Below, in pieces: positions 1 to 63,067 of a DNA stretch of 63,067 nt (positions are counted from its first letter, which is position 1; the number at the start of each line of letters is the position of its first letter). A model generated the notes under the pieces. It was not told where the DNA came from. It did no database searches and saw only the letters and a program-made list of their open reading frames with translations. The DNA is taken from assembly GCA_024638445.1 (NCBI GenBank), contig JAHEKH010000004.1:1-63067 (forward strand), in the 5' to 3' direction. This DNA is from Gammaproteobacteria bacterium (GTDB taxonomy: Bacteria > Pseudomonadota > Gammaproteobacteria > Steroidobacterales > JABDKV01). Both the position numbers and the translations under genes were made by a program.

Positions 1-924
1 TAACTTCGGTGCCGGGCACTGACTATTTCTGACTATTTTGATGTTTTACATCCGGCACTACTATAGCCGAACCAGGCATCTTCAGGCGTTGTGCTGCATC
101 CGCTGTGGCCCCAGCGATCGTGAGTTTAGTCAGTGCCCGGCACCGGAGCGGAGCGTCAATTACAGCGTGAAGTCAGTCCGATTGCGCCAACATTCAGTCG
201 CGTTCGCCCGACGTCCCAACTCGGTTGTGGCGCACTGGGCCACGTGTGAAAGACCAGGACCTCTTTGTCGGCCAGCGCCTGGTCGAAATGCTGAAACCCT
301 GACGCATCGCCGCCGAATTCTGCCTTGCAGCGCCGCGCGACCGATTCCACGGTATCGACGACCCAGTTTTTTTCGTTCACCAGGCGGGATGCGGACGCCA
401 GGGCTTCGGCATCGTTAGACGCGTCTATCCAGGCAACGACATAAGCTCCTCCGACCTCAAGATAATCGCGGGAATTCTCACCCGGCCGGGCTGTGAGCAC
501 GATAACGTAGAGTTCTTTCATTTTTCAGCCTTGTATTTCAAGGGATTACCTAAAAATCTAGCTGGGATTCGGCAAAGACACCATGGGGAGAACCCTCACT
601 GGGTCCCACAAATTCACCTATGGGCCAGCGGTGTCGGGAATTGATAATTTCTGACTTTTGATCACCGGCATTGCCGGATCAGTCAATATTCAGGCGAAAT
701 GCTGCTGCGCAGGGAGCAGGGCGGACATCAGTTTCCAGACCGGGGACAGTCCCGTTAGTCAGTGCCCGGCACCATGGTCTTTGGTCTTAGTCAGTGCCCG
801 GTACCGTGGTCACGGTTAGTCAGTGCCCGGTACCGTGGTCAAATGCTTCTGCGCAGAGAGCAGAGCGGACATCAGTTTCCAGACCGGGCGACAGTCCCGT
901 TAGTCAGTGCCCGGCACCGTGGTC
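1..924. repeat. Cluster of dispersed/duplicated repeats with core TTAGTCAGTGCCCGG(C/T)ACC(G/A)TGGTC
   Basis: Core copies at 126-144, 755-779, 787-811, 816-840, 900-924, plus an inverted copy at 9-22 (GTGCCGGGCACTGA). An ~83 bp block (697-779) is repeated at 841-924. 634-671 resembles 5-56. Confidence 0.85.
156..521 (-). CDS. hypothetical protein
   Basis: 121 aa ORF starting MKELYVIVLTARPGENSRDYLEVGGAYVVAW; protein-like composition, no family recognised. Confidence 0.55.
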   Translation of the reverse strand: MKELYVIVLTARPGENSRDYLEVGGAYVVAWIDASNDAEALASASRLVNEKNWVVDTVESVARRCKAEFGGDASGFQHFDQALADKEVLVFHTWPSAPQPSWDVGRTRLNVGAIGLTSRCN

Positions 925-2368
925 AGGCTTCCTGCGCGGCGGCGACGAGGTCGCTGCCGACGACGCGGGAAAGGACGCGGTGGTCCATGGTGGAGACCAG
1001 CTTGTCGAGCGTGCCGCCTTCTTCGGCTGCGAGGACCTTGCGGCCGTCGTCCCAGGTGACCCGGAGTTCGCCCTCAGTCGCGGGGATGTGACGCTCGACG
1101 ACCAGCGTGGCGACGCGGGCGTTTTCGCGTCTCCATTCGCGGCTGGGGCCGCCGGCGGCGGGACGCAGTTCGAGACGGGCGGCCTCCAGGTCGTTGGCTG
1201 CGTCGACCAGCGCGAGCCACACCGTGTCAAAGTCCTGGGCGGTTGCCGCGGTGCGGGTAAAGCGGCGGTGGGTGCGGCGCAGGACCATGTTGCGCTCGCG
1301 TGTGCGCTTGATTTTCCGCCGGTCGAAGACGAAGCCGCCGACGCGGTGGATGAAAAGACAGATGGCCAGGATCGCTGCGCCGAAAACAGACGCGCTGAGG
1401 ATGCCGTTGGTCAGCGTTACCGTCATCGCGAACATCGCGCAGGCGGCACAGATCAGGTACAGGAACAAAACCGCCGAGCGATGACTCAGGCCCATGTCGA
1501 GCAGCTTGTGGTGTATATGTTCGCGGTCGCCCTGGAATGGGTGCTGCCCGCGAACCAGCCTGCGACCGAAGGCCAGCAGCGTGTCGAGAATCGGCAGGGC
1601 CAAAGCCAGCACCGGGGTAAGCAACGCCACGGTTGCCGCGCCCTTGGTGCTGGTCTGCAGCGAAGTCGCGGCGATTACGTAGCCGAGGAACAGGCTGCCT
1701 GTGTCACCCATGAAGATGCTGGCCGGGTTGAAGTTGAACACCAGGAAACCGATGAGGGCGCCGGCGAGCGCCGCCATGAACAGCATCATCAGCAGGTTGC
1801 CGTTGGCAAACGCCAGGGCGAACAGCGTTGCGGCAGCGAAGATGCCAACACCGGCGGCGAGACCGTCCAGCCCGTCGATGAGGTTCAGCGCATTGATCAG
1901 TCCGACGATCCACAGCACCGTCAGCGGGAACGCATAGACGCCCAGCGCCAGCTCGGCGCCGAACGGCAGCGAGATCACCTCGACGCGGAAACCGACGCCG
2001 TAAAGCATGATGGCAACCGCAACCTGGATTGCGAATTTCTCCACCGCGCCCACACCGACAAGGTCGTCGTAAATGCCTAGCAGAACGATAGGAATGCCGC
2101 CCAGCAGCAGCCCTGCCGCCATGGCCGGATCACCGGTGAACAGGCCGCCGGTTTCGCTGTCGACCAGGAAAAGGCCAACCAGCGGCAGGTAGAACGCTAT
2201 GACAATCGCGATACCACCGAGCCGGGGTATCGATTCCTTGTGAATCTTGCGGAAACTGGTATTGGGCGCTTCGACCGAACCGAAACGCTTCGCCGTATCG
2301 CGAACGAGCGGGGTTAACGCCAGGGCACAAGCCAGCGCCAGCAGGAAAGCTGTGGGAATGACAATCAT
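923..2368 (-). CDS. WecA/MraY-like glycosyl-1-phosphate transferase (glycosyltransferase family 4) with C-terminal extension
   Basis: Multi-TM protein with IPRLGGIAIV, GIYDDLVG and NLIDGLDGLAAG motifs typical of the MraY/WecA/TagO family. Confidence 0.88.
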   Translation of the reverse strand: MIVIPTAFLLALACALALTPLVRDTAKRFGSVEAPNTSFRKIHKESIPRLGGIAIVIAFYLPLVGLFLVDSETGGLFTGDPAMAAGLLLGGIPIVLLGIYDDLVGVGAVEKFAIQVAVAIMLYGVGFRVEVISLPFGAELALGVYAFPLTVLWIVGLINALNLIDGLDGLAAGVGIFAAATLFALAFANGNLLMMLFMAALAGALIGFLVFNFNPASIFMGDTGSLFLGYVIAATSLQTSTKGAATVALLTPVLALALPILDTLLAFGRRLVRGQHPFQGDREHIHHKLLDMGLSHRSAVLFLYLICAACAMFAMTVTLTNGILSASVFGAAILAICLFIHRVGGFVFDRRKIKRTRERNMVLRRTHRRFTRTAATAQDFDTVWLALVDAANDLEAARLELRPAAGGPSREWRRENARVATLVVERHIPATEGELRVTWDDGRKVLAAEEGGTLDKLVSTMDHRVLSRVVGSDLVAAAQEA

Positions 2369-3588
2369 GACGCCAAGAGCTGTTTAAATAGTTGGATGTA
2401 ACGTCCTGTAGCCTGGCTGCGGTCGTGCCGGTTGACCGCGGCCTGGCGTGCCTTCTGTCCCATCTGGATGGCACGAGGCCGGTTAAGATACAGTTCGCTT
2501 ACTGCGTCTGCAATCCCTTGAGCCTGTTCAGGTTCTGTCACAAGTCCGGCCTCCTCATTGCGCAAGACACGGGCCACTTCGCCGTCCGTCGGCACCGCGG
2601 CCACCGCGGGACGGCCGCTGGCGAGGATTCCGTAGAGCTTTGACGGCACTACCAGCCCCGTGGCCGACCGCCGCTGCAGGATCAGCGCCACGTCGGCAGC
2701 CGACAGCGACTCGGCCAGGTTCTCCTTGTCCTGATACGGCAGGAAACGCACATTCTTCAGTCCGCGCTGCCGAACCTGCTGTTCCACCTCGCTCCGGGCC
2801 GGTCCCTCGCCGACGATTACCAGCACCAGGTCGTCGAGTCCGGCAAGCCGTGCGGCCACGTCCGGCAGGATTTCAACGCCATGGGCCCGGCCCAGGTTGC
2901 CGGAATACATGACAACGAACCTGCCGTTTAGACCGTGTTCAGTTCGGAAGCGATTCTCGCGTTCCAGGGGCACGATGGCCGACGTATCGGCCCAGTTGCC
3001 GATGACCTCGATATTGTCCAGCGTCGGATCGGACGCCTGCACCCGGCGGCGCATGTCGTCACCGATGACGACCACCCGGTCGGCACGGCGCCGCAGCCCG
3101 CGCTCGATTCGACGGCTGACGGAGGTGACCGGCCCTTCGCCCAGCACACCCAGCGCCTGGCCCAGCTCGGGGTAGACGTCCTGCAGGTTGTAGACGAAGC
3201 GGCGTCCCGGCAGCCACGCCAGCACCCGGGCGAGTACACCGGCCAGCAGGGGCGGCGTGGACTGAGCAAAGACGATATCCACCTTGCGCAGGAACAGCGC
3301 CCGAAAACCCGCCGCCATGAAGTAGCCGGCGAACGGCAGCAGGCGTGACCAGACGCCACGCCGGCCAGTGCGCGGCACACCCAGCCAGTGGATTTCCACG
3401 CCGTTCCGCAGCTCTTTCTGCAGCAGCCGGTAGCCGCCGCCCGCTGACTGGTCGAGATAACTGGGCCGGGAAGCGAGAACCACTGGCTGATAGCCGGCGG
3501 CCGCCAGGTCCTCGGCCAGTTCGGCCACCAGCTGACCGGTGGCCGCCACGTCAGGAGGATAGTGCGGTGACAGGATAAGCACACGCAT
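2365..3588 (-). CDS. glycosyltransferase family 4 (WbuB-like, GT-B fold)
   Basis: MRVLILSPHYPPDVAATGQLVAELAEDLAAAGYQ N-terminus, MYSGNLGRAHG, VVPSKLYGILASGRPAVA; start set to internal Met; 4-bp overlap with the next gene. Confidence 0.87.
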   Translation of the reverse strand: MRVLILSPHYPPDVAATGQLVAELAEDLAAAGYQPVVLASRPSYLDQSAGGGYRLLQKELRNGVEIHWLGVPRTGRRGVWSRLLPFAGYFMAAGFRALFLRKVDIVFAQSTPPLLAGVLARVLAWLPGRRFVYNLQDVYPELGQALGVLGEGPVTSVSRRIERGLRRRADRVVVIGDDMRRRVQASDPTLDNIEVIGNWADTSAIVPLERENRFRTEHGLNGRFVVMYSGNLGRAHGVEILPDVAARLAGLDDLVLVIVGEGPARSEVEQQVRQRGLKNVRFLPYQDKENLAESLSAADVALILQRRSATGLVVPSKLYGILASGRPAVAAVPTDGEVARVLRNEEAGLVTEPEQAQGIADAVSELYLNRPRAIQMGQKARQAAVNRHDRSQATGRYIQLFKQLLAS

Positions 3589-3975
3589 GGATTGCCGGGC
3601 ACTCCTCTGAAGTGTCGGGTTGCCGTCGATGACCTTAAAATCGCGCGTCACTGGCCGCCGTAGCCGGGTGCGGACAGGCGAGTGTAAAGGAATTAACGCC
3701 GCCGGCGGCTGTGGGCCGCGGCCGGACCGTTGCGAACCGGCCTTGACCGGCCGGCCGGGTGCGCCCTGCTCTTGCATTCTGCTGGCTTCTTGTTCCCTGT
3801 CGAAGGGCGTAAGTTAGCCGCCCATCCCCCGTCGAACTGTGACGGGGGTCACAGGCAACGCTTAAATTGCTTGCAGCTCAGGTAGTTGCTCCGCTCCGGG
3901 AGGCTTTCGGGACGAATCCGGGTGCAACGGGTATCATTTGGCGCCCGATTGACCCCCAGCTACAGGAACAACGAT

Positions 3976-5673
3976 ATGCGCTTCGCCCGCTACCTGCCCC
4001 TCGCCCTCGCCTTCCTCATCACTGGCTGCGAACAGGGCAGCGACCCTGCCGAACCGGTGAAGTCCGCGGAAAGCCCTGCCTCTGCGACGGCAACGGCCGG
4101 AACCGGCATGGATGCCATCGACGCCGAATCGTATCGCCCGCGGGTCAAAACACTCGCCTCGGACGAGTTCGAGGGACGCGCGCCGTTCACCGAGGGCGAG
4201 AAGAAGACCATCGAATTTCTCCGCGAGGAGTTTGCCGGGGCAGGTTTGCAGCCCGGTAACGGCGACAGCTGGTACCAGGAGGTTCCGCTGGTCGAAATTA
4301 CGGCGACTGAAACGAGCGCCGTTTTCGAATCCGACGTCGAACGGCCACTGGAACTGGGCGAGGATTCGGTTATCTGGACCAAGCGGGTCACCGATGAAGT
4401 CGAGCTCAGCGACAGCGAAGTGGTCTTCGTCGGCTATGGCATCGTCGCGCCGGAGTACGACTGGAACGACTACGAGGGTCTCGACGTCGCCGGCAAAACG
4501 GTCGTCATGCTGGTGAACGATCCCGGCTATGCGACCCAGGATGCAAAGCTGTTTAACGGCAACGCAATGACGTATTATGGCCGCTGGACCTACAAGTACG
4601 AAGAAGCCGCGCGCCAGGGCGCCGCCGGCGCAATCGTTATCCATGAAACCGGCCCGGCCGGTTATCCGTTCGAAGTCGTTACCGGCGGCTGGACCGGGCC
4701 GCAGTTCGACCTGGTCGCACCCGACAAGAACTTCTCCCGCCCGGTGATCGAGGGCTGGATCAACAGCAAGCTGGCCGAGGAGATCTTTGCCTCGGCGGCG
4801 ATAACGCTGAACGATGCACGGCGCGAGGCGCTGCACGCCGATTTTCAGCCACGTGCGCTGCCGCTTACGCTCTCGGCGCGCATCACCAACACCTATCGCA
4901 CCTCCACCTCGAACAACGTCGTTGGCCTGCTGCCGGGCACAGATGCTGCCGACGAATACGTGATCTACATGGCGCACTGGGACCACATGGGCCGCGATCC
5001 GTCACTCGAAGGCGACCAGATCTTCAACGGCGCCGTGGACAACGCGACCGGCACCGCGGCTCTCATCGAGATTGCGGAAGCCTTTGCCACGATGGACCCG
5101 CCGCCCCGCCGGTCCATCGTGTTTGCCGCGGTAACGGCCGAGGAATCCGGATTGCTGGGCTCACGTCACTACGGCACCAATCCGATTTATCCGCTGCAGC
5201 AGACTGTCGCAGGGATCAACATGGACGGCCTAAACGTGCATGGCCGCACCCGTGATGTCGCCGTGGTCGGGATGGGGCACTCCGAGCTGGAGCATTACCT
5301 GGAACGCGCGGCGCGCAGGCAGGACCGGACGATCGTCGCGGAGCCGACCCCGGAGAAAGGCTTCTTCTATCGCTCCGATCATTTCAATCTCGCCAAGCAG
5401 GGCGTGCCGGTGCTGTACGCCGAGAGCGGCTTCGACTATCGCGACGGCGGCGCCGCCCGTGGCGCGGAACTGGCGAAAGACTGGATTGCTAACCGCTATC
5501 ACAAGGTCGGCGACGAGTATCGCGAGGACTGGGATTTTTCCGGCGCGATCGAGGATATCCAGCTCTACTACATGATCGGGCGCGAGCTGGCCGCCGGTGA
5601 CGACTGGCCCGAGTGGTTTGCCAGCAGCGAGTTTCGCGCAATTCGCGAAGCCAGCCTGGGCGCTACACGCTGA
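3976..5673 (+). CDS. M28 family metallopeptidase with PA-like insert, probable lipoprotein
   Basis: MRFARYLPLALAFLITGCEQG lipoprotein signal; MAHWDHMG, GAVDNATGTAALIEIAEAF, VTAEESGLLGSRHY metal-site motifs of M28. Confidence 0.9.
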   Translation: MRFARYLPLALAFLITGCEQGSDPAEPVKSAESPASATATAGTGMDAIDAESYRPRVKTLASDEFEGRAPFTEGEKKTIEFLREEFAGAGLQPGNGDSWYQEVPLVEITATETSAVFESDVERPLELGEDSVIWTKRVTDEVELSDSEVVFVGYGIVAPEYDWNDYEGLDVAGKTVVMLVNDPGYATQDAKLFNGNAMTYYGRWTYKYEEAARQGAAGAIVIHETGPAGYPFEVVTGGWTGPQFDLVAPDKNFSRPVIEGWINSKLAEEIFASAAITLNDARREALHADFQPRALPLTLSARITNTYRTSTSNNVVGLLPGTDAADEYVIYMAHWDHMGRDPSLEGDQIFNGAVDNATGTAALIEIAEAFATMDPPPRRSIVFAAVTAEESGLLGSRHYGTNPIYPLQQTVAGINMDGLNVHGRTRDVAVVGMGHSELEHYLERAARRQDRTIVAEPTPEKGFFYRSDHFNLAKQGVPVLYAESGFDYRDGGAARGAELAKDWIANRYHKVGDEYREDWDFSGAIEDIQLYYMIGRELAAGDDWPEWFASSEFRAIREASLGATR

Positions 5674-5674
5674 C

Positions 5675-6412
5675 GTGGGCCGGCCGCTCGTCCAGCGGGT
5701 CTATCCGGAACACCGTTTTGGCGGTTTCACCCGCCACGACGGTACCGTGCAGTTCTACACCCGCGTCCAGTCGCTGCTGGCCGTTGGCCAGACAGTGCTG
5801 GATGTCGGCTGTGGGCGCGGCGAGTACCAGGACGATACCAGCGCCTACCGTCGCGGCCTGCGCATCCTGAAGCGCGACGGCCTGAAGGTGATCGGCATCG
5901 ATGTCGACGACGCGGCTTCGGCGAACCCTTATCTCGACGAGTTCAGGCTGATCGAGGATCTCGACACCTGGCCCGTGGAAGACGAATCGGTCGATGTGGT
6001 CGTGTCCGACTACGTGCTGGAGCACGTGGCCAATCCTGACCGGTTTTTTTCAGAGCTGACCCGGGTACTGAAACCCGGCGGGATATTTTGTGCGCGCACG
6101 CCTAACGCGTGGAGCTATGTCGGAATACTCGCGCGCCTCATTCCCAACCGACTGCATGCAAAAGTCACCGGGTTCGCCCAGGAGGGCCGCAAGTCGATCG
6201 ATGTCTTCCCGACGGTTTATGCCTGCAACACCCGGCGCAGCGTGAGCCGCTACCTGCGCGCCAGCGGTCTGGAGCCGGTGGTCTACCGGTTCGAGCCCGA
6301 ACCCACCTATGCGTCGTTTTCCCCGGTGGTTTACCGGCTGACCGCCTGGCTGCACCGCCTGCTGCCGCCACCGTTGCAGTCGCAGCTGATGATTTTTGCC
6401 TCCCGCGCGTGA
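5675..6412 (+). CDS. class I SAM-dependent methyltransferase
   Basis: VLDVGCGRGEYQDD, VVVSDYVLEHVANPDRFFSELTRVLKPGGIFCARTPN; GTG start at 5675 chosen to avoid long overlap with the upstream gene. Confidence 0.85.
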   Translation: MGRPLVQRVYPEHRFGGFTRHDGTVQFYTRVQSLLAVGQTVLDVGCGRGEYQDDTSAYRRGLRILKRDGLKVIGIDVDDAASANPYLDEFRLIEDLDTWPVEDESVDVVVSDYVLEHVANPDRFFSELTRVLKPGGIFCARTPNAWSYVGILARLIPNRLHAKVTGFAQEGRKSIDVFPTVYACNTRRSVSRYLRASGLEPVVYRFEPEPTYASFSPVVYRLTAWLHRLLPPPLQSQLMIFASRA

Positions 6413-6467
6413 ACCCGCGGCAACTCTGCCGGTCTGAATTTATGCGACATTGCCCGGTGAAAAAACG

Positions 6468-7148
6468 ATGAAAAGCCTCTACTTCCTGCTGCTGGCGGTA
6501 CTGCTGCCGGCAACAGCCCCCGCCGAGGAGTTGGGCGAATGGGCCCGCTTCGTACCCGCCGACCGCCAGGTCACCGCCGAGGTCATGGTCTTCGACGTGC
6601 CTCAGGACATCACGGAAATCTCGATGCGGATCCAGCGGGCTGCGGAAGCCAGGCCGGAATGGTTTCGTGAGTACTCGAAACAGGCAAGACCCGGCCAGGC
6701 GCTTCCCTGGCACGAGAACATGGGTATTACCGAGGCCGAGTACCGGCGGCTGCTGACGGGCGCCCACGAACTCGTGCTGACCAAGGCCGGCGACGTGGAC
6801 ATCGTGTTTACCGTCACGGATGACGCCGTCACGCTGTCGGGGCTGCCGATGGCGCCGCCCCACGACACGCTAACCTATACGCCGCGTGACAATGCCGTGC
6901 GCACGGCTTACGGGGTGCTGACCGACAGCCGGCCCATGGAGGCGAACCAGGGCCTGCCCGAGGGCCAGTGGGAAGGCCTGCAGTGGCGCATGGTGCGTAC
7001 GACCGGACCGCGGGGACCGGCCAACGTGAAGCTGGCGATAGGACAACAGGCGGGCAAAAAGCTGCGGATGATCTACCTCGATGTGAACATCCAGCAGGAC
7101 GGCATTCCCGACCGGTTCAACTACGTGCTGCTCTACGAGGGCGACTGA
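6468..7148 (+). CDS. hypothetical secreted protein
   Basis: Signal peptide MKSLYFLLLAVLLPATAPAEE; overlaps the next gene in a TGATG arrangement. Confidence 0.7.
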   Translation: MKSLYFLLLAVLLPATAPAEELGEWARFVPADRQVTAEVMVFDVPQDITEISMRIQRAAEARPEWFREYSKQARPGQALPWHENMGITEAEYRRLLTGAHELVLTKAGDVDIVFTVTDDAVTLSGLPMAPPHDTLTYTPRDNAVRTAYGVLTDSRPMEANQGLPEGQWEGLQWRMVRTTGPRGPANVKLAIGQQAGKKLRMIYLDVNIQQDGIPDRFNYVLLYEGD

Positions 7149-7663
7149 TGCCCCGGTGGATTGCCGCCATGGTGTTCGTCCTGGCTGCCGGCGTCACGGC
7201 TGCGGATGATCCGGGTTTCGACTGCGAGATCATGACCACGGCCTACGAGAACCTGGAGCGGGGCTGTTTCACTGCGCAACGTGAACTGCGAATCACGCTG
7301 AACGACAAGCTGCGGGTGCACGAGTTTGCCCGGATCGATTACCGGGCCGGGAAGCTCGAAGTGGATATTCTCGAACGGCCCGTAGACGACAAGAACATGG
7401 GTGCGGAAGGAGACAGCGACATGGCCCTGTCGATTCCCTTCAGCTGCGCGACCCTGGCAAAGACGGATGACCATACCTTCGAACTGACCGGCACCGGGGA
7501 CCCGGAACGGGTCACCTTCGACTATCGTCCGGAGACCCTGGTGCTCATGCCCCGGCGCTGGTTTTTCGAAACTACAGAGCGCTTCCTGTTCAGGAAATTC
7601 CGCATTCATGCCGAAGCCGTATACAGCGACGTCGAATACACCGGCTGCGTGACCAGCCCCTAG
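7148..7663 (+). CDS. hypothetical secreted protein
   Basis: MPRWIAAMVFVLAAGVTAADD signal peptide; translationally coupled to the upstream ORF. Confidence 0.7.
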   Translation: MPRWIAAMVFVLAAGVTAADDPGFDCEIMTTAYENLERGCFTAQRELRITLNDKLRVHEFARIDYRAGKLEVDILERPVDDKNMGAEGDSDMALSIPFSCATLAKTDDHTFELTGTGDPERVTFDYRPETLVLMPRRWFFETTERFLFRKFRIHAEAVYSDVEYTGCVTSP

Positions 7664-7751
7664 ACCCCGCCGGCCGCACCCGGTGACGCTGCCGGCGCGC
7701 AGCGAAACCGTTATATTGTGTCGGCCCACCACCCGGGACGGAGTAACCGAC

Positions 7752-8603
7752 TTGGATAACCTTTTTCTCGACAGCCTGCGGGAGAGTTGGCAGCAGTTCG
7801 TCGTTGCAGCACCGCGTTTCGCGCTGGCCCTGGCGGTCCTGGCCGCTTTCTGGATTTTCGGGCGACTGATGGCACGCGGATTGAGGGCGCTGCTGGACCG
7901 CAGCGATCTCGCCGAAGCTCACCTCGGGTTTTTTCGCCGGCTGGTAACCTGGATTTTTGTGCTGATTGGCGCCGCCGTGGCGCTGGACATCATTGGACTC
8001 AGCGGCGCGGCCAGTGGTCTGCTTGCCGGCGGTGGTATTACCGCCGTGGTGCTGGGTTTTGCGTTTCGCGAAATCGGCGAGAATTTCCTGGCCGGATTTT
8101 TCCTGGCTTTTAGCCGCCCCTTCAACCTCGGTGACCTGATCGAGTCGAATGGTCTGCAGGGTGTCGTCAGGGAAATCTCGCTACGATCGACGCACATTCG
8201 GTCGGCGGACGGTCGCGATATCTACATTCCCAGCAGCAAGATATTCAAAGAACCCCTGATCAACTTCACCCGCGACGGGTTGCGACGCCATAATTTTTCG
8301 ATTGGTGTTGCCTATTCCGAAGACATCGACAGAGTATGTGGCCTGCTGCTGCGCACCGTCATCGAAAGCGGTTACGTGCTGGAAAAGCCCGGGCCTTTTG
8401 CCGGGATTACCAACTTCCAGACCGCATTTGTGGAAGTGACGGTGCGAGTCTGGGTCGATGCGTTCAATCCGCCCCCGGACGTGTCCGATTCGCGATCGGC
8501 CATCATGTCGCTGTGTCGCCGGGCACTGGTCGAGGCGGGCTATACGCTGAGTTCCGACGTCAGCCAGGCGATCGAGCTGGTCAACAAGCCGCCGGCGAGC
8601 TAG
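7752..8603 (+). CDS. MscS-family mechanosensitive ion channel
   Basis: GGGITAVVLGFAFREIGENFLAGFFLAFSRPFNLGDLIESNGLQGVVREISLRSTHIRSADGRDIYIPSSKIF is a typical MscS pore and beta-domain; TTG start uncertain. Confidence 0.9.
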   Translation: MDNLFLDSLRESWQQFVVAAPRFALALAVLAAFWIFGRLMARGLRALLDRSDLAEAHLGFFRRLVTWIFVLIGAAVALDIIGLSGAASGLLAGGGITAVVLGFAFREIGENFLAGFFLAFSRPFNLGDLIESNGLQGVVREISLRSTHIRSADGRDIYIPSSKIFKEPLINFTRDGLRRHNFSIGVAYSEDIDRVCGLLLRTVIESGYVLEKPGPFAGITNFQTAFVEVTVRVWVDAFNPPPDVSDSRSAIMSLCRRALVEAGYTLSSDVSQAIELVNKPPAS

Positions 8604-9310
8604 TCGCCAGCACCACCGGTACGCACGTAGAAACCCTCGAACCAGGGATTCCAGGTATCTTTCGCCGCGTCATGCTGCTCGAAGAACTGACGCACGCGGC
8701 CGTCTTCCAGCGGCGTCCAGGTGCCCCGGAATCCGGCTTCCTGCCCGGTTCCCGGGTAAAACACCCGCCCTGCCATGACCATGGAGCCGTCGATCAGCCC
8801 GCCCTCGATGTCGATGATCAGGCCGGTGGCGCTGACCCAGTGCTGGCGCCACTTGTCCTTGCTCGCATCGTAATAATTCAGGCTGCGCCCGGTGATGCCG
8901 CTGGAGCCGGTCCACAGTTCCTCCAGCACGCAGCCGTTTTCTCTCACCGTAATGGAGTTGCTGCCGGCCTTCTGGCCATCGCCGGTAAACACATCCCACT
9001 GGCCGGCCCAGAAATCGAAATCACCGTAATGCCTGCCTTCCTCGCAGGGAAACACGTTGTTTCGCACGCGCGCGAGCACTTTGGCGAAACGCGGGTCTTC
9101 CCGCAGTGCCTCGAATTCATTGGCGCCACGAATCTGCTGCAGACCGCGAAATCCGGCGGCAGCGGCCTTTTCGAGCGCCGCCAGCGCCGCATCGTTGTCG
9201 CCGGCTGTCGCCAGCGTTTTGGCTTCACCGAAGAGCCCGGCCGGCGGCGTCTGGGCAACGGCTGTGGCCAGCGCGAGCAGCAGTGCAAACGCAATCAGGC
9301 ATGATTTCAC
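8600..9310 (-). CDS. secreted protein with TPR-like N-terminal segment, unknown function
   Basis: GTG start followed by KSCLIAFALLLALATAVAQ signal peptide; AKTLATAGDNDAALAALEKAAAAGFRG TPR-like segment. Confidence 0.7.
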   Translation of the reverse strand: MKSCLIAFALLLALATAVAQTPPAGLFGEAKTLATAGDNDAALAALEKAAAAGFRGLQQIRGANEFEALREDPRFAKVLARVRNNVFPCEEGRHYGDFDFWAGQWDVFTGDGQKAGSNSITVRENGCVLEELWTGSSGITGRSLNYYDASKDKWRQHWVSATGLIIDIEGGLIDGSMVMAGRVFYPGTGQEAGFRGTWTPLEDGRVRQFFEQHDAAKDTWNPWFEGFYVRTGGAGD

Positions 9311-9478
9311 GGCTTTTTCCCTTTTTCGGCTACTGCGGTTGGAGGCAGGCGGGCCGGAAAAGTTCGGGTATCCGGCCTGTCCGGAGTCTCGCACGACCGG
9401 GCCGGCGGCGGCAAAATCGACTCGATCCGGAGTGTCCGGGCAGGGCACAATCGGGCGTGGCATCACGCGGTAGGACCG

Positions 9479-10612
9479 ATGGACAAGCACAAGACCGAAA
9501 CCCTCGCCATTCATGCCGGCCGCCAGGTTGACCCGGAGACCGGGGCAGTTTCGCCACCGCTCTACCTGAGCACGACCTTTGAGCGCGATGCCGACGGCGG
9601 TTATTCGACCGGCTACGAGTACATTCGCGACCGCCATCCGAACCGCGACATGCTCGAGCGCACCGTGACGGCCCTCGAATACGGCACCGGTGCCGTGGCA
9701 TTTTCCTCCGGCACCGCCGCAACGCTGGCGGTATTCCACGCGGTCGGCAGGGGCCACATCGTCGCGACCCACGACGCTTACCACGGCACGCTGCACCAGC
9801 TCAAAGAGCTGGTCACCGGCTGGGGCAGCGAGATCAGTTTTGTCGCCACGAGTTCGATCGATGCCGTCGCGGCGGCGCTGCGTGACGATACCCGGCTCTT
9901 GTGGCTCGAAACGCCTTCGAATCCACTGCTGCGCATCAGCGACATCGCCGCGCTGCGGGAACTTACCGCCTCACGGAATATCGTGCTGGCAGTCGACAAC
10001 ACCGTCGCCAGCCCGATACATCAGCAACCGCTGAACCATGGTGCAGACGTGGTCATGCACAGCTCCACCAAGTACCTCGGTGGTCACAGCGATGTTGCCG
10101 GCGGCATTGTCGTCGCGCGCGACCAGGCGCTGCTCGACGCGGTGGGACACTACCTGGTGCGGGCCGGTGCCGTGCCGTCTGCCTTCGACTGCTGGCTGCT
10201 GCAGCGTAGTATCGCCACGCTGCCGCTGAGGGCACGGCTACACGCCAGCAATGCGCTGGCTGTTGCGCGGTTTCTCGAGCAGCACGCGGCAGTAGAGGCG
10301 GTTGACTACCCGGGCCTGTCCTCACACCCGGATCACGCGACGGCGATGAAACAGATGAGTGCCTGTGGCGGCGTGCTGTCGTTCCGGGTCAATGGCGGCA
10401 AGGAAGCGGCTATGCAGGCTGCCGCGCGACTCAGGTTGTTTATTCGTGCGACCAGCCTGGGTGGAGTGGAGAGTCTCGTCGAGCACCGGGCATCCATCGA
10501 AGGTCCCGACTCCCATGCGCCACAAAACCTGTTGCGCCTGTCAGTCGGTCTCGAGCACATCGACGACCTGCTCGCCGATCTCGACCAGGCGCTGCACGCC
10601 ACCGCGCGTTGA
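9479..10612 (+). CDS. trans-sulfuration PLP-dependent enzyme (cystathionine gamma-synthase / beta-lyase family)
   Basis: ETLAIHAGRQVDPETGAVSPPLYLSTTFERD, VMHSSTKYLGGHSDVAGG (PLP lysine), RLSVGLEHIDDLLADLDQAL. Confidence 0.93.
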   Translation: MDKHKTETLAIHAGRQVDPETGAVSPPLYLSTTFERDADGGYSTGYEYIRDRHPNRDMLERTVTALEYGTGAVAFSSGTAATLAVFHAVGRGHIVATHDAYHGTLHQLKELVTGWGSEISFVATSSIDAVAAALRDDTRLLWLETPSNPLLRISDIAALRELTASRNIVLAVDNTVASPIHQQPLNHGADVVMHSSTKYLGGHSDVAGGIVVARDQALLDAVGHYLVRAGAVPSAFDCWLLQRSIATLPLRARLHASNALAVARFLEQHAAVEAVDYPGLSSHPDHATAMKQMSACGGVLSFRVNGGKEAAMQAAARLRLFIRATSLGGVESLVEHRASIEGPDSHAPQNLLRLSVGLEHIDDLLADLDQALHATAR

Positions 10613-11841
10613 CCTGGGACCTGCCGCCAGACGATGACCCCGAACCGGGCACCGGGGCGGTTGCCTGCCGCCTGTTTCCCGCCGGGCCCGCGACGGGCAC
10701 GGTACTCATCGGCAGAACCGCCGAGTACCGGCGGCTGAGAGAAGACCTGTTTGCCGGCCGCAATTCCTGGTTCGACAGCGCGCCGGGATTTGGCGTTACC
10801 AGCCTGGTTACACAGGCACGAATTGAGTTCAAACGCTGGCAGGACCCGCGCTTCGCCTGGGCACACTGCCGTCTCCTGGCGGTGCACGACACGCATTCGG
10901 TCGCGGTAGCGCTGCTCGAAGCGCTGGGCCAGCTCGCCTCACAGGCCATTCGCCGCAGCAATGTTTTTCCGGAAACGGTCGACAAGCTGTTTAGCGGCGT
11001 ACGCAAGACGATTTACACCGACGACAAGCACCTGCAGACGATCCGCCTGCATCCGGGTGACGATCCGCTGCAAACGGTACGCGCCGTAGCACCCGAAGTT
11101 AACGCACTGGCGGTCGAACGGAAATGCCGGCCGGTGTTGATCGGCGACAACCTGCAGCAGCTCCTTGCGTTGCGCGAACACGAGGCGGTATTACAAACGC
11201 TGCGCGAAGCGATTGGCGACACCGCCGAGGTGTCGTGGCTGCTATACGGCGCTAACCGTGCCGCGATGCGCCGGCTGTTTCTCGACGACGGCCCGCTGGC
11301 CGGCACCTGCAGCCGTTTCCGTTTGCGACGGATCCACCGTGACGTTTATGCGCAATACCTGGCAGACGCGGCCCAGGCGCAATGGAAATGCTTCATCGGC
11401 CGCAAGGCCACGAGGATGATTCTCGGGCTGTCCGGGCGGCATCCGCGCTGGTTCAACGAGCTGTGCCGGCGACTGTGGTGCAGCGACCTGCCGCCGGTCA
11501 TCCAGGACGTCGTTGACGAGTGGACGCGGGTTGTGGCCGACCATCGCCAGCTGGCGGCGCGGGAGTTCGAGCGGCTGTCCCCCAACCAGCGCTCCGTGCT
11601 GGCCTGCCTCGCCAGCACTCCGACAGACCAGCCCCGGGCACGCCAGTTCGTGCGCCGCACCCGGGTTTCCAGCGCCAGCGTCGGCCAGGCCATTCGCATT
11701 CTCGCGGAACAGGGACTGATAGATGCAGACGTCGACGGCTGCTGGACGGTGTCCGACCCGGTCCTGCAGTGGTCGCTTCATCCACTGCGCGACCTGGTCG
11801 AGGAGATTTACGACATCGATCCGAGATTCGGTCTCGACTGA
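10609..11841 (+). CDS. AAA/STAND-like ATPase-domain protein with degenerate nucleotide-binding motifs and C-terminal winged helix
   Basis: VLIGRTAEYRRLREDL; Walker A position reads SAPGFGVTSL; Walker B position reads PVLIGDNLQQL; C-terminal FERLSPNQRSVLACLAS...SSASVGQAIRILAEQGLI looks like a winged helix. Confidence 0.6.
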   Translation: MTWDLPPDDDPEPGTGAVACRLFPAGPATGTVLIGRTAEYRRLREDLFAGRNSWFDSAPGFGVTSLVTQARIEFKRWQDPRFAWAHCRLLAVHDTHSVAVALLEALGQLASQAIRRSNVFPETVDKLFSGVRKTIYTDDKHLQTIRLHPGDDPLQTVRAVAPEVNALAVERKCRPVLIGDNLQQLLALREHEAVLQTLREAIGDTAEVSWLLYGANRAAMRRLFLDDGPLAGTCSRFRLRRIHRDVYAQYLADAAQAQWKCFIGRKATRMILGLSGRHPRWFNELCRRLWCSDLPPVIQDVVDEWTRVVADHRQLAAREFERLSPNQRSVLACLASTPTDQPRARQFVRRTRVSSASVGQAIRILAEQGLIDADVDGCWTVSDPVLQWSLHPLRDLVEEIYDIDPRFGLD

Positions 11842-11851
11842 CCGGGACGGC

Positions 11852-12355
11852 TCAGTCCGAGAACTCGAAATCGTCGCCGACCCGGCGGTTGACGTAGCGC
11901 GTGCCCGTTTTGACAGAGCGGTAGGCAAAAGTGGTCGCATCCAGCTGGTCGATGCGGTAGGCATCCGAGTAATAGGCCTGGCTGGCATCGGAAGGCCTGA
12001 ACTCGCCGTCCACCATCCAGCCGCGCATCAGCGTGAAGTAGGTCGGGCCCGCAATCCCCCACAGACCGACTTCGACCGATTCTTCGTAGGAAGCGCCGTC
12101 GTACATGCGGAAGGTGATTCGATAGGTGCCGTTGTTGTTGCGTTCGGCCAGCGCAACCCGGCTGCGGCCACCGTCCATCGGTGCCTCGCCCAGCCACTTG
12201 CCGACCATGAGGTCACGGCGCTCCTGCTCGCTGGCCGATGGCTTCGCGTGAGCATCGATGACATCTCCCGGCTCGGTCGCGGTTGTTGCCATCGTGCAGC
12301 CGGCCATGACGACGACCGCGGACAGGAGGGCACTTCGTCTCAGGCAGGCGTTCAT
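11852..12355 (-). CDS. hypothetical lipoprotein
   Basis: MNACLRRSALLSAVVVMAGCTMATT lipobox. Confidence 0.7.
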   Translation of the reverse strand: MNACLRRSALLSAVVVMAGCTMATTATEPGDVIDAHAKPSASEQERRDLMVGKWLGEAPMDGGRSRVALAERNNNGTYRITFRMYDGASYEESVEVGLWGIAGPTYFTLMRGWMVDGEFRPSDASQAYYSDAYRIDQLDATTFAYRSVKTGTRYVNRRVGDDFEFSD

Positions 12356-13035
12356 ATCAGCGAGTCGGACTCGACCAGCGACGGTTCGTCGTTTTTCGGA
12401 TCGTTCACGCGCCGGGAAACGGGCCACACCGTAATTTCGTCAGCCGGGCACGGGCCCAGCAGGGTCTGCAGCGCAGCGGTGTCTTCGTTCTCCGGCGCGA
12501 GCCAGGCGTCGAACTGTTCCGGCGGCAGGATAGCCGGCATCCGGTCGTGCAGCGGCTCCACCGCGCTGTTGGGTTCGGTGGTGACGATCGTGAAAGTTTC
12601 CAGCCGCTCGTCGCCGTTCTTTTCCCGGTCGCGCCAGCGGGCCCACAGCCCGGCCATGCCAAAGGGCTCGTCACCACCCAGGGCGATGAAATACGGTTGC
12701 TTCACGCTGCCCTGCTTGCGCCACTCGAAAAAACCGTTCGCCGGCACGATACACCGCCGCTTGCGAAACGAGTCGCGAAAGGCGGGTTTTTCGGCCAGGG
12801 TTTCGGCGCGCGCATTGATCATGCGGTTACCGATCGACCTGTCTTTGGCCCAGAACGGCACCAGGCCCCAGCGCAGCATGGCGACGCTGCGGACACCGTC
12901 GTCGTCGCTGCGAACGACCGGCACGAACTGTGTCGGCGCGATGTTGAACCGTGGCTCGATCGCGGGCGGGTCTTCTACGCCAAAAACCCGGGTAACGGCT
13001 TCGGCGGGCGAGTAGAAGGCAAACCGGCCGCACAT
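12352..13035 (-). CDS. SOS response-associated peptidase (SRAP/YedK/HMCES family)
   Basis: Starts MCGRFAFYSP (catalytic Cys2), RFNIAPTQFVPVVR, NARAETLAEKPAFRDSFRKRRCIVPANGFFEWRK. Confidence 0.95.
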   Translation of the reverse strand: MCGRFAFYSPAEAVTRVFGVEDPPAIEPRFNIAPTQFVPVVRSDDDGVRSVAMLRWGLVPFWAKDRSIGNRMINARAETLAEKPAFRDSFRKRRCIVPANGFFEWRKQGSVKQPYFIALGGDEPFGMAGLWARWRDREKNGDERLETFTIVTTEPNSAVEPLHDRMPAILPPEQFDAWLAPENEDTAALQTLLGPCPADEITVWPVSRRVNDPKNDEPSLVESDSLI

Positions 13036-13808
13036 CAGGGCCGCAACCCGACACCCCGCCGCAGCAGGTAGAGGTTGAACACGAACAGCAGCACCACGAA
13101 ACCGGAAATGATCAGGTAGGCCGTGCCGATGCTGATATCGGAAACCCCCAGTATGCCGTAGCGAAACGCGTTGACCATGTACAGGATCGGGTTGGCGCGG
13201 GAGACCGCCTGCCAGAAATCGGGCAGCAACGAGATCGAATAGAACACGCCGCCGAGGTACGTGAGCGGCGTCAGCACGAAGGTCGGGATTATCGAGATGC
13301 CGTCGAAGTTCCTGGCGTAGATCGCGTTGACGAAGCCGGCCAGCGAGAAGACCATCGAGGTGAGCAGGACGATGCTGAGCGTAACCCACGGGTGCTCCAT
13401 CCGCAGGTCGGTGAAAAACAACGCGATCAGCGTCACAAGGACACCCACGCAGAGTCCGCGGATCAGCCCGCCCGCCATGTAGCCCAGCAGCATGATGTAG
13501 TTCGGCATTGGCGAGACGAGCATTTCTTCGACGTACTTGCCGAAACGGGAACCAAAAAACGACGACACCACGTTGCCGTAGGAATTACTGATGATCGACA
13601 TCATGATCAGTCCGGGAGCGATGAACTGCATGTAGGTGAAGCCGCCCATCTCACCGATCCGGCTGCCGATCAGGTTGCCGAAGATAATGAAATACAGCGT
13701 CATCGTGATGGCCGGCGGCACGATGGTCTGGATCCATATCCGCCGCACGCGCCGGAACTCGCGCCCTACCACGGTCGCCAGTGCAACGAAATGACGCCGG
13801 TTAGGCAC
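13035..13808 (-). CDS. ABC-2 type transporter permease (YadH-like)
   Basis: Multi-TM; IVPPAITMTLYFIIFGNLIGSRIG, YVEEMLVSPMPNYIMLLGYMAGGLIRG; adjacent to ATPase. Confidence 0.92.
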   Translation of the reverse strand: MPNRRHFVALATVVGREFRRVRRIWIQTIVPPAITMTLYFIIFGNLIGSRIGEMGGFTYMQFIAPGLIMMSIISNSYGNVVSSFFGSRFGKYVEEMLVSPMPNYIMLLGYMAGGLIRGLCVGVLVTLIALFFTDLRMEHPWVTLSIVLLTSMVFSLAGFVNAIYARNFDGISIIPTFVLTPLTYLGGVFYSISLLPDFWQAVSRANPILYMVNAFRYGILGVSDISIGTAYLIISGFVVLLFVFNLYLLRRGVGLRP

Positions 13809-14727
13809 TGCCGTTCTCCCGGTTTTCGACCATCCGCAGGAACAACTCTTCCAGGCGATTGGACTTGTTGCGCATGCTGCCGACCCGAATGCCGCGCTCC
13901 GTCAGCGCCGCGAATACGTCGTTGATGCTGCGGTCCTGGGGCTTGTCCACCTCCAGCGTGTGATCGTCGACCCGGCGAATGGTGTACCCATTGAGATCGA
14001 GCGTCTCGGGCAGCGGCTCATCGACATCGAGAACGAAAGTCTCGAGATTGAGCTTGCGCAGCACGCGGCTCATGCGGTCGTTTTCCACAATCGTACCGGC
14101 ATCGATAATGGCGATATTGCGGCACAGGCTCTCAGCCTCTTCGAGATAGTGCGTGGTCAGGATGATGGTCGTTCCGGCGGCGTTGATGTCCTTCATGAAC
14201 TCCCACATCGAGCGGCGGATCTCGATATCCACGCCGGCGGTGGGTTCGTCGAGAATCAGCAGCGGCGGCTCGTGCACGAGCGCACGCGCGATCATCAGCC
14301 GGCGTTTCATGCCGCCGGAGAGGTGACGGGCAATCTCGTTACGCTTGTCCCACAGCTTCAGTTCGCGCAGGTGTTTCTCCGCACGCTCCTCCGCAAGCGG
14401 GCGGGGCAGCCCGTAGAAGCCCGCCTGGTTGGTCAGTATTTCGTAGACTTTTTCGAACTGGTTGAAATTGACTTCCTGGGGCACCAGGCCGATACAGGTC
14501 TTGGCGCCCTCCCGGTCACTGTCGAGATCGTGACCGAAAACGGAAACGCTGCCCGCGGTCTTGTTGACCAGGGACGTGACGATCCCGATCGCCGTCGTCT
14601 TGCCGGCACCGTTTGGCCCGAGCAGTGCAAAAAAATCACCCTCGTCGACGTCGAGATCGATACCCGTCAGGGCCTCGACACCATTGTCGTAGGTCTTTTT
14701 CAGGCCACGTAAGGAAAGTGCTTTCAT
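13801..14727 (-). CDS. ABC transporter ATP-binding protein (YadG-like)
   Basis: LLGPNGAGKTTAIGI Walker A, HLSGGMKRRLMIARALVHEPPLLILDEPTAGVD signature and Walker B. Confidence 0.95.
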   Translation of the reverse strand: MKALSLRGLKKTYDNGVEALTGIDLDVDEGDFFALLGPNGAGKTTAIGIVTSLVNKTAGSVSVFGHDLDSDREGAKTCIGLVPQEVNFNQFEKVYEILTNQAGFYGLPRPLAEERAEKHLRELKLWDKRNEIARHLSGGMKRRLMIARALVHEPPLLILDEPTAGVDIEIRRSMWEFMKDINAAGTTIILTTHYLEEAESLCRNIAIIDAGTIVENDRMSRVLRKLNLETFVLDVDEPLPETLDLNGYTIRRVDDHTLEVDKPQDRSINDVFAALTERGIRVGSMRNKSNRLEELFLRMVENRENGSA

Positions 14728-14942
14728 ATCAATTATTTACGAAGAAAAAATGCCCGGGACGCGTCGGCAGCGGCCCGGGGCACTGGCCCGCGATCATAAC
14801 ACCCGCCCCACGATCGGCAAAAAACTGTCAAGAACTCCCAATTTATTTGATATTTCCGATACTTGCGTCAATAATCCCGCCAGCCTTAAGGTGATCGATT
14901 TGGCCGCCGCTCTGACGGCAGGCCATCAAAGGGGAGATTCCT

Positions 14943-15377
14943 ATGCTTAAAGAGTTCAAAGATTTTGCGATGCGCGGCAACGTGGTGGACATGGCCGTCG
15001 GCATCGTCATTGGCGGTGCGTTTGGCAAGATTGTCAGCTCGTTCGTCAAAGACATCCTGATGCCGCCAATCGGCAAGCTGCTCGGCGGCGTCGACTTCGG
15101 CCAGCTCTACGTCAACCTGACCGACACAGCCTACGAAAACCTGGCCGCGGCCGAAGAAGCCGGTGCAGCGGTTATCAAGTACGGCGCCTTCATCAATGTC
15201 GTCATTGATTTCATCATCATCGCATTTGCCATCTTCATGGTGGTCAAGGCCATGAACTCGATGAAGAAAAAGGAAGAGAAGCCCGCAGAAGAGCCGACCG
15301 TCAAGAAATGCCCGCGCTGCCGGATGGAAATCCCGATCGACGCGACGCGCTGCGCACACTGCACTACTGACGTCTGA
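14943..15377 (+). CDS. mscL: large-conductance mechanosensitive channel MscL with C-terminal zinc-ribbon-like motif
   Basis: [45 protein letters not shown]-terminus [18 protein letters not shown]. Confidence 0.95.
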
Positions 15378-15395
15378 TCGCGGTCGTCACACCCC

Positions 15396-15427
15396 AAAAA
15401 AGGCCCGCCACCCGGCGGGCCTTTTTT
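15396..15427. terminator. bidirectional intrinsic terminator
   Basis: AAAAAAGGCCCGCC-ACCC-GGCGGGCCTTTTTT perfect inverted repeat directly after mscL. Confidence 0.95.
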
Positions 15428-15494
15428 GTTTCACCGCACCCGGCATGGCAGTAGAATCGCGGGGCACCCGCCAGCGACCAAGGTTCACGATGTA

Positions 15495-16445
15495 ATGGCT
15501 GATCGCGTCAACGTATTTGCCGGCTCGCATTTCGACCGTCTCGGGCATCGCCGCCGGGACCGAGACTGGCTCGACGAGGCGCTGCAAAACGGGCGGGCGG
15601 CCTTTATCCCGGTCTACAACGACCGGAGCCTGGTGCTGACCGATCCCGGTCCGAGCGCCGTCATGCTCGAACCCGGTGAGCTTGCGAGCGAGCTGCACGA
15701 CGGCGCGATCCTGCTGGGCGAATTCGGAGACCGCATCTGTTTTGCGGTGGACGTGGGTGAAGGCGAGCCCGGCCAGGCGCCCGCTTTTTCCAGCGGTTCT
15801 TTTCGCGGCCTGCGTACTGTCGGGCTGACTTTTCCACAGGACCAGGCCGCGCTGCTCGCCTATGCCCAGGCGATGGTGCTGTGGCACCGGCGACACCGCT
15901 ACTGCGGCCGCTGCGGCGCGCCGAGCCAGGGCAATGACTGTGGGCACGCCCTGCACTGCACCGAGCCCGGCTGCGGGCAGGTGATTTTTCCGCGTATCGA
16001 TCCCGCGATCATCGTCCTCGTCGAGCACGACGGCCGGGCACTGCTCGGCCGGCAGCCGTCCTGGCCCGAGGGCGTCTATTCGACCGTCGCCGGTTTTGTC
16101 GAACCCGGCGAGAGCCTGGAAGACGCCGTTCGGCGGGAAGTTGCCGAGGAAACCGGGGTGACGGTGGGCGGCGTCAGCTATCACAGCTCGCAGCCCTGGC
16201 CATTCCCCTCGTCGCTGATGCTCGGTTTTCGCGCCGTCGCCACCGAGCCGTCAATTTCGCTCAACGATAACGAGCTCGAAGACGCGCAGTGGTTCAGCCG
16301 CGAGGACCTCGCGTCCAGCCTGCAGAACGGCAGATTGCGAGTCCCACCGCAGCTGTCGATTTCCAGCCGCCTCATCGCCCACTGGTACGACGACGGCGTC
16401 ACCGGCCGCCTGGCGGCGGTCATCGATGCACTGACGCGAGGCTGA
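15495..16445 (+). CDS. nudC: NAD(+)/NADH pyrophosphatase, NUDIX family
   Basis: YCGRCGAPSQGNDCGHALHCTEPGCG zinc ribbon; NUDIX box GFVEPGESLEDAVRREVAEETGV; QPWPFPSSLMLGF NudC signature. Confidence 0.94.
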   Translation: MADRVNVFAGSHFDRLGHRRRDRDWLDEALQNGRAAFIPVYNDRSLVLTDPGPSAVMLEPGELASELHDGAILLGEFGDRICFAVDVGEGEPGQAPAFSSGSFRGLRTVGLTFPQDQAALLAYAQAMVLWHRRHRYCGRCGAPSQGNDCGHALHCTEPGCGQVIFPRIDPAIIVLVEHDGRALLGRQPSWPEGVYSTVAGFVEPGESLEDAVRREVAEETGVTVGGVSYHSSQPWPFPSSLMLGFRAVATEPSISLNDNELEDAQWFSREDLASSLQNGRLRVPPQLSISSRLIAHWYDDGVTGRLAAVIDALTRG

Positions 16446-17314
16446 TGGACACCACGCTGGTCTGTGCCGACGGCACCCGGCTGGCCGCCACGGTACTGCC
16501 CGGCGACAACGGTGGCTGCATCGTGATCAACCCGGCGATGGGCGTGCGGCGGCAGTTTTACGCGCCGCTTGCCGAGGCTTTGAACGGAGCCGGCTACAGC
16601 ACGATCACCTTTGATTACCGCGGCGTTGCCGGTTCGGCGCCGGTCGATTTGCGCCGATGTCGCGCGCGGCTTTACGAATGGGGCGAGTGCGATATCGAGG
16701 CGGCACTGCGCCATGCGCGCGATGAACGCCATGAGAAAACTGGCGTCATCGGACACAGCGTCGGTAGCCAGCTGCTGGGAATGGCGGAGTCGTCCGCCGC
16801 CATCGATGCGATCGTCATGGTGGCATCATCGAGCGCTTACTGGGGCCACTGGCATGGGCTGCCGCGTATCGGTCTGCTCGCGGTCTGGTATGGGGTCATC
16901 CCGGTCGTCACCCGGCTCTTCGGCCGTTTCCCCGCGGCGCTGGCCGGCGGCAACGTCGATCTTCCGCCGCTGATCGCGCGCGACTGGGCCCGCTGTGGGC
17001 GCGACCCGGACTATGTCCGTGGCCGCTATGCCCGCGCTTCTGATCGCAACTACGCCCGGGTGCGGGCACCGATACTCGCAGTTTCAGTGAGCGACGATGG
17101 TTATGCGCCACGCGCGGCAACCGAGGCGCTGCTGCAGTGGTATGCCGCGGCGGCCGAGCGCACGCTGATCGATCTGACGCCCGCCTCGCTCGGCGTAGAC
17201 CGGGTCGGACACTTCGGCTGGTTTCGTTCGCCGATCGGCCAGAGCGTGTGGCCGGAAACGATTGCCTGGCTGGACGAGAAGCTGGCTATTCGCCGCGAAC
17301 CGACTCCGCAGTGA
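16445..17314 (+). CDS. alpha/beta hydrolase
   Basis: [26 protein letters not shown] nucleophile elbow; ATG overlaps upstream stop. Confidence 0.85.
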
Positions 17315-18287
17315 TCTCGTTGCCGGATTCACGGCCAGCAGCAAAGGCATCGAGGTTAGCCATTGTGGTGCGTGCGATAGCGGTCATGGCCTCATCAGTA
17401 AAAAATGCCTGGTGCCCGGTGATCAGGACATTAGGAAACGTCAGCAGCCTGGCAAATACATCGTCGGCGATGATCCGGTTCGAGAGATCCTCGAAAAACA
17501 GGTCACCCTCTTCCTCGTAGACATCCAGGCCGAGATAACCGATTCGGCCGGTTTTCAGCGCAGCAATCACCGCGCGCGTGTCAACCAGCCCGCCGCGGCT
17601 GGTGTTAATCAGCATGACGCCCGGTTTCATCTGCGCCAGCGCCGAGGCGTCGATGATGTGATGGGTCTGGGGCGTCAGCGGGCAGTGCAGGCTGACGATG
17701 TCGGCTTCCGCCAGCAGGGTTTCGCTGTCGACCAGCTCGAGCGGCAGCTCTTCGGGCACCTGTGCATACGGATCGGAGGCGAGCACCCGGCAACCGAAAC
17801 CGGACAGGATCCGCGCCACCAGCAGACCGATCCGGCCGATACCTATCAGTCCGGCGGTCTTGCCGTGCAAATCGAAGCCCATCAGCCCATCGAGGGAAAA
17901 ATTACCCTCACGCACACGCGCACGCGCGCGGGGCAGCTGGCGATTCAGCGCCAGGATCAGGCCGACGGTGTGTTCGGCCACGGCGTGGGGCGAATACGCC
18001 GGGACCCGGGCAACGGCAATTCCGGCGCGGGCCGCCGCGTCGAGATCGACATGATTGAAACCGGCGCTGCGCAACACGATAAAACGCGTGCCGCCCGCGG
18101 CCAGCGCCGCAACAACGTCTTTGTCGACCGAATCGTTGACAAACACGCAGACGGCCGGGAAGCCGTCGGCCAGGCGCACGGTGCGGGTGTCGAGATGCGT
18201 GTCGAAGAACACCAGCTCGTGTTTGCCCTGCTCGCGGCCGAGATATTCGCGATCGTAGCTGCGTGCGCTGAAGACGGCCGTTTTCAA
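17286..18287 (-). CDS. D-2-hydroxyacid dehydrogenase (fermentative D-lactate dehydrogenase-like)
   Basis: [96 protein letters not shown]. Confidence 0.94.
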
Positions 18288-18357
18288 GAGTTGCTCCGGA
18301 GGTTCGTTTCACCGGAGTGTAGCTGCCGCCGGTGGGCGGCAGTATCAGTATTATTCA

Positions 18358-19266
18358 CTAGTGCGCCCGGCCGACGACCTTGAGTATTGCCTCGGCGAGC
18401 TCCATCGGCACCTCTTCCTGCAGGAAGTGCCCGGCACCGGTCTCGGCAACCGGCGCGTCGGGAAAAACTTCGCGCATCTTTTTCAGCGAAGGACCGAGTA
18501 TCGGGTCTTTCATGCCCCACACCAGCCGTACCGGCCCGGTAAAACCACGCGCCCAGGCATCGACTTCACCGAGCATCGGCACGGTGGGATGATCCAGGTC
18601 GAGCGGCACCATGCGGGCAAGGGCCAGCGGCGCCGTGCGATCGGCATAGCGCCGCAGCGGGTACCGGTAGGCCCGCTTCTGTGCCCGGCCGATGCTGGCA
18701 CGATCGCCCTGCACCTTGTGCAGGACCGGAATGGGGAAAAGAAAGCGGCGAAAGGCGAGATCGCTGATTAACGGCATGTTGGCAAACCGGTGAAACGGTG
18801 TGACCCGCGGCGGCTTGCGGGGCTGCACCACGGTGGTGTTGGCAAACACCGCGCCGGCCACCCACTCGGGATGCCGCGCCGCGAGCAGCCCGACGATCGG
18901 ACCGCCCCAGTCCTGGCCGACGATGGTTATCGACTTCAGCTGCAGCGCGGCGACGAGCGCGCTCAGCTGGTTGGCATGAAATTCCAGCGTGTGGGTTGCC
19001 AGGTCGGTTGGCTTGCTGCTCAAACCCAGGCCGATGAGGTCGGGCGCGATGACCCGGACCCCGCCGGGGATCAGCCGGGCGATGACCCGCCGCCACAGGT
19101 AAGACCACATCGGGTTGCCGTGCTGCAGCAGCACCACCGGGCCACTGCCCTCGTCGACAAAATGCATCGAGTGCTGCCCGTTGCGGAACACGCGGCGGGC
19201 GTAGGGAAACTGCGCGGTAATCCAGTCGGGCAGCGCAGGAGCAGATTCAAAAACGGTGTCGGGCAT
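18358..19266 (-). CDS. alpha/beta hydrolase, haloalkane dehalogenase-like
   Basis: VVLLQHGNPMWSYLWRRVIARL, VIAPDLIGLGLSSKP, IVGQDWGGPIVGLLAA (Asp nucleophile). Confidence 0.85.
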   Translation of the reverse strand: MPDTVFESAPALPDWITAQFPYARRVFRNGQHSMHFVDEGSGPVVLLQHGNPMWSYLWRRVIARLIPGGVRVIAPDLIGLGLSSKPTDLATHTLEFHANQLSALVAALQLKSITIVGQDWGGPIVGLLAARHPEWVAGAVFANTTVVQPRKPPRVTPFHRFANMPLISDLAFRRFLFPIPVLHKVQGDRASIGRAQKRAYRYPLRRYADRTAPLALARMVPLDLDHPTVPMLGEVDAWARGFTGPVRLVWGMKDPILGPSLKKMREVFPDAPVAETGAGHFLQEEVPMELAEAILKVVGRAH

Positions 19267-19306
19267 AGGCGCGCCAGTGTAGCACCCCGCAGGTTAAACT
19301 CGGGCG

Positions 19307-20053
19307 ATGTGTCTGCTGGTATTCGCCTGGGATTGCCACCCCGCCTACCGGTTCGTTTTCGCCGGCAATCGTGACGAGTTTCACGAACGCCCGGCGCGTC
19401 CGGCTGACTGGTGGGCGGATGGATCGACCCTGGCCGGCCGCGACGAGCTGGCGGGCGGCACCTGGCTGGGCGTCAATCGGCAGGGCCGTTTTGGCGTCGT
19501 TACCAACTACCGTGAACCTGGCGTCCGCAATCCGGAGGCACTGTCGCGGGGCGAGCTCGTAACCGGCTATCTCGACGCCGGCCAGTCCCTGCTGCGCCAC
19601 ATCGATACGAATCGCTACAACGGGTTCAATCTCATCGCCGGCCGGCTGGACCGGGAACTGCATTACCTCAGCAACCGCGGCGAGGGCGGACCGATAACAC
19701 CGGGGCTGCACGGGTTGAGCAATCGCCGGCTAGACACTGCCTGGCCGAAGGTGCGTCGTGGCATCGCGAGACTCGAACGGTTGCTCGACAACGATGTCGT
19801 CACGCCCCATAGCCTGCTGGACCTGCTGGGCGACCGGGTGCAGGCAGATGACGCGGAGCTGCCCGACACCGGGCTCGAAGCAGGACTGGAACGCCTGCTG
19901 TCATCGATCTTCATTGCCAGCCCCGACTACGGGACACGTTGCTCCACCACGGTACTGCTGGACCGTGCGGGCCGGCTGCAGTTTGCCGAGCGCCGTTACG
20001 ATGCCAACGGTGAGACTACCGGCGAAAGCCGGTTCGAGTTTCGTCTCGGCTAA
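19307..20053 (+). CDS. NRDE family protein (TANGO2-like)
   Basis: MCLLVFAWDCHPAYRFVFAGNRDEFHERPARPADWW. Confidence 0.94.
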   Translation: MCLLVFAWDCHPAYRFVFAGNRDEFHERPARPADWWADGSTLAGRDELAGGTWLGVNRQGRFGVVTNYREPGVRNPEALSRGELVTGYLDAGQSLLRHIDTNRYNGFNLIAGRLDRELHYLSNRGEGGPITPGLHGLSNRRLDTAWPKVRRGIARLERLLDNDVVTPHSLLDLLGDRVQADDAELPDTGLEAGLERLLSSIFIASPDYGTRCSTTVLLDRAGRLQFAERRYDANGETTGESRFEFRLG

Positions 20054-20118
20054 CCTGTCTCGATCTTGCACTGAATCCCTGTCATCATTCGTTTTTTCCG
20101 GTTCACACGGTTTTCGCC

Positions 20119-21330
20119 ATGCCAATTCGCCTCGCAGTCCTGCTCACCGTAGTCCTGGCCGCCACCGCCTGTGGGCCACGCGATACTGCGCCTTATCCGA
20201 AATACCAGGAAGAGGCGCAACGGCTGGCACAGCGGCTGCTGATCGTCGATACCCATATCGACGTGCCGTACCGGCTGCAGGAGAAATTCGAAGACATTTC
20301 CGGCGAAACCGACGGCGGCGACTTCGATTACCCACGGGCGATGCGCGGCGGCCTTAACCTGCCTTTCATGTCGATTTATATCCCGGCCAGCTATGAACGG
20401 GACGGCGGCGCCAAAGAGCTGGCCGACGAGTTGATCGACATGATGGAGGACCTGGAGCGCCGTGCGCCGGCCAGGTTTACGGTCGTAACCGATACACTCG
20501 AAGCCGAAACGCTGCTCACCGAGGGCAAGATCGGTCTGGCTTTCGGCATGGAAAACGGCGCACCGATAGAGGGCAACCTCGACAACCTCGGCCACTTTTA
20601 CCGTCGCGGTATCCGCTACATCACGCTGACCCATTCGAAGGCCAACCACATCAGCGATTCGTCATACGACGAAGAGCGGCCATGGGGTGGTCTGAGCCCG
20701 TTCGGCCGCACCCTGGTCAAGGCGATGAACGAGATGGGCGTCATGGTGGACGTCTCTCACGTGTCGGATGAGGCGTTTTACGACATCATTGGGGTTACCG
20801 CCGTGCCGGTTATTGCCAGTCACTCCTCGGTGCGCAAGTTCACACCCGGCTGGGAGCGCAACATGGACGACGACATGATCGTGGCGCTGGCCGATAACGG
20901 CGGCGTGATCCAGATCAATTTCGGATCGTCATTTATCAACAAGCGTTCGCACGCGTGGCTGATCGAGCGCGGCAAAAAGCGCGACGCGTATCTCGACGAG
21001 CATAACTTTTTGCCCGACGGCGACGAGGCCAGCGCCTTCAACGACCAGTACCTTGAAGACAATCCCTACCCATTCGCCCATCTCGACGATGTTCTGGACA
21101 ACATCGACCACGTCGTCGACCTGGTCGGCGTCGAGCACGTCGGGATTGGATCAGACTATGACGGTGTCGGCGACAGCCTGCCGGTCGGGTTGAAAGACGT
21201 TGCCGCCTATCCCAACCTGATCGCGGGACTGCTCGACCGTGGATACAGCGAAGAAGATATCGAAAAAATTCTTTCCGGCAATCTCATGCGCGTATGGCGC
21301 ACCGTCGAGGCTTACGCCGCCACGCACTGA
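20119..21330 (+). CDS. membrane dipeptidase (peptidase M19), probable lipoprotein
   Basis: LTVVLAATACGPR lipobox; VDTHIDVPYRL, LTHSKANHISDSSYDE, VDVSHVSDEAFYDI, ASHSSVRKFTP, HVGIGSDYDGVG. Confidence 0.93.
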   Translation: MPIRLAVLLTVVLAATACGPRDTAPYPKYQEEAQRLAQRLLIVDTHIDVPYRLQEKFEDISGETDGGDFDYPRAMRGGLNLPFMSIYIPASYERDGGAKELADELIDMMEDLERRAPARFTVVTDTLEAETLLTEGKIGLAFGMENGAPIEGNLDNLGHFYRRGIRYITLTHSKANHISDSSYDEERPWGGLSPFGRTLVKAMNEMGVMVDVSHVSDEAFYDIIGVTAVPVIASHSSVRKFTPGWERNMDDDMIVALADNGGVIQINFGSSFINKRSHAWLIERGKKRDAYLDEHNFLPDGDEASAFNDQYLEDNPYPFAHLDDVLDNIDHVVDLVGVEHVGIGSDYDGVGDSLPVGLKDVAAYPNLIAGLLDRGYSEEDIEKILSGNLMRVWRTVEAYAATH

Positions 21331-21977
21331 GCCGGCAGCACGCCGCGAAGGAATGCGGCGATATCGTGAATCTCCTCCGGGCAAACCGCGTGCTCCATGG
21401 GATAGCTGTGCCACGTGACGTCATGACCTTTTTCCCGCAACAGGTCACGGGTACGTTCGCCACCCTCATGCGGAACGACCGGATCGCTCGAGCCGTGCGC
21501 CATGAAAACCGGCGTCTCGCGATTGGCCGGGGACTCGATATCCCGAAACGGCAGCCAGCAGGACAGGCCGATGAGACCGGCAAGGCGCTGGGGGTACGGC
21601 ACGCCGGTCAATAGCGCCATCGCACCACCCTGGGAGAAACCCGCAAGAACGATTGCGGACGAGTCGATACCGCGGGCGTTCTCGCGTTCGACCAGGGCGG
21701 TGACGGCACGGCTGCTTTCCGCCATGCCCTCGCGGTCGGGTGGCGTCTCGCGGGTGAGATCCAGGATGTCGAACCAGGCGCGCATCGGGAATCCGCCGTT
21801 CAACGTCACCGGGCGAACCAGGGCATGCGGAAAGACAAAACGGACGTCTTTGATACCGAGTTCCGGAACGATCGGGACAAAATCATTGCCATCCGCCCCG
21901 AGCCCGTGGAGCCAGATTACAGAGGCTGCAGGCTTCTCGCCGGTTGCGATTTCGACAGTTTCCAGTTCGACCGGCAT
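21312..21977 (-). CDS. carboxylesterase / phospholipase family alpha/beta hydrolase
   Basis: VIWLHGLGADGNDFVPIVPEL, IVLAGFSQGGAMALLTG, VFMAHGSSDPVVP. Confidence 0.93.
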   Translation of the reverse strand: MPVELETVEIATGEKPAASVIWLHGLGADGNDFVPIVPELGIKDVRFVFPHALVRPVTLNGGFPMRAWFDILDLTRETPPDREGMAESSRAVTALVERENARGIDSSAIVLAGFSQGGAMALLTGVPYPQRLAGLIGLSCWLPFRDIESPANRETPVFMAHGSSDPVVPHEGGERTRDLLREKGHDVTWHSYPMEHAVCPEEIHDIAAFLRGVLPAQCVAA

Positions 21978-22112
21978 ATGAATTCACCCGCTCCAAAGGC
22001 GCGCGATTGTAGCATCTCGTCACACATCCTTCGTTTGCTGGCCCCGGCGTCGCCACTCCCCTACAATCTGCGACCCGGCAAGCCGTGCGCGGGCCAACAC
22101 GGACAAACTGGC

Positions 22113-23108
22113 ATGAAGTATTTTCTCGATCTCGCCGGATTCAACGAACGGCAAATTTCCAACATCCTCGCGCTGGCTGGCCAGCTCGAAAACCAGCCCG
22201 ACCCGACGGCGCTGGCTGGTCGCATTGCTACCCTGTTGCTGATGGACCGGTCTTTTCACACGGTAGCGAGTTTCCAGGCGGCCATGAGCCGGCTCGGCGG
22301 CGAGTGCATCGTGCTGGAACCCGACCAGGGGCTGGAGACCGATCCCGAGACTCCAATGACCGGGACCCGCCACCACGCAATCGAGGTTCTCGACACCCTG
22401 GGCAGCTATTCCGACGTGATCGGCATACGTGCCCACGGCCCCTGCAACGATCTCGCGGCCGACCTGCGCGAAGAGTTGTTTCGTAAATTTGCAAAAGCCT
22501 GCCCGAAGCCGCTGATCAACCTCGGCTCGGCAATACATCATCCCTGCCAGGGACTGGCCGACCGCAAGACCCTCGATGACCTGTCGATCCCGGCACGCGG
22601 CGGACGCTTCGTGCTCAGCTGGGTGTACGACACGGAACCCCGGCCGCTCGCCGCCGCGGCTACCGCGCTGCACGTAGCGGCTTCGCGGGGCATGCGAGTC
22701 TCCATCCATTCGCCGCCCGGGTTCGAGCTGCCCGCGCCACTGGTGCAAAAGGCGCGCAATGTCGCGACCGAAGCCGGTGGTTCGGTGATCGAAACGCGCG
22801 ATCGCGACGCGGCGATGGATGCGGCCAACGTGGTTTACGGGGCGTCCTGGGGTGCAACCGGCAGCTATGGCGATAGCGATAAAGATGCGGAGCTGCGTTC
22901 ACGACTGAGCGACTGGTGTGTTGACGAACGGTGGTTTTCTCGGGCGACGGAGACCTGCGCCTACATGCAGACGCTGCCGCTGCGCCGTGAGATCTCGGTT
23001 ACCGCCGACGTGCTGGAAGGCCCGCGCGGCGTCGTGACCCGTCAGGCGGCCAACCGCGTGCCGATCCAGATGGCCATACTTCACCGAATGATTCACGGCC
23101 GCACGTGA
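22113..23108 (+). CDS. acetylornithine/ornithine carbamoyltransferase homologue lacking the SxRTR loop
   Basis: MKYFLDLAGFNERQISNILALAGQLE; SFHTVASFQAAMSRLGGECIVLEPDQG; GTRHHAIEVLDTLGSYSDVIGIRAHG; HHPCQGLADRKTLDDL. Confidence 0.85.
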   Translation: MKYFLDLAGFNERQISNILALAGQLENQPDPTALAGRIATLLLMDRSFHTVASFQAAMSRLGGECIVLEPDQGLETDPETPMTGTRHHAIEVLDTLGSYSDVIGIRAHGPCNDLAADLREELFRKFAKACPKPLINLGSAIHHPCQGLADRKTLDDLSIPARGGRFVLSWVYDTEPRPLAAAATALHVAASRGMRVSIHSPPGFELPAPLVQKARNVATEAGGSVIETRDRDAAMDAANVVYGASWGATGSYGDSDKDAELRSRLSDWCVDERWFSRATETCAYMQTLPLRREISVTADVLEGPRGVVTRQAANRVPIQMAILHRMIHGRT

Positions 23109-23545
23109 GCACCTGGTACGGCACACCCGATCTCGAAGAGATCCGGCAACAGGCAGGCGACACGCTGGTGCGCCACCTCGGCATCGAGATCATCGAGATC
23201 GGCGACGACTACCTGCGTGGCACGATGCCGGTCGATCATCGCACCCGCCAGCCCGTCGGCCTGCTGCATGGCGGCGCGTCGGTGGCGCTGGCCGAGACCC
23301 TCGGCAGCATCGGCGCCAATCTCACCCTCGACAACTCGCGACAGTATGCCGTGGGACTGGAAATCAACGCCAACCACCTGCGCGCCGTGCGTGACGGCGA
23401 GGTGACCGGCACGGCACGGCCGCTGCACCGCGGTCGCAGCACCCAGGTGTGGCAAATCGAGATCGACGACCCGGCCGGGCGCCCGGTTTGCGTCTCCCGG
23501 ATCACCCTCGCGGTGCTGGATCGTGCCGATCAGCCCGCGTGCTAA
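23105..23545 (+). CDS. hotdog-fold thioesterase (PaaI / MenI-like)
   Basis: MPVDHRTRQPVGLLHGGASVALAETLGSIGANL...AVGLEINANHLRAV. Confidence 0.92.
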   Translation: MSTWYGTPDLEEIRQQAGDTLVRHLGIEIIEIGDDYLRGTMPVDHRTRQPVGLLHGGASVALAETLGSIGANLTLDNSRQYAVGLEINANHLRAVRDGEVTGTARPLHRGRSTQVWQIEIDDPAGRPVCVSRITLAVLDRADQPAC

Positions 23546-23573
23546 GCTGCCGTTCCGGCAGGGGGATCATCAG

Positions 23574-23714
23574 TTGAATCGTTACTTTATTGCCATCGTT
23601 CTGGCAGCACTCCTCGGGCTGCAGGGTTGCGGACAGACCGGCGATCTTTATTGGCCGGAAGACGAACAGACTGAGGTCGATGACGAGAACAAGGACAAAA
23701 AGCCGCAAACCTGA
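23574..23714 (+). CDS. lptM: LPS translocon maturation chaperone LptM-like lipoprotein
   Basis: LAALLGLQGCGQTGDLYWPEDE matches the short YifL/LptM lipoprotein pattern CGQxGxLYxP; immediately upstream of lysA; TTG start. Confidence 0.8.
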   Translation: MNRYFIAIVLAALLGLQGCGQTGDLYWPEDEQTEVDDENKDKKPQT

Positions 23715-24975
23715 ACCCGTCTTTGGCTATCTTGATGGCGTCCTGTCGGCGGGCAGGTTCGCTCTGCCCGGTCTCGCCCGGGACTTTGGTACCCCGGCCT
23801 ATATCTATCTCGAAGACTCCCTGGTAGCGCATTACCGGGAATACGATCGCGCCTTCGGCAACCGGCCACACCTGGTGTGTTACGCGGTAAAGGCCAATCC
23901 GGCGCGGTCGGTGCTGGCCCCGCTGGCTGCAGCCGGCGCCGGTTTCGATATCGTGTCCGCCGGTGAGCTGGCCCAGGTACTCGCCGCCGGCGGGCAACCG
24001 GGCCGCATCGTGTTTTCCGGTGTCGGCAAGCGTGACGACGAGATCGAGGCCGCGCTCGATGCAAAGATACGCTGCTTCAACGTCGAGTCCGCTGCCGAGC
24101 TTCGCCAGGTCGACCGGCTCGCCCGGCGCCGGAATTGCGTCGCCCCGGTGGCTTTGCGGGTCAACCCGGACATTACCGCACAAACGCATCGGCACATCGC
24201 GACCGGCGGCGACAACCACAAGTTCGGCATTCCGCAGGGTCAGGTTCCCGGCCTGGCAACCGCGGCGACCGCGATGCACGGCATCTCGCTGGATGGCCTG
24301 GCCATGCACATCGGATCACAGATCACCGATCTCGGCCCGTTGATCGCCGCGGCCGGACGGTTGCGGCAGCTCGCGGCCGACCTGGCTACGATCGCCACGA
24401 TCCGGCACATCGACCTTGGCGGCGGCCTGGGGATCGGCCCGCGGGCGCCGGACCGCACGACCTACGTGAACGCGTTATGCGAGGTCTTTGCCGATACTGG
24501 TTTCGAACTGGCCATCGAGCCGGGTCGCTCGATCGTGGGCCCGGCAGGCGTGCTGCTCACCCGCGTAACGCGAATCAAGCATGGCTACGGACGCAGCTTC
24601 GCGATCTGCGATGCCGGCATGAACGATCTCCTGCGACCCGCGCTTTACGATGCCTATCATCAGATCCTGGTCGTCGACCAGACCAACCGGGCACCGTCCG
24701 CGACCTACGAGGTGGCCGGGCCGGTTTGCGAGACCGGCGATACGCTGGGCTCACGACGCCGTCTCGCGATCCGCGAGGGCAGCCTGCTGGCGATCATGGA
24801 TGCCGGCGCCTACGGCGCGACGATGAGCTCCCACTACAACAGCCGCCCGCGCTGCTGTGAGATAACGGTTGACGGCGAAGGTGCACGGCTGACGCGCCAG
24901 CGGGAGACCGTCGCAGAGCTCGGCCGCAACGAAGTCTTTATGAACCTGGAATCCCATGGCCAAGAAAAAAGCTGA
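23680..24975 (+). CDS. lysA: diaminopimelate decarboxylase
   Basis: FGTPAYIYLEDSLVAHYREYDRAFG, HLVCYAVKANPARSVL (PLP Lys), GAGFDIVSAGEL, GPVCETGDTLG, GAYGATMSSHYNSRPR. Confidence 0.96.
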   Translation: MTRTRTKSRKPEPVFGYLDGVLSAGRFALPGLARDFGTPAYIYLEDSLVAHYREYDRAFGNRPHLVCYAVKANPARSVLAPLAAAGAGFDIVSAGELAQVLAAGGQPGRIVFSGVGKRDDEIEAALDAKIRCFNVESAAELRQVDRLARRRNCVAPVALRVNPDITAQTHRHIATGGDNHKFGIPQGQVPGLATAATAMHGISLDGLAMHIGSQITDLGPLIAAAGRLRQLAADLATIATIRHIDLGGGLGIGPRAPDRTTYVNALCEVFADTGFELAIEPGRSIVGPAGVLLTRVTRIKHGYGRSFAICDAGMNDLLRPALYDAYHQILVVDQTNRAPSATYEVAGPVCETGDTLGSRRRLAIREGSLLAIMDAGAYGATMSSHYNSRPRCCEITVDGEGARLTRQRETVAELGRNEVFMNLESHGQEKS

Positions 24976-27682
24976 TCAGCGTCCCTTTGTGCTCGTCGAC
25001 GGTTCGTCGTACCTGTACCGCGCGTTTCATGCGCTTCCGCCGCTGACCAGCGCGGCGGGCGAGCCGACCGGGGCGATACTCGGCGTGACCAACATGCTGC
25101 TCAAGCTGTTGCGCGAGTACGACCCCGAGTACGTCGCCGTGGTATTTGACGCCAAGGGCAAGACATTCCGCGACGAGCTGTATGCGGAATACAAGGCACA
25201 CCGTCCGCCCATGCCGGATGAACTGCGCCAGCAGCTCGAGCCACTCAAAGACATCGTGGAGGCGCTGGGGCTGCCGCTGGTGCAGATCAGCGGCGTCGAG
25301 GCTGACGACGTCATCGGCACGCTGGCCATCCAGGCGAAAGAATCCGGGATGGACACATTTGTTTCGACAATCGACAAGGACATGGCGCAGTTCGTAGCCC
25401 GCGGCATCACGCTGGTCGACACGATGTTCGACCGGGTGATGGACCGCGAAAAGGTGCGCGACAAGTTCGGTGTCGATCCCGAGCAGATCATCGACTACCT
25501 CGCGCTGGTCGGCGACAAGTCCGACAACATTCCCGGCGTGCCCGGGGTTGGTCCGAAAACCGCGTCCGGGCTGCTCAACCACTTTCGCGGCATCGACGAT
25601 ATCTATGCCGACCTCGACGAGGTGGCCAACGTCAAGGTGCGTGGCGCCGGCAAGCTTGGCGCAAAACTGGACAAGCACCGCGACGACGTCGCGTTGTCGC
25701 GCAAGCTGGCAACCATCGTCACTGACGTGGAACTGGAGCTCAAACCCAAAGAACTGGTGCGAAAACCGGCCGACGAAGACCGTCTGCGTGAAATCTACGA
25801 CCGGCTCGACCTGAACTCGCTGCTGCGGCAGCTGCCGAAGGCTGAAGACACTCCGCCGCCCTCCGAGTCAGTTGAAGGCAATTACGAGACAGTGCTGACC
25901 AGGGCCGTATTGAAGAAGATGCTCGCGGCCCTGAAGAAGGCAAAGCTGGTGGTCCTCGATACCGAGACCACCAGCCTCAACTACATGGATGCCCGGATTG
26001 TCGGTCTCAGCTTCAGCATCGCCAAAGGCGAAGCGTGGTATGTGCCCGTTGCGCATGACTATCCCGGCGCACCCAGACAGCTGGACCGTGACGACGTCCT
26101 GGAAGCCTTGCGCGATTTTCTCGAGGACGAGTCCATCGACAAGGCCGGGCATCACCTGAAGTACGACGCCCACGTGCTGATGAACCACGGGATTACGCTG
26201 GGCGGGATGCGTTACGACACCATGCTCGAGTCCTACGTGCTCAACAGCACGGCCGGCCGCCACGACATGGACTCGCTGGCCGCACGCTACCTCGAGCGTA
26301 AGACCATCAAGTACGAAGACGTTGCCGGCAAGGGCGCCAAACAGCTGAGCTTCAACCAGGTCGCGCTGGAGGAGGCCGCCCCCTATGCGGCCGAGGATGC
26401 CGACATCACTTTCCAGCTGCATCGAAAACTGTGGCCGCGACTCAAAGCCTTGCCGGCACTGTCGAAGCTTTACACGACGATCGAGCAGCCGCTGGTGCAT
26501 GTCCTGCAGGAGATGGAATACCGCGGCGTGCTGCTGGATACCGGCATGCTGGCGGAGATGAGCGAGGAATTTCGCGAGCGCATGGCCGACATCGAGCAAA
26601 GCGCTCACAAGGAGGCCGGCGCACCGTTCAACCTGGAATCGCCCAAGCAGCTCCAGGAAATCCTGTTCGAACGCCTGGGCCTGCCGGTTCTGCGGCGGAC
26701 GCCGAAACGCCAGCCGTCGACCGCCGAGGACGTCCTGCAGGAACTGGCGGCCGACTACCCCCTGCCCGGGCTGATTCTCCAGTACCGCAGCCTCAGCAAG
26801 CTGCGCTCGACCTACACCGAAAAGCTGCCGCTGCAGGTCAACGAGAAGACCGGGCGCGTGCACACCTCGTATCACCAGGCGGTAGCCGCGACAGGACGCC
26901 TGTCGTCGGCCGACCCCAATCTGCAGAACATCCCGATCCGCACCGAGGAAGGCCGGCGCATTCGCCAGGCCTTCGTGCCGCCGCGTGGCAGCATCCTGCT
27001 GGCCGCCGATTATTCGCAGATCGAGCTGCGCATCATGGCGCACCTGTCCGGCGATCCCGGTCTGGTCGACGCCTTCGAGCAGGACCGCGACGTTCACCAG
27101 GCGACCGCCGCGGAAGTCTTCGGAACGCCGCTCGACAAGGTCGACCCCGAACAGCGGCGTGCAGCGAAGGCGATCAATTTCGGGCTGATCTATGGCATGT
27201 CGGCTTTCGGTCTCGCGCGTCAGCTCGGGATTGGCCGGCGTGAAGCGCAGGAGTACGTTGACCTGTATTTCGAACGCTATCCCGGCGTGCGCCAGTACAT
27301 GGACGACACCCGCAGCCGTGCGCGTGAGCAGGGTTACGTCGAAACGGTGTTCGGCCGGCGGCTTTATCTCAACGACATCCAGTCACGCAACGCGCCCCGG
27401 CGCCAGTACGCCGAGCGCAGCGCCATCAATGCACCCATGCAGGGCACCGCCGCCGACATCATCAAGCGCGCGATGCTGACGGTGCACCGCTGGCTGGAAG
27501 ATTCCGGGTCCGGCGCCCGGCTGATCATGCAGGTCCACGATGAGCTGGTGCTCGAAGTGCCACGCAAGGCCGCCGGCGAGGTTCGCGACAACGTCGTCGA
27601 GCTGATGGCCGGCGCGGCAGAGCTCAAGGTTCCGCTCAAGGTCGACACCGGCACCGGCAAGAACTGGGACGAAGCTCACTAA
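24956..27682 (+). CDS. polA: DNA polymerase I
   Basis: 5'-nuclease N-terminus, 3'-5' exo VVLDTETTSLNYMDARIVGLS, polymerase ADYSQIELRIMAHLSGD, RRAAKAINFGLIYGMSAFGLA, MQVHDELVLEVP. Confidence 0.98.
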   Translation: MAKKKADQRPFVLVDGSSYLYRAFHALPPLTSAAGEPTGAILGVTNMLLKLLREYDPEYVAVVFDAKGKTFRDELYAEYKAHRPPMPDELRQQLEPLKDIVEALGLPLVQISGVEADDVIGTLAIQAKESGMDTFVSTIDKDMAQFVARGITLVDTMFDRVMDREKVRDKFGVDPEQIIDYLALVGDKSDNIPGVPGVGPKTASGLLNHFRGIDDIYADLDEVANVKVRGAGKLGAKLDKHRDDVALSRKLATIVTDVELELKPKELVRKPADEDRLREIYDRLDLNSLLRQLPKAEDTPPPSESVEGNYETVLTRAVLKKMLAALKKAKLVVLDTETTSLNYMDARIVGLSFSIAKGEAWYVPVAHDYPGAPRQLDRDDVLEALRDFLEDESIDKAGHHLKYDAHVLMNHGITLGGMRYDTMLESYVLNSTAGRHDMDSLAARYLERKTIKYEDVAGKGAKQLSFNQVALEEAAPYAAEDADITFQLHRKLWPRLKALPALSKLYTTIEQPLVHVLQEMEYRGVLLDTGMLAEMSEEFRERMADIEQSAHKEAGAPFNLESPKQLQEILFERLGLPVLRRTPKRQPSTAEDVLQELAADYPLPGLILQYRSLSKLRSTYTEKLPLQVNEKTGRVHTSYHQAVAATGRLSSADPNLQNIPIRTEEGRRIRQAFVPPRGSILLAADYSQIELRIMAHLSGDPGLVDAFEQDRDVHQATAAEVFGTPLDKVDPEQRRAAKAINFGLIYGMSAFGLARQLGIGRREAQEYVDLYFERYPGVRQYMDDTRSRAREQGYVETVFGRRLYLNDIQSRNAPRRQYAERSAINAPMQGTAADIIKRAMLTVHRWLEDSGSGARLIMQVHDELVLEVPRKAAGEVRDNVVELMAGAAELKVPLKVDTGTGKNWDEAH

Positions 27683-27857
27683 CCCCCGGGGCTTCGATCC
27701 CGATCCCGGCCCCTCGCCAGGCCAGCCCGATTCACCCCAAAAAACCGCCTTTCAGATGGCGAATTCCGTAGAGAAATTCTGAATTATTAGCAAAAACAAT
27801 CGCTTATGTCTTCGTTGCGATGCGGAACTTCGCCCACAAGACAGCATCCAACTATAA

Positions 27858-27982
27858 CGAGCGCCATCAACGACGCTCGCCCGCTACCCTCCCTGAGCGG
27901 GCAAGCGCCCGGCCACCCCATGCCGGGCAACAAGCTGCCCCGGTGCTATCCCCTACGTTTAAGGCACCGGGGCTCTTTTTTT
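27858..27982 (+). ncRNA. candidate structured RNA/leader: four consecutive hairpins, the last an intrinsic terminator
   Basis: CGAGCG(27858)/CGCTCG(27874); GCCCGCT(27879)/AGCGGGC(27896); GCCCGGC(27907)/GCCGGGC(27922); GCCCCGGTGC(27937)/GCACCGGGGC(27964) then a CTCTTTTTTT tract. Confidence 0.55.
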
Positions 27983-28105
27983 CCTGGTCCGCCGGGCACC
28001 CACCGCTGTTTCTTCAGCCGCTCTGGACCGCGTCCAGTCTCCGTCGACGAGCCGCATCGTCGTCTATGCTTTTTTGCAGGACGAGCCGATTGCAGGGAGG
28101 TCGAC

Positions 28106-31100
28106 ATGACACGCTCCGCACTGCCAGGGATAGTTGCGTTGGTTCTGCTTGGCACAGCCGCGCACGCCGATCACCCCAGTCCGTATCCGTGGACACTGTC
28201 TACCTCGGATTTCGATTACGACATTTTTTTTGATGCATCGAACCCCTACGATTGCTCCTCCGGGGACGATGTGCCGTCTAATGCCGACGGCAATTTCATT
28301 TCCGTCGCCACCGCACAATGGATGGCCAACGCGCTGGACCGTCAGGGCAATGCCGTGCCGGGCTTCCCCGACGGCTATCACCCCGGCTATGTGAATCTCG
28401 GCTTTAAGGCACCGGACTTCAACGGCGAGGATGACGAGGTGCTCGTGTACGACTGCGCGCCGCGCGAGGACGGGCCGCATGAAGACGACGACTGCGACAG
28501 CGGCCGTGCCACTTTTACGCGCATCATCATGCCGTCGACGCTTTTTTGCTCCTCGTCGGAGCGCAACGTGCGCCGGGTCATGGGCCACGAGCTGTGGCAC
28601 CACGTCGAGCAGGCCTACTCGGACAAGTTCGGCGAATGGGGGAAAGTGGCCTGGGAAGGTACCGCCCGCATGATGGAAGACCAGGTGTACGACGATATTG
28701 ACGGCGATGACACGCTGAGATTCGACAACGAGGTAAACGGCTACCTGGGTAATCCCAACCAGGAGTTCTGGCGCAGCTCTTATCGCTCCGCGCTGGGGTG
28801 GAAATACATGGCCGAGCAGTACGGCACGGTCACCACCGAGCCCCAGGTCGGCGTCGATTTCATCCGCCAGTTCTGGGAGAACGTCGAGGCAAACGACGAC
28901 ACACCGGATCTGCCGGGCACGATCGAGCAGACCATTCAGGACTTCTCACCCAACACCAGTCTGCGTGAGTGGTTTCACGATTTCACGACCGCCAATCTTG
29001 CCCAGCAGTATGATGCCAGCGGTCTGCCGGACGCCGACAAGTTCACCTATATCGACAACAACGACGGAAACGGCACTGCTTTCGCGCCGGTCGGCCGCAC
29101 GTGGACGGGCAGCATTTTCTCCGCCGACTCTGCCGTCTCGGCGGTCGTGCGTTGGGGAGCGTCTTACTATGAAGCCGAAGGGACGTGTATTCCCGGCTGG
29201 TTCATGGGCTACCGGGCGCGCAATGCTGACGACGCACGGCACGCGCTTGCCGCGGTAACGCTATCCGATGAGGTCGGGCGGCTGATACGGGGTGGTGGCG
29301 AGGAGTTTGCGGTCGCCTTCCTGCAGCCGGACCCACCACTGTACAACCGCCTGGTGGCCGGCATCACGGCAGGCGACGACCAGATCGCCTTCAGCTACGA
29401 GTTCGACTGCGGCCCGGGCAGCATCGATATCGCGCTGCCCACCAGCCTCTATCCGACCTTTGTCGGCCCGCCCGATGATCCCCGTAACCTGATCGTGCGG
29501 CTGCGGGTCAACGGCCCGGACGGGCTGGGCGGGGCCTCGGTCGTCGGCCTGCAGAAAGAGGACTTCCAGGTCTATGTCGGCACGCTCGGCAACCCGGCCG
29601 ATGAGGCACAGGTGGTCGGTGGACGCGACGTGCTCGGCGAGTACTGGATCACGGTCAAGCCACCGGCAAAGGGCAACACCAATACCTACGACTTGCACGT
29701 TTCCATGGGTGGCGGCGTGCTGAGCATCGACGACTCCAGCGCGAACTCGGTCAGCTATGAAGAGAAATTGCTGGACCAGGTACTGGTAATCGACCGCTCG
29801 GGCAGCATGATCGTGCCCGTCGATGCGACGAAGCTGGAGGCCGCACAGAATGCCGCCAGCCTGTTTGTCGATATCAGCGCGGAAACCGACCGCATCGGGC
29901 TGGTCAGCTTCAGCAGCAACGCGGTAACTGATGCCACCCTGTCCGACGCGACCGGCACGCACAAGGACACCGTCAAGACCAAGCTCGCGGCGCTTACCGC
30001 GGCCGGTGGCACGTCGATCGGTGACGGTCTGGACGAGGGTGCCGACCAGCTGTTCCTCAACGGCGTTGGCGCAGGCGAAGACTGGCTGGTGCTGCTGAGC
30101 GACGGCGTCGAAACCGACCAGCTGTTCTGGGACAACGTCCAGGCCGGCATCGTCGCCCAGGGCGTGCGGATCAACACGATCGCGCTCGGCGCCGATGCCG
30201 ACCAGGTCCTGCTGCAGGATATCGCCAACACCACCGGCGGACAGTTTTACTTCGTCGACGCCAACAGCTTCCGCGGCGGTAGCGCCAGCGTTGCCAACGA
30301 ACTGGCCGACGTCTATGCCTCGAACCTTGAGGCCATGCGCGGTCATGAACGGCTGTGGGAAGTCTCCGGCCACCTGTTGACGGAAACCTCATTCGACATC
30401 GAGATCGAGGGCGACGGTCTCTCCGACATCAACCTGTTTTTCAACTGGGAGGATGCCGACGACACGCTCGACGTGGAAATCCTGCGCCCCGACGGCACGC
30501 CGGTCACTGACGGATCGAATGGCGCGAGCGTGGTCCACGAGGCCACCCACGTGGTGACGCAGCTGCCGGTGATGACCGCCGGCACCTGGACCGTAAATCT
30601 CACCGCCGATACCGGCTCGCCGCGCTACATAGGCATTCTCTCCGGTCGCGACACCCAGGGGCCGGAGCTCACCGTCCAGTTTGCACAGAACGATGATGAC
30701 GTGTTCTCCGAGATCGTCGGCGGCTACTACCTGCGTGGATTGCCGCAGCCGATCACTGCCACCCTGATCGATGACACCGGGGCGGTGACCGGCGCGCGGG
30801 TGCTCGCCTCCATAGAGCACCCCGATGGCACCGTCATCGACCTGCGGCTGTCGGACGACGGACTGCATGGCGATGGCGCGGCCAACGACGGGATCTATGC
30901 CAACCGTTATACCCGCACGACGGCATTCAGCTTGCCCGATCAGCCCGATGCACCGGGCAGCGGCTCACGCGGCAGCTACAACGTCAGCGTGACCGCCGGT
31001 GGCACGGACAACAACCAGAACGTGTTCAACCGGATTCGCAAAGGCACTTTCCAGGTGCTCGAGCTCGACGGCCTGAAGCCGGGAGCCGACCCGTCGGACG

Positions 31101-32527
31101 GCGACATGGACGGCATGCCGGATCGCTACGAGGTGCTGCACGACTGCCTCGACCCGGTCGTCGACGACGCCGCCGCGGATGAAGACCAGAACGGCATAAC
31201 CAACCTCGACGAGTACGAGGCGGGATTCGATCCCTGCCACCCCGACACGGACCGCGGCGGGGAATCCGACGTCTCGGAGCGAACGCGGGGCGCCAACCCG
31301 TTCGACCCGATCGATGACTTTCTGCCGCGGCTGATCGACGTCGAAATCGTGGACTACGTCTCCGAGCACCTCGACTTTCCGCGTGCCGATGACCTGCAGC
31401 CGAACTCGCTGCTGATCCGTTACCAGCTCAAACCCCAGTATCACCAGATGCGCCTGCTGCGCCGGTCGTTCGGTCCCACTTTTACCGAGGTGGCGGTATT
31501 CGACCCCCATGCCGAGGGCGGTCTGTATCGCGACACCGGGCTGATCAACAATATTCTTTACGAGTACCGGTTACAGCCGATCGATATCAACGGTTTCGAG
31601 GGAACGCCGAGCCACATCATCTCTGGCGTACCAAAGCTCGACCCGGTACCGCCGATCGGCAGCGTGCTGATCAACCACGGTCAACAGACGACTACCGGCA
31701 CACTCGTCAACCTGTCCCTGTCGGCATCGGCCGGAACTACCGAAGTCAAGATTTCCAACGACCCGAACCTCGACGATGACACCTGGGACGTCTTCGATAG
31801 CCCCTTTATCTCCTGGGGTGTCGATCCCGATCCCGTCAGCGGCGAGGCAACCGTCTACGTGCAATACCGCGACGGCGCCGGCAACGTTTCGCCCAGCGTC
31901 TACGAAGATTCGATAACCGTGGTGGACGGTAACGCCGTTGGCACGATAACCGGCAATGTCTATCTGGGTGCCGCCCGGGGCGGCCCGGTCCCCGCCGAGG
32001 GCATCACCCTCGTGCCGGATGGCCCCGGCGACAACTGGCCCGAGTTCACGCGCTCAAACGGCTTCTACGTGATTCGCAACCTCGAGCCCGGCACGTATGA
32101 CCTCACCGCGCACTACCCGAACTACGAGTCAGAGACCCTATCCGGCGTGGTGGTCGTGCAAAACGGTACAACCAGCTTGCGTGACATCATTCTCGGCGCG
32201 GCCGATACCGATGGCGACGGCGTCGCCGACATCGCAGATAACTGCAGCCTGGAGGCAAATAACCGCCAGCACGACACCGACGCCGACGGCTTTGGCAACG
32301 CCTGCGATCTCGACCTGAACAACGACTGCACCGTCAATTTCCTCGATCTCTCCATGTTCGAGACAGTGTTCTTCACCAGCGATCCCGATGCCGACACAAA
32401 CCAGGACGGCACGGTGAACTTCCTCGACCTGATCGTCATGGAGCAATTGTTCTTTGGCCCACCCGGCCCGAGCGGGATTCCGACCGTCTGCGATCAAGCG
32501 GGGCACGCCGACCGACCGCACCACTAG
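28106..32527 (+). CDS. large secreted protein: HExxH metalloprotease-like N-terminus, VWA domain, regulatory beta-domain, TSP3/dockerin-like C-terminus
   Basis: Signal peptide MTRSALPGIVALVLLGTAAHA; VMGHELWHHVEQAY (28586-28600); VLVIDRSGSMIVPVDATKLEAAQNAA; GTITGNVYLG...GFYVIRNLEPGTYDLTAHYPNY; DTDGDGVADIADNC and DLNNDCTVNFLDLSMF repeats. Confidence 0.85.
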   Translation: MTRSALPGIVALVLLGTAAHADHPSPYPWTLSTSDFDYDIFFDASNPYDCSSGDDVPSNADGNFISVATAQWMANALDRQGNAVPGFPDGYHPGYVNLGFKAPDFNGEDDEVLVYDCAPREDGPHEDDDCDSGRATFTRIIMPSTLFCSSSERNVRRVMGHELWHHVEQAYSDKFGEWGKVAWEGTARMMEDQVYDDIDGDDTLRFDNEVNGYLGNPNQEFWRSSYRSALGWKYMAEQYGTVTTEPQVGVDFIRQFWENVEANDDTPDLPGTIEQTIQDFSPNTSLREWFHDFTTANLAQQYDASGLPDADKFTYIDNNDGNGTAFAPVGRTWTGSIFSADSAVSAVVRWGASYYEAEGTCIPGWFMGYRARNADDARHALAAVTLSDEVGRLIRGGGEEFAVAFLQPDPPLYNRLVAGITAGDDQIAFSYEFDCGPGSIDIALPTSLYPTFVGPPDDPRNLIVRLRVNGPDGLGGASVVGLQKEDFQVYVGTLGNPADEAQVVGGRDVLGEYWITVKPPAKGNTNTYDLHVSMGGGVLSIDDSSANSVSYEEKLLDQVLVIDRSGSMIVPVDATKLEAAQNAASLFVDISAETDRIGLVSFSSNAVTDATLSDATGTHKDTVKTKLAALTAAGGTSIGDGLDEGADQLFLNGVGAGEDWLVLLSDGVETDQLFWDNVQAGIVAQGVRINTIALGADADQVLLQDIANTTGGQFYFVDANSFRGGSASVANELADVYASNLEAMRGHERLWEVSGHLLTETSFDIEIEGDGLSDINLFFNWEDADDTLDVEILRPDGTPVTDGSNGASVVHEATHVVTQLPVMTAGTWTVNLTADTGSPRYIGILSGRDTQGPELTVQFAQNDDDVFSEIVGGYYLRGLPQPITATLIDDTGAVTGARVLASIEHPDGTVIDLRLSDDGLHGDGAANDGIYANRYTRTTAFSLPDQPDAPGSGSRGSYNVSVTAGGTDNNQNVFNRIRKGTFQVLELDGLKPGADPSDGDMDGMPDRYEVLHDCLDPVVDDAAADEDQNGITNLDEYEAGFDPCHPDTDRGGESDVSERTRGANPFDPIDDFLPRLIDVEIVDYVSEHLDFPRADDLQPNSLLIRYQLKPQYHQMRLLRRSFGPTFTEVAVFDPHAEGGLYRDTGLINNILYEYRLQPIDINGFEGTPSHIISGVPKLDPVPPIGSVLINHGQQTTTGTLVNLSLSASAGTTEVKISNDPNLDDDTWDVFDSPFISWGVDPDPVSGEATVYVQYRDGAGNVSPSVYEDSITVVDGNAVGTITGNVYLGAARGGPVPAEGITLVPDGPGDNWPEFTRSNGFYVIRNLEPGTYDLTAHYPNYESETLSGVVVVQNGTTSLRDIILGAADTDGDGVADIADNCSLEANNRQHDTDADGFGNACDLDLNNDCTVNFLDLSMFETVFFTSDPDADTNQDGTVNFLDLIVMEQLFFGPPGPSGIPTVCDQAGHADRPHH

Positions 32528-32538
32528 GGGAAACAAAG

Positions 32539-33483
32539 ATCGCGGCTGGAAGCCGCTGCTACGGCCTTATTCGCCAAAGCCTAAGCGAGAGAGCTGCCGG
32601 TGCCTTTCTTTGATGACGTCAGATCCTCGGCACCAAAGAGAGGTGCCGGCAGATCGCTCGCGCAATCTCGCAATCAATGAACACTGTGCGGACTTCACCC
32701 CAGCGGCGAAACCGGGGAATCGCGGCTGGAAGCCGCTGCTACGGCCTTATTCGCCAAAGCCTAAGCGAGAGAGCTGCCGGTGCCTTTCTTTGGTGACGTC
32801 AGATCCTCGGCACCAAAGAGAGGTGCCGGCAGATCGCTCGCGCAATCTCGCAATCAATGAACACTGTGCGGACTTCACCCCAGCGGCGAAACCGGGGAAT
32901 CGCGGCTGGAAGCCGCTGCTACGGCCTTATTCGCCAAAGCCTAAGCGAGAGAGCTGCCGGTGCCTTTCTTTGATGACGTCAGATCCTCGGCAGCAATGAA
33001 AGGTACCGGCAGATCGCTCGCGCAATCTCGGAACAAATCCTAAGGGATCGCGGCTGATAGCCGCTCCTGCGCCGGTCGTAATCGCGATGACCTCAGCGAG
33101 AGAGCTGTCGGTGCCTTTTCTTGATGACGTCAGATCCTCGGCAGCAAGAAAAGGTGCCGGCAGATCGCTCGCGCAATCTCGGAACAAATCCTAAGGGATC
33201 GCGGCTGATAGCCGCTCCTGCGCCGGTCGTAATCGCGATGACCTCAGCGAGAGAGCTGTCGGTGCCTTTTCTTGATGACGTCAGATCCTCGGCAGCAAGA
33301 AAAGGTGCCGGCAGATCACTCGCGCAATCTCGGAACAAAGCCCAAGGGATCGCGGCTGCCAGCCACTCCCGCGCCGGTCGTAATCACGATGGCCTCAGCG
33401 AGAGAGCTGCCGGTGCCTTTCTTTGATGACGTCAGATCCTCGGCACCAAAGAGAGGTGCCGGCAGATCGCTCGCGCAATCTAG
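32539..33483. repeat. six tandem ~180/~151 bp repeats, each with a REP-like GCGGCT hairpin and a long imperfect hairpin
   Basis: Units start at about 32539, 32719, 32899, 33047, 33198 and 33349; each has GCGAG-agag-CTGCCGGTGCC...TGACGTCA...GGTGCCGGCAG-atcg-CTCGC. Units 1-3 are spaced 180 bp; units 4-6 are spaced 151 bp. Confidence 0.95.
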
Positions 33484-33508
33484 CAAAAGGAGAACCGCGG
33501 AAGCCGGG

Positions 33509-34096
33509 TCAGAGCCCCATCATGCGGGCGAGGGTGGCGCGGGCCTCACCGACGCCCTGCTTCGAGTGTGCCGAAAAGAGCTGCGCGGTGACGGTGTCGC
33601 CCAACTCGCGGCGCACGCCGAGCAGCGTGCTGGCGGCCTTGCCCCGGCTGAGCTTGTCCGCCTTCGTCAGCAACGCGTGCACCGGGCAGTCATAGGCCAA
33701 CGCCCAGTCCAGCATCCGCTCGTCGAATTCCGTCAGCGGCCGCCGCACGTCCATCACCAGGAACAACCCCTCGAGGCTGCGCCGCCGGCTGAAATAGGCC
33801 TCCATGAGCACCCGCCAGTGCCGCCGCATCTTTTCCGGCACCTTGGCATAGCCATAGCCCGGCAGGTCCACCAGCCGGTGCGACCCGTCAATCTCGAAAA
33901 AGTTGATCAGCTGCGTGCGGCCTGGCGTCTTGCTGATCCGGGCCAGCTGCTTCTGCCCCGCAATGACGTTGATCGCGCTGGATTTCCCGGCATTCGAGCG
34001 GCCGGCGAAGGCCACCTCCAGACCCTTGTCGGGCAGGAAATCGCCCGGTTGCCAGGCACTCTGCAGAAAACGGGCTTTCTGGAAGGGATTCGACAT
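33509..34096 (-). CDS. engB: ribosome biogenesis GTP-binding protein YihA/YsxC
   Basis: [58 protein letters not shown]. Confidence 0.96.
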
Positions 34097-34211
34097 ATCG
34101 GCTTCAGTTCCGGTCCCGGGGCGCGATAAACCGCCTCGATAGTGTAAAATCTCGCGGCCCGCGGCGGGGCGGCAGTCTATCGCCTCCATGCCGCATTGGA
34201 AAGGAGCTCGC

Positions 34212-34814
34212 ATGATCAGGACTGCTGCAGTAATTGGATTGACGTTTTGCCTCACCGCCACCGGCTGGGCCGAGGGCGACCCCGAGGCTGGTCAGGCCAA
34301 GGCAACGCCCTGTGCGGCCTGCCATGGTGCCGACGGTAACAGCGTCAATCCCGAGTGGCCGAGCATCGCCGGTCAGCACGCGGGCTATATCGTCAAGCAG
34401 CTGGAAGCGTACAAGAACGGCGACCGGGTCAACGCCCTGATGACCGCGATGGCCATGCCGCTGGACGACCAGGACCGCGCCGACCTCGCGGCCTATTATT
34501 CCAGCCAGTCGTTGACCCCGAAGACCGCGGACCCCGAGCTGGCGGAAGCCGGCGAGAAGCTGTACCGCGGCGGCAACCCGGCAACTGGCGTCGCCGCCTG
34601 CACCGCCTGTCACGGACCCACCGGGCGCGGCGTCCCCGGCGCGATGATGCCCCGCATTGCCGGCCAGCACGCAGCCTACAGCGCCATGCAGCTGAAACTC
34701 TATGCTGCCGGCGAGCGAAGCACCGACAAGGACCAGATGATGCGAAACGTCGCGTCGGCTATGAGCGAAGCCGAGATCGCGGCAGTTTCGGCCTATATTC
34801 AGGGACTTCGCTAA
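34212..34814 (+). CDS. diheme cytochrome c4
   Basis: Signal peptide; two CxxCH sites ([22 protein letters not shown]) in duplicated domains with [20 protein letters not shown]. Confidence 0.94.
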
Positions 34815-34904
34815 ATTTTTGTCACGACCGGATACCGGGCGTTGAACTCGCCGGCCGGTCGCTTTACTAATATCACTCGACGAATCGAAAAAACCGGAGC
34901 CGAT

Positions 34905-35699
34905 ATGAAAAGTCTACCTGGCCTGCTGCTCGCGCTGTGCATTGCCCTGCCCGCCTGCAGCGCTGAGAATTCCAGCACGGCAGCCCCCGCTGCGACCGAC
35001 ACACCTGCCACGACGCAGGACACCCGGCCGCCGGAACCTGCCGCCGATACGCCGGTGCTGGCACAGGTTAACGAGACGGCCCCGGCAGAGAGCCCGGCTC
35101 CCGTCACGCCGGTCGCCGCTCCCGCCGAGCGCGCCGATATCGTCGCCGGCCGCCACTACCGGGTGCTGACCCCGGCACAGGCCACCAGCAGCCCGCCCGA
35201 CCGGGTCGAGGTCGCCGAAGTCTTCATGTACAGCTGCCCGCACTGCATGAGCCTGGAGCCTTTTATTAATAACTACCTGGCTGAAAAACCCGGCTACGTG
35301 AATTTCGTCAGGATTCCGGCGGTCTTCCACCAAATGGCCATGGTTCATGCCAAGGGGTTCTATTCCGCAGAGAGCCTGGGCATCCTGGAAGACGTTCATG
35401 AAGACTTTTTCCGCAAGATTCACGTCGAACGCAACCGGTTGACCACCGAGGACGCAGTTGTCGAGTTCTTTGTCGGCCACGGTGTGGATGAAGACAAGGC
35501 CACCGCGGCGTTCAACTCGTTTGCCGTCGACACCAAGGTTCGGCGCGCGAGCGACCTGGGCCGACGCTATGGGATCGACAGCGTTCCCACGCTGGTCATC
35601 AACGGCAAGTACGTCACGTCAGGCACCATGACCGGAAGCATGAGCAAGCTGCGTGAAGTCGTGGATTACCTGGCGGCGAAGGAAGCGGCGCAGCTCTAG
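34905..35699 (+). CDS. thiol:disulfide interchange protein, DsbA-like lipoprotein
   Basis: MKSLPGLLLALCIALPACSAEN lipobox; VEVAEVFMYSCPHCMSLEPFI (CPHC), GIDSVPTLVINGKYV (cis-Pro). Confidence 0.92.
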   Translation: MKSLPGLLLALCIALPACSAENSSTAAPAATDTPATTQDTRPPEPAADTPVLAQVNETAPAESPAPVTPVAAPAERADIVAGRHYRVLTPAQATSSPPDRVEVAEVFMYSCPHCMSLEPFINNYLAEKPGYVNFVRIPAVFHQMAMVHAKGFYSAESLGILEDVHEDFFRKIHVERNRLTTEDAVVEFFVGHGVDEDKATAAFNSFAVDTKVRRASDLGRRYGIDSVPTLVINGKYVTSGTMTGSMSKLREVVDYLAAKEAAQL

Positions 35700-37000
35700 A
35701 TATTTTCTTCGGAGATGATGCGCCAGCGGCCATCGTCTTCGCGCTGCCAGTACTGGCGCTTCCGCGCCTCGCTGCTGAAGGTGTCGCTGTTGTAGCTCTG
35801 GTGGAATGACACCACCAGCATGTCGCTCTCGTGCGGGTGACGGAATACGCTCAGGTCGTCGAGGCCGACTTCAATAAAGCGCTTGTTGCGGGTGACGTTG
35901 GTCTTGTAGGTATCCCACTGGCGCTTATCCATTCCCCGGCCTCGGAAGACCGTCGAGTAGTGCGCGAGGTAGCGATCGACCGCACCGCTCTCCCAGTCCT
36001 GTCGCCAGGTTTCTATGGAGTCGAGAATCTCGCGTTGCTGCTGCTCGATCTCGTTAACCGAGAGCCAGCGGACCTCTTCGGCGATCAACACCGGCGTCGT
36101 GCCGGCTTCCAGGAGGGGTGCGACCTCTTCGAGCTCTGCGTTGCTCAGGGCGACGCAACCATCGCTGTCGAGCGGCGGACGGCTATACGTGCTGCTGGCC
36201 ACGCCATGCAGCCAGATGCCGCCCCCGGTGCGCCCGTGACGCACGTCCCACTCGTTGGGGTAGTCAACCGGGAACGCGACCGGCCCGTATTTGTCAGGCA
36301 ACGTTTCACCCGGCAGACGATCGACTACGAAGTAGACCCCGACGGGTGTCTTGCGATCACCCTGGCGTTGCTTGTGCGCACCGTTCTTGCCGCCGGAGAC
36401 GTAATAGTCGCCGAGCAGCGCCGGTTTGCCGTCGCGGTTTTCAAACAGGAACAGGCGCGACTCGGCCAGATCGACCACCACCGCATTCTTCTGCGATTCG
36501 CTCATCTGCACGAGCGGTGAGGGCAGACGGTCGCCGCGCTTGGCGGTGCGATAGTGTTTCCAGCGCTGCCGGGCTTCATCCATCAGCAGGCCAACCGCAT
36601 CGCTGGACATCGCTTCTGACTGGAACGACATCGGAGCGCCAGTCCGGCTGGCGAGAAGGTCGCCGTAAACCAGATGCGCCAGGCGGAAGTTGGGTTTCTC
36701 CTCGATCAGGTCGCGGACTTCCGATAGCGCAGAATCGATCTCGCCGCGCCTGAAGGTTTCGATGACATTGATCAGCCGGATTTCCGTTTCGGGGTGAGGC
36801 ACCTCAGCGGATATCGCCGGGGTCAGTGTCGCCGCCGTTGCAATGGCTGCACCGGTACTGGCCACCTTGATCGGTTCATCGTCGGCGTCGGCGGTCGGCG
36901 CATGCGCCGTTGCCGCAACCAGGATGGCCGACAGTGCCAAAACCGCAGGCAGGAATGCTCGGTGACTACGGATCATCCTAGATTGCCTCGGAAACCTCAC
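35696..37000 (-). CDS. L,D-transpeptidase (YkuD) with C-terminal NTF2/SnoaL-like domain
   Basis: VVDLAESRLFLFENRDGKPALLGDYYVSGGKNG, IWLHGVASSTYSRPPLDSDGCVALSN (HxG...SxGC). Confidence 0.92.
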   Translation of the reverse strand: MRFPRQSRMIRSHRAFLPAVLALSAILVAATAHAPTADADDEPIKVASTGAAIATAATLTPAISAEVPHPETEIRLINVIETFRRGEIDSALSEVRDLIEEKPNFRLAHLVYGDLLASRTGAPMSFQSEAMSSDAVGLLMDEARQRWKHYRTAKRGDRLPSPLVQMSESQKNAVVVDLAESRLFLFENRDGKPALLGDYYVSGGKNGAHKQRQGDRKTPVGVYFVVDRLPGETLPDKYGPVAFPVDYPNEWDVRHGRTGGGIWLHGVASSTYSRPPLDSDGCVALSNAELEEVAPLLEAGTTPVLIAEEVRWLSVNEIEQQQREILDSIETWRQDWESGAVDRYLAHYSTVFRGRGMDKRQWDTYKTNVTRNKRFIEVGLDDLSVFRHPHESDMLVVSFHQSYNSDTFSSEARKRQYWQREDDGRWRIISEENI

Positions 37001-38069
37001 TGACGATCTGCCAGCCGGACGTGGTCCGGCGCATCGTCATCGTCTTGATCACCTGGTCCTGGTAGGTATTCGAGCGGTAGCCCTGCACGAAGGTGGCCCG
37101 GGCACGGTCGGCCCCCAGCATCTCGATCTCTATGTCACCCACGTCGACCTGGATAAAGCTCGGCGCCGCCAGCCGGTCTCGGCGATAGGCGACCCAGGTC
37201 GCCCGCGGCGCTCCGTTGGACGGACGAAAATCGGATGCATAAGCATCGATGTAGCCATCGACATCCTGGTTCGACCAGGCGCCCGCCCAGTCACGAATGG
37301 CGTCGCGTATCGCATCCTGTGCCGACGATGCCGGCACCGGGGCGGGAGTCGCCGGTGCCTGCGGCTCCGGGTCGACCATCGCCACCGTCGTGGGCTCGGG
37401 CTCCGGCTCGGCGACGACCGGCTCAGGCTCCGGCGTGGTTTGTGCCACCGCCGGAACGGTTACCGGGAGCGGTTCGCTCTCGATAATTTCGGGTTCTGTT
37501 GCAGCTGCGACCGGCTGTGCCGGCGGCTGCTGTTGCGCGACCTGGGTTGCCGCCGGTGTATCGAAGCTGCCGGGTGCGGGAAACAATCCGTTGACTGCGG
37601 ACAGCTTGAGTCGTGCCGACTCGTTCGACCGGTCTTCCTCGAGCGCGCGATCGTAAGCGATGCCCGCCATCTTCGCGTAAAGATCGCCGAGGTTTTCGTG
37701 TGCCGTGGAATAACTTGGGTGCGTCTGGATCGCCGCCATCAGCGAATCGCGAGCCTTCTCGAACTCACCCTGTTCGGCAAACAACACCGCCAGGTTGTTA
37801 TAAGGCTCGGGCAACTCCGGGTAGTCGTGCGTCAGGCCGGCAAACACCTCAATGGCCTGCTGGCTGCGGCCCTGGTCGGCATAGATGATGCCCTGGAGAA
37901 ACCGGGTCGCCGCATCGTCCGGCGAATTCGCCAGGAGACGTTCGACTTCCGCCAGCGCTTCGCTGGCGCGCCCCTGTTCGAACAAGGTCTGGGCGCGGGC
38001 CAGGTCGGCATGGGCTGACGGCATTGCAAACAGCAATGCCGTGAGCAGAAAAAGGGTATACATACGCAT
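36978..38069 (-). CDS. TPR protein with Pro/Glu-rich linker and C-terminal NTF2/Cds6-like domain
   Basis: TPR repeats ALAEVERLLANSPDDAATRFLQG, YNNLAVLFAEQGEFEKARDSL; C-terminus AIRDWAGAWSNQDVDGYIDAYASDFRP...TSGWQIVSE. Confidence 0.85.
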   Translation of the reverse strand: MRMYTLFLLTALLFAMPSAHADLARAQTLFEQGRASEALAEVERLLANSPDDAATRFLQGIIYADQGRSQQAIEVFAGLTHDYPELPEPYNNLAVLFAEQGEFEKARDSLMAAIQTHPSYSTAHENLGDLYAKMAGIAYDRALEEDRSNESARLKLSAVNGLFPAPGSFDTPAATQVAQQQPPAQPVAAATEPEIIESEPLPVTVPAVAQTTPEPEPVVAEPEPEPTTVAMVDPEPQAPATPAPVPASSAQDAIRDAIRDWAGAWSNQDVDGYIDAYASDFRPSNGAPRATWVAYRRDRLAAPSFIQVDVGDIEIEMLGADRARATFVQGYRSNTYQDQVIKTMTMRRTTSGWQIVSEVSEAI

Positions 38070-38176
38070 AGAAGCAAATTCTCAGACGGTTTCTGGGAAC
38101 ACAGGCTTAAGCTCCAATAGCTTATCAGGAAAGCAGGCGTGATGGGACTTCCCGCACGGCTTCCCCAAGCCCCATA

Positions 38177-38740
38177 ATGCGGCCTGTGTCTCGTTTTCGC
38201 ACTCTCGCCGGTCTGGTCATTATCCTGTGGTTGGTCGAACTACTCAACGCCCTCCTGGGACACCGGCTGAACGCTTTCGGGCTGGTGCCGCGTGACCTCG
38301 CCGGACTGCCCGGAATTTTCCTTGCGCCACTGCTGCACGCCGGGTTTTCCCACGCCGCTTCGAACACGGCAGGCCTGTTGGCACTCGGGGGCCTGGTGGC
38401 CCTGCGCGGAGAGCGTCATTTTGTTGTCACGACGCTCGCGATTGTCCTGGTCAGCGGTGGCCTGGTCTGGCTGCTCGGCCGCAATGCGCTGCACGTCGGT
38501 GCCTCCGGACTGGTTTTTGGCTACTTCGGCCTCCTGGTTGGCCGGGCGTGGTACCGCCGGACGACAGACAGTGTGCTGGTCGCCGCCGGGGTGATGGTGG
38601 TCTATGGCGGCCTGCTGTGGGGCGTGCTGCCGGTCAGGTCCTATATTTCATGGGAGGGCCACCTCGCGGGACTGGTCGCGGGGATCCTGGTAGCGCGCTG
38701 GCGGGCCGGCAGCGAGACACCGGTTAGACACTCCGGCTGA
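38177..38740 (+). CDS. rhomboid family intramembrane serine protease
   Basis: LAPLLHAGFSHAASNTAGLLALG, VGASGLVFGYFGLL (GASG Ser), WEGHLAGLVAGILVA (catalytic His). Confidence 0.93.
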   Translation: MRPVSRFRTLAGLVIILWLVELLNALLGHRLNAFGLVPRDLAGLPGIFLAPLLHAGFSHAASNTAGLLALGGLVALRGERHFVVTTLAIVLVSGGLVWLLGRNALHVGASGLVFGYFGLLVGRAWYRRTTDSVLVAAGVMVVYGGLLWGVLPVRSYISWEGHLAGLVAGILVARWRAGSETPVRHSG

Positions 38741-38784
38741 CGCTTGACTACTATATCTGCCCCGGACATTGCCCCGAGACACTC

Positions 38785-40566
38785 ATGCCGACCTATCACG
38801 CCCCCACCCGCGACATGCTCTTTTGCACCGTAGAACTCGCCGACCTGCAGGGCGTCGCCGGGCTTCCCGGAATGGAAGCCGCCGAAGCCGACGTCGTGCA
38901 CGCGGTGCTGGAGGAAGCCGGCCGCCTCGCTTCCGAGGTGCTGGCTCCGCTCAACCGGGAAGGGGATCGCAATGGCGCGCGAATCGAGGGCGATGATGTC
39001 TTCGAGACACCGGGGTTCGGCGAAGCCTACCGTCAGTTTGCGGAGGGCGGCTGGAACAGCCTGCCGTTCGACAGCGCACACGGCGGTGGCGGTCTGCCGG
39101 CCGTGGTGTCTTTCCCGGTGGCAGAGATCTGGCAAGGGGCCAACATGGCTTTCTCGCTATGCCCGATGCTGACCCAGGCAGCCGTCGATGCGCTCGTGGC
39201 GCATGGCAGCCCCGAGCTGCAGGAGCGCTACCTCTCCAGGCTGGTATCCGGAGAATGGACGGGTGCGATGGACCTCACCGAACCGCAGGCCGGTTCCGAT
39301 CTCGCCGCCGTGGCCTGCAAGGCGGTGCCGGAGGGCGACCACTACCGTCTGACCGGACAGAAAATTTACATCACCTGGGGCGACCACCAGATGACCGATA
39401 ACATCGTTCACATGGTGCTGGCCCGGCTGCCCGATGCGCCGGCGGGGGTAAAAGGCATATCGTTGTTTCTGGTTCCCAAATTCCTGGTCAATGACGACGG
39501 CAGCCCGGGCGAACGCAACGACATGCGCCCGGTGTCGATCGAGCACAAGCTCGGTATCCATGGCAGCCCCACCTGTGTCATGAGCTTTGGCGACAACGAG
39601 GGTGCGATCGGTTACCTGGTGGGCGAACAGCATAATGGCCTGGCCTGCATGTTCACGATGATGAACCTGGCGCGGCTGCATGTCGGCATCGAGGGTGTCG
39701 GGATTTCCGAACGCGCCTACCAGCGGGCCGCGCATTACGCCCGTGAGCGGGTGCAGGGAACGAGCCCGGGTGCCAACGGTCGCGTCGCCATCGTCGAACA
39801 CCCCGACGTGCGCCGCATGCTGATGACCATGCGGTCGCTGATCGAAGGAATGCGCGCGCTCTGCACGATTGCAGGCGAGGCGCTGGACTTTGCCAATCAT
39901 GCCGGGGACCCGGAACGGAAAAAGGCCAGCAAGGCGCGACTCGATCTGCTGGTGCCTGCAGTGAAAGGCTGGTGCACCGAGGAAGCCCAGCGGGTTACGT
40001 CGCTCGGCGTGCAGATCCACGGCGGGATGGGCTTCGTGGAAGAAACCGGCGCCGCACAACATTTCCGGGATGCCCGCATCGCCACGATTTACGAAGGCAC
40101 GACCGGCATCCAGGCACAGGACCTGGTCGGCCGCAAGATCCTGCGCGACGGTGGCCGGGAAATGACCGCATTGATTGCCGATATCCGGTCGACCGTCAAC
40201 GAGCTGGCGGACATCGGCGATTTTGCCGACCTCGAGCGCAACCTCCGCGTCGCCGTAGACGCCCTGGAGGAAGCCACGGCCTTTCTCCTCGACCAGCAGC
40301 AGAACGACATCAATACCGCGGGCGCCGTTTCATACAACCTGCTGATGCTGACCGGCCTGGTTACCGCAGGCTGGCAAATGGGGCGCGCCGCGCTGATCGC
40401 GCGTGAAAAACTCGATGGCGAAGGTGGCGACCGGCGGTTCTACGAAGACAAGATCGTGACGGCGCGATTTTTTGCCCAGCACCTGTTGCCACAGGCGCGC
40501 GCGTACAACGATGCTGTACTGGCCGGCAGCGAATCGGTCATGGCGCTGGCACCCGACCGCTTCTGA
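38785..40566 (+). CDS. acyl-CoA dehydrogenase
   Basis: GAMDLTEPQAGSDLAAVACKA, LTGQKIYITWGDHQM, QIHGGMGFVEETGAAQHFRDARIATIYEGTTGIQAQDLVGRK. Confidence 0.95.
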   Translation: MPTYHAPTRDMLFCTVELADLQGVAGLPGMEAAEADVVHAVLEEAGRLASEVLAPLNREGDRNGARIEGDDVFETPGFGEAYRQFAEGGWNSLPFDSAHGGGGLPAVVSFPVAEIWQGANMAFSLCPMLTQAAVDALVAHGSPELQERYLSRLVSGEWTGAMDLTEPQAGSDLAAVACKAVPEGDHYRLTGQKIYITWGDHQMTDNIVHMVLARLPDAPAGVKGISLFLVPKFLVNDDGSPGERNDMRPVSIEHKLGIHGSPTCVMSFGDNEGAIGYLVGEQHNGLACMFTMMNLARLHVGIEGVGISERAYQRAAHYARERVQGTSPGANGRVAIVEHPDVRRMLMTMRSLIEGMRALCTIAGEALDFANHAGDPERKKASKARLDLLVPAVKGWCTEEAQRVTSLGVQIHGGMGFVEETGAAQHFRDARIATIYEGTTGIQAQDLVGRKILRDGGREMTALIADIRSTVNELADIGDFADLERNLRVAVDALEEATAFLLDQQQNDINTAGAVSYNLLMLTGLVTAGWQMGRAALIAREKLDGEGGDRRFYEDKIVTARFFAQHLLPQARAYNDAVLAGSESVMALAPDRF

Positions 40567-40576
40567 TAGTAGAAGA

Positions 40577-40600
40577 CCCCGTTCCCTTGCAGGAACGGGG
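40577..40600. terminator. hairpin between convergent genes, likely terminator
   Basis: CCCCGTTCC-CTTGCA-GGAACGGGG between the acyl-CoA dehydrogenase stop and the convergent VPLPA-CTERM gene; weak T-tract. Confidence 0.6.
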
Positions 40601-40654
40601 CCCCTCCCCAACTCGCGGTATTCTTGTTGTTGTTATCGAAAGAGCGCGACAGGG

Positions 40655-41341
40655 TTAAACGGCGGACCGGCGGCGGACCAGTCCGAAACTCAGCAGGGCG
40701 GTAATAAACAGCGGCAAGGCGGCCGGCACGGGCACCACGCGGGCTTCGAAATCGATATTGTCGATGGCTCCGGATCCACCCATGTTGACGACGATGCGTT
40801 TGACGTCGACTACGTTGAACACCACCTGGCCCCACATGTTGTCGCCGCCGGTATCCGGCACGAAAAACGGAATCGGAATCAGGTTGTTTTCGTCGTCGTA
40901 CAACTCGATCGCATAACCCGGATCGGCTTCGACACCCTCGACATCGAAGAAATCGATGCTCCGCAACAGCACGCCCTCAACGAAGCTGATGATGAACTGC
41001 CCGGAGGGGCGCGACCCTTCATCGTCGGGATTGTCGCAGGACAAAGCATCGCAGGTATGGTTTTCCTGCAGGATGAGCAGGTTGCCCGGTGAGGCGGCGC
41101 CCAGTACGGGGTTGTCGAAAGGCGAAGCCAGGTCGGTGTCGCCACCGGTCGGGTTACGGGAATCGAACACTACCGCCACGTCCGGACCGGCACCGAAATT
41201 GATTGCCTGGATACTCACGCCCAGCGTCGAGTACTCATTATCGATGATAGTCCCGGCGTCGAAAGTCTCGAAATCGAGCACAGTTGCGTTGGCGGTTACT
41301 GCCGCAAGACCCAGCACAGCAGCAAGCAGAATTCTTTTCAT
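40655..41341 (-). CDS. secreted protein with VPLPA/PEP-CTERM-like sorting signal
   Basis: MKRILLAAVLGLAAVTANA signal; C-terminus VVPVPAALPLFITALLSFGLVRRRSAV. Confidence 0.82.
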   Translation of the reverse strand: MKRILLAAVLGLAAVTANATVLDFETFDAGTIIDNEYSTLGVSIQAINFGAGPDVAVVFDSRNPTGGDTDLASPFDNPVLGAASPGNLLILQENHTCDALSCDNPDDEGSRPSGQFIISFVEGVLLRSIDFFDVEGVEADPGYAIELYDDENNLIPIPFFVPDTGGDNMWGQVVFNVVDVKRIVVNMGGSGAIDNIDFEARVVPVPAALPLFITALLSFGLVRRRSAV

Positions 41342-41536
41342 TTTTGAATAACCTTTATGTCAACAATGAAGTCATGGCAACAGCCGTCTGTCTAACCCAG
41401 CAAGAATCGCGCCATTACGGAATGAAAGAGGACGATCAAGGGTTTAGAAAATATCGTATGACTTGACAGTAAATTACCCCGACACCCGCGCTGGTCTATA
41501 CTCCTGCGACTTGTCATAAAAAAACGGAACACGACA

Positions 41537-42232
41537 GTGGCAAATATTGTGATTACCGGCGCAAACCGCGGCATCGGCCTGGAACTGGCGCGAAGCTATC
41601 TGCGCGAAGACAACCGGGTGTTTGCGGCATGCCGCCAGCCGGAGAAAGCGGGCGACCTGGCAAAGCTCGCCGAGAGTTCCGATGGACAGCTCAGCATTCA
41701 CCCGCTCGATGTAACCAGTTCAGAGCAGCGCGAAGCCATGACAGCGATGCTGGGCGACACCGCGGTAGACATCCTGGTAAACAACGCGGGCGTCTACCCG
41801 CACAAGGGGCTCGGGTTCGGCGAACTGGATGAAGATGACTGGTTACGCGGCCTGCACGTCAATACGGTAGCGCCGATGATGATGACGCAGGCCTTGCTCG
41901 ACAATATCCTGGCAGGTGACCGGCGGCTCGTGGCTTCCGTGACCTCCAAGATGGGCAGCATTGCCGACAACACGTCGGGCGGGTCGTATGCCTACCGCGC
42001 CTCCAAATCGGCACTGAACTCGGCGATGAGATCGCTCGCCATCGACCTCGAAAAACGCGGCGTCACGGTAATACTGCTGCATCCCGGCTGGGTGCGCACC
42101 GACATGGGCGGCGAAGGCGGCCTGATATCGACCGAAGAATCCGTGTCGTGCTTACGCGGCGTGCTCGATCGCGCCGGCCCCGGCGAAACCGGATCCTTTT
42201 TCGACCGCGATGGGTCGATTATTCCCTGGTAA
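41537..42232 (+). CDS. SDR family oxidoreductase
   Basis: NIVITGANRGIGLELARSYL, ILVNNAGVYP, YAYRASKSALNSAMRSLAIDLEKRGVTVILLHPGWVRTDMGG. Confidence 0.95.
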   Translation: MANIVITGANRGIGLELARSYLREDNRVFAACRQPEKAGDLAKLAESSDGQLSIHPLDVTSSEQREAMTAMLGDTAVDILVNNAGVYPHKGLGFGELDEDDWLRGLHVNTVAPMMMTQALLDNILAGDRRLVASVTSKMGSIADNTSGGSYAYRASKSALNSAMRSLAIDLEKRGVTVILLHPGWVRTDMGGEGGLISTEESVSCLRGVLDRAGPGETGSFFDRDGSIIPW

Positions 42233-42235
42233 CGG

Positions 42236-42937
42236 CTAGGGCAGATCGAACAGCAGGAACTCGGCGCCGTCGGCGGACTTGAGCCGCAGCGTGCAATCCT
42301 CACTGCCGCAGACTGCTGCGGCGTCGCCCGGCGCCAGCACGATGTCGTTAACCGAAAGGGCGCCACGCGCGTTCTGGATCCAGACATTTCGCCTTGGCTG
42401 GCGGTTGAAAACCACGGGTTCGGGGCGGAGAAGCACCGCTGCGTAGGCGTCGGCGTCCTGCGAAACAACCAGCGACCCGTTGCGGCCATCGCGCGAGGCA
42501 ATCAGGCATAGCTGGTCACGCTTGGCGTCATCGGGAAAATAGCGCTGCTCGTAATGACCCATGCCACTGTCCGCCGGACGTATCCATGCCTGGACGACGT
42601 GCAGCGGCTCGGCGTGCGAGGCGTTACTCTCGCTATGGGTGATACCGGCACCTGCGCCCACGACCTGCACCTCACCACCCATCAACAGCCGCCGCTGACC
42701 GTTATCGTCGCGATAGTCCAGGATTCCGTTGACGATATAGGTGATGATTTCGACAGAACGGTGAGAATGCCGGTCGAATACGATGCCCGGGTCGATGGAA
42801 CGCTCGTCAATGCCCTGCATGCATGAGAAACCGTCCTGCTGGGTCGACTCCTTTTCCTGGATGCAAAAGCCGCTCGACATTCCGTGAGCCAGCCTCAAAG
42901 ACCGCTCCCGCTCGCTGCGAATATGGACGGTTATCAT
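42236..42937 (-). CDS. pirin family protein
   Basis: VFDRHSHRSVEIITYIVNGILDYRDDNGQRRLLMGGEVQVVGAGAGITHSESN. Confidence 0.93.
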   Translation of the reverse strand: MITVHIRSERERSLRLAHGMSSGFCIQEKESTQQDGFSCMQGIDERSIDPGIVFDRHSHRSVEIITYIVNGILDYRDDNGQRRLLMGGEVQVVGAGAGITHSESNASHAEPLHVVQAWIRPADSGMGHYEQRYFPDDAKRDQLCLIASRDGRNGSLVVSQDADAYAAVLLRPEPVVFNRQPRRNVWIQNARGALSVNDIVLAPGDAAAVCGSEDCTLRLKSADGAEFLLFDLP

Positions 42938-42953
42938 TTCCAGATTCTAGACC

Positions 42954-44468
42954 ATGCCGCTCCATACGGCCTCCCGGAAACGGCCCGCGGTGGCAGGAAA
43001 CAGGGGGATTGCTCATACTGACGAGACGGCCGACAGGAACCCACGCTTGAATTCAGACGACTCATTCCAGCGCGGCGAAGCGCTGCTGCGTAAAGGCAGG
43101 ACAACCGAAGCTGCCGCCTGTTACCGGCAGGCACTGGCTGATAATGCTGCCGATCATCGCGCGTTACACCGTCTCGGGGCCCTGGCGCTGCAGGGAGGAG
43201 ACCTGCGGGCAGGCGAATCGTTGCTGCGTTCGGCTGTCGACCTGGCGCCAGCGGCACCGGAATACCGGCTCAGCCTCGGCACCCTGCTGCAGCGTAGCGG
43301 CCGGCCACGAAAAGCGCTGGCAGAATTTCGCGCGGCGACCGAGGCCGATCCCGAGTTTTTTCCAGCGCATTTCCGCCTGGCGGTATTCTTTCACCGGGTG
43401 GGTGAAACGGACGAAGCGCTCCGGCATTACCAAACGGCGCATACGCTCAACCCAAAAGACATTTCCCTGCTGATCAATTACGGAGCTCTGCTCAACCTCG
43501 TCGGGCGCAGCGCCGATGCCGTCCCGCTGTACGAGGAAGCCATCGAACTGGACGCTTCGGTACCGGCCGCGCACGGCAACCTGGGTAACGCGCTGGCGTC
43601 GCTGAACCGGCACGAGGAGGCCATCGCGGCTTTCCAGCGCAGCATTACGCTGCAGCCCGATCAGCCGCAGATGTATGCCAACCTGGGAAGCTGCCTGCTT
43701 CTGGACCGCCGGAATACCGAGGCGCGTCACGCTTTCGAGAACTGCCTGCGCCGTGCACCGGGGGATATCACCGCGCTGGCCATGCTCGCGGCCCTGCACA
43801 GCGCAGCGGGCGATGCAGTCGGCGCTGCGCTGCTCGATTACGACCGCCTGCTCGATATCGGCCCGGTACCGCCTCCGGCAGACACATCACTCGACGAATA
43901 CCTGGCGGCGTTAAAACGCTTCGTTCTCGAGCACCCCACGCTGCAGGCCGATCCCGACAGCCATACCACCCGCGACGGCCAGCAGACCGGCGCCCTGCTG
44001 CCCACCCGGAACCCGGCGATGAATCATTTCGTTGCGGTGCTGCGCCAGCGCGTCGGCGATTACATCGCGCGACGCGCCGCGATCGACTGGAAGCCCATAC
44101 CCGGGTTTGGCCCCCTGTGGCCGCCGCCACGGGGATGGCGGCTGGATATGTGGGCCACGGTGCTGCGCAGCGGCGGGCACCAGCTGTCGCACCTGCACCC
44201 GTCGGGCTGGCTCAGCGGCGTTTTCTATGTGGAGTGCCCGATGGATCCGGACGATACGTCGCAGGAAGGCTGGATAGAATTCGGCCAGCCACCACCGGGT
44301 ATCACGCTCGAACGACAGCCCGCCGTGCACCGGCACCAGCCGGTCAACGGCGAACTGGTCCTATTCCCCTCGTATTTCTCCCACCGCACCTTGCCGCTCG
44401 GGCGCGACCGCCCGCGGATCAGTATTGCCTTCGATGTCATTCCGCGACGTGAGCGAAACGCGGGCTGA
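42954..44468 (+). CDS. TPR protein fused to a putative 2OG-Fe(II) oxygenase domain
   Basis: Several TPRs (GEALLRKGRTTEAAACYRQALADNAADHRALHRLG...), C-terminus HQLSHLHPSGWLSGVFYVECP...ELVLFPSYFSHRTLPLGRDRPRISIAFDV. True start may be downstream (~43047). Confidence 0.85.
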   Translation: MPLHTASRKRPAVAGNRGIAHTDETADRNPRLNSDDSFQRGEALLRKGRTTEAAACYRQALADNAADHRALHRLGALALQGGDLRAGESLLRSAVDLAPAAPEYRLSLGTLLQRSGRPRKALAEFRAATEADPEFFPAHFRLAVFFHRVGETDEALRHYQTAHTLNPKDISLLINYGALLNLVGRSADAVPLYEEAIELDASVPAAHGNLGNALASLNRHEEAIAAFQRSITLQPDQPQMYANLGSCLLLDRRNTEARHAFENCLRRAPGDITALAMLAALHSAAGDAVGAALLDYDRLLDIGPVPPPADTSLDEYLAALKRFVLEHPTLQADPDSHTTRDGQQTGALLPTRNPAMNHFVAVLRQRVGDYIARRAAIDWKPIPGFGPLWPPPRGWRLDMWATVLRSGGHQLSHLHPSGWLSGVFYVECPMDPDDTSQEGWIEFGQPPPGITLERQPAVHRHQPVNGELVLFPSYFSHRTLPLGRDRPRISIAFDVIPRRERNAG

Positions 44469-44528
44469 CCACTGACACAGCTGTCATCGCACAGAAGACA
44501 GCCTGGTAGTGGTCGCAGAGGACGAGCT

Positions 44529-44927
44529 CTAGCTACATCCCGCCTGGGCGCCACCCGCTAACGGCTGGACTGCTGCGCAGCCGTTACCGTTTCCCAGCCA
44601 GCGCGCTGCCGTGGGGATATCGTTATAGATACTGACATTCAGTCCGCGATTGCGCGCACAGGTGGCGAAGAATGCGCTGCCGCTGTTGGGATCGAGAGTG
44701 ACCAGGGCCAGCTTGTGCCTCTGCAGGCGTTCGAGTTGGTCGATTTCCAGCGTTACGAGATAAGCGTCGATTTCCGACATGACGTGTTCGTCGCCATCGC
44801 GCAGGTCGACCAGCGCCGGACGGTCCAGCCGGTCGAGTTCCAGGAGCAGGCGGCTCCAGAAAACCATGTCGCAGGCTTCCTTGCCGACCGACACCAGTGA
44901 AAAACCAGGTTCGTGATGTATTCGCAC
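44529..44927 (-). CDS. STAS/SpoIIAA-like protein
   Basis: EACDMVFWSRLLLELDRLDRPALVDLRDG...LERLQRHKLALVTLDPNSGSAFFATCARNRGLNVSIYNDIPTAARWLG. Confidence 0.6.
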   Translation of the reverse strand: MRIHHEPGFSLVSVGKEACDMVFWSRLLLELDRLDRPALVDLRDGDEHVMSEIDAYLVTLEIDQLERLQRHKLALVTLDPNSGSAFFATCARNRGLNVSIYNDIPTAARWLGNGNGCAAVQPLAGGAQAGCS

Positions 44928-45063
44928 TGAAATAATCCCTTGTTGTCGCGCAGGGAGAGGGATGGCCCGGCATCCCTGCCGGAACCCGGAACCCCGCGCC
45001 CAAAATCCTTCTTGGCCGGGCTACATGACGCCACATGAGCCGCGCCAATCCAATTCGTGTGGC

Positions 45064-45085
45064 TGCCTAGGCAGATTTACCTAGG
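45064..45085. promoter_or_regulatory. candidate operator: paired CCTAGG sites
   Basis: TGCCTAGGCA palindrome (45064-45073) and a second CCTAGG at 45080-45085, upstream of the minus-strand STAS-like gene. Confidence 0.35.
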
Positions 45086-45112
45086 GCAACACAGCACGAT
45101 AAATCAACTATT

Positions 45113-45739
45113 TCAGGAGCCTAGCCCAATGGACCTGGCGAGCCGGGCGAGGTCCGCAACGGAGCGCGCGGCGGTCTTTTCCATAATCCTGGCCCTGTGG
45201 TGGTCCACGGTGCGATGGCTGATACCCAGTTCGCGGGCAATCTCCTTGCTGGACATGGCTCCGGCGCCGGAAATCACCAGGCGCATGACCTCGAGTTCGC
45301 GCCCGGTCAACCGCTCGAATCGCAGCCTCACCGCTTCCTGCCGGCCGCGTTCATCGCGGACCTGGCTGTCGATCGCAAATGCCTCCCTGACGCGCTCGAG
45401 CAATATCTCGAGCTTGAAGGGTTTCTCGAGAAAATCGACGGCCCCGGCCTTGATCGCCTGGACAGACTGTGGAATGTCGCCCTGCCCGGTAATGAAAATG
45501 ATCGGAATTTCGATTCCTGCCTCGCCAAGTGCCTGCTGGAGTTCGAGTCCGGTCATCCCGGGCATACTCAGGTCAAGCAGCAAACAACCCGGCCGCTCAA
45601 TGTCATAAGCTTCGAGAAATTGTCCGGCAGATTCAAAAGTGGTCACCGAATAACCACGCTTGCCGAGGGCGCTGGACAGGGAACGCCGGACCGCGGGATC
45701 GTCATCGACCAGGAAAATCGTCTGCTCGTGTTCGGTCAC
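45113..45739 (-). CDS. FixJ-family response regulator (REC + LuxR HTH)
   Basis: IFLVDDDPAVRRSL, CLLLDLSMPGMTGLELQ, GAVDFLEKPF; LTGRELEVMRLVISGAGAMSSKEIARELGISHRTVDHHRARIMEK. Confidence 0.95.
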   Translation of the reverse strand: MTEHEQTIFLVDDDPAVRRSLSSALGKRGYSVTTFESAGQFLEAYDIERPGCLLLDLSMPGMTGLELQQALGEAGIEIPIIFITGQGDIPQSVQAIKAGAVDFLEKPFKLEILLERVREAFAIDSQVRDERGRQEAVRLRFERLTGRELEVMRLVISGAGAMSSKEIARELGISHRTVDHHRARIMEKTAARSVADLARLARSIGLGS

Positions 45740-46866
45740 GATGGGTCTCCCGCCGCTGCCGGCAGCGACACCCGGAACCCGCCGGCAGCGCGGGTGCTCA
45801 GGTTGCCGTTATGAGCAGCGATAATCCGCCGGCACACTGCGTAATCGAGACCCGCCCAGCCTGCCGCGCCACCCGCCAGCGGCTGAAAGGTTGGATCGGT
45901 CTGTTCGAAGCGGATGGCCGGGGCGATAACATCGATTGACACCTGGCCCTCATCGTAACGGGTCCGCAGCACAACAAGCCCGTAGCTCTTATCATCGGTT
46001 ACAGCATCCTTCGCGAGGTTAATCAACCCGACCAGCGCATGCAGCATCAGCGTGCGCGCCAGTGCCACGAGCGGCAGCTCGTCACTCAGGTTCATTTCTA
46101 TCCCCGCGCCGACCGACGGAGTATCGGGGGCGGCGTTTTGTGCTGCCTCGATCACCAGGCGATTAACATCGGTGGCCTCCCGTTCAGCGATGCTGTCCCT
46201 GTAGTCCTGGCGAAAACGGCTGATGATGCTGCTTGCCCGGAATGCCTGTTGACTGGCCTCCTCCAGGTCAGCGAGCAAATCCTGGTGATCACCCGGAATG
46301 ATGCCGGCGGTCGATGCGGCTGCATCGCAGTGAAGCGTCACTGCTGTTAGCGGTTGGTTCATTTCGTGCGCGAGGCGATTACCGATCTCCGCCAGCGCCA
46401 GCTGGCGCCAGGCCGGAAACCCGTCACGGGTCGCTCCAGGCACAGCACCATTCGCAGGATTGACGATGACAAGGGTCCACGTGCCATCGTCGCGCTCGAT
46501 GTGCTGCAGCGAAACGCTGGTAACCAGCAGACGACCCGACGAGGTCTTCATGAGATGACTTCGACAGGCGTCAACCTGTTCGCTGACCACTGAGGGAAGC
46601 AACTCATCCAGGGTGCGTTCCAGGAATTCGCTTTCCGCATAGTCGAACGCGGCCAGCGCAGCTTCGTTGTTATAGACCACGTGACCGTCCGGTGCACACA
46701 CGAAAACGGCTGCGCGTGACGCGCCCAGCAATCCTTGCAGGATCCCCGGCCCGGATTGGCCCGTCACAGACCATTCTCCGTGTGGCAATGGGACGAACAG
46801 GAGCTGCCTGGCCCGGTTAATGGGTTGAGGTACGAAGTCAAACTGCAAAGCACGTCGCGAATCCAT
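45736..46866 (-). CDS. PAS-containing sensor histidine kinase with degenerate ATP-binding boxes
   Basis: PAS-like N-terminus; H-box RLAHEMNQPLTAVTLH; N-box reads NLAKDAV and the G1 position reads DVIAPAIRF; overlaps the RR gene. Confidence 0.85.
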   Translation of the reverse strand: MDSRRALQFDFVPQPINRARQLLFVPLPHGEWSVTGQSGPGILQGLLGASRAAVFVCAPDGHVVYNNEAALAAFDYAESEFLERTLDELLPSVVSEQVDACRSHLMKTSSGRLLVTSVSLQHIERDDGTWTLVIVNPANGAVPGATRDGFPAWRQLALAEIGNRLAHEMNQPLTAVTLHCDAAASTAGIIPGDHQDLLADLEEASQQAFRASSIISRFRQDYRDSIAEREATDVNRLVIEAAQNAAPDTPSVGAGIEMNLSDELPLVALARTLMLHALVGLINLAKDAVTDDKSYGLVVLRTRYDEGQVSIDVIAPAIRFEQTDPTFQPLAGGAAGWAGLDYAVCRRIIAAHNGNLSTRAAGGFRVSLPAAAGDPS

Positions 46867-46925
46867 CGCTGCTGTCGCGGTTCTTATTATGCATGCTGCG
46901 TGGCAAACCCGTCATACCCGGCGGC

Positions 46926-49900
46926 TCAGGCCGACTGACGCCGTTTTTTCCGGGGATCGAGCTGACGCCGCACGACGCTCAGAAGGTCAGAGGGTTTGAA
47001 CGGCTTGGCAAGAAATACCGCGTCGGCCGGGAGATCCTTTCCAACTGACCCGTCGCGATGCCCCGAAATAAATAACAGGCAGGCAGTGGGGCATCGCTGG
47101 AGCACTCGGCGAGCAAGCTGCATGCCGCTCATTCCAGGCAGAACCATGTCAGTCACCAGCAGGTCGACGGGACGGCCATGGGCCGTCAACGCGAGCGCTT
47201 CGCCGGGAGTTGCGGTTGCAGACACCTCGTAACCATGGCTACGCAACGTACTGACGATGGCTGCACGGCTGGCGTCGTCGTCTTCACACAGCAGAACGTG
47301 TTCCGTCCCGTTGAGGTTGGTTGTCGGGGTCGGGACCGGCTCGATATTTACCGGCCGGGCGGCCGGGACACTGAGCTGGACCGGGAGCATCACGGTAAAT
47401 GTAGTGCCGCTCTGCGGCCGGCTTTCTACCTCGATGTGACCACCGGACTGCACGACAATGCCATGGACGGATGCCAGCCCCAGCCCGGTGCCCTTACCTT
47501 TGGTCTTGGTCGTAAAGAACGGATCGAATACCCGCGCAAGCACTTCGGGGTCCATACCCACGCCATTGTCGCGCACCGTAATTTCGACGTACTCGCCGGG
47601 GCCCGGCTGCAACATTTCGTCCGTCACGTTCCTGCACGAGACGCCGAGGACTATTTCGCCGCCGTCGGGCAGGGCGTCGCGGGCGTTCAGCACCAGGTTC
47701 ATAACGACCTGCTCGAGCTGACTCGGGTCCACGCGAACTTGCGGCAGCTGCAGCGGCGGTGTCCAGGTCAGCTCGATACTTTCGGGTAAGAGCTGTTTCA
47801 GCATTGGTAGCAGGTCACCAATAATGCTGCGCATATCGACAAGTCGAGGCATCAGCACCTGGCGGCGGCTGAACGCCAGTAACTGCCGGGTCAATGCCGC
47901 TGCCCGCTCGCTGCACTCGATAATACCCTCGAGGTGCGCGTCCGAATCCGCGTCACCCTCACGCAGCTTGTTCTGCGCCTGCTCGGCATGACCCAGCACT
48001 GCGGTCAGGACATTGTTGAAGTCATGCGCTATCCCACCGGCGAGACGGCCAACCGCTTCGAGGCGCGATGACTCCATCAGGCTGCGCTCCATCAGGGCAC
48101 GCTCGCGTTCTGCCTTTTTGCGGTTTTCGATCTCCGCGCGCAGGGCGCGTGCGTTGCGCTCCAAGGACGCCAGGCGCAGCCGATGAAGGGCAAAAAACAG
48201 CAACAGAAGCAACAACGCAGCGACGATGCGGAACCAGGTCGTCTGGTAAAACTTCGCTGCAACCTCAAACCGGATCGGCTGGTCCAGCTGACGCGATATC
48301 CCGTCACCGTTCACCGCAGCAAGCTGGAAATCGTAGGTACCTGGCGGAACCTTGGTGAAAAATGCCGTTCGCCGGTTACCGGCATCGACCCACTCATCCT
48401 GGTAGCCGGCCAGCCGGTAGCGGAACTGGACTCGCTCGGGTTCACGCAGGGAGATACCGGTGTACTCGACCGTAATGTCCTGGATACCGGAGGGCACGTG
48501 CAGCGGCGAAACCACCTGCAGCGGATGATTGTCGAGTATCACCTGCTCAACATGTACGGTCGGTGGTAACGACTCGGGGCCCAGTTCGCGCGGATCGGCA
48601 ACAACGAGCCCCCGCACCGTGGGAAACCACATTTTCCCCCGGTCATCGACTGCGGCACCGGGCCCGTTTGTTTCCGGGCTACCGAGAAACCGTGGCACCA
48701 TTTCGTCGCGCCCGGCCACCGCGTTATTGGCGATACGGACCGGAATGACCATCACGCCGCGATTCGAATTTATCCAGAGACGGCCGGCATCGTCTTCCAG
48801 AATACCGCCGAGGGAAAGCTCGCTCAGTCCCTCGCTGCGACCGATACGCGCCAGTACCCCGTCGCGGATACGAACCAGGCCCTTGCCATAAGTCGAGAGC
48901 CACAGGGTTCCGGATGCGTCCTGGTACAGGGACCGTAGCTCGCTGTCGAGCCATGGGTTGTCTTCACCGATCAGCTCGAATCCGGTTTCGCCAGCCGTGC
49001 TGAATACCCGACCGACCAGGCCCGTACCGGTAAACCAGATTGACCCATCGATAGCCTGCAGCCTGGGATGAAGCCTGCCTTCGACTCCCGACAACGGTCG
49101 GGGCTCGAAACGGTTACCGTCGAATACCTGCAGCCCGGCATCGCCACCGAACCACAGCCGGCCATCCGCAGCCTCCACCACGCCGCCGGACGCGCCGACC
49201 TCAAAGACGTCTGCGTTGAAACCGTCATCCACCGAGCCTTGCAGCCGATAGGTGCTACCGGCATCAGCGAACCAGGCCGCTCCACCGGCGACGCCCAGCA
49301 GCGTCGCGCTGGCCGGAACCGACAACTGCGATGGCGCATCGAGGCGGGCAAAGGAACCATCCTTTGCATATACGAACCAGCCGTCCTGGCCCTGGAGCCA
49401 GACCCCTCCCTGTTTATCCGCCGCCAGGTGCAGCACGCTGCCGTACTGGAGTCCGCGCGGGTCTTCGAACTGGGAGAACGGCACCCGTGAAATACGGATC
49501 AGGCCAAAAGTATTGGTGCCAACCCACAGCTCACCTGCGCGATCCAGCCGTAGCGCGGTAACTCCGCTGCCCAGGGATTCATCGTCATGCGGCAGGTGTA
49601 TCCGCTCCGGCGCCGCGGTTGGGTTTGCAGTATCGAACCCATACAGGCCCGAAACTGCACCGACAAAGAGGGTTCCATTCGCATCCATGACCGCCGAGTA
49701 AACCGTCTCTCTCAATGCATGCACCGGGTTCACGCGCCTGCCGTCGAAATACCCCAGCCCATGATGCGCTGCCAGCCACAAGCGCCCCGTGTCGTCGAGG
49801 GCCAGTCCACGCGCATCCCGCGCAGCCGGGCCACCGTCGACCAGTTCGAACCCCTCGCCGCTGTTGCGCAGCAGACCACGCTCGGTCGCGGCCCACAGGA

Positions 49901-50450
49901 CTCCGTCAGGCGTCGCCAGCAAATCGCCGACGCGTGCTTCCGGCAACCACTCCGGACTCGTTTCCCGTTCCCATACCGGCTGCCCGTCGCGACTGACCAG
50001 TTTCGAGATACCGCCGCCGGCGGCCCACAACACGCCACCGGTCTGCTCGAAGTCCTGCACATCGCCATCCGGCGTGCCGGTATCGAAATGTGTAAAGCCA
50101 CGCTGATCTGCGCGCACGATGCCGCCATCGACGGTGCCGATCCAGAGTTGTTCCTGGTCGTCCTCAAATAGCGACACGAGCTTGTTGGTGCCCAGCTGCG
50201 GTGTATCGTCGACTTCGTAGTTACTGAAGCGAACGCCGTCAAAACGGGTCAGACCGCCATAGGTCGTCACCCACAGGTAGCCATCCCGGGCCTCGATGAC
50301 ATCAGTAACGGTCTGCTGCAACAGGCCATCACGAACGGTCCATCGCTGGTGATTGATGAATTCCGACGCCGCGGGCACCAGGCCGGCGGAGCTGTCGGCC
50401 GAGGCGATAACCCCGAGCGCCAGGACCAGGAAATGAAGCGATTTATCCAT
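46926..50450 (-). CDS. hybrid sensor histidine kinase/response regulator with two-component regulator propeller and Y_Y_Y domain
   Basis: Signal peptide MDKSLHFLVLALGVIASADSSAG; repeated GxLWxGT propeller motifs; GGIAHDFNNVLTAVLGHAEQ; MNLVLNARDALPDGG; DNGVGMDPEV; C-terminal REC VLLCEDDDASRAAI...LLVTDMVLPGMSG. Confidence 0.95.
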   Translation of the reverse strand: MDKSLHFLVLALGVIASADSSAGLVPAASEFINHQRWTVRDGLLQQTVTDVIEARDGYLWVTTYGGLTRFDGVRFSNYEVDDTPQLGTNKLVSLFEDDQEQLWIGTVDGGIVRADQRGFTHFDTGTPDGDVQDFEQTGGVLWAAGGGISKLVSRDGQPVWERETSPEWLPEARVGDLLATPDGVLWAATERGLLRNSGEGFELVDGGPAARDARGLALDDTGRLWLAAHHGLGYFDGRRVNPVHALRETVYSAVMDANGTLFVGAVSGLYGFDTANPTAAPERIHLPHDDESLGSGVTALRLDRAGELWVGTNTFGLIRISRVPFSQFEDPRGLQYGSVLHLAADKQGGVWLQGQDGWFVYAKDGSFARLDAPSQLSVPASATLLGVAGGAAWFADAGSTYRLQGSVDDGFNADVFEVGASGGVVEAADGRLWFGGDAGLQVFDGNRFEPRPLSGVEGRLHPRLQAIDGSIWFTGTGLVGRVFSTAGETGFELIGEDNPWLDSELRSLYQDASGTLWLSTYGKGLVRIRDGVLARIGRSEGLSELSLGGILEDDAGRLWINSNRGVMVIPVRIANNAVAGRDEMVPRFLGSPETNGPGAAVDDRGKMWFPTVRGLVVADPRELGPESLPPTVHVEQVILDNHPLQVVSPLHVPSGIQDITVEYTGISLREPERVQFRYRLAGYQDEWVDAGNRRTAFFTKVPPGTYDFQLAAVNGDGISRQLDQPIRFEVAAKFYQTTWFRIVAALLLLLLFFALHRLRLASLERNARALRAEIENRKKAERERALMERSLMESSRLEAVGRLAGGIAHDFNNVLTAVLGHAEQAQNKLREGDADSDAHLEGIIECSERAAALTRQLLAFSRRQVLMPRLVDMRSIIGDLLPMLKQLLPESIELTWTPPLQLPQVRVDPSQLEQVVMNLVLNARDALPDGGEIVLGVSCRNVTDEMLQPGPGEYVEITVRDNGVGMDPEVLARVFDPFFTTKTKGKGTGLGLASVHGIVVQSGGHIEVESRPQSGTTFTVMLPVQLSVPAARPVNIEPVPTPTTNLNGTEHVLLCEDDDASRAAIVSTLRSHGYEVSATATPGEALALTAHGRPVDLLVTDMVLPGMSGMQLARRVLQRCPTACLLFISGHRDGSVGKDLPADAVFLAKPFKPSDLLSVVRRQLDPRKKRRQSA

Positions 50451-50535
50451 GCGCGGCAGTATTTCTCTTTTGCATGCGCAGAATGCCACAGCGATGGCCC
50501 GGGAACACGCCGCTCCACTCAACGCGGCCCGCCAG

Positions 50536-50910
50536 CTAGTCACCCCAGCCACCCAGGTCGAGAAAGGGCCAGGTCGATACGTACAGGATAAACAGGGCGA
50601 AACCGATAAAAACGATGAACCGGACCGGGTACTGCCGGAACGAATCCAGCAGTGTGGCTTTTCCACCCGACTGTTCCACCTGTTGCCGCAATGCTTTGGC
50701 TTCCCTCTCGCGGATCTGCTGGTAATCGGCGATCAACTGCCGGGCCAACTCGAGCTGCGATTCATCGCGCAACCACAGCGCGCCGGCCGAAATACCCCAG
50801 TTGCCCGGTGGGGTGGCATAAAAATCAACGCCGGCATCGGTCAACACCTGCTGCAGGTCTTCGGCCTCATCGTCAGGAACGTTTCTCAGGCTGTAGAGGT
50901 GACGCGCCAA
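50536..50910 (-). CDS. small membrane protein with DUF2007-like N-terminus
   Basis: LYSLRNVPDDEAEDLQQVLTDAGVDFYATPPGNWGISAGALWLRDESQLELARQLIADYQQ plus C-terminal TM. Confidence 0.75.
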   Translation of the reverse strand: MARHLYSLRNVPDDEAEDLQQVLTDAGVDFYATPPGNWGISAGALWLRDESQLELARQLIADYQQIREREAKALRQQVEQSGGKATLLDSFRQYPVRFIVFIGFALFILYVSTWPFLDLGGWGD

Positions 50911-51052
50911 GTCAGACTCGCAATGGACTTTGATCCAACTAGTATAAAAGAGTCCCCGGCGAGGCGACCGGGCAAAGACGAACGCGGCGTAGTATGCACA
51001 GACCCGCCGCTATATACTTGATTCAAAAGCCCTTGCCGGAGAATACAGCGCT

Positions 51053-51278
51053 ATGGGGGTGTGGCTGGAATTCAAGCGACGCAATGTCGTTCGGTTCGGG
51101 GCAGCTTAGGTTGTGGTCGCCTCGATCATCGCCCAGGTGGCGGAACTGGCGGTGGACAGCTTCAACGCCCCCGACCGGGTCATCCGGACCGTGCTGCCGG
51201 AGCCGGATCCGCGCTGGGATATGTTTGCTCAATGAAGTGCGTTTCCAGGCGTTTATCGATACAACGCTACGGGGTTGA
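51053..51278 (+). pseudogene. relic of a TPR/cyclase-type regulator: N-terminal TM segment plus possible C-terminal scrap
   Basis: 51053-51235 reads MGVWLEFKRRNVVRFGAA*VVVASIIAQVAELAVDSFNAPDRVIRTVLPEPDPRWDMFAQ* (in-frame TAG); another frame reads NEVRFQAFIDTTLRG* to 51278. Confidence 0.65.
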
Positions 51279-51286
51279 ACGACACG

Positions 51287-51685
51287 ATGAACAGGTCCTC
51301 GCCCGAATCCATGCGCTGTCCCAAGTGCCGGGCCGACATGGAGCAGATCGAGCACGATGGCATCGAGGTCGATCGCTGCGTCCTGTGCAAGGGCCTGTGG
51401 TTCGATGCCAGCGAAGTCGAGGCGCTGCGCGGCCGCAGGGCCGCCGCGGTGCTGGACACCGGCGATGCCTCGCTGGGGGAACGGACCAATGCCATTGACC
51501 GGTATTGCTGTCCACGCTGCAGCGGTGCAATGGTGAAAATGGTGCACCCGAAACAGAGCCATATCTGGTACGAACGCTGCAGCGCCTGTCATGGCTCGTT
51601 CTTCGATGCCGGCGAGTTTCGCGACCTGTCCCGTTTCACGATCTCGGACCTGTTCAAGTGGCTCCGGGTGCCGGACCGCAGCTAA
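51287..51685 (+). CDS. zf-TFIIB-type double zinc-ribbon protein
   Basis: MRCPKCRADMEQIEHDGIEVDRCVLCKGLWFDASEVEAL...CCPRCSGAMVKMVHPKQSHIWYERCSACHGSFFDAGEFRDL. Confidence 0.9.
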   Translation: MNRSSPESMRCPKCRADMEQIEHDGIEVDRCVLCKGLWFDASEVEALRGRRAAAVLDTGDASLGERTNAIDRYCCPRCSGAMVKMVHPKQSHIWYERCSACHGSFFDAGEFRDLSRFTISDLFKWLRVPDRS

Positions 51686-51712
51686 GGACAAGACTGTAGG
51701 ATCAAGCCTGTC

Positions 51713-51910
51713 GTGAAACCCGGGATTCTGGCCATTATCGGTATCTTCGTGATCTTCGCGGCGCTGGAAGCGCTGCGGACGGGACTGCTGCGCAAGCCCG
51801 GTCAGCGGCGCCGGGACGGCTGGGTGGAAATCGTCAGCTCCCTGTCGCTGGTGCTGTTGACTCAGCCGCTGGTGCACATCCCGCGCTTCGCCAACCGGGC
51901 AAAGCCTTAG
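51713..51910 (+). CDS. small hypothetical membrane protein
   Basis: 65 aa, MKPGILAIIGIFVIFAALEALRTGLLRKPGQRRRDGWVEIVSSLSLVLLTQPLVHIPRFANRAKP; GTG start; may be a truncated membrane enzyme. Confidence 0.45.
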   Translation: MKPGILAIIGIFVIFAALEALRTGLLRKPGQRRRDGWVEIVSSLSLVLLTQPLVHIPRFANRAKP

Positions 51911-53688
51911 TCGACTTTCGCCTTGGCGTCATAATCGAAGACCCGGCGCAGCTGCGCAGCTGCCTCCTGTGCCGAGAGAATCAGTGCTTCCTCGTCGTGA
52001 TGGATTGCGTGCTGGCGTTGCAGGGTTTTCTCGTCGTGCTCGCGAAACAGCGCAGCGGCCTGATCGGCTTCCTCGATGCTGCTGCCGAGAGCCACGAGAA
52101 TATCCCTGCTGAGCTCGATGCTGGACAACAGCGTGTCACGAATCAGCCCGTCGACCCCGAGATCCATCAGCGCAAACGCATGCTGGCGGTTGCGGGCCCT
52201 CGCATAAATCTTGACGTTGGGAAAATGATGCCGGACCGCGCTGGCGATACGCATCGAATTCTCGATATCTTCAACCGCCAGCACGAAGACCCTTGCCTTG
52301 TCGACCCTGGCCGAGCGAAGCAACTCCAGGTTGGAAGCGTCGCCATAGTAAATCTTGTTACCGAAACGGCGCACAAAATCCACCTGCTCAGAGCTGTTTT
52401 CCAGGGCGGTAAAAGGAATGTTTTTCATCGTCAGTATGCGGGCGACGATCTGTCCGAAACGTCCGAAACCGGCAATGATGACCTGGTGATCGGTCTCCTC
52501 GATGTCGTCAAACGGCCGCTCCAGCTCCCGATCCAGCTGGGCCGACAGCCGATGACTGGCAATGTAGAGCAGCGGCGTCAGGGCCATCGACAAAGTAACG
52601 GCCAACACCAGCCGGCCGGCCACTTCCGGCGCGAGCACGCCGTTGGCCACGCCGAGGGTGAACAGCACGAAGGCAAACTCGCCGCCCTGGGCCAGGTTTG
52701 CCGCAAGACGAATCGAATCGCGCCCGGAGTAACCGAACAGGCGGCCGATCGGCACCAGCACCGCCAGTTTGACCACAATCAGCACCGCGGTGAGCCCGAG
52801 GATCAGCAGCGGCTCACTCAGCAGCAGCGTGAGATCGACGGCCATGCCAACGGCCACGAAAAACAGTCCCAGCAGCAGACCCTTGAACGGCTCGATATCG
52901 GACTCGAGCTGGTAGCTGTACTCCGAGTCCGCCACCAGGACGCCGGCGAGGAATGCGCCGAGCCCCATCGACAGGCCGAGCGAGTACATCAGCAACGCCG
53001 AGCCGAGCACCAGCAGCAGCGCCGCCGCGGTAAAAATCTCGTGAACCTGGCTGGATGCCACCAGCCGAAGCAGCGGCCGCAGCAGGTACCGGCCGCCCAT
53101 GATAAACGCGGCCACCACGGCGACTGCGAGCGCCAGCTGTTGCAGCGGTGAGCTTTCCGGCGAGCCGTCGCCGGCCGTCACGGCCAGGTAGGGAACCAGC
53201 GCGATCAGCGGGATCACCGCCAGGTCCTGGAACAGCAAAACGCCAAACGAAGCCCGGCCCGATGGTGAACGCAGGTCTTTTTTCTCGGCCAGCATCTGCA
53301 GCACAAATGCGGTACTCGACAGCGAGAGGCCAAAGCCGACGAGCACCGCAGCCGGCAGGTCGCCGAGCCAGTAGTTCGCGAGCGCGGTCAAAAGCAGACC
53401 CGTGACCATCACCTGCGACAGGCCGATGCCGAAGACCAGCCGGCGCAGTAGCTTCAGGCGCGCGGGCTGCAGCTCGAGGCCGATAACGAACAGCAGCATG
53501 ACCACGCCGATCTCGGCGAAATGCAGCACCGAATCGACGTCGGATACCACGCCAATACCGTAGGGGCCGAGCAGCAGCCCGGCGGCGAGGTAGCCGATGA
53601 CCGACCCGAAACCGAGACGCCGGATCAGCGGGACAACAAATGTGGCGGCAGCGAGGAAAACCACTGCCTGGGCCAGCAAAGACGACAT
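51907..53688 (-). CDS. CPA2 monovalent cation:proton antiporter with TrkA-N domain (KefB/C-like)
   Basis: FLAAATFVVPLIRRLGFGSVIGYLAAGLLLGPYGIG, LGAFLAGVLVADSEYSYQLESDIEPFKGLLLGLFFVAVGM; DHQVIIAGFGRFGQIVARIL Rossmann. Confidence 0.95.
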   Translation of the reverse strand: MSSLLAQAVVFLAAATFVVPLIRRLGFGSVIGYLAAGLLLGPYGIGVVSDVDSVLHFAEIGVVMLLFVIGLELQPARLKLLRRLVFGIGLSQVMVTGLLLTALANYWLGDLPAAVLVGFGLSLSSTAFVLQMLAEKKDLRSPSGRASFGVLLFQDLAVIPLIALVPYLAVTAGDGSPESSPLQQLALAVAVVAAFIMGGRYLLRPLLRLVASSQVHEIFTAAALLLVLGSALLMYSLGLSMGLGAFLAGVLVADSEYSYQLESDIEPFKGLLLGLFFVAVGMAVDLTLLLSEPLLILGLTAVLIVVKLAVLVPIGRLFGYSGRDSIRLAANLAQGGEFAFVLFTLGVANGVLAPEVAGRLVLAVTLSMALTPLLYIASHRLSAQLDRELERPFDDIEETDHQVIIAGFGRFGQIVARILTMKNIPFTALENSSEQVDFVRRFGNKIYYGDASNLELLRSARVDKARVFVLAVEDIENSMRIASAVRHHFPNVKIYARARNRQHAFALMDLGVDGLIRDTLLSSIELSRDILVALGSSIEEADQAAALFREHDEKTLQRQHAIHHDEEALILSAQEAAAQLRRVFDYDAKAKVD

Positions 53689-53872
53689 GGCAACCTCTTT
53701 GTGATCGTTCAGACGCCCGGGAAAACCGGGCTATCCCATTCTGGGGGCCGGTCGAGCGAAAAACCAGTACCGGCCAGCGGGGTCATCATCGCGAAAAGTA
53801 GCTGAAACCATACCCGACCGGGGTTATCATCCCGCCGCCCGCCAATGCGCGGGCTGACAACGGAGAAATCAC

Positions 53873-55324
53873 ATGTCGATGCGCACGGTCCTGGCAGCCC
53901 TGTTCAGCCTGCTGCCGATGCTGGCCCTGGCCAGCCAGGATGAAATACGCGAACTGTTATTCGAGGACGCGATGGCGGCGCGCGGCGCTGCCGACGCGGT
54001 GGCGGCCAAGACCTATTCACCCCGCAGCTACGAGCGTGGCGCAGAAACGCTGGCCGATGCCGAACGCGATTTCCGTATCAACCGGCCACTGGAACGCATT
54101 CGCCAGGGTGCCGCCGAGGCGGCGGTACACTTTCGCAGCGCCGCGGAAACCGCGCGCGCCGCGCAGGAAAGCCTCTCGGGGCTCATCAAGCTGCGTGAGG
54201 CGGCGTTGAGCGTCGACGGCGGCCTGGCTGACGAAGACAGCTGGCTGGCCGGTGAACGGCGCTTCCGCGAAGCCATCATCGAGTTTGAACGCGGCGACAA
54301 GAAGCTCGCGGCACGAAGGGCCGGCGAAGCCGAGGCACCTTACCGGCAGGCCGAGCTCGCCGGCATCAAGGCCCGCTACCTGAACGAGGCGCGCCGGGTG
54401 CTGGCGCAGGCGGAGGAGGCACGCGCCGAACGCTATGCGCCGACGACCTACGCCCGCGCAAAACAGCTGCTGGCGGTCGCGTCGAAAGAGCTGACGGAAG
54501 ACCGCTACGACATCGACCGGCCCCGCGATCTTGCCCGCCAGGCCGAGGTCGAGGCCCGTCACGCCCTTTACCTGGCCGACTACGTGCGGCGGGCACGCAA
54601 GGAGAAAATCGATGCCGAAGCGCTGATCCTGGCCGGCGAAGTGCCGCTGCGGCAGATCGCCGGGGCCGCCGACCTGTCGGTCAACTTCCACCAGGGCTAT
54701 GAGCTGGCCACCGTGGCCATCATGGACTACATCGAGGCACTGCAGGACGACCTGCGCAACACCCGGCAGGACCTCTACGAGCGCAACGCCCAGGTCGATG
54801 CACTGGAAACGCAGCTGGATTCGCTGGAATCCCGTCTCGGCGGAATCAGCGAGGAGCGCAAGGCGCTGGAGGCCGAACTGGCCCGCCAGGAGCGCGAGCG
54901 TGAGCAGTTCGCCCGCATTGAAACCATGTTCACAGACGACCAGGCCGATGTCTTGCGCGACGGTGGCGAAGTCATTATCCGCCTCGTTGGCACCAGCTTT
55001 CCCTCGGGGCAGGCGGCGATCGAACCGACCGCCTACGAGCTGCTGGGCACCCTGATCCGGGCCGTCGACATATTCCCGAATTCACAGGTCCGTATCGAGG
55101 GCCACACCGATGCCTACGGCAGTGACTCGTTCAACATGGAGCTGTCGCAGAAGCGCGCCGATGCGGTGCTGAACTACGTGCTGGAAAACTCCGACATCGA
55201 GGCGTTCCGGCTCAGCGCCACCGGCTATGGCGAAACCCGGCCAATTGCCAACAACGAGACCGAGGAAGGCCGGGCCCGCAACCGGCGCACCGATGTGGTG
55301 ATCCGCCCCCGCGCAACTCGCTGA
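53873..55324 (+). CDS. OmpA family protein with DUF4398-like repeats
   Basis: Signal peptide; alanine-rich helical repeats; C-terminal OmpA NSQVRIEGHTDAYGSDSFNMELSQKRADAVLNYVLENSDIEAFRLSATGYGETRPIANNETEEGRARNRRTDVVI. Confidence 0.93.
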   Translation: MSMRTVLAALFSLLPMLALASQDEIRELLFEDAMAARGAADAVAAKTYSPRSYERGAETLADAERDFRINRPLERIRQGAAEAAVHFRSAAETARAAQESLSGLIKLREAALSVDGGLADEDSWLAGERRFREAIIEFERGDKKLAARRAGEAEAPYRQAELAGIKARYLNEARRVLAQAEEARAERYAPTTYARAKQLLAVASKELTEDRYDIDRPRDLARQAEVEARHALYLADYVRRARKEKIDAEALILAGEVPLRQIAGAADLSVNFHQGYELATVAIMDYIEALQDDLRNTRQDLYERNAQVDALETQLDSLESRLGGISEERKALEAELARQEREREQFARIETMFTDDQADVLRDGGEVIIRLVGTSFPSGQAAIEPTAYELLGTLIRAVDIFPNSQVRIEGHTDAYGSDSFNMELSQKRADAVLNYVLENSDIEAFRLSATGYGETRPIANNETEEGRARNRRTDVVIRPRATR

Positions 55325-55366
55325 GTCAGACGCCGGCACGCGGGCGTCACCGTCCGCGTGCCCGGC

Positions 55367-56665
55367 TCAGGCTTCGCGCAGGTAGCCCCACGCGTGGAGC
55401 TTGTCGTGATCCTCGAACCAGCGGTCACCGATGTCCTTGCGGTAGTACATGTTCGGAATGAGGATGTTCTGGATCCGGTTGTAGGCCTGCGACTGGGCCT
55501 GCTTTACCGAGAGACCCGTACCCGTCACGATGAGAACGACGCCCGAGCTTCCGGTAATCAGCCACTCACCGTTGACCTCGCGGATGTCCTCAATGTGAAT
55601 TCCTTCGCGGTTCGGCTTGCGAAAAATGACCACGCGGTCGCGTGAATTGACGTCGAAAGTCTTTTCGTCGTTGTAGGGAAACGGCGGCACGACGATACGC
55701 ACACCCACCTGGAAACCACGCTTGCAGCGGAAGTTGTCCAGCGTGCCGCGCGCCATTCCGGCAAAAAAGTCGCCCAGCGGCATCGCCAGCCCGTCGCTCT
55801 GGATGCTGATCGTCGGGTAGCCGAACCGGGCGGTAAACTCCAGCGGGTAAATGCCCTTGCCGTTGACGATGCAATTGACGTCGATATAGCCCACGTAGCC
55901 TTCTTCGGCCAGGCGCTGCTCCAGTTTTCCGAGTGTCGCGGCAAAGATCCGGTTCGGTTCGCTCCAGTACATGCAGGTGCCCATTTCCCCGGTGGACGGC
56001 CCGATGTCGCCCGGGAACAACAGCTTGTGCTCGAAGTTGACGTTGATCGGGTGCATGAAGCGCTTGCCGTTGAAAAACGCGCCGACGGCAACCTCGACAC
56101 CGCGCACTCGTTTCTGCAGCTGGAATACCTTGACCGTATCGGCATAGGCGGCCTTGTACGACTGCAGCACGTGAACGACGTCTTTGCCGTCGTCCTCGCG
56201 GCCCACGAACAACAGGCGCTTGATGTTCTGCGCCTCGCCGCTGGGCTTGATGACATAGGCGGAGGGATGTTTCTCCACAAAAGCGATGGCTGAATCGAAA
56301 TCGCTGAAGTCCTGGAACGGAATGATCGATACACCGTGGCGGCGCAGCTCCTCCTGGCCAAAGCTGCGATCGTCTTCGAGCTTGTCGGTGTAGGCGGTGC
56401 CACCTACGACGTGGTGACCCTCGGCCCGCAGTTTCTCCGCTTTTGCGCCCTGCCCCAGGACATCGTCGAAGATGATGACATCGGCCCAATCGACATGGGG
56501 CTCCCACTGATCGACCTTGGGCACCAGGCCGTCGGCGATGGAACGCTCGCTCTCGGCCTCGATGAAATAACGCACCTCGTGGCCCTCGCGCACCAGCTGC
56601 CATGCGATATCGCTGATCAGCGCATCGATCGATACGAGCAGGAACTTGTAGCGTGTGTCCGGCAT
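55367..56665 (-). CDS. phosphoribosylamine-glycine ligase-like ATP-grasp protein (PurD homologue)
   Basis: YVIKPSGEAQNIKRLLFVGRED, VEVAVGAFFNGKRF, GDIGPSTGEMGTCMYW, GYVGYIDVNCIVNGKGIYPLEFTARFGYPT. Confidence 0.82.
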   Translation of the reverse strand: MPDTRYKFLLVSIDALISDIAWQLVREGHEVRYFIEAESERSIADGLVPKVDQWEPHVDWADVIIFDDVLGQGAKAEKLRAEGHHVVGGTAYTDKLEDDRSFGQEELRRHGVSIIPFQDFSDFDSAIAFVEKHPSAYVIKPSGEAQNIKRLLFVGREDDGKDVVHVLQSYKAAYADTVKVFQLQKRVRGVEVAVGAFFNGKRFMHPINVNFEHKLLFPGDIGPSTGEMGTCMYWSEPNRIFAATLGKLEQRLAEEGYVGYIDVNCIVNGKGIYPLEFTARFGYPTISIQSDGLAMPLGDFFAGMARGTLDNFRCKRGFQVGVRIVVPPFPYNDEKTFDVNSRDRVVIFRKPNREGIHIEDIREVNGEWLITGSSGVVLIVTGTGLSVKQAQSQAYNRIQNILIPNMYYRKDIGDRWFEDHDKLHAWGYLREA

Positions 56666-56737
56666 CTGCCGTTACCTCCGCGAAACGTTGCCGGCAGACG
56701 GGCCCGGATTGCGCGAATGATACGCCTGGCCGCGGAC

Positions 56738-59700
56738 TTAGGGGAGATATCCGAGCAGGAGCAGGCGCACGCTGTCGCCCGGGTTGATTGTCAGGCCGTC
56801 GGTGCGACAGTCCCAGGGATCGAGGCCGCTGCGGGGCGACAGGACCACCTGGCCGGTCGTGACATTCTCGCAGCGCGTCAGCATCGGCCGGCCGGCGAGG
56901 CCGATCGCCTTGCCGCCGACCTGGGCGCTACCGGTTGCCGTTCCCTCGAACAACATCACCACCCTTTCGCCGGGCGCGTACTCGAGACCCTTCCAGCCGC
57001 AGTCCCAGGCGCTCTTCGCGGACGCAAAAATCACGTTCGATGGCCGGTCGAGGTTCAGACAAATAACCCGGGTTCCGGCAACGTTGGTCAACGTCGCCCC
57101 AGGTCCGGGTGGCCGGCCGTAAACGACGTAACTGGCGCCTGCCTCCGAACGGCCGCCGGGGTCCGCCGCGTAGGCGCCGATGAGCAAATCACCGATCCCG
57201 TCGCTGTTCAGGTCGCCGGCACCACTCACCCATCGCCCCGCGCGATCACCGGGGGCAATGCCATTGAGAACGAGGCCATTCGTACCGTCGAGGCTCCCCA
57301 GCTCGAAGCTCCCGGCGCTGCCCAGCCCAGGCTCACCATAGATCACGTAAGCTGCGCCGGCATCGGAAGTGCCGTTGGGGTCAGCCCACTTCGCTCCGAT
57401 GAGCAGATCGTCGATACCGTCACCGCTGACATCCCCCGGCCCGCTCACCGAAAGCCCGGAGAGGTCGCCTGCGGCAACGCCGTTGATCACAAAGCCGTTG
57501 GGCCCGTTCAGCGAAGCCAGCTCCAGCGTGCCGCTGCTGCCGACACCCGGCGCGCCAAATACCACGTAGCTGGCTCCGGAGCGTGGACCAGTGGCGCTCG
57601 CCCGGTAAGCACCGATCAACAGGTCGTCGAGACCGTCCTGGTTGACGTCGCCGACGCCGCTCACTGAAAGGCCGGAGCGATCGTCGGCAGCGGCTCCATT
57701 GATCGTGAATCCGTTGCTACCGTCGAGGCTGGCGAGTTCCAGTGCTCCACCGGAACCCAGCAACGGCGCACCGAAGACGACGTAGCTCGTCCCCGCCAGC
57801 GACAGCCCGTTGGGATCGGCGAGAGCCGCGCCTATGACAATGTCGTCGACCCCGTCTCCGTTGATGTCGCCTGCCCCGCCCACGGCAAAACCCGCACGAT
57901 CCCCGGGTTGAATTCCGTTCAGGATGAATCCATTGCTGCCATCGAAATCCCCGGCCTCAATCGTTCCCCCGCTGCCGACAAAGGGCCCTCCAAAAACCAC
58001 GTAGCTCGAACCAGCATCCCAGATTCCGTCGGGTACGGCTCGCGGGTCGCCAACGATTGCATCGTCGAAGCCATCAGCGTTGACATCCCCAAGCGCACTC
58101 ACTGCGATACCGCGAGGATGCCGCTCTTCGAGCGAAAGTTCGCCGTTGAGAACCAGGCCGCTGCTGCCATCGAGTGCAGCGAGCTCAACTGCGCCACTGC
58201 TGCCCAGTCCGACGCTACCGAACACTACATAGGCAGCTCCGGAGTCTTCCCCGTTGGGTTCGGCGCCCGATGCACCTATGACCAGGTCGTCGATTCCATC
58301 GCCATTGAGATCCCGTGCGGTACTCACCGACGTGCCGGAATCGTCTCCGCTCTGGACACCGTTCACTACAAAACCCTCTGAACCGTCCAGGAGGGCAAGT
58401 TCGATCAGTCCGCCGGCCCCTACACCAGACCCGCCAAACACGACGTAACTCGCACCTGAGCCGTCTCCATTCGGATCGGCGCCGATGGCGCCCACCACGA
58501 GATCGCCAATGCCGTCACCGTTGACATCCCCGGCTGAATTCGCCGAGCAGCCCGTACGATCGCCTGCCGCAGCGCCATTGAGAGCAAAACCATTGGTGCC
58601 GTCGAGAGCCGACACGTTGAGCTCGCCTTTGTTTCCGGCGCCACCGAACACGACGTATGCCGCCCCGGCATCGGTGCCGTTCGGGTCCGCCCCGAACGCG
58701 CCGATTACAATGTCACTGATCGCGTCCCCATTCAGATCGCCCGCGCTGCCTACCGAGATTCCCGTGCTATCGCCATTGGCGTCACCCAGCACCGTCAGTC
58801 CATCGGTGTCCCCGAGAGTCGATAAACGCAGGAGACCGCTGCTGCCAATGTCGTTACGCCCGAAAACGACGTATCCGGCGCCCGATTCCGCGCCATGAGC
58901 GTCAGCCAGGTAGGCACCAACCAGCAAATCGTCTGTTCCGTCGTCATTGAAGTCGCCTGCGCTGCTCACCGCCACGCCCGCCAAGTCATTAGGTGTCGCG
59001 CCCGCTACGATGAAGCCGTTACTGCCGTCCAGCGTCCATAGACCGAGACTGCCGCTTTCCGCAACGCCAGCGCCACCGAACACTACGAAAGCCGCACCTG
59101 AGTTCAGACCGGCAGGATCGGCGCGGTGGGCGCCTAGCACGAGATCCGAGAATCCGTCGTTATTGATGTCACCAGCTCCGGCCGCGGAGTAACCGGTGAG
59201 AAAATCGACGCCGGCACCCATCAGGACAAACCCATTAGTGCCATCCAGCGATGACAACTCTAGGACACCGCTGCCGCCAACCCCGGTACCGCCGTACAGG
59301 ACGTAAGCCGCGCCCGCATAGCGGATACCGGCAGGCTCGGCAAAAGGTGCACCGATCACGAGGTCGTCGATACCGTCGCCGTTGAAATCACCCAGCGAAG
59401 CTACCGCAACGCCCGACCGGTTGTCCGGTCCCTCGCCATTCACAACGAAACCGTCCGTGCCGTCGAGCGCAGACAGCTCAAGCGTGCCCGGTCCGGCGAG
59501 ATGGGGGCCGCCGAAGACGATGTAGCTCGCTCCCGACTCATCATCATTCGGGTCAGCGTGCAGTGCACCGATGATCAGGTCGTCATTGCCGTCGCCATTG
59601 ACGTCGCCAGCCGAGGAAACCGAGATTCCCGTCGCGGTTTCCTGGGTCCGCCCTGAGGCGCCGTTTACGATAAACCCGTTTGAACCATCGACTGTCGACA

Positions 59701-60250
59701 GCTCTACGGCACCGCTGCTGCCCAACCCGGCGCCGCCGAACAGGACATAGCTCGCGCCCGCGTAGAAATCCGTGCCGGCGTTCTCCGCCGCAATGATCAG
59801 GTCATCGATACCGTCGCCATTCAGGTCGCCGGCATTGCTGACCGCGCCGCCGGCCTCGTCATCGGCGGTCACACCGTTGACGACGTAACCGTTGCTGCCG
59901 TCGAGGCTCGAGAGTTCGAGCAATGCGCTGGTTGGTCCGGCCGTGCCAAAAACCACGTAGCTGGCGCCGGAGTTCTTGCCGTTGGGATCGGCATGGAACG
60001 CACCGACGACCAGGTCGTCGATACCGTCGTCGTTGACGTCGCCGGCGCCGCTGATGGGATAACCGGATTCGTCACCCGGGTTGACGCCATGGAGGACGTA
60101 ACCATTGATTCCGTCGAGATCTGCAAGCTCGAGCTCGAGACGACCCGCCCCGGACTGGTCCGGAGCCAGGCACACGCTTACGCACAGCAAACCGCTGAGG
60201 AACCAGGCCCTTTCCGGCAGCCTGTCTGGACAAATTCCCTCTTGCTTCAT
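56738..60250 (-). CDS. FG-GAP (integrin-alpha-like) repeat protein, 14 repeats plus C-terminal paired-Cys modules
   Basis: Fourteen ~65-75 aa units of form SGxLELSxLDGSNGFxxNGxxxGDxxGxxVSxAGDxNGDGxDDLxIGAxxADPNGxxSGAxYVVFG, counted by eye. Confidence 0.93.
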   Translation of the reverse strand: MKQEGICPDRLPERAWFLSGLLCVSVCLAPDQSGAGRLELELADLDGINGYVLHGVNPGDESGYPISGAGDVNDDGIDDLVVGAFHADPNGKNSGASYVVFGTAGPTSALLELSSLDGSNGYVVNGVTADDEAGGAVSNAGDLNGDGIDDLIIAAENAGTDFYAGASYVLFGGAGLGSSGAVELSTVDGSNGFIVNGASGRTQETATGISVSSAGDVNGDGNDDLIIGALHADPNDDESGASYIVFGGPHLAGPGTLELSALDGTDGFVVNGEGPDNRSGVAVASLGDFNGDGIDDLVIGAPFAEPAGIRYAGAAYVLYGGTGVGGSGVLELSSLDGTNGFVLMGAGVDFLTGYSAAGAGDINNDGFSDLVLGAHRADPAGLNSGAAFVVFGGAGVAESGSLGLWTLDGSNGFIVAGATPNDLAGVAVSSAGDFNDDGTDDLLVGAYLADAHGAESGAGYVVFGRNDIGSSGLLRLSTLGDTDGLTVLGDANGDSTGISVGSAGDLNGDAISDIVIGAFGADPNGTDAGAAYVVFGGAGNKGELNVSALDGTNGFALNGAAAGDRTGCSANSAGDVNGDGIGDLVVGAIGADPNGDGSGASYVVFGGSGVGAGGLIELALLDGSEGFVVNGVQSGDDSGTSVSTARDLNGDGIDDLVIGASGAEPNGEDSGAAYVVFGSVGLGSSGAVELAALDGSSGLVLNGELSLEERHPRGIAVSALGDVNADGFDDAIVGDPRAVPDGIWDAGSSYVVFGGPFVGSGGTIEAGDFDGSNGFILNGIQPGDRAGFAVGGAGDINGDGVDDIVIGAALADPNGLSLAGTSYVVFGAPLLGSGGALELASLDGSNGFTINGAAADDRSGLSVSGVGDVNQDGLDDLLIGAYRASATGPRSGASYVVFGAPGVGSSGTLELASLNGPNGFVINGVAAGDLSGLSVSGPGDVSGDGIDDLLIGAKWADPNGTSDAGAAYVIYGEPGLGSAGSFELGSLDGTNGLVLNGIAPGDRAGRWVSGAGDLNSDGIGDLLIGAYAADPGGRSEAGASYVVYGRPPGPGATLTNVAGTRVICLNLDRPSNVIFASAKSAWDCGWKGLEYAPGERVVMLFEGTATGSAQVGGKAIGLAGRPMLTRCENVTTGQVVLSPRSGLDPWDCRTDGLTINPGDSVRLLLLGYLP

Positions 60251-60268
60251 CCTTTAGTCACGCAGGCG

Positions 60269-61918
60269 TCAGGGTATCGACAGGGATTCGAGGAACCGGC
60301 ACTGGATACCGGCACAGGATTGGAGCAGCCCCAGCAGTGTACCGAAAGGCGCGCCCGGTGGCGGCACTAGCGACTGCATCTGGTACGGGTCTGTCAGCAG
60401 ATCGTAGAACTCGACATGAGTGGGCGCCTGCGTATTGCTCAGGTTTGCAAACGTGGTCGAGAATACCAGGTCTCTCGACGTGTCGCGGTAGCGCAGGGCC
60501 GCGTACTTGGCATAGCCGCTGTCCGGCACATAATAGTGTTCGACGAGGAATACTTTACGGTGCCACAAATGGTTGACGGGGTCAGCCAGCAACGAAACCA
60601 GGCTCGTCCCGTCGAGCTGATAGGGCGGCACCACATCCGCATAGTCGACCAGCGTCGCCGCCAGGTCATTGTTGATCACGGTCTGGCTCGCGACCACGCC
60701 AGCGGGTATTCCCGGTCCACGGATCAGCAGCGGCACGCGGATCGACTCTTCGTAAACGACCTCTTTGCCGGAGGCGCGGTGCTCGCCGTACATCCAGCCA
60801 TTGTCCGAGGTGAAAATCACCACCGTATCGTTGTCGACGCCGTTGGCAATGAGCCGGTCCATCACGGTGCCGACCAGGTCGTCGACTGCCATCATCGAGG
60901 CCATCATCGACTTGTACTGGTCGATCATCATCACGGCTTCGTCGGGGATGACCATCGGCGGGATATCGGCCGGGCACTGGTGAGTAGCCGCCGGCGGCGA
61001 CATCGGCAGGCAGGTGGGCTTGTCCGACATGTCCGGCTCGTTGAACGAGGGCTTGATCAACGGGCCGGGAAGCTCGCCGTTGGCCAGATCCCCATCGACC
61101 AGGTAGGCGTGACGCGGAGCCGGCCGGATCACCGGCTCGAAGCGGCTCATCAGCAGGTCATCGGGAATCGGCTCGACATGCGGCGCAAAGGTGTCGACGA
61201 ACAGCAGGAACGGCGTGCCGCCGGCAACGCTGTCATCGATGAAACCGGCGGCACGGTCCGCCAGCACATCGGTCTGGTATTCCGCCTCGGCATTGCCGAA
61301 CGCGATCAGGGTGCCGTTGTAATTCAGCTCATAGTCGAACACTTTGAAAGTGCCCGGGTCCACGAGTCCGTGCCACTCGTCATAGCCCGCGGGCACGTGC
61401 AGCCTGGGGTCAGGTTGACCCGGCTCCAGCTCGGTGCCCAGCAGACACACGCCGTCAGGACCACAGACCCCGTAACCGTTGAGGTACCGCCCGACGTGAC
61501 CGGTGCGGTAGCCCGACGCCTGCAGCCACGTCGCCACGGTCGATGACTCGCGGCCGGGGTCGGCGCCGTTGGGCAACCAGCCCTCCCAGGCAATACCCGG
61601 ATAGTTGCCGGCATCGAAACCGGTCCGCCGATTGTGATAAACGCGGTGATTGTGAGTGTACTGTCCGCGCAACAGGGTTACCCGCGACGGGCAGCACAAC
61701 GCGTTGCTGACAAAAGAATTATCGAACTTCACGCCGCCGTTGACGAGATATTGCTGGATATTGGGCGCCAGGCCCAGGTCCAGCGTTGCCGCAAGCAGGT
61801 CTTCGGACAAATCGTCGGAGAGCACCACCACGAGATTGGGGCGCTCCTGTGCGCCGGCAACGGACGCAGCGAGCATGGCCAGTGACAGGAAAGCCGTAGC
61901 GATTGCGGTTTTTTTCAT
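60269..61918 (-). CDS. sulfatase (Cys-type, CxPSR)
   Basis: MKKTAIATAFLSLAMLAASVAGAQ signal; RPNLVVVLSDDLSEDLL; NALCCPSRVTLLRGQYTHNHRVYHN; FTSDNGWMYGEHRASGKEVVYEESIRVPLLIRGPG. Confidence 0.94.
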   Translation of the reverse strand: MKKTAIATAFLSLAMLAASVAGAQERPNLVVVLSDDLSEDLLAATLDLGLAPNIQQYLVNGGVKFDNSFVSNALCCPSRVTLLRGQYTHNHRVYHNRRTGFDAGNYPGIAWEGWLPNGADPGRESSTVATWLQASGYRTGHVGRYLNGYGVCGPDGVCLLGTELEPGQPDPRLHVPAGYDEWHGLVDPGTFKVFDYELNYNGTLIAFGNAEAEYQTDVLADRAAGFIDDSVAGGTPFLLFVDTFAPHVEPIPDDLLMSRFEPVIRPAPRHAYLVDGDLANGELPGPLIKPSFNEPDMSDKPTCLPMSPPAATHQCPADIPPMVIPDEAVMMIDQYKSMMASMMAVDDLVGTVMDRLIANGVDNDTVVIFTSDNGWMYGEHRASGKEVVYEESIRVPLLIRGPGIPAGVVASQTVINNDLAATLVDYADVVPPYQLDGTSLVSLLADPVNHLWHRKVFLVEHYYVPDSGYAKYAALRYRDTSRDLVFSTTFANLSNTQAPTHVEFYDLLTDPYQMQSLVPPPGAPFGTLLGLLQSCAGIQCRFLESLSIP

Positions 61919-61943
61919 TGTTGTAGTCCCCCGGACGAGTTTC

Positions 61944-62969
61944 TTACTTGGCTGTACCGCGCACGAAGACCCTGACAGCATCGCCGGGACTGACGCTGAG
62001 ACCCGCCGTTTCGCAGTTCCATCCCGTACCGCCCGTCCCGGAAACCGACACACTCTGACCGGTCGTTTCGTTGACACAATAGGTCAGCAGCTCACCGGTG
62101 CTGAAGCCAAATGCGGTTCCGGCGAATGGTGCCGTAGCGGTCGCGACACCCTCGAACAGCGTGTCGATCGAATCCAATGAGCTAATCGCCAGGCCTTGAT
62201 CCTCGCAATCCCAGGCGTTGCCGCCCTCCAGGAGAAATGACGCACCCTGGCTGGTTGTCGCGTTGAGGCAGGTTGCGCGCTCACCGAGAACACCAGACAG
62301 CATGACGCCCGGACCCGGGCCGTTGCCGAATACCACGTAGCTCTCACCGGCCCTGCTGCCGGTTGGATCCGCCATCCAGGCACCAATGAGAATATCGTCG
62401 GCGCCGTCGGCGTTGACATCACCGGCGCCACTCACCGACCGCCCCGAGTAATCCGACCTGGCCGCGCCGAGTAGCACCATGCCGCTGCTGTCATCGAGTT
62501 CGGCAAGCTCGACGACACCGCTCGCACCGACATCGGGCCCGCCGTAAACGAGATAGGACACGCCTGACTTGTAGCCGTTGGCGTTCGAACCGTTGGCGCC
62601 GATGAGCAGGTCGTCGAAGCCGTCACGATTGATGTCACCGGCAGCGCTCACCGCGGCACCCACGAAATCGTTCGAACTTTCGCCGTTGAGCCGGAAGCCG
62701 TTGCTGCCGTCGAGCGTCGAGAGTTCGAGGACACCACTGCTGCCGAGTCCCGCGGAACCGAAGACCACGTAGGCGGCACCGGACTCATAGCCGTTGACGT
62801 CGGAGCGGTAGGCACCAACCAGCAGGTCTGCGACGCCGTCGTTGTTCATGTCGCCCGCGCGGCTCGCTGCATTACAGGTGAAATCCTCAAATGCGGGACC
62901 GTTGAGGACAAAACCGTTGGATCCATCGAGAGCGGATAGCTCGAGTACGCCGCTGCTGCCCAGCCCCAC
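61944..62969 (-). CDS. FG-GAP repeat protein, 5' end apparently truncated at a chimeric junction
   Basis: Three FG-GAP units then two Cys modules; ORF track start is an internal GTG; the frame upstream stays open to the window edge but no longer looks like FG-GAP. Confidence 0.85.
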
Positions 62970-63067
62970 ACCACCAGGGCCACCCCGAACTCGCTGGTCA
63001 GGGATTTCATCAGCTCCAGAATCTGAGCCTGAATGGTTACATCGAGAGCGGTAGTAGGCTCGTCGGC
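62970..63067 (-). pseudogene. OppD/DppD-type ABC ATPase fragment
   Basis: Minus strand from 63067 translates [32 protein letters not shown], the Walker B/D-loop region of peptide ABC transporter ATPases, then joins FG-GAP sequence. Confidence 0.85.

Follow-up and report, generated by a model that had tools for sequence, protein, structure and literature searches.

A genus-specific composite repeat of REP-type and long covarying hairpins, oriented with GC skew and arrayed in tandem in a gammaproteobacterial genome

The six-unit tandem array at positions 32539-33483 of the window (the whole 63,067-nt stretch of DNA analysed) was found to carry members of a family of long hairpins (LHs), which is best read as a genus-specific, non-coding composite repeat of the REP/BIME kind, and whose mechanism we infer. 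High copy number, covariation of the arms, strand asymmetry of the fold, a fixed orientation of REP and LH, polarity relative to GC skew and, in the genomes searched, restriction to one genus were all observed. We give about half of our confidence to the proposal that the array arose by local amplification of this REP + LH repeat, acting as single-stranded DNA at the replication fork.

Each of the six head-to-tail units consists of a REP-type mini-hairpin and a 77-nt LH (Table 1). Re-examination bore out what a sequence-only reading of the window had described, namely six units, each with a REP-type hairpin and a long inverted repeat, and variation of the arms as stated there. The unit length of 151 bp given in that reading applies to the later units, whereas units 1 and 2 measure 180 bp, the start-to-start spacings of the LHs being 180, 180, 151, 151 and 151 bases. 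The REP-type hairpin reads GCGGCTggaAGCCGC in units 1-3 and GCGGCTgatAGCCGC in units 4-5, and is degenerate in unit 6 (GCGGCTgccAGCCAC). Complementarity of the CTTTCTTTG/CAAAGAGAG arm pair is imperfect, with one T.G wobble. LHs of the array folded far better than their dinucleotide shuffles (z of -7.2 and -6.3), none of 200 shuffles being equally good. Inside the window itself, the covariation is that of two arm variants. The 1573-aa product of the upstream gene appears, by eye, to contain a von Willebrand-like part and a dockerin-like C-terminal repeat. For the downstream gene, positions 33509-34072 served as the core of the EngB-type query. In three sister genomes the engB 3′ flank is without an LH and holds instead a segment that reads like the reversed end of polA; the engB neighbourhood of the host is rearranged relative to these genomes. 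Elsewhere in the window, a 29-bp sequence is repeated in tandem 2.9 times (754-841).

Table 1. Features of the array and of the adjoining genes, in window coordinates
Feature	Position	Strand
Upstream convergent gene, 1573-aa secreted-type protein (context)	27806..32527	+
REP hairpin, unit 1	32542..32556	+ (REP tag strand = - strand)
LH, unit 1	32585..32661	+
REP hairpin, unit 2	32722..32736	+
LH, unit 2	32765..32841	+
REP hairpin, unit 3	32902..32916	+
LH, unit 3, one arm mismatch	32945..33021	+
REP hairpin, unit 4 (GCGGCTgatAGCCGC)	33050..33064	+
LH, unit 4, arms CTTTTCTTG/CAAGAAAAG	33096..33172	+
REP hairpin, unit 5	33201..33215	+
LH, unit 5	33247..33323	+
Degenerate REP hairpin, unit 6 (GCGGCTgccAGCCAC)	33352..33366	+
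LH, unit 6	33398..33474	+
Downstream convergent gene, EngB/YihA-type GTPase (by sequence reading)	33509..34261 (ORF as listed)	-

The array is one of many in the host genome (G000; 3.04 Mb in 208 contigs, 82% complete). A search with the unit returned more than a hundred pieces, spread over some 40 places, and profile searches defined 81 non-overlapping stretches, a few remnants included. A covariance model (R1) added about 8 copies, bringing the total to about 86 LHs, distributed over some 45 intergenic places, so that confinement of the copies to the window, which the sequence-only reading had named as evidence against itself, did not occur. The true number is probably higher, since many arrays stop at contig ends. 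Array spacings across the genome ranged from 121 to 194 bases. LHs were 94% identical within an array and 89% identical between arrays, and 22 pairs of identical cores were found at different loci; therefore, both local amplification and dispersal occur. In the flanks of four loci (L060, L037, L048 and L069), derivatives such as AGCGAGAGAGCTCGCGCAATC and AGCGAGAGAGCTGTCGGTGCCTCGCGC, which have lost the hairpin, adjoin intact LHs, as expected for slippage deletion of palindromes. Searches of plasmid, phage and viral collections for LH copies gave no match.

The compensatory arm changes noted within the array proved to be a general property of the family. Among 56 distinct host copies, compared over 33 pairs, 14 pairs had changed on both sides, and cells with changes on both sides numbered 93, whereas shuffles gave 26 and slid structures 4-37. 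In a tree-aware null, in which the same substitutions were redistributed over columns, 0.7 double compensatory events were expected on average (maximum of 5 in 200 replicates), whereas 16 were counted on the tree. A single long branch, which leads to two diverged copies, accounts for part of these 16. In the genus-wide alignment, 17 of the 21 pairs had changed on both sides, with 19 double events spread over 16 branches, against 0.8 in the tree-aware null. A lack of significant covariation in a wider alignment, the other outcome held to count against the earlier reading, was thus not seen. The tree-aware test has little power per pair; E < 0.05 was reached by 2 of the 33 single pairs in the host set and by 0 of 21 in the genus set. 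Covariance E-values are rough.

Diverged LHs were detected, using R1 and a genus-level model (R2), only in the three other genomes of the genus (G001, G002 and G003). BLASTN with the unit, as the sequence-only reading had advised, recovered many pieces in the host genome and missed the diverged copies in 58 relatives, for which a covariance model was needed. No LH was found by R1/R2 in 392 further genomes of the order and 368 others from the class, in scans whose filters may lose weak matches. The genomes are incomplete drafts, and the named sister records are MAGs. Two elements are kept across the genus: the tip GACU...CGGA, with the potential for tandem G.A pairing, and the outer GCGAG/CTCGC, the latter in most copies. 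The remaining arm sequence is hypervariable, yet complementary, as both sides vary. In one G001 copy the arms form a perfect palindrome around the tip, 34 bp long and 100% complementary. The TGACGTCA palindrome, previously called invariant, is present in all six units of the array, but belongs to one host subfamily, and is absent from other host copies and from all relatives. A first pattern scan of a genome collection that possibly lacks the host genome gave no match; a scan with the tip pattern returned the sister MAGs JAOTXU and JAOTXR, together with three chance-like matches (in Lachnospiraceae, Ruegeria and a deltaproteobacterium), none of which continues as a long stem. A weak covariance match in G003 (L138) was dropped, its arms being mispaired and its sequence coding-like. 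Inside three G002 LH units (L139, L145 and L147) are C-rich/G-rich stretches of the CCCTCNCCC...GGGNGAGGG kind, which resemble a reported bacterial intrastrand triplex motif (PMC4666352).

The LH fold is asymmetric between strands. With RNA parameters, the + strand gives the better fold of the two in 54 of 56 host copies and in 21/21 copies of relatives; with DNA parameters, the corresponding counts are 55 of 56 and 20 of 21. G.T pairs exceed A.C mismatches by 165:14 cells in the host and by 39:3 in relatives. Counted as branch events, the skew is only 25:13 in the host (p 0.07) and 14:2 in the genus (p 0.004), so a few fixed wobbles supply most of the G.T cell count; the tandem wobble TG/TG is retained in about 50 of the 56 host copies. 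Strand-symmetric change, or correction of one arm by the other, would predict no such skew. As to whether selection or a copying mechanism maintains the structure, a choice left undecided by the sequence-only reading, the fixed G.T wobbles and the strand asymmetry favour selection on one single strand, and near-perfect young palindromes show that one arm may also be copied from the other.

The small hairpin is of the GGAGCGGCTTCCAGCCGCGAT type on the - strand, with the perfect stem and the GGAG tag of a REP. It was assigned to the REPs as a short palindrome with a GTAG/GGAG-like 5′ tag in many intergenic copies. Exact copies of the REP core number 17 in the host and 114 in G003, compared with 0-1 for a reversed-pattern control. 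At the threshold used, a REP-like hairpin flanks 65% of host LHs upstream and 55% downstream. All of these flanking REPs are in the orientation of the LH (44/44 upstream and 38/38 downstream), as they are in relatives at the strictest threshold (11/11 and 15/15). The REPs around an LH therefore stand in direct rather than inverted order (82/82 in the host), and no REP was found inside the LH arms. The search for a RAYT, also proposed in the earlier reading, succeeded in sister genomes, where a cognate RAYT (REP_Tyr_transpos) is flanked by the same REP (G002:C12, G003:C43 and G003:C58); none was found in the host assembly, which is 82% complete. The sole RAYT-like Y1 protein of the host (G000:C172:19291-19938, equal to L098:7292-7939) matches NF047646 with 67 bits at a cut-off of 80, and is flanked by ggtcggacc/ggtccgacc-ended repeats, which constitute a second REP/TIR-like system, separate from the GCGGCT REP. 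With seven RAYT-like matches and more than 100 exact REPs, many of the latter in tandem arrays, G003 far exceeds its sister genomes. No LH was found near any RAYT examined.

Genes around the arrays were called with a simple codon-usage gene finder and are approximate; of the 25 arrays with both neighbours called, 14 lie between convergent, 10 between tandem and 1 between divergent genes. In tandem contexts the LH is co-directional with the genes at four places and opposite to them at six. GC skew was used as a stand-in for replication direction. When the array and the adjoining 400 bases on either side were left out, 37 of 40 host loci had a negative skew on the LH + strand, as did the two flanks taken separately (5′, 26/28; 3′, 30/33). 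At third codon positions the skew is -0.20 where genes are co-directional and -0.01 where they are opposite, values that separate into about -0.105 due to strand and about -0.10 due to coding. Seven further places in the host and 27 of 31 in relatives agree in polarity. Across four species, the better-folding + strand coincides with the G-poor strand at 73 of the 78 places; the data thus suggest that the arrays are oriented by replication and not by transcription, with GC skew taken as the marker of replication direction. Independently of skew, distant LHs on the same contig share one orientation on six contigs (C122, C140 (68 kb), C165 and C192, and C34 and C39 of G002). Single solo REPs have no clear orientation bias (6/8 in the host, with a mean skew of -0.001, and 2/7 in G003), so the REP alone does not explain the polarity; tandem REP arrays in G003 are oriented in 13 of 14 cases.

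The leading strand is usually G-rich, and the + strand would thus have the sense of the nascent lagging strand, placing the REP tag strand on the lagging-strand template. Elements of the IS200/IS605 family use the lagging-strand template (PMC6006769). In Pseudomonas fluorescens SBW25, the passages on REP tandem arrays in PMC3116915 describe a forward orientation near 2 Mb and a reverse orientation near 4 Mb; these orientations would fit replication polarity, a link between orientation and replication strand not being drawn in those passages.

In the mechanism that we favour, a REP palindrome and an LH, joined in fixed relative orientation, would form a BIME/MITE-like unit. This unit may spread to intergenic sites, for the most part those flanked by convergent genes, and then multiply there in tandem. 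Its spread or retention would proceed through single-stranded DNA at the replication fork, the single strand being the putative functional state. The GGAG-tagged REP hairpin strand would lie on the lagging-strand template, as processed by IS200/IS605-type transposases, with the better-folding LH strand opposite. A RAYT-type enzyme, such as those beside the same REP in sister species, is the candidate mover. The polarity may originate from insertion, or from the deletion of copies whose stronger hairpin lies on the lagging template. More tentatively, and as one possibility among several, the LH may represent an undescribed class of replication-polar DNA hairpins, in which a fixed apical GACU...CGGA (tandem G.A) on a hypervariable self-complementary stem is read in one strand by a putative single-strand-DNA factor, and which is carried with REPs as a composite mobile unit of one genus.

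The same observations can be read in other ways. If the LH were a structured RNA, at mRNA 3′ ends or as a small RNA, then the G.U pairs, the tandem G.A tip and the covariation would reflect RNA function, and the better folding of the + strand as RNA, the retained wobbles and the genus-wide conservation of the tip are in keeping with this. However, DNA parameters yield the same strand asymmetry, some copies lie, by reading, past the terminator-like hairpin of the upstream gene, and orientation tracks GC skew and ignores transcription. The last point led to the rejection of RNA in 3′ UTRs as the main reading, and leaves the regulatory RNA role considered earlier unsupported. No Rfam family match reached its gathering score, and a known Rfam RNA was rejected: the best match scored 37 bits against a gathering score of 268, and the sub-threshold matches were mostly to animal or plant miRNA precursors, as any long hairpin would give. 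An RNA function is, overall, rather unlikely. The polarity could also be one of survivorship, in which copies are deleted if their stronger-folding strand is on the lagging template, leaving one orientation, and the element spreads by ordinary recombination and slippage, with no strand-specific mobility. Of the five wrongly oriented places, three are among the 17 with near-symmetric hairpins and two among the 61 with asymmetric ones (p 0.066), and hairpin-deletion derivatives adjoin several arrays, as this explanation would have it. Against it, strand asymmetry and orientation are not correlated overall (Spearman 0.16, p 0.17), and reaching some 45 places requires some mobility, which makes survivorship improbable as a full account.

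Template switching during replication (quasipalindrome correction) could by itself maintain arm complementarity, with no hairpin function or selection. It is a reported route by which hairpins with multi-base compensatory changes are created and maintained (PMC8794818), and the perfect G001 palindrome, in which the same tip is enclosed by arms of new sequence, speaks for it. It is doubtful as the sole cause: the TG/TG tandem wobble has been kept rather than corrected, the excess of G.T over A.C mismatches lies on one strand (clearly so by branch events in the genus, only weakly in the host), and strand polarity, tip conservation and REP linkage are left unexplained. An integron attC site is a far more remote candidate, suggested by long folded hairpins in tandem and by the presence of integron integrases in G001 and G002, one G001 LH being on the same contig as an integrase. 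The attC sites of the genus are separate and canonical (CGCCTAAC...GTTAGGCGG, five copies beside the G002 intI) and unlike the LH, which is without R′/R″ motifs (RYYYAAC...GTTRRRY) and occurs at about 45 dispersed places without cassettes; the best host match to an integrase model spans 61 of 315 positions and is below the cut-off. Membership of the attC class was therefore refuted. The G002 integron (L223:114-4667; G002:C42) has five canonical attC sites and an integrase frame with one internal TAA, and a near-complete intI stands at a contig end in G001 (L222).

Set beside known systems, the composite repeat shares with REP/RAYT a small hairpin with a GGAG tag and a perfect stem, found beside REP_Tyr_transpos genes in sister genomes, and an intergenic location that is mostly 3′ of genes; the LH differs in being without a tag, several times longer and not found beside RAYTs. 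The REP/BIME comparison made in the sequence-only reading holds for composition: as in BIMEs and REPINs, REPs and other modules form a mosaic in tandem arrays (PMC3116915, PMC8266576). Passages of the same two papers report compensatory changes on both sides of a long hairpin in REPIN spacers. The canonical unit consists of two inverted REPs, whereas the REPs here are direct and enclose the hairpin as a module of its own; assignment of the whole unit to the canonical REPIN/BIME was rejected, as the flanking REPs are direct and the hairpin arms contain no REP. With IS200/IS605 the repeat shares a strand-specific folded DNA and an apparent lagging-strand-template polarity (PMC6006769), but the LH element is without a transposase. 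Strand-biased folding, hypervariable stems and tandem arrays recall attC sites, from which the LH differs in that the genus has separate canonical attC sites that do not resemble it. ERIC, Correia/NEMIS, YPAL and BOX are short, dispersed, non-coding, foldable and MITE-like intergenic repeats. The LH repeat is likewise short, dispersed, foldable and intergenic, but its arms are hypervariable around a conserved tip and its orientation appears to follow replication. In a comparison with MITEs of known IS, the LH arms were not conserved in sequence.

The way in which REP-type repeats spread remains a matter of debate, and little direct genomic evidence ties it to replication. In the LH family, each genome contributes dozens of dispersed copies that have a strand-specific fold, a fixed REP partner and, in four species, a near-absolute GC-skew polarity; insertion bias can therefore be distinguished from deletion bias. 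The family also presents compensatory changes, usually taken as proof of RNA structure, in what is probably a DNA element.
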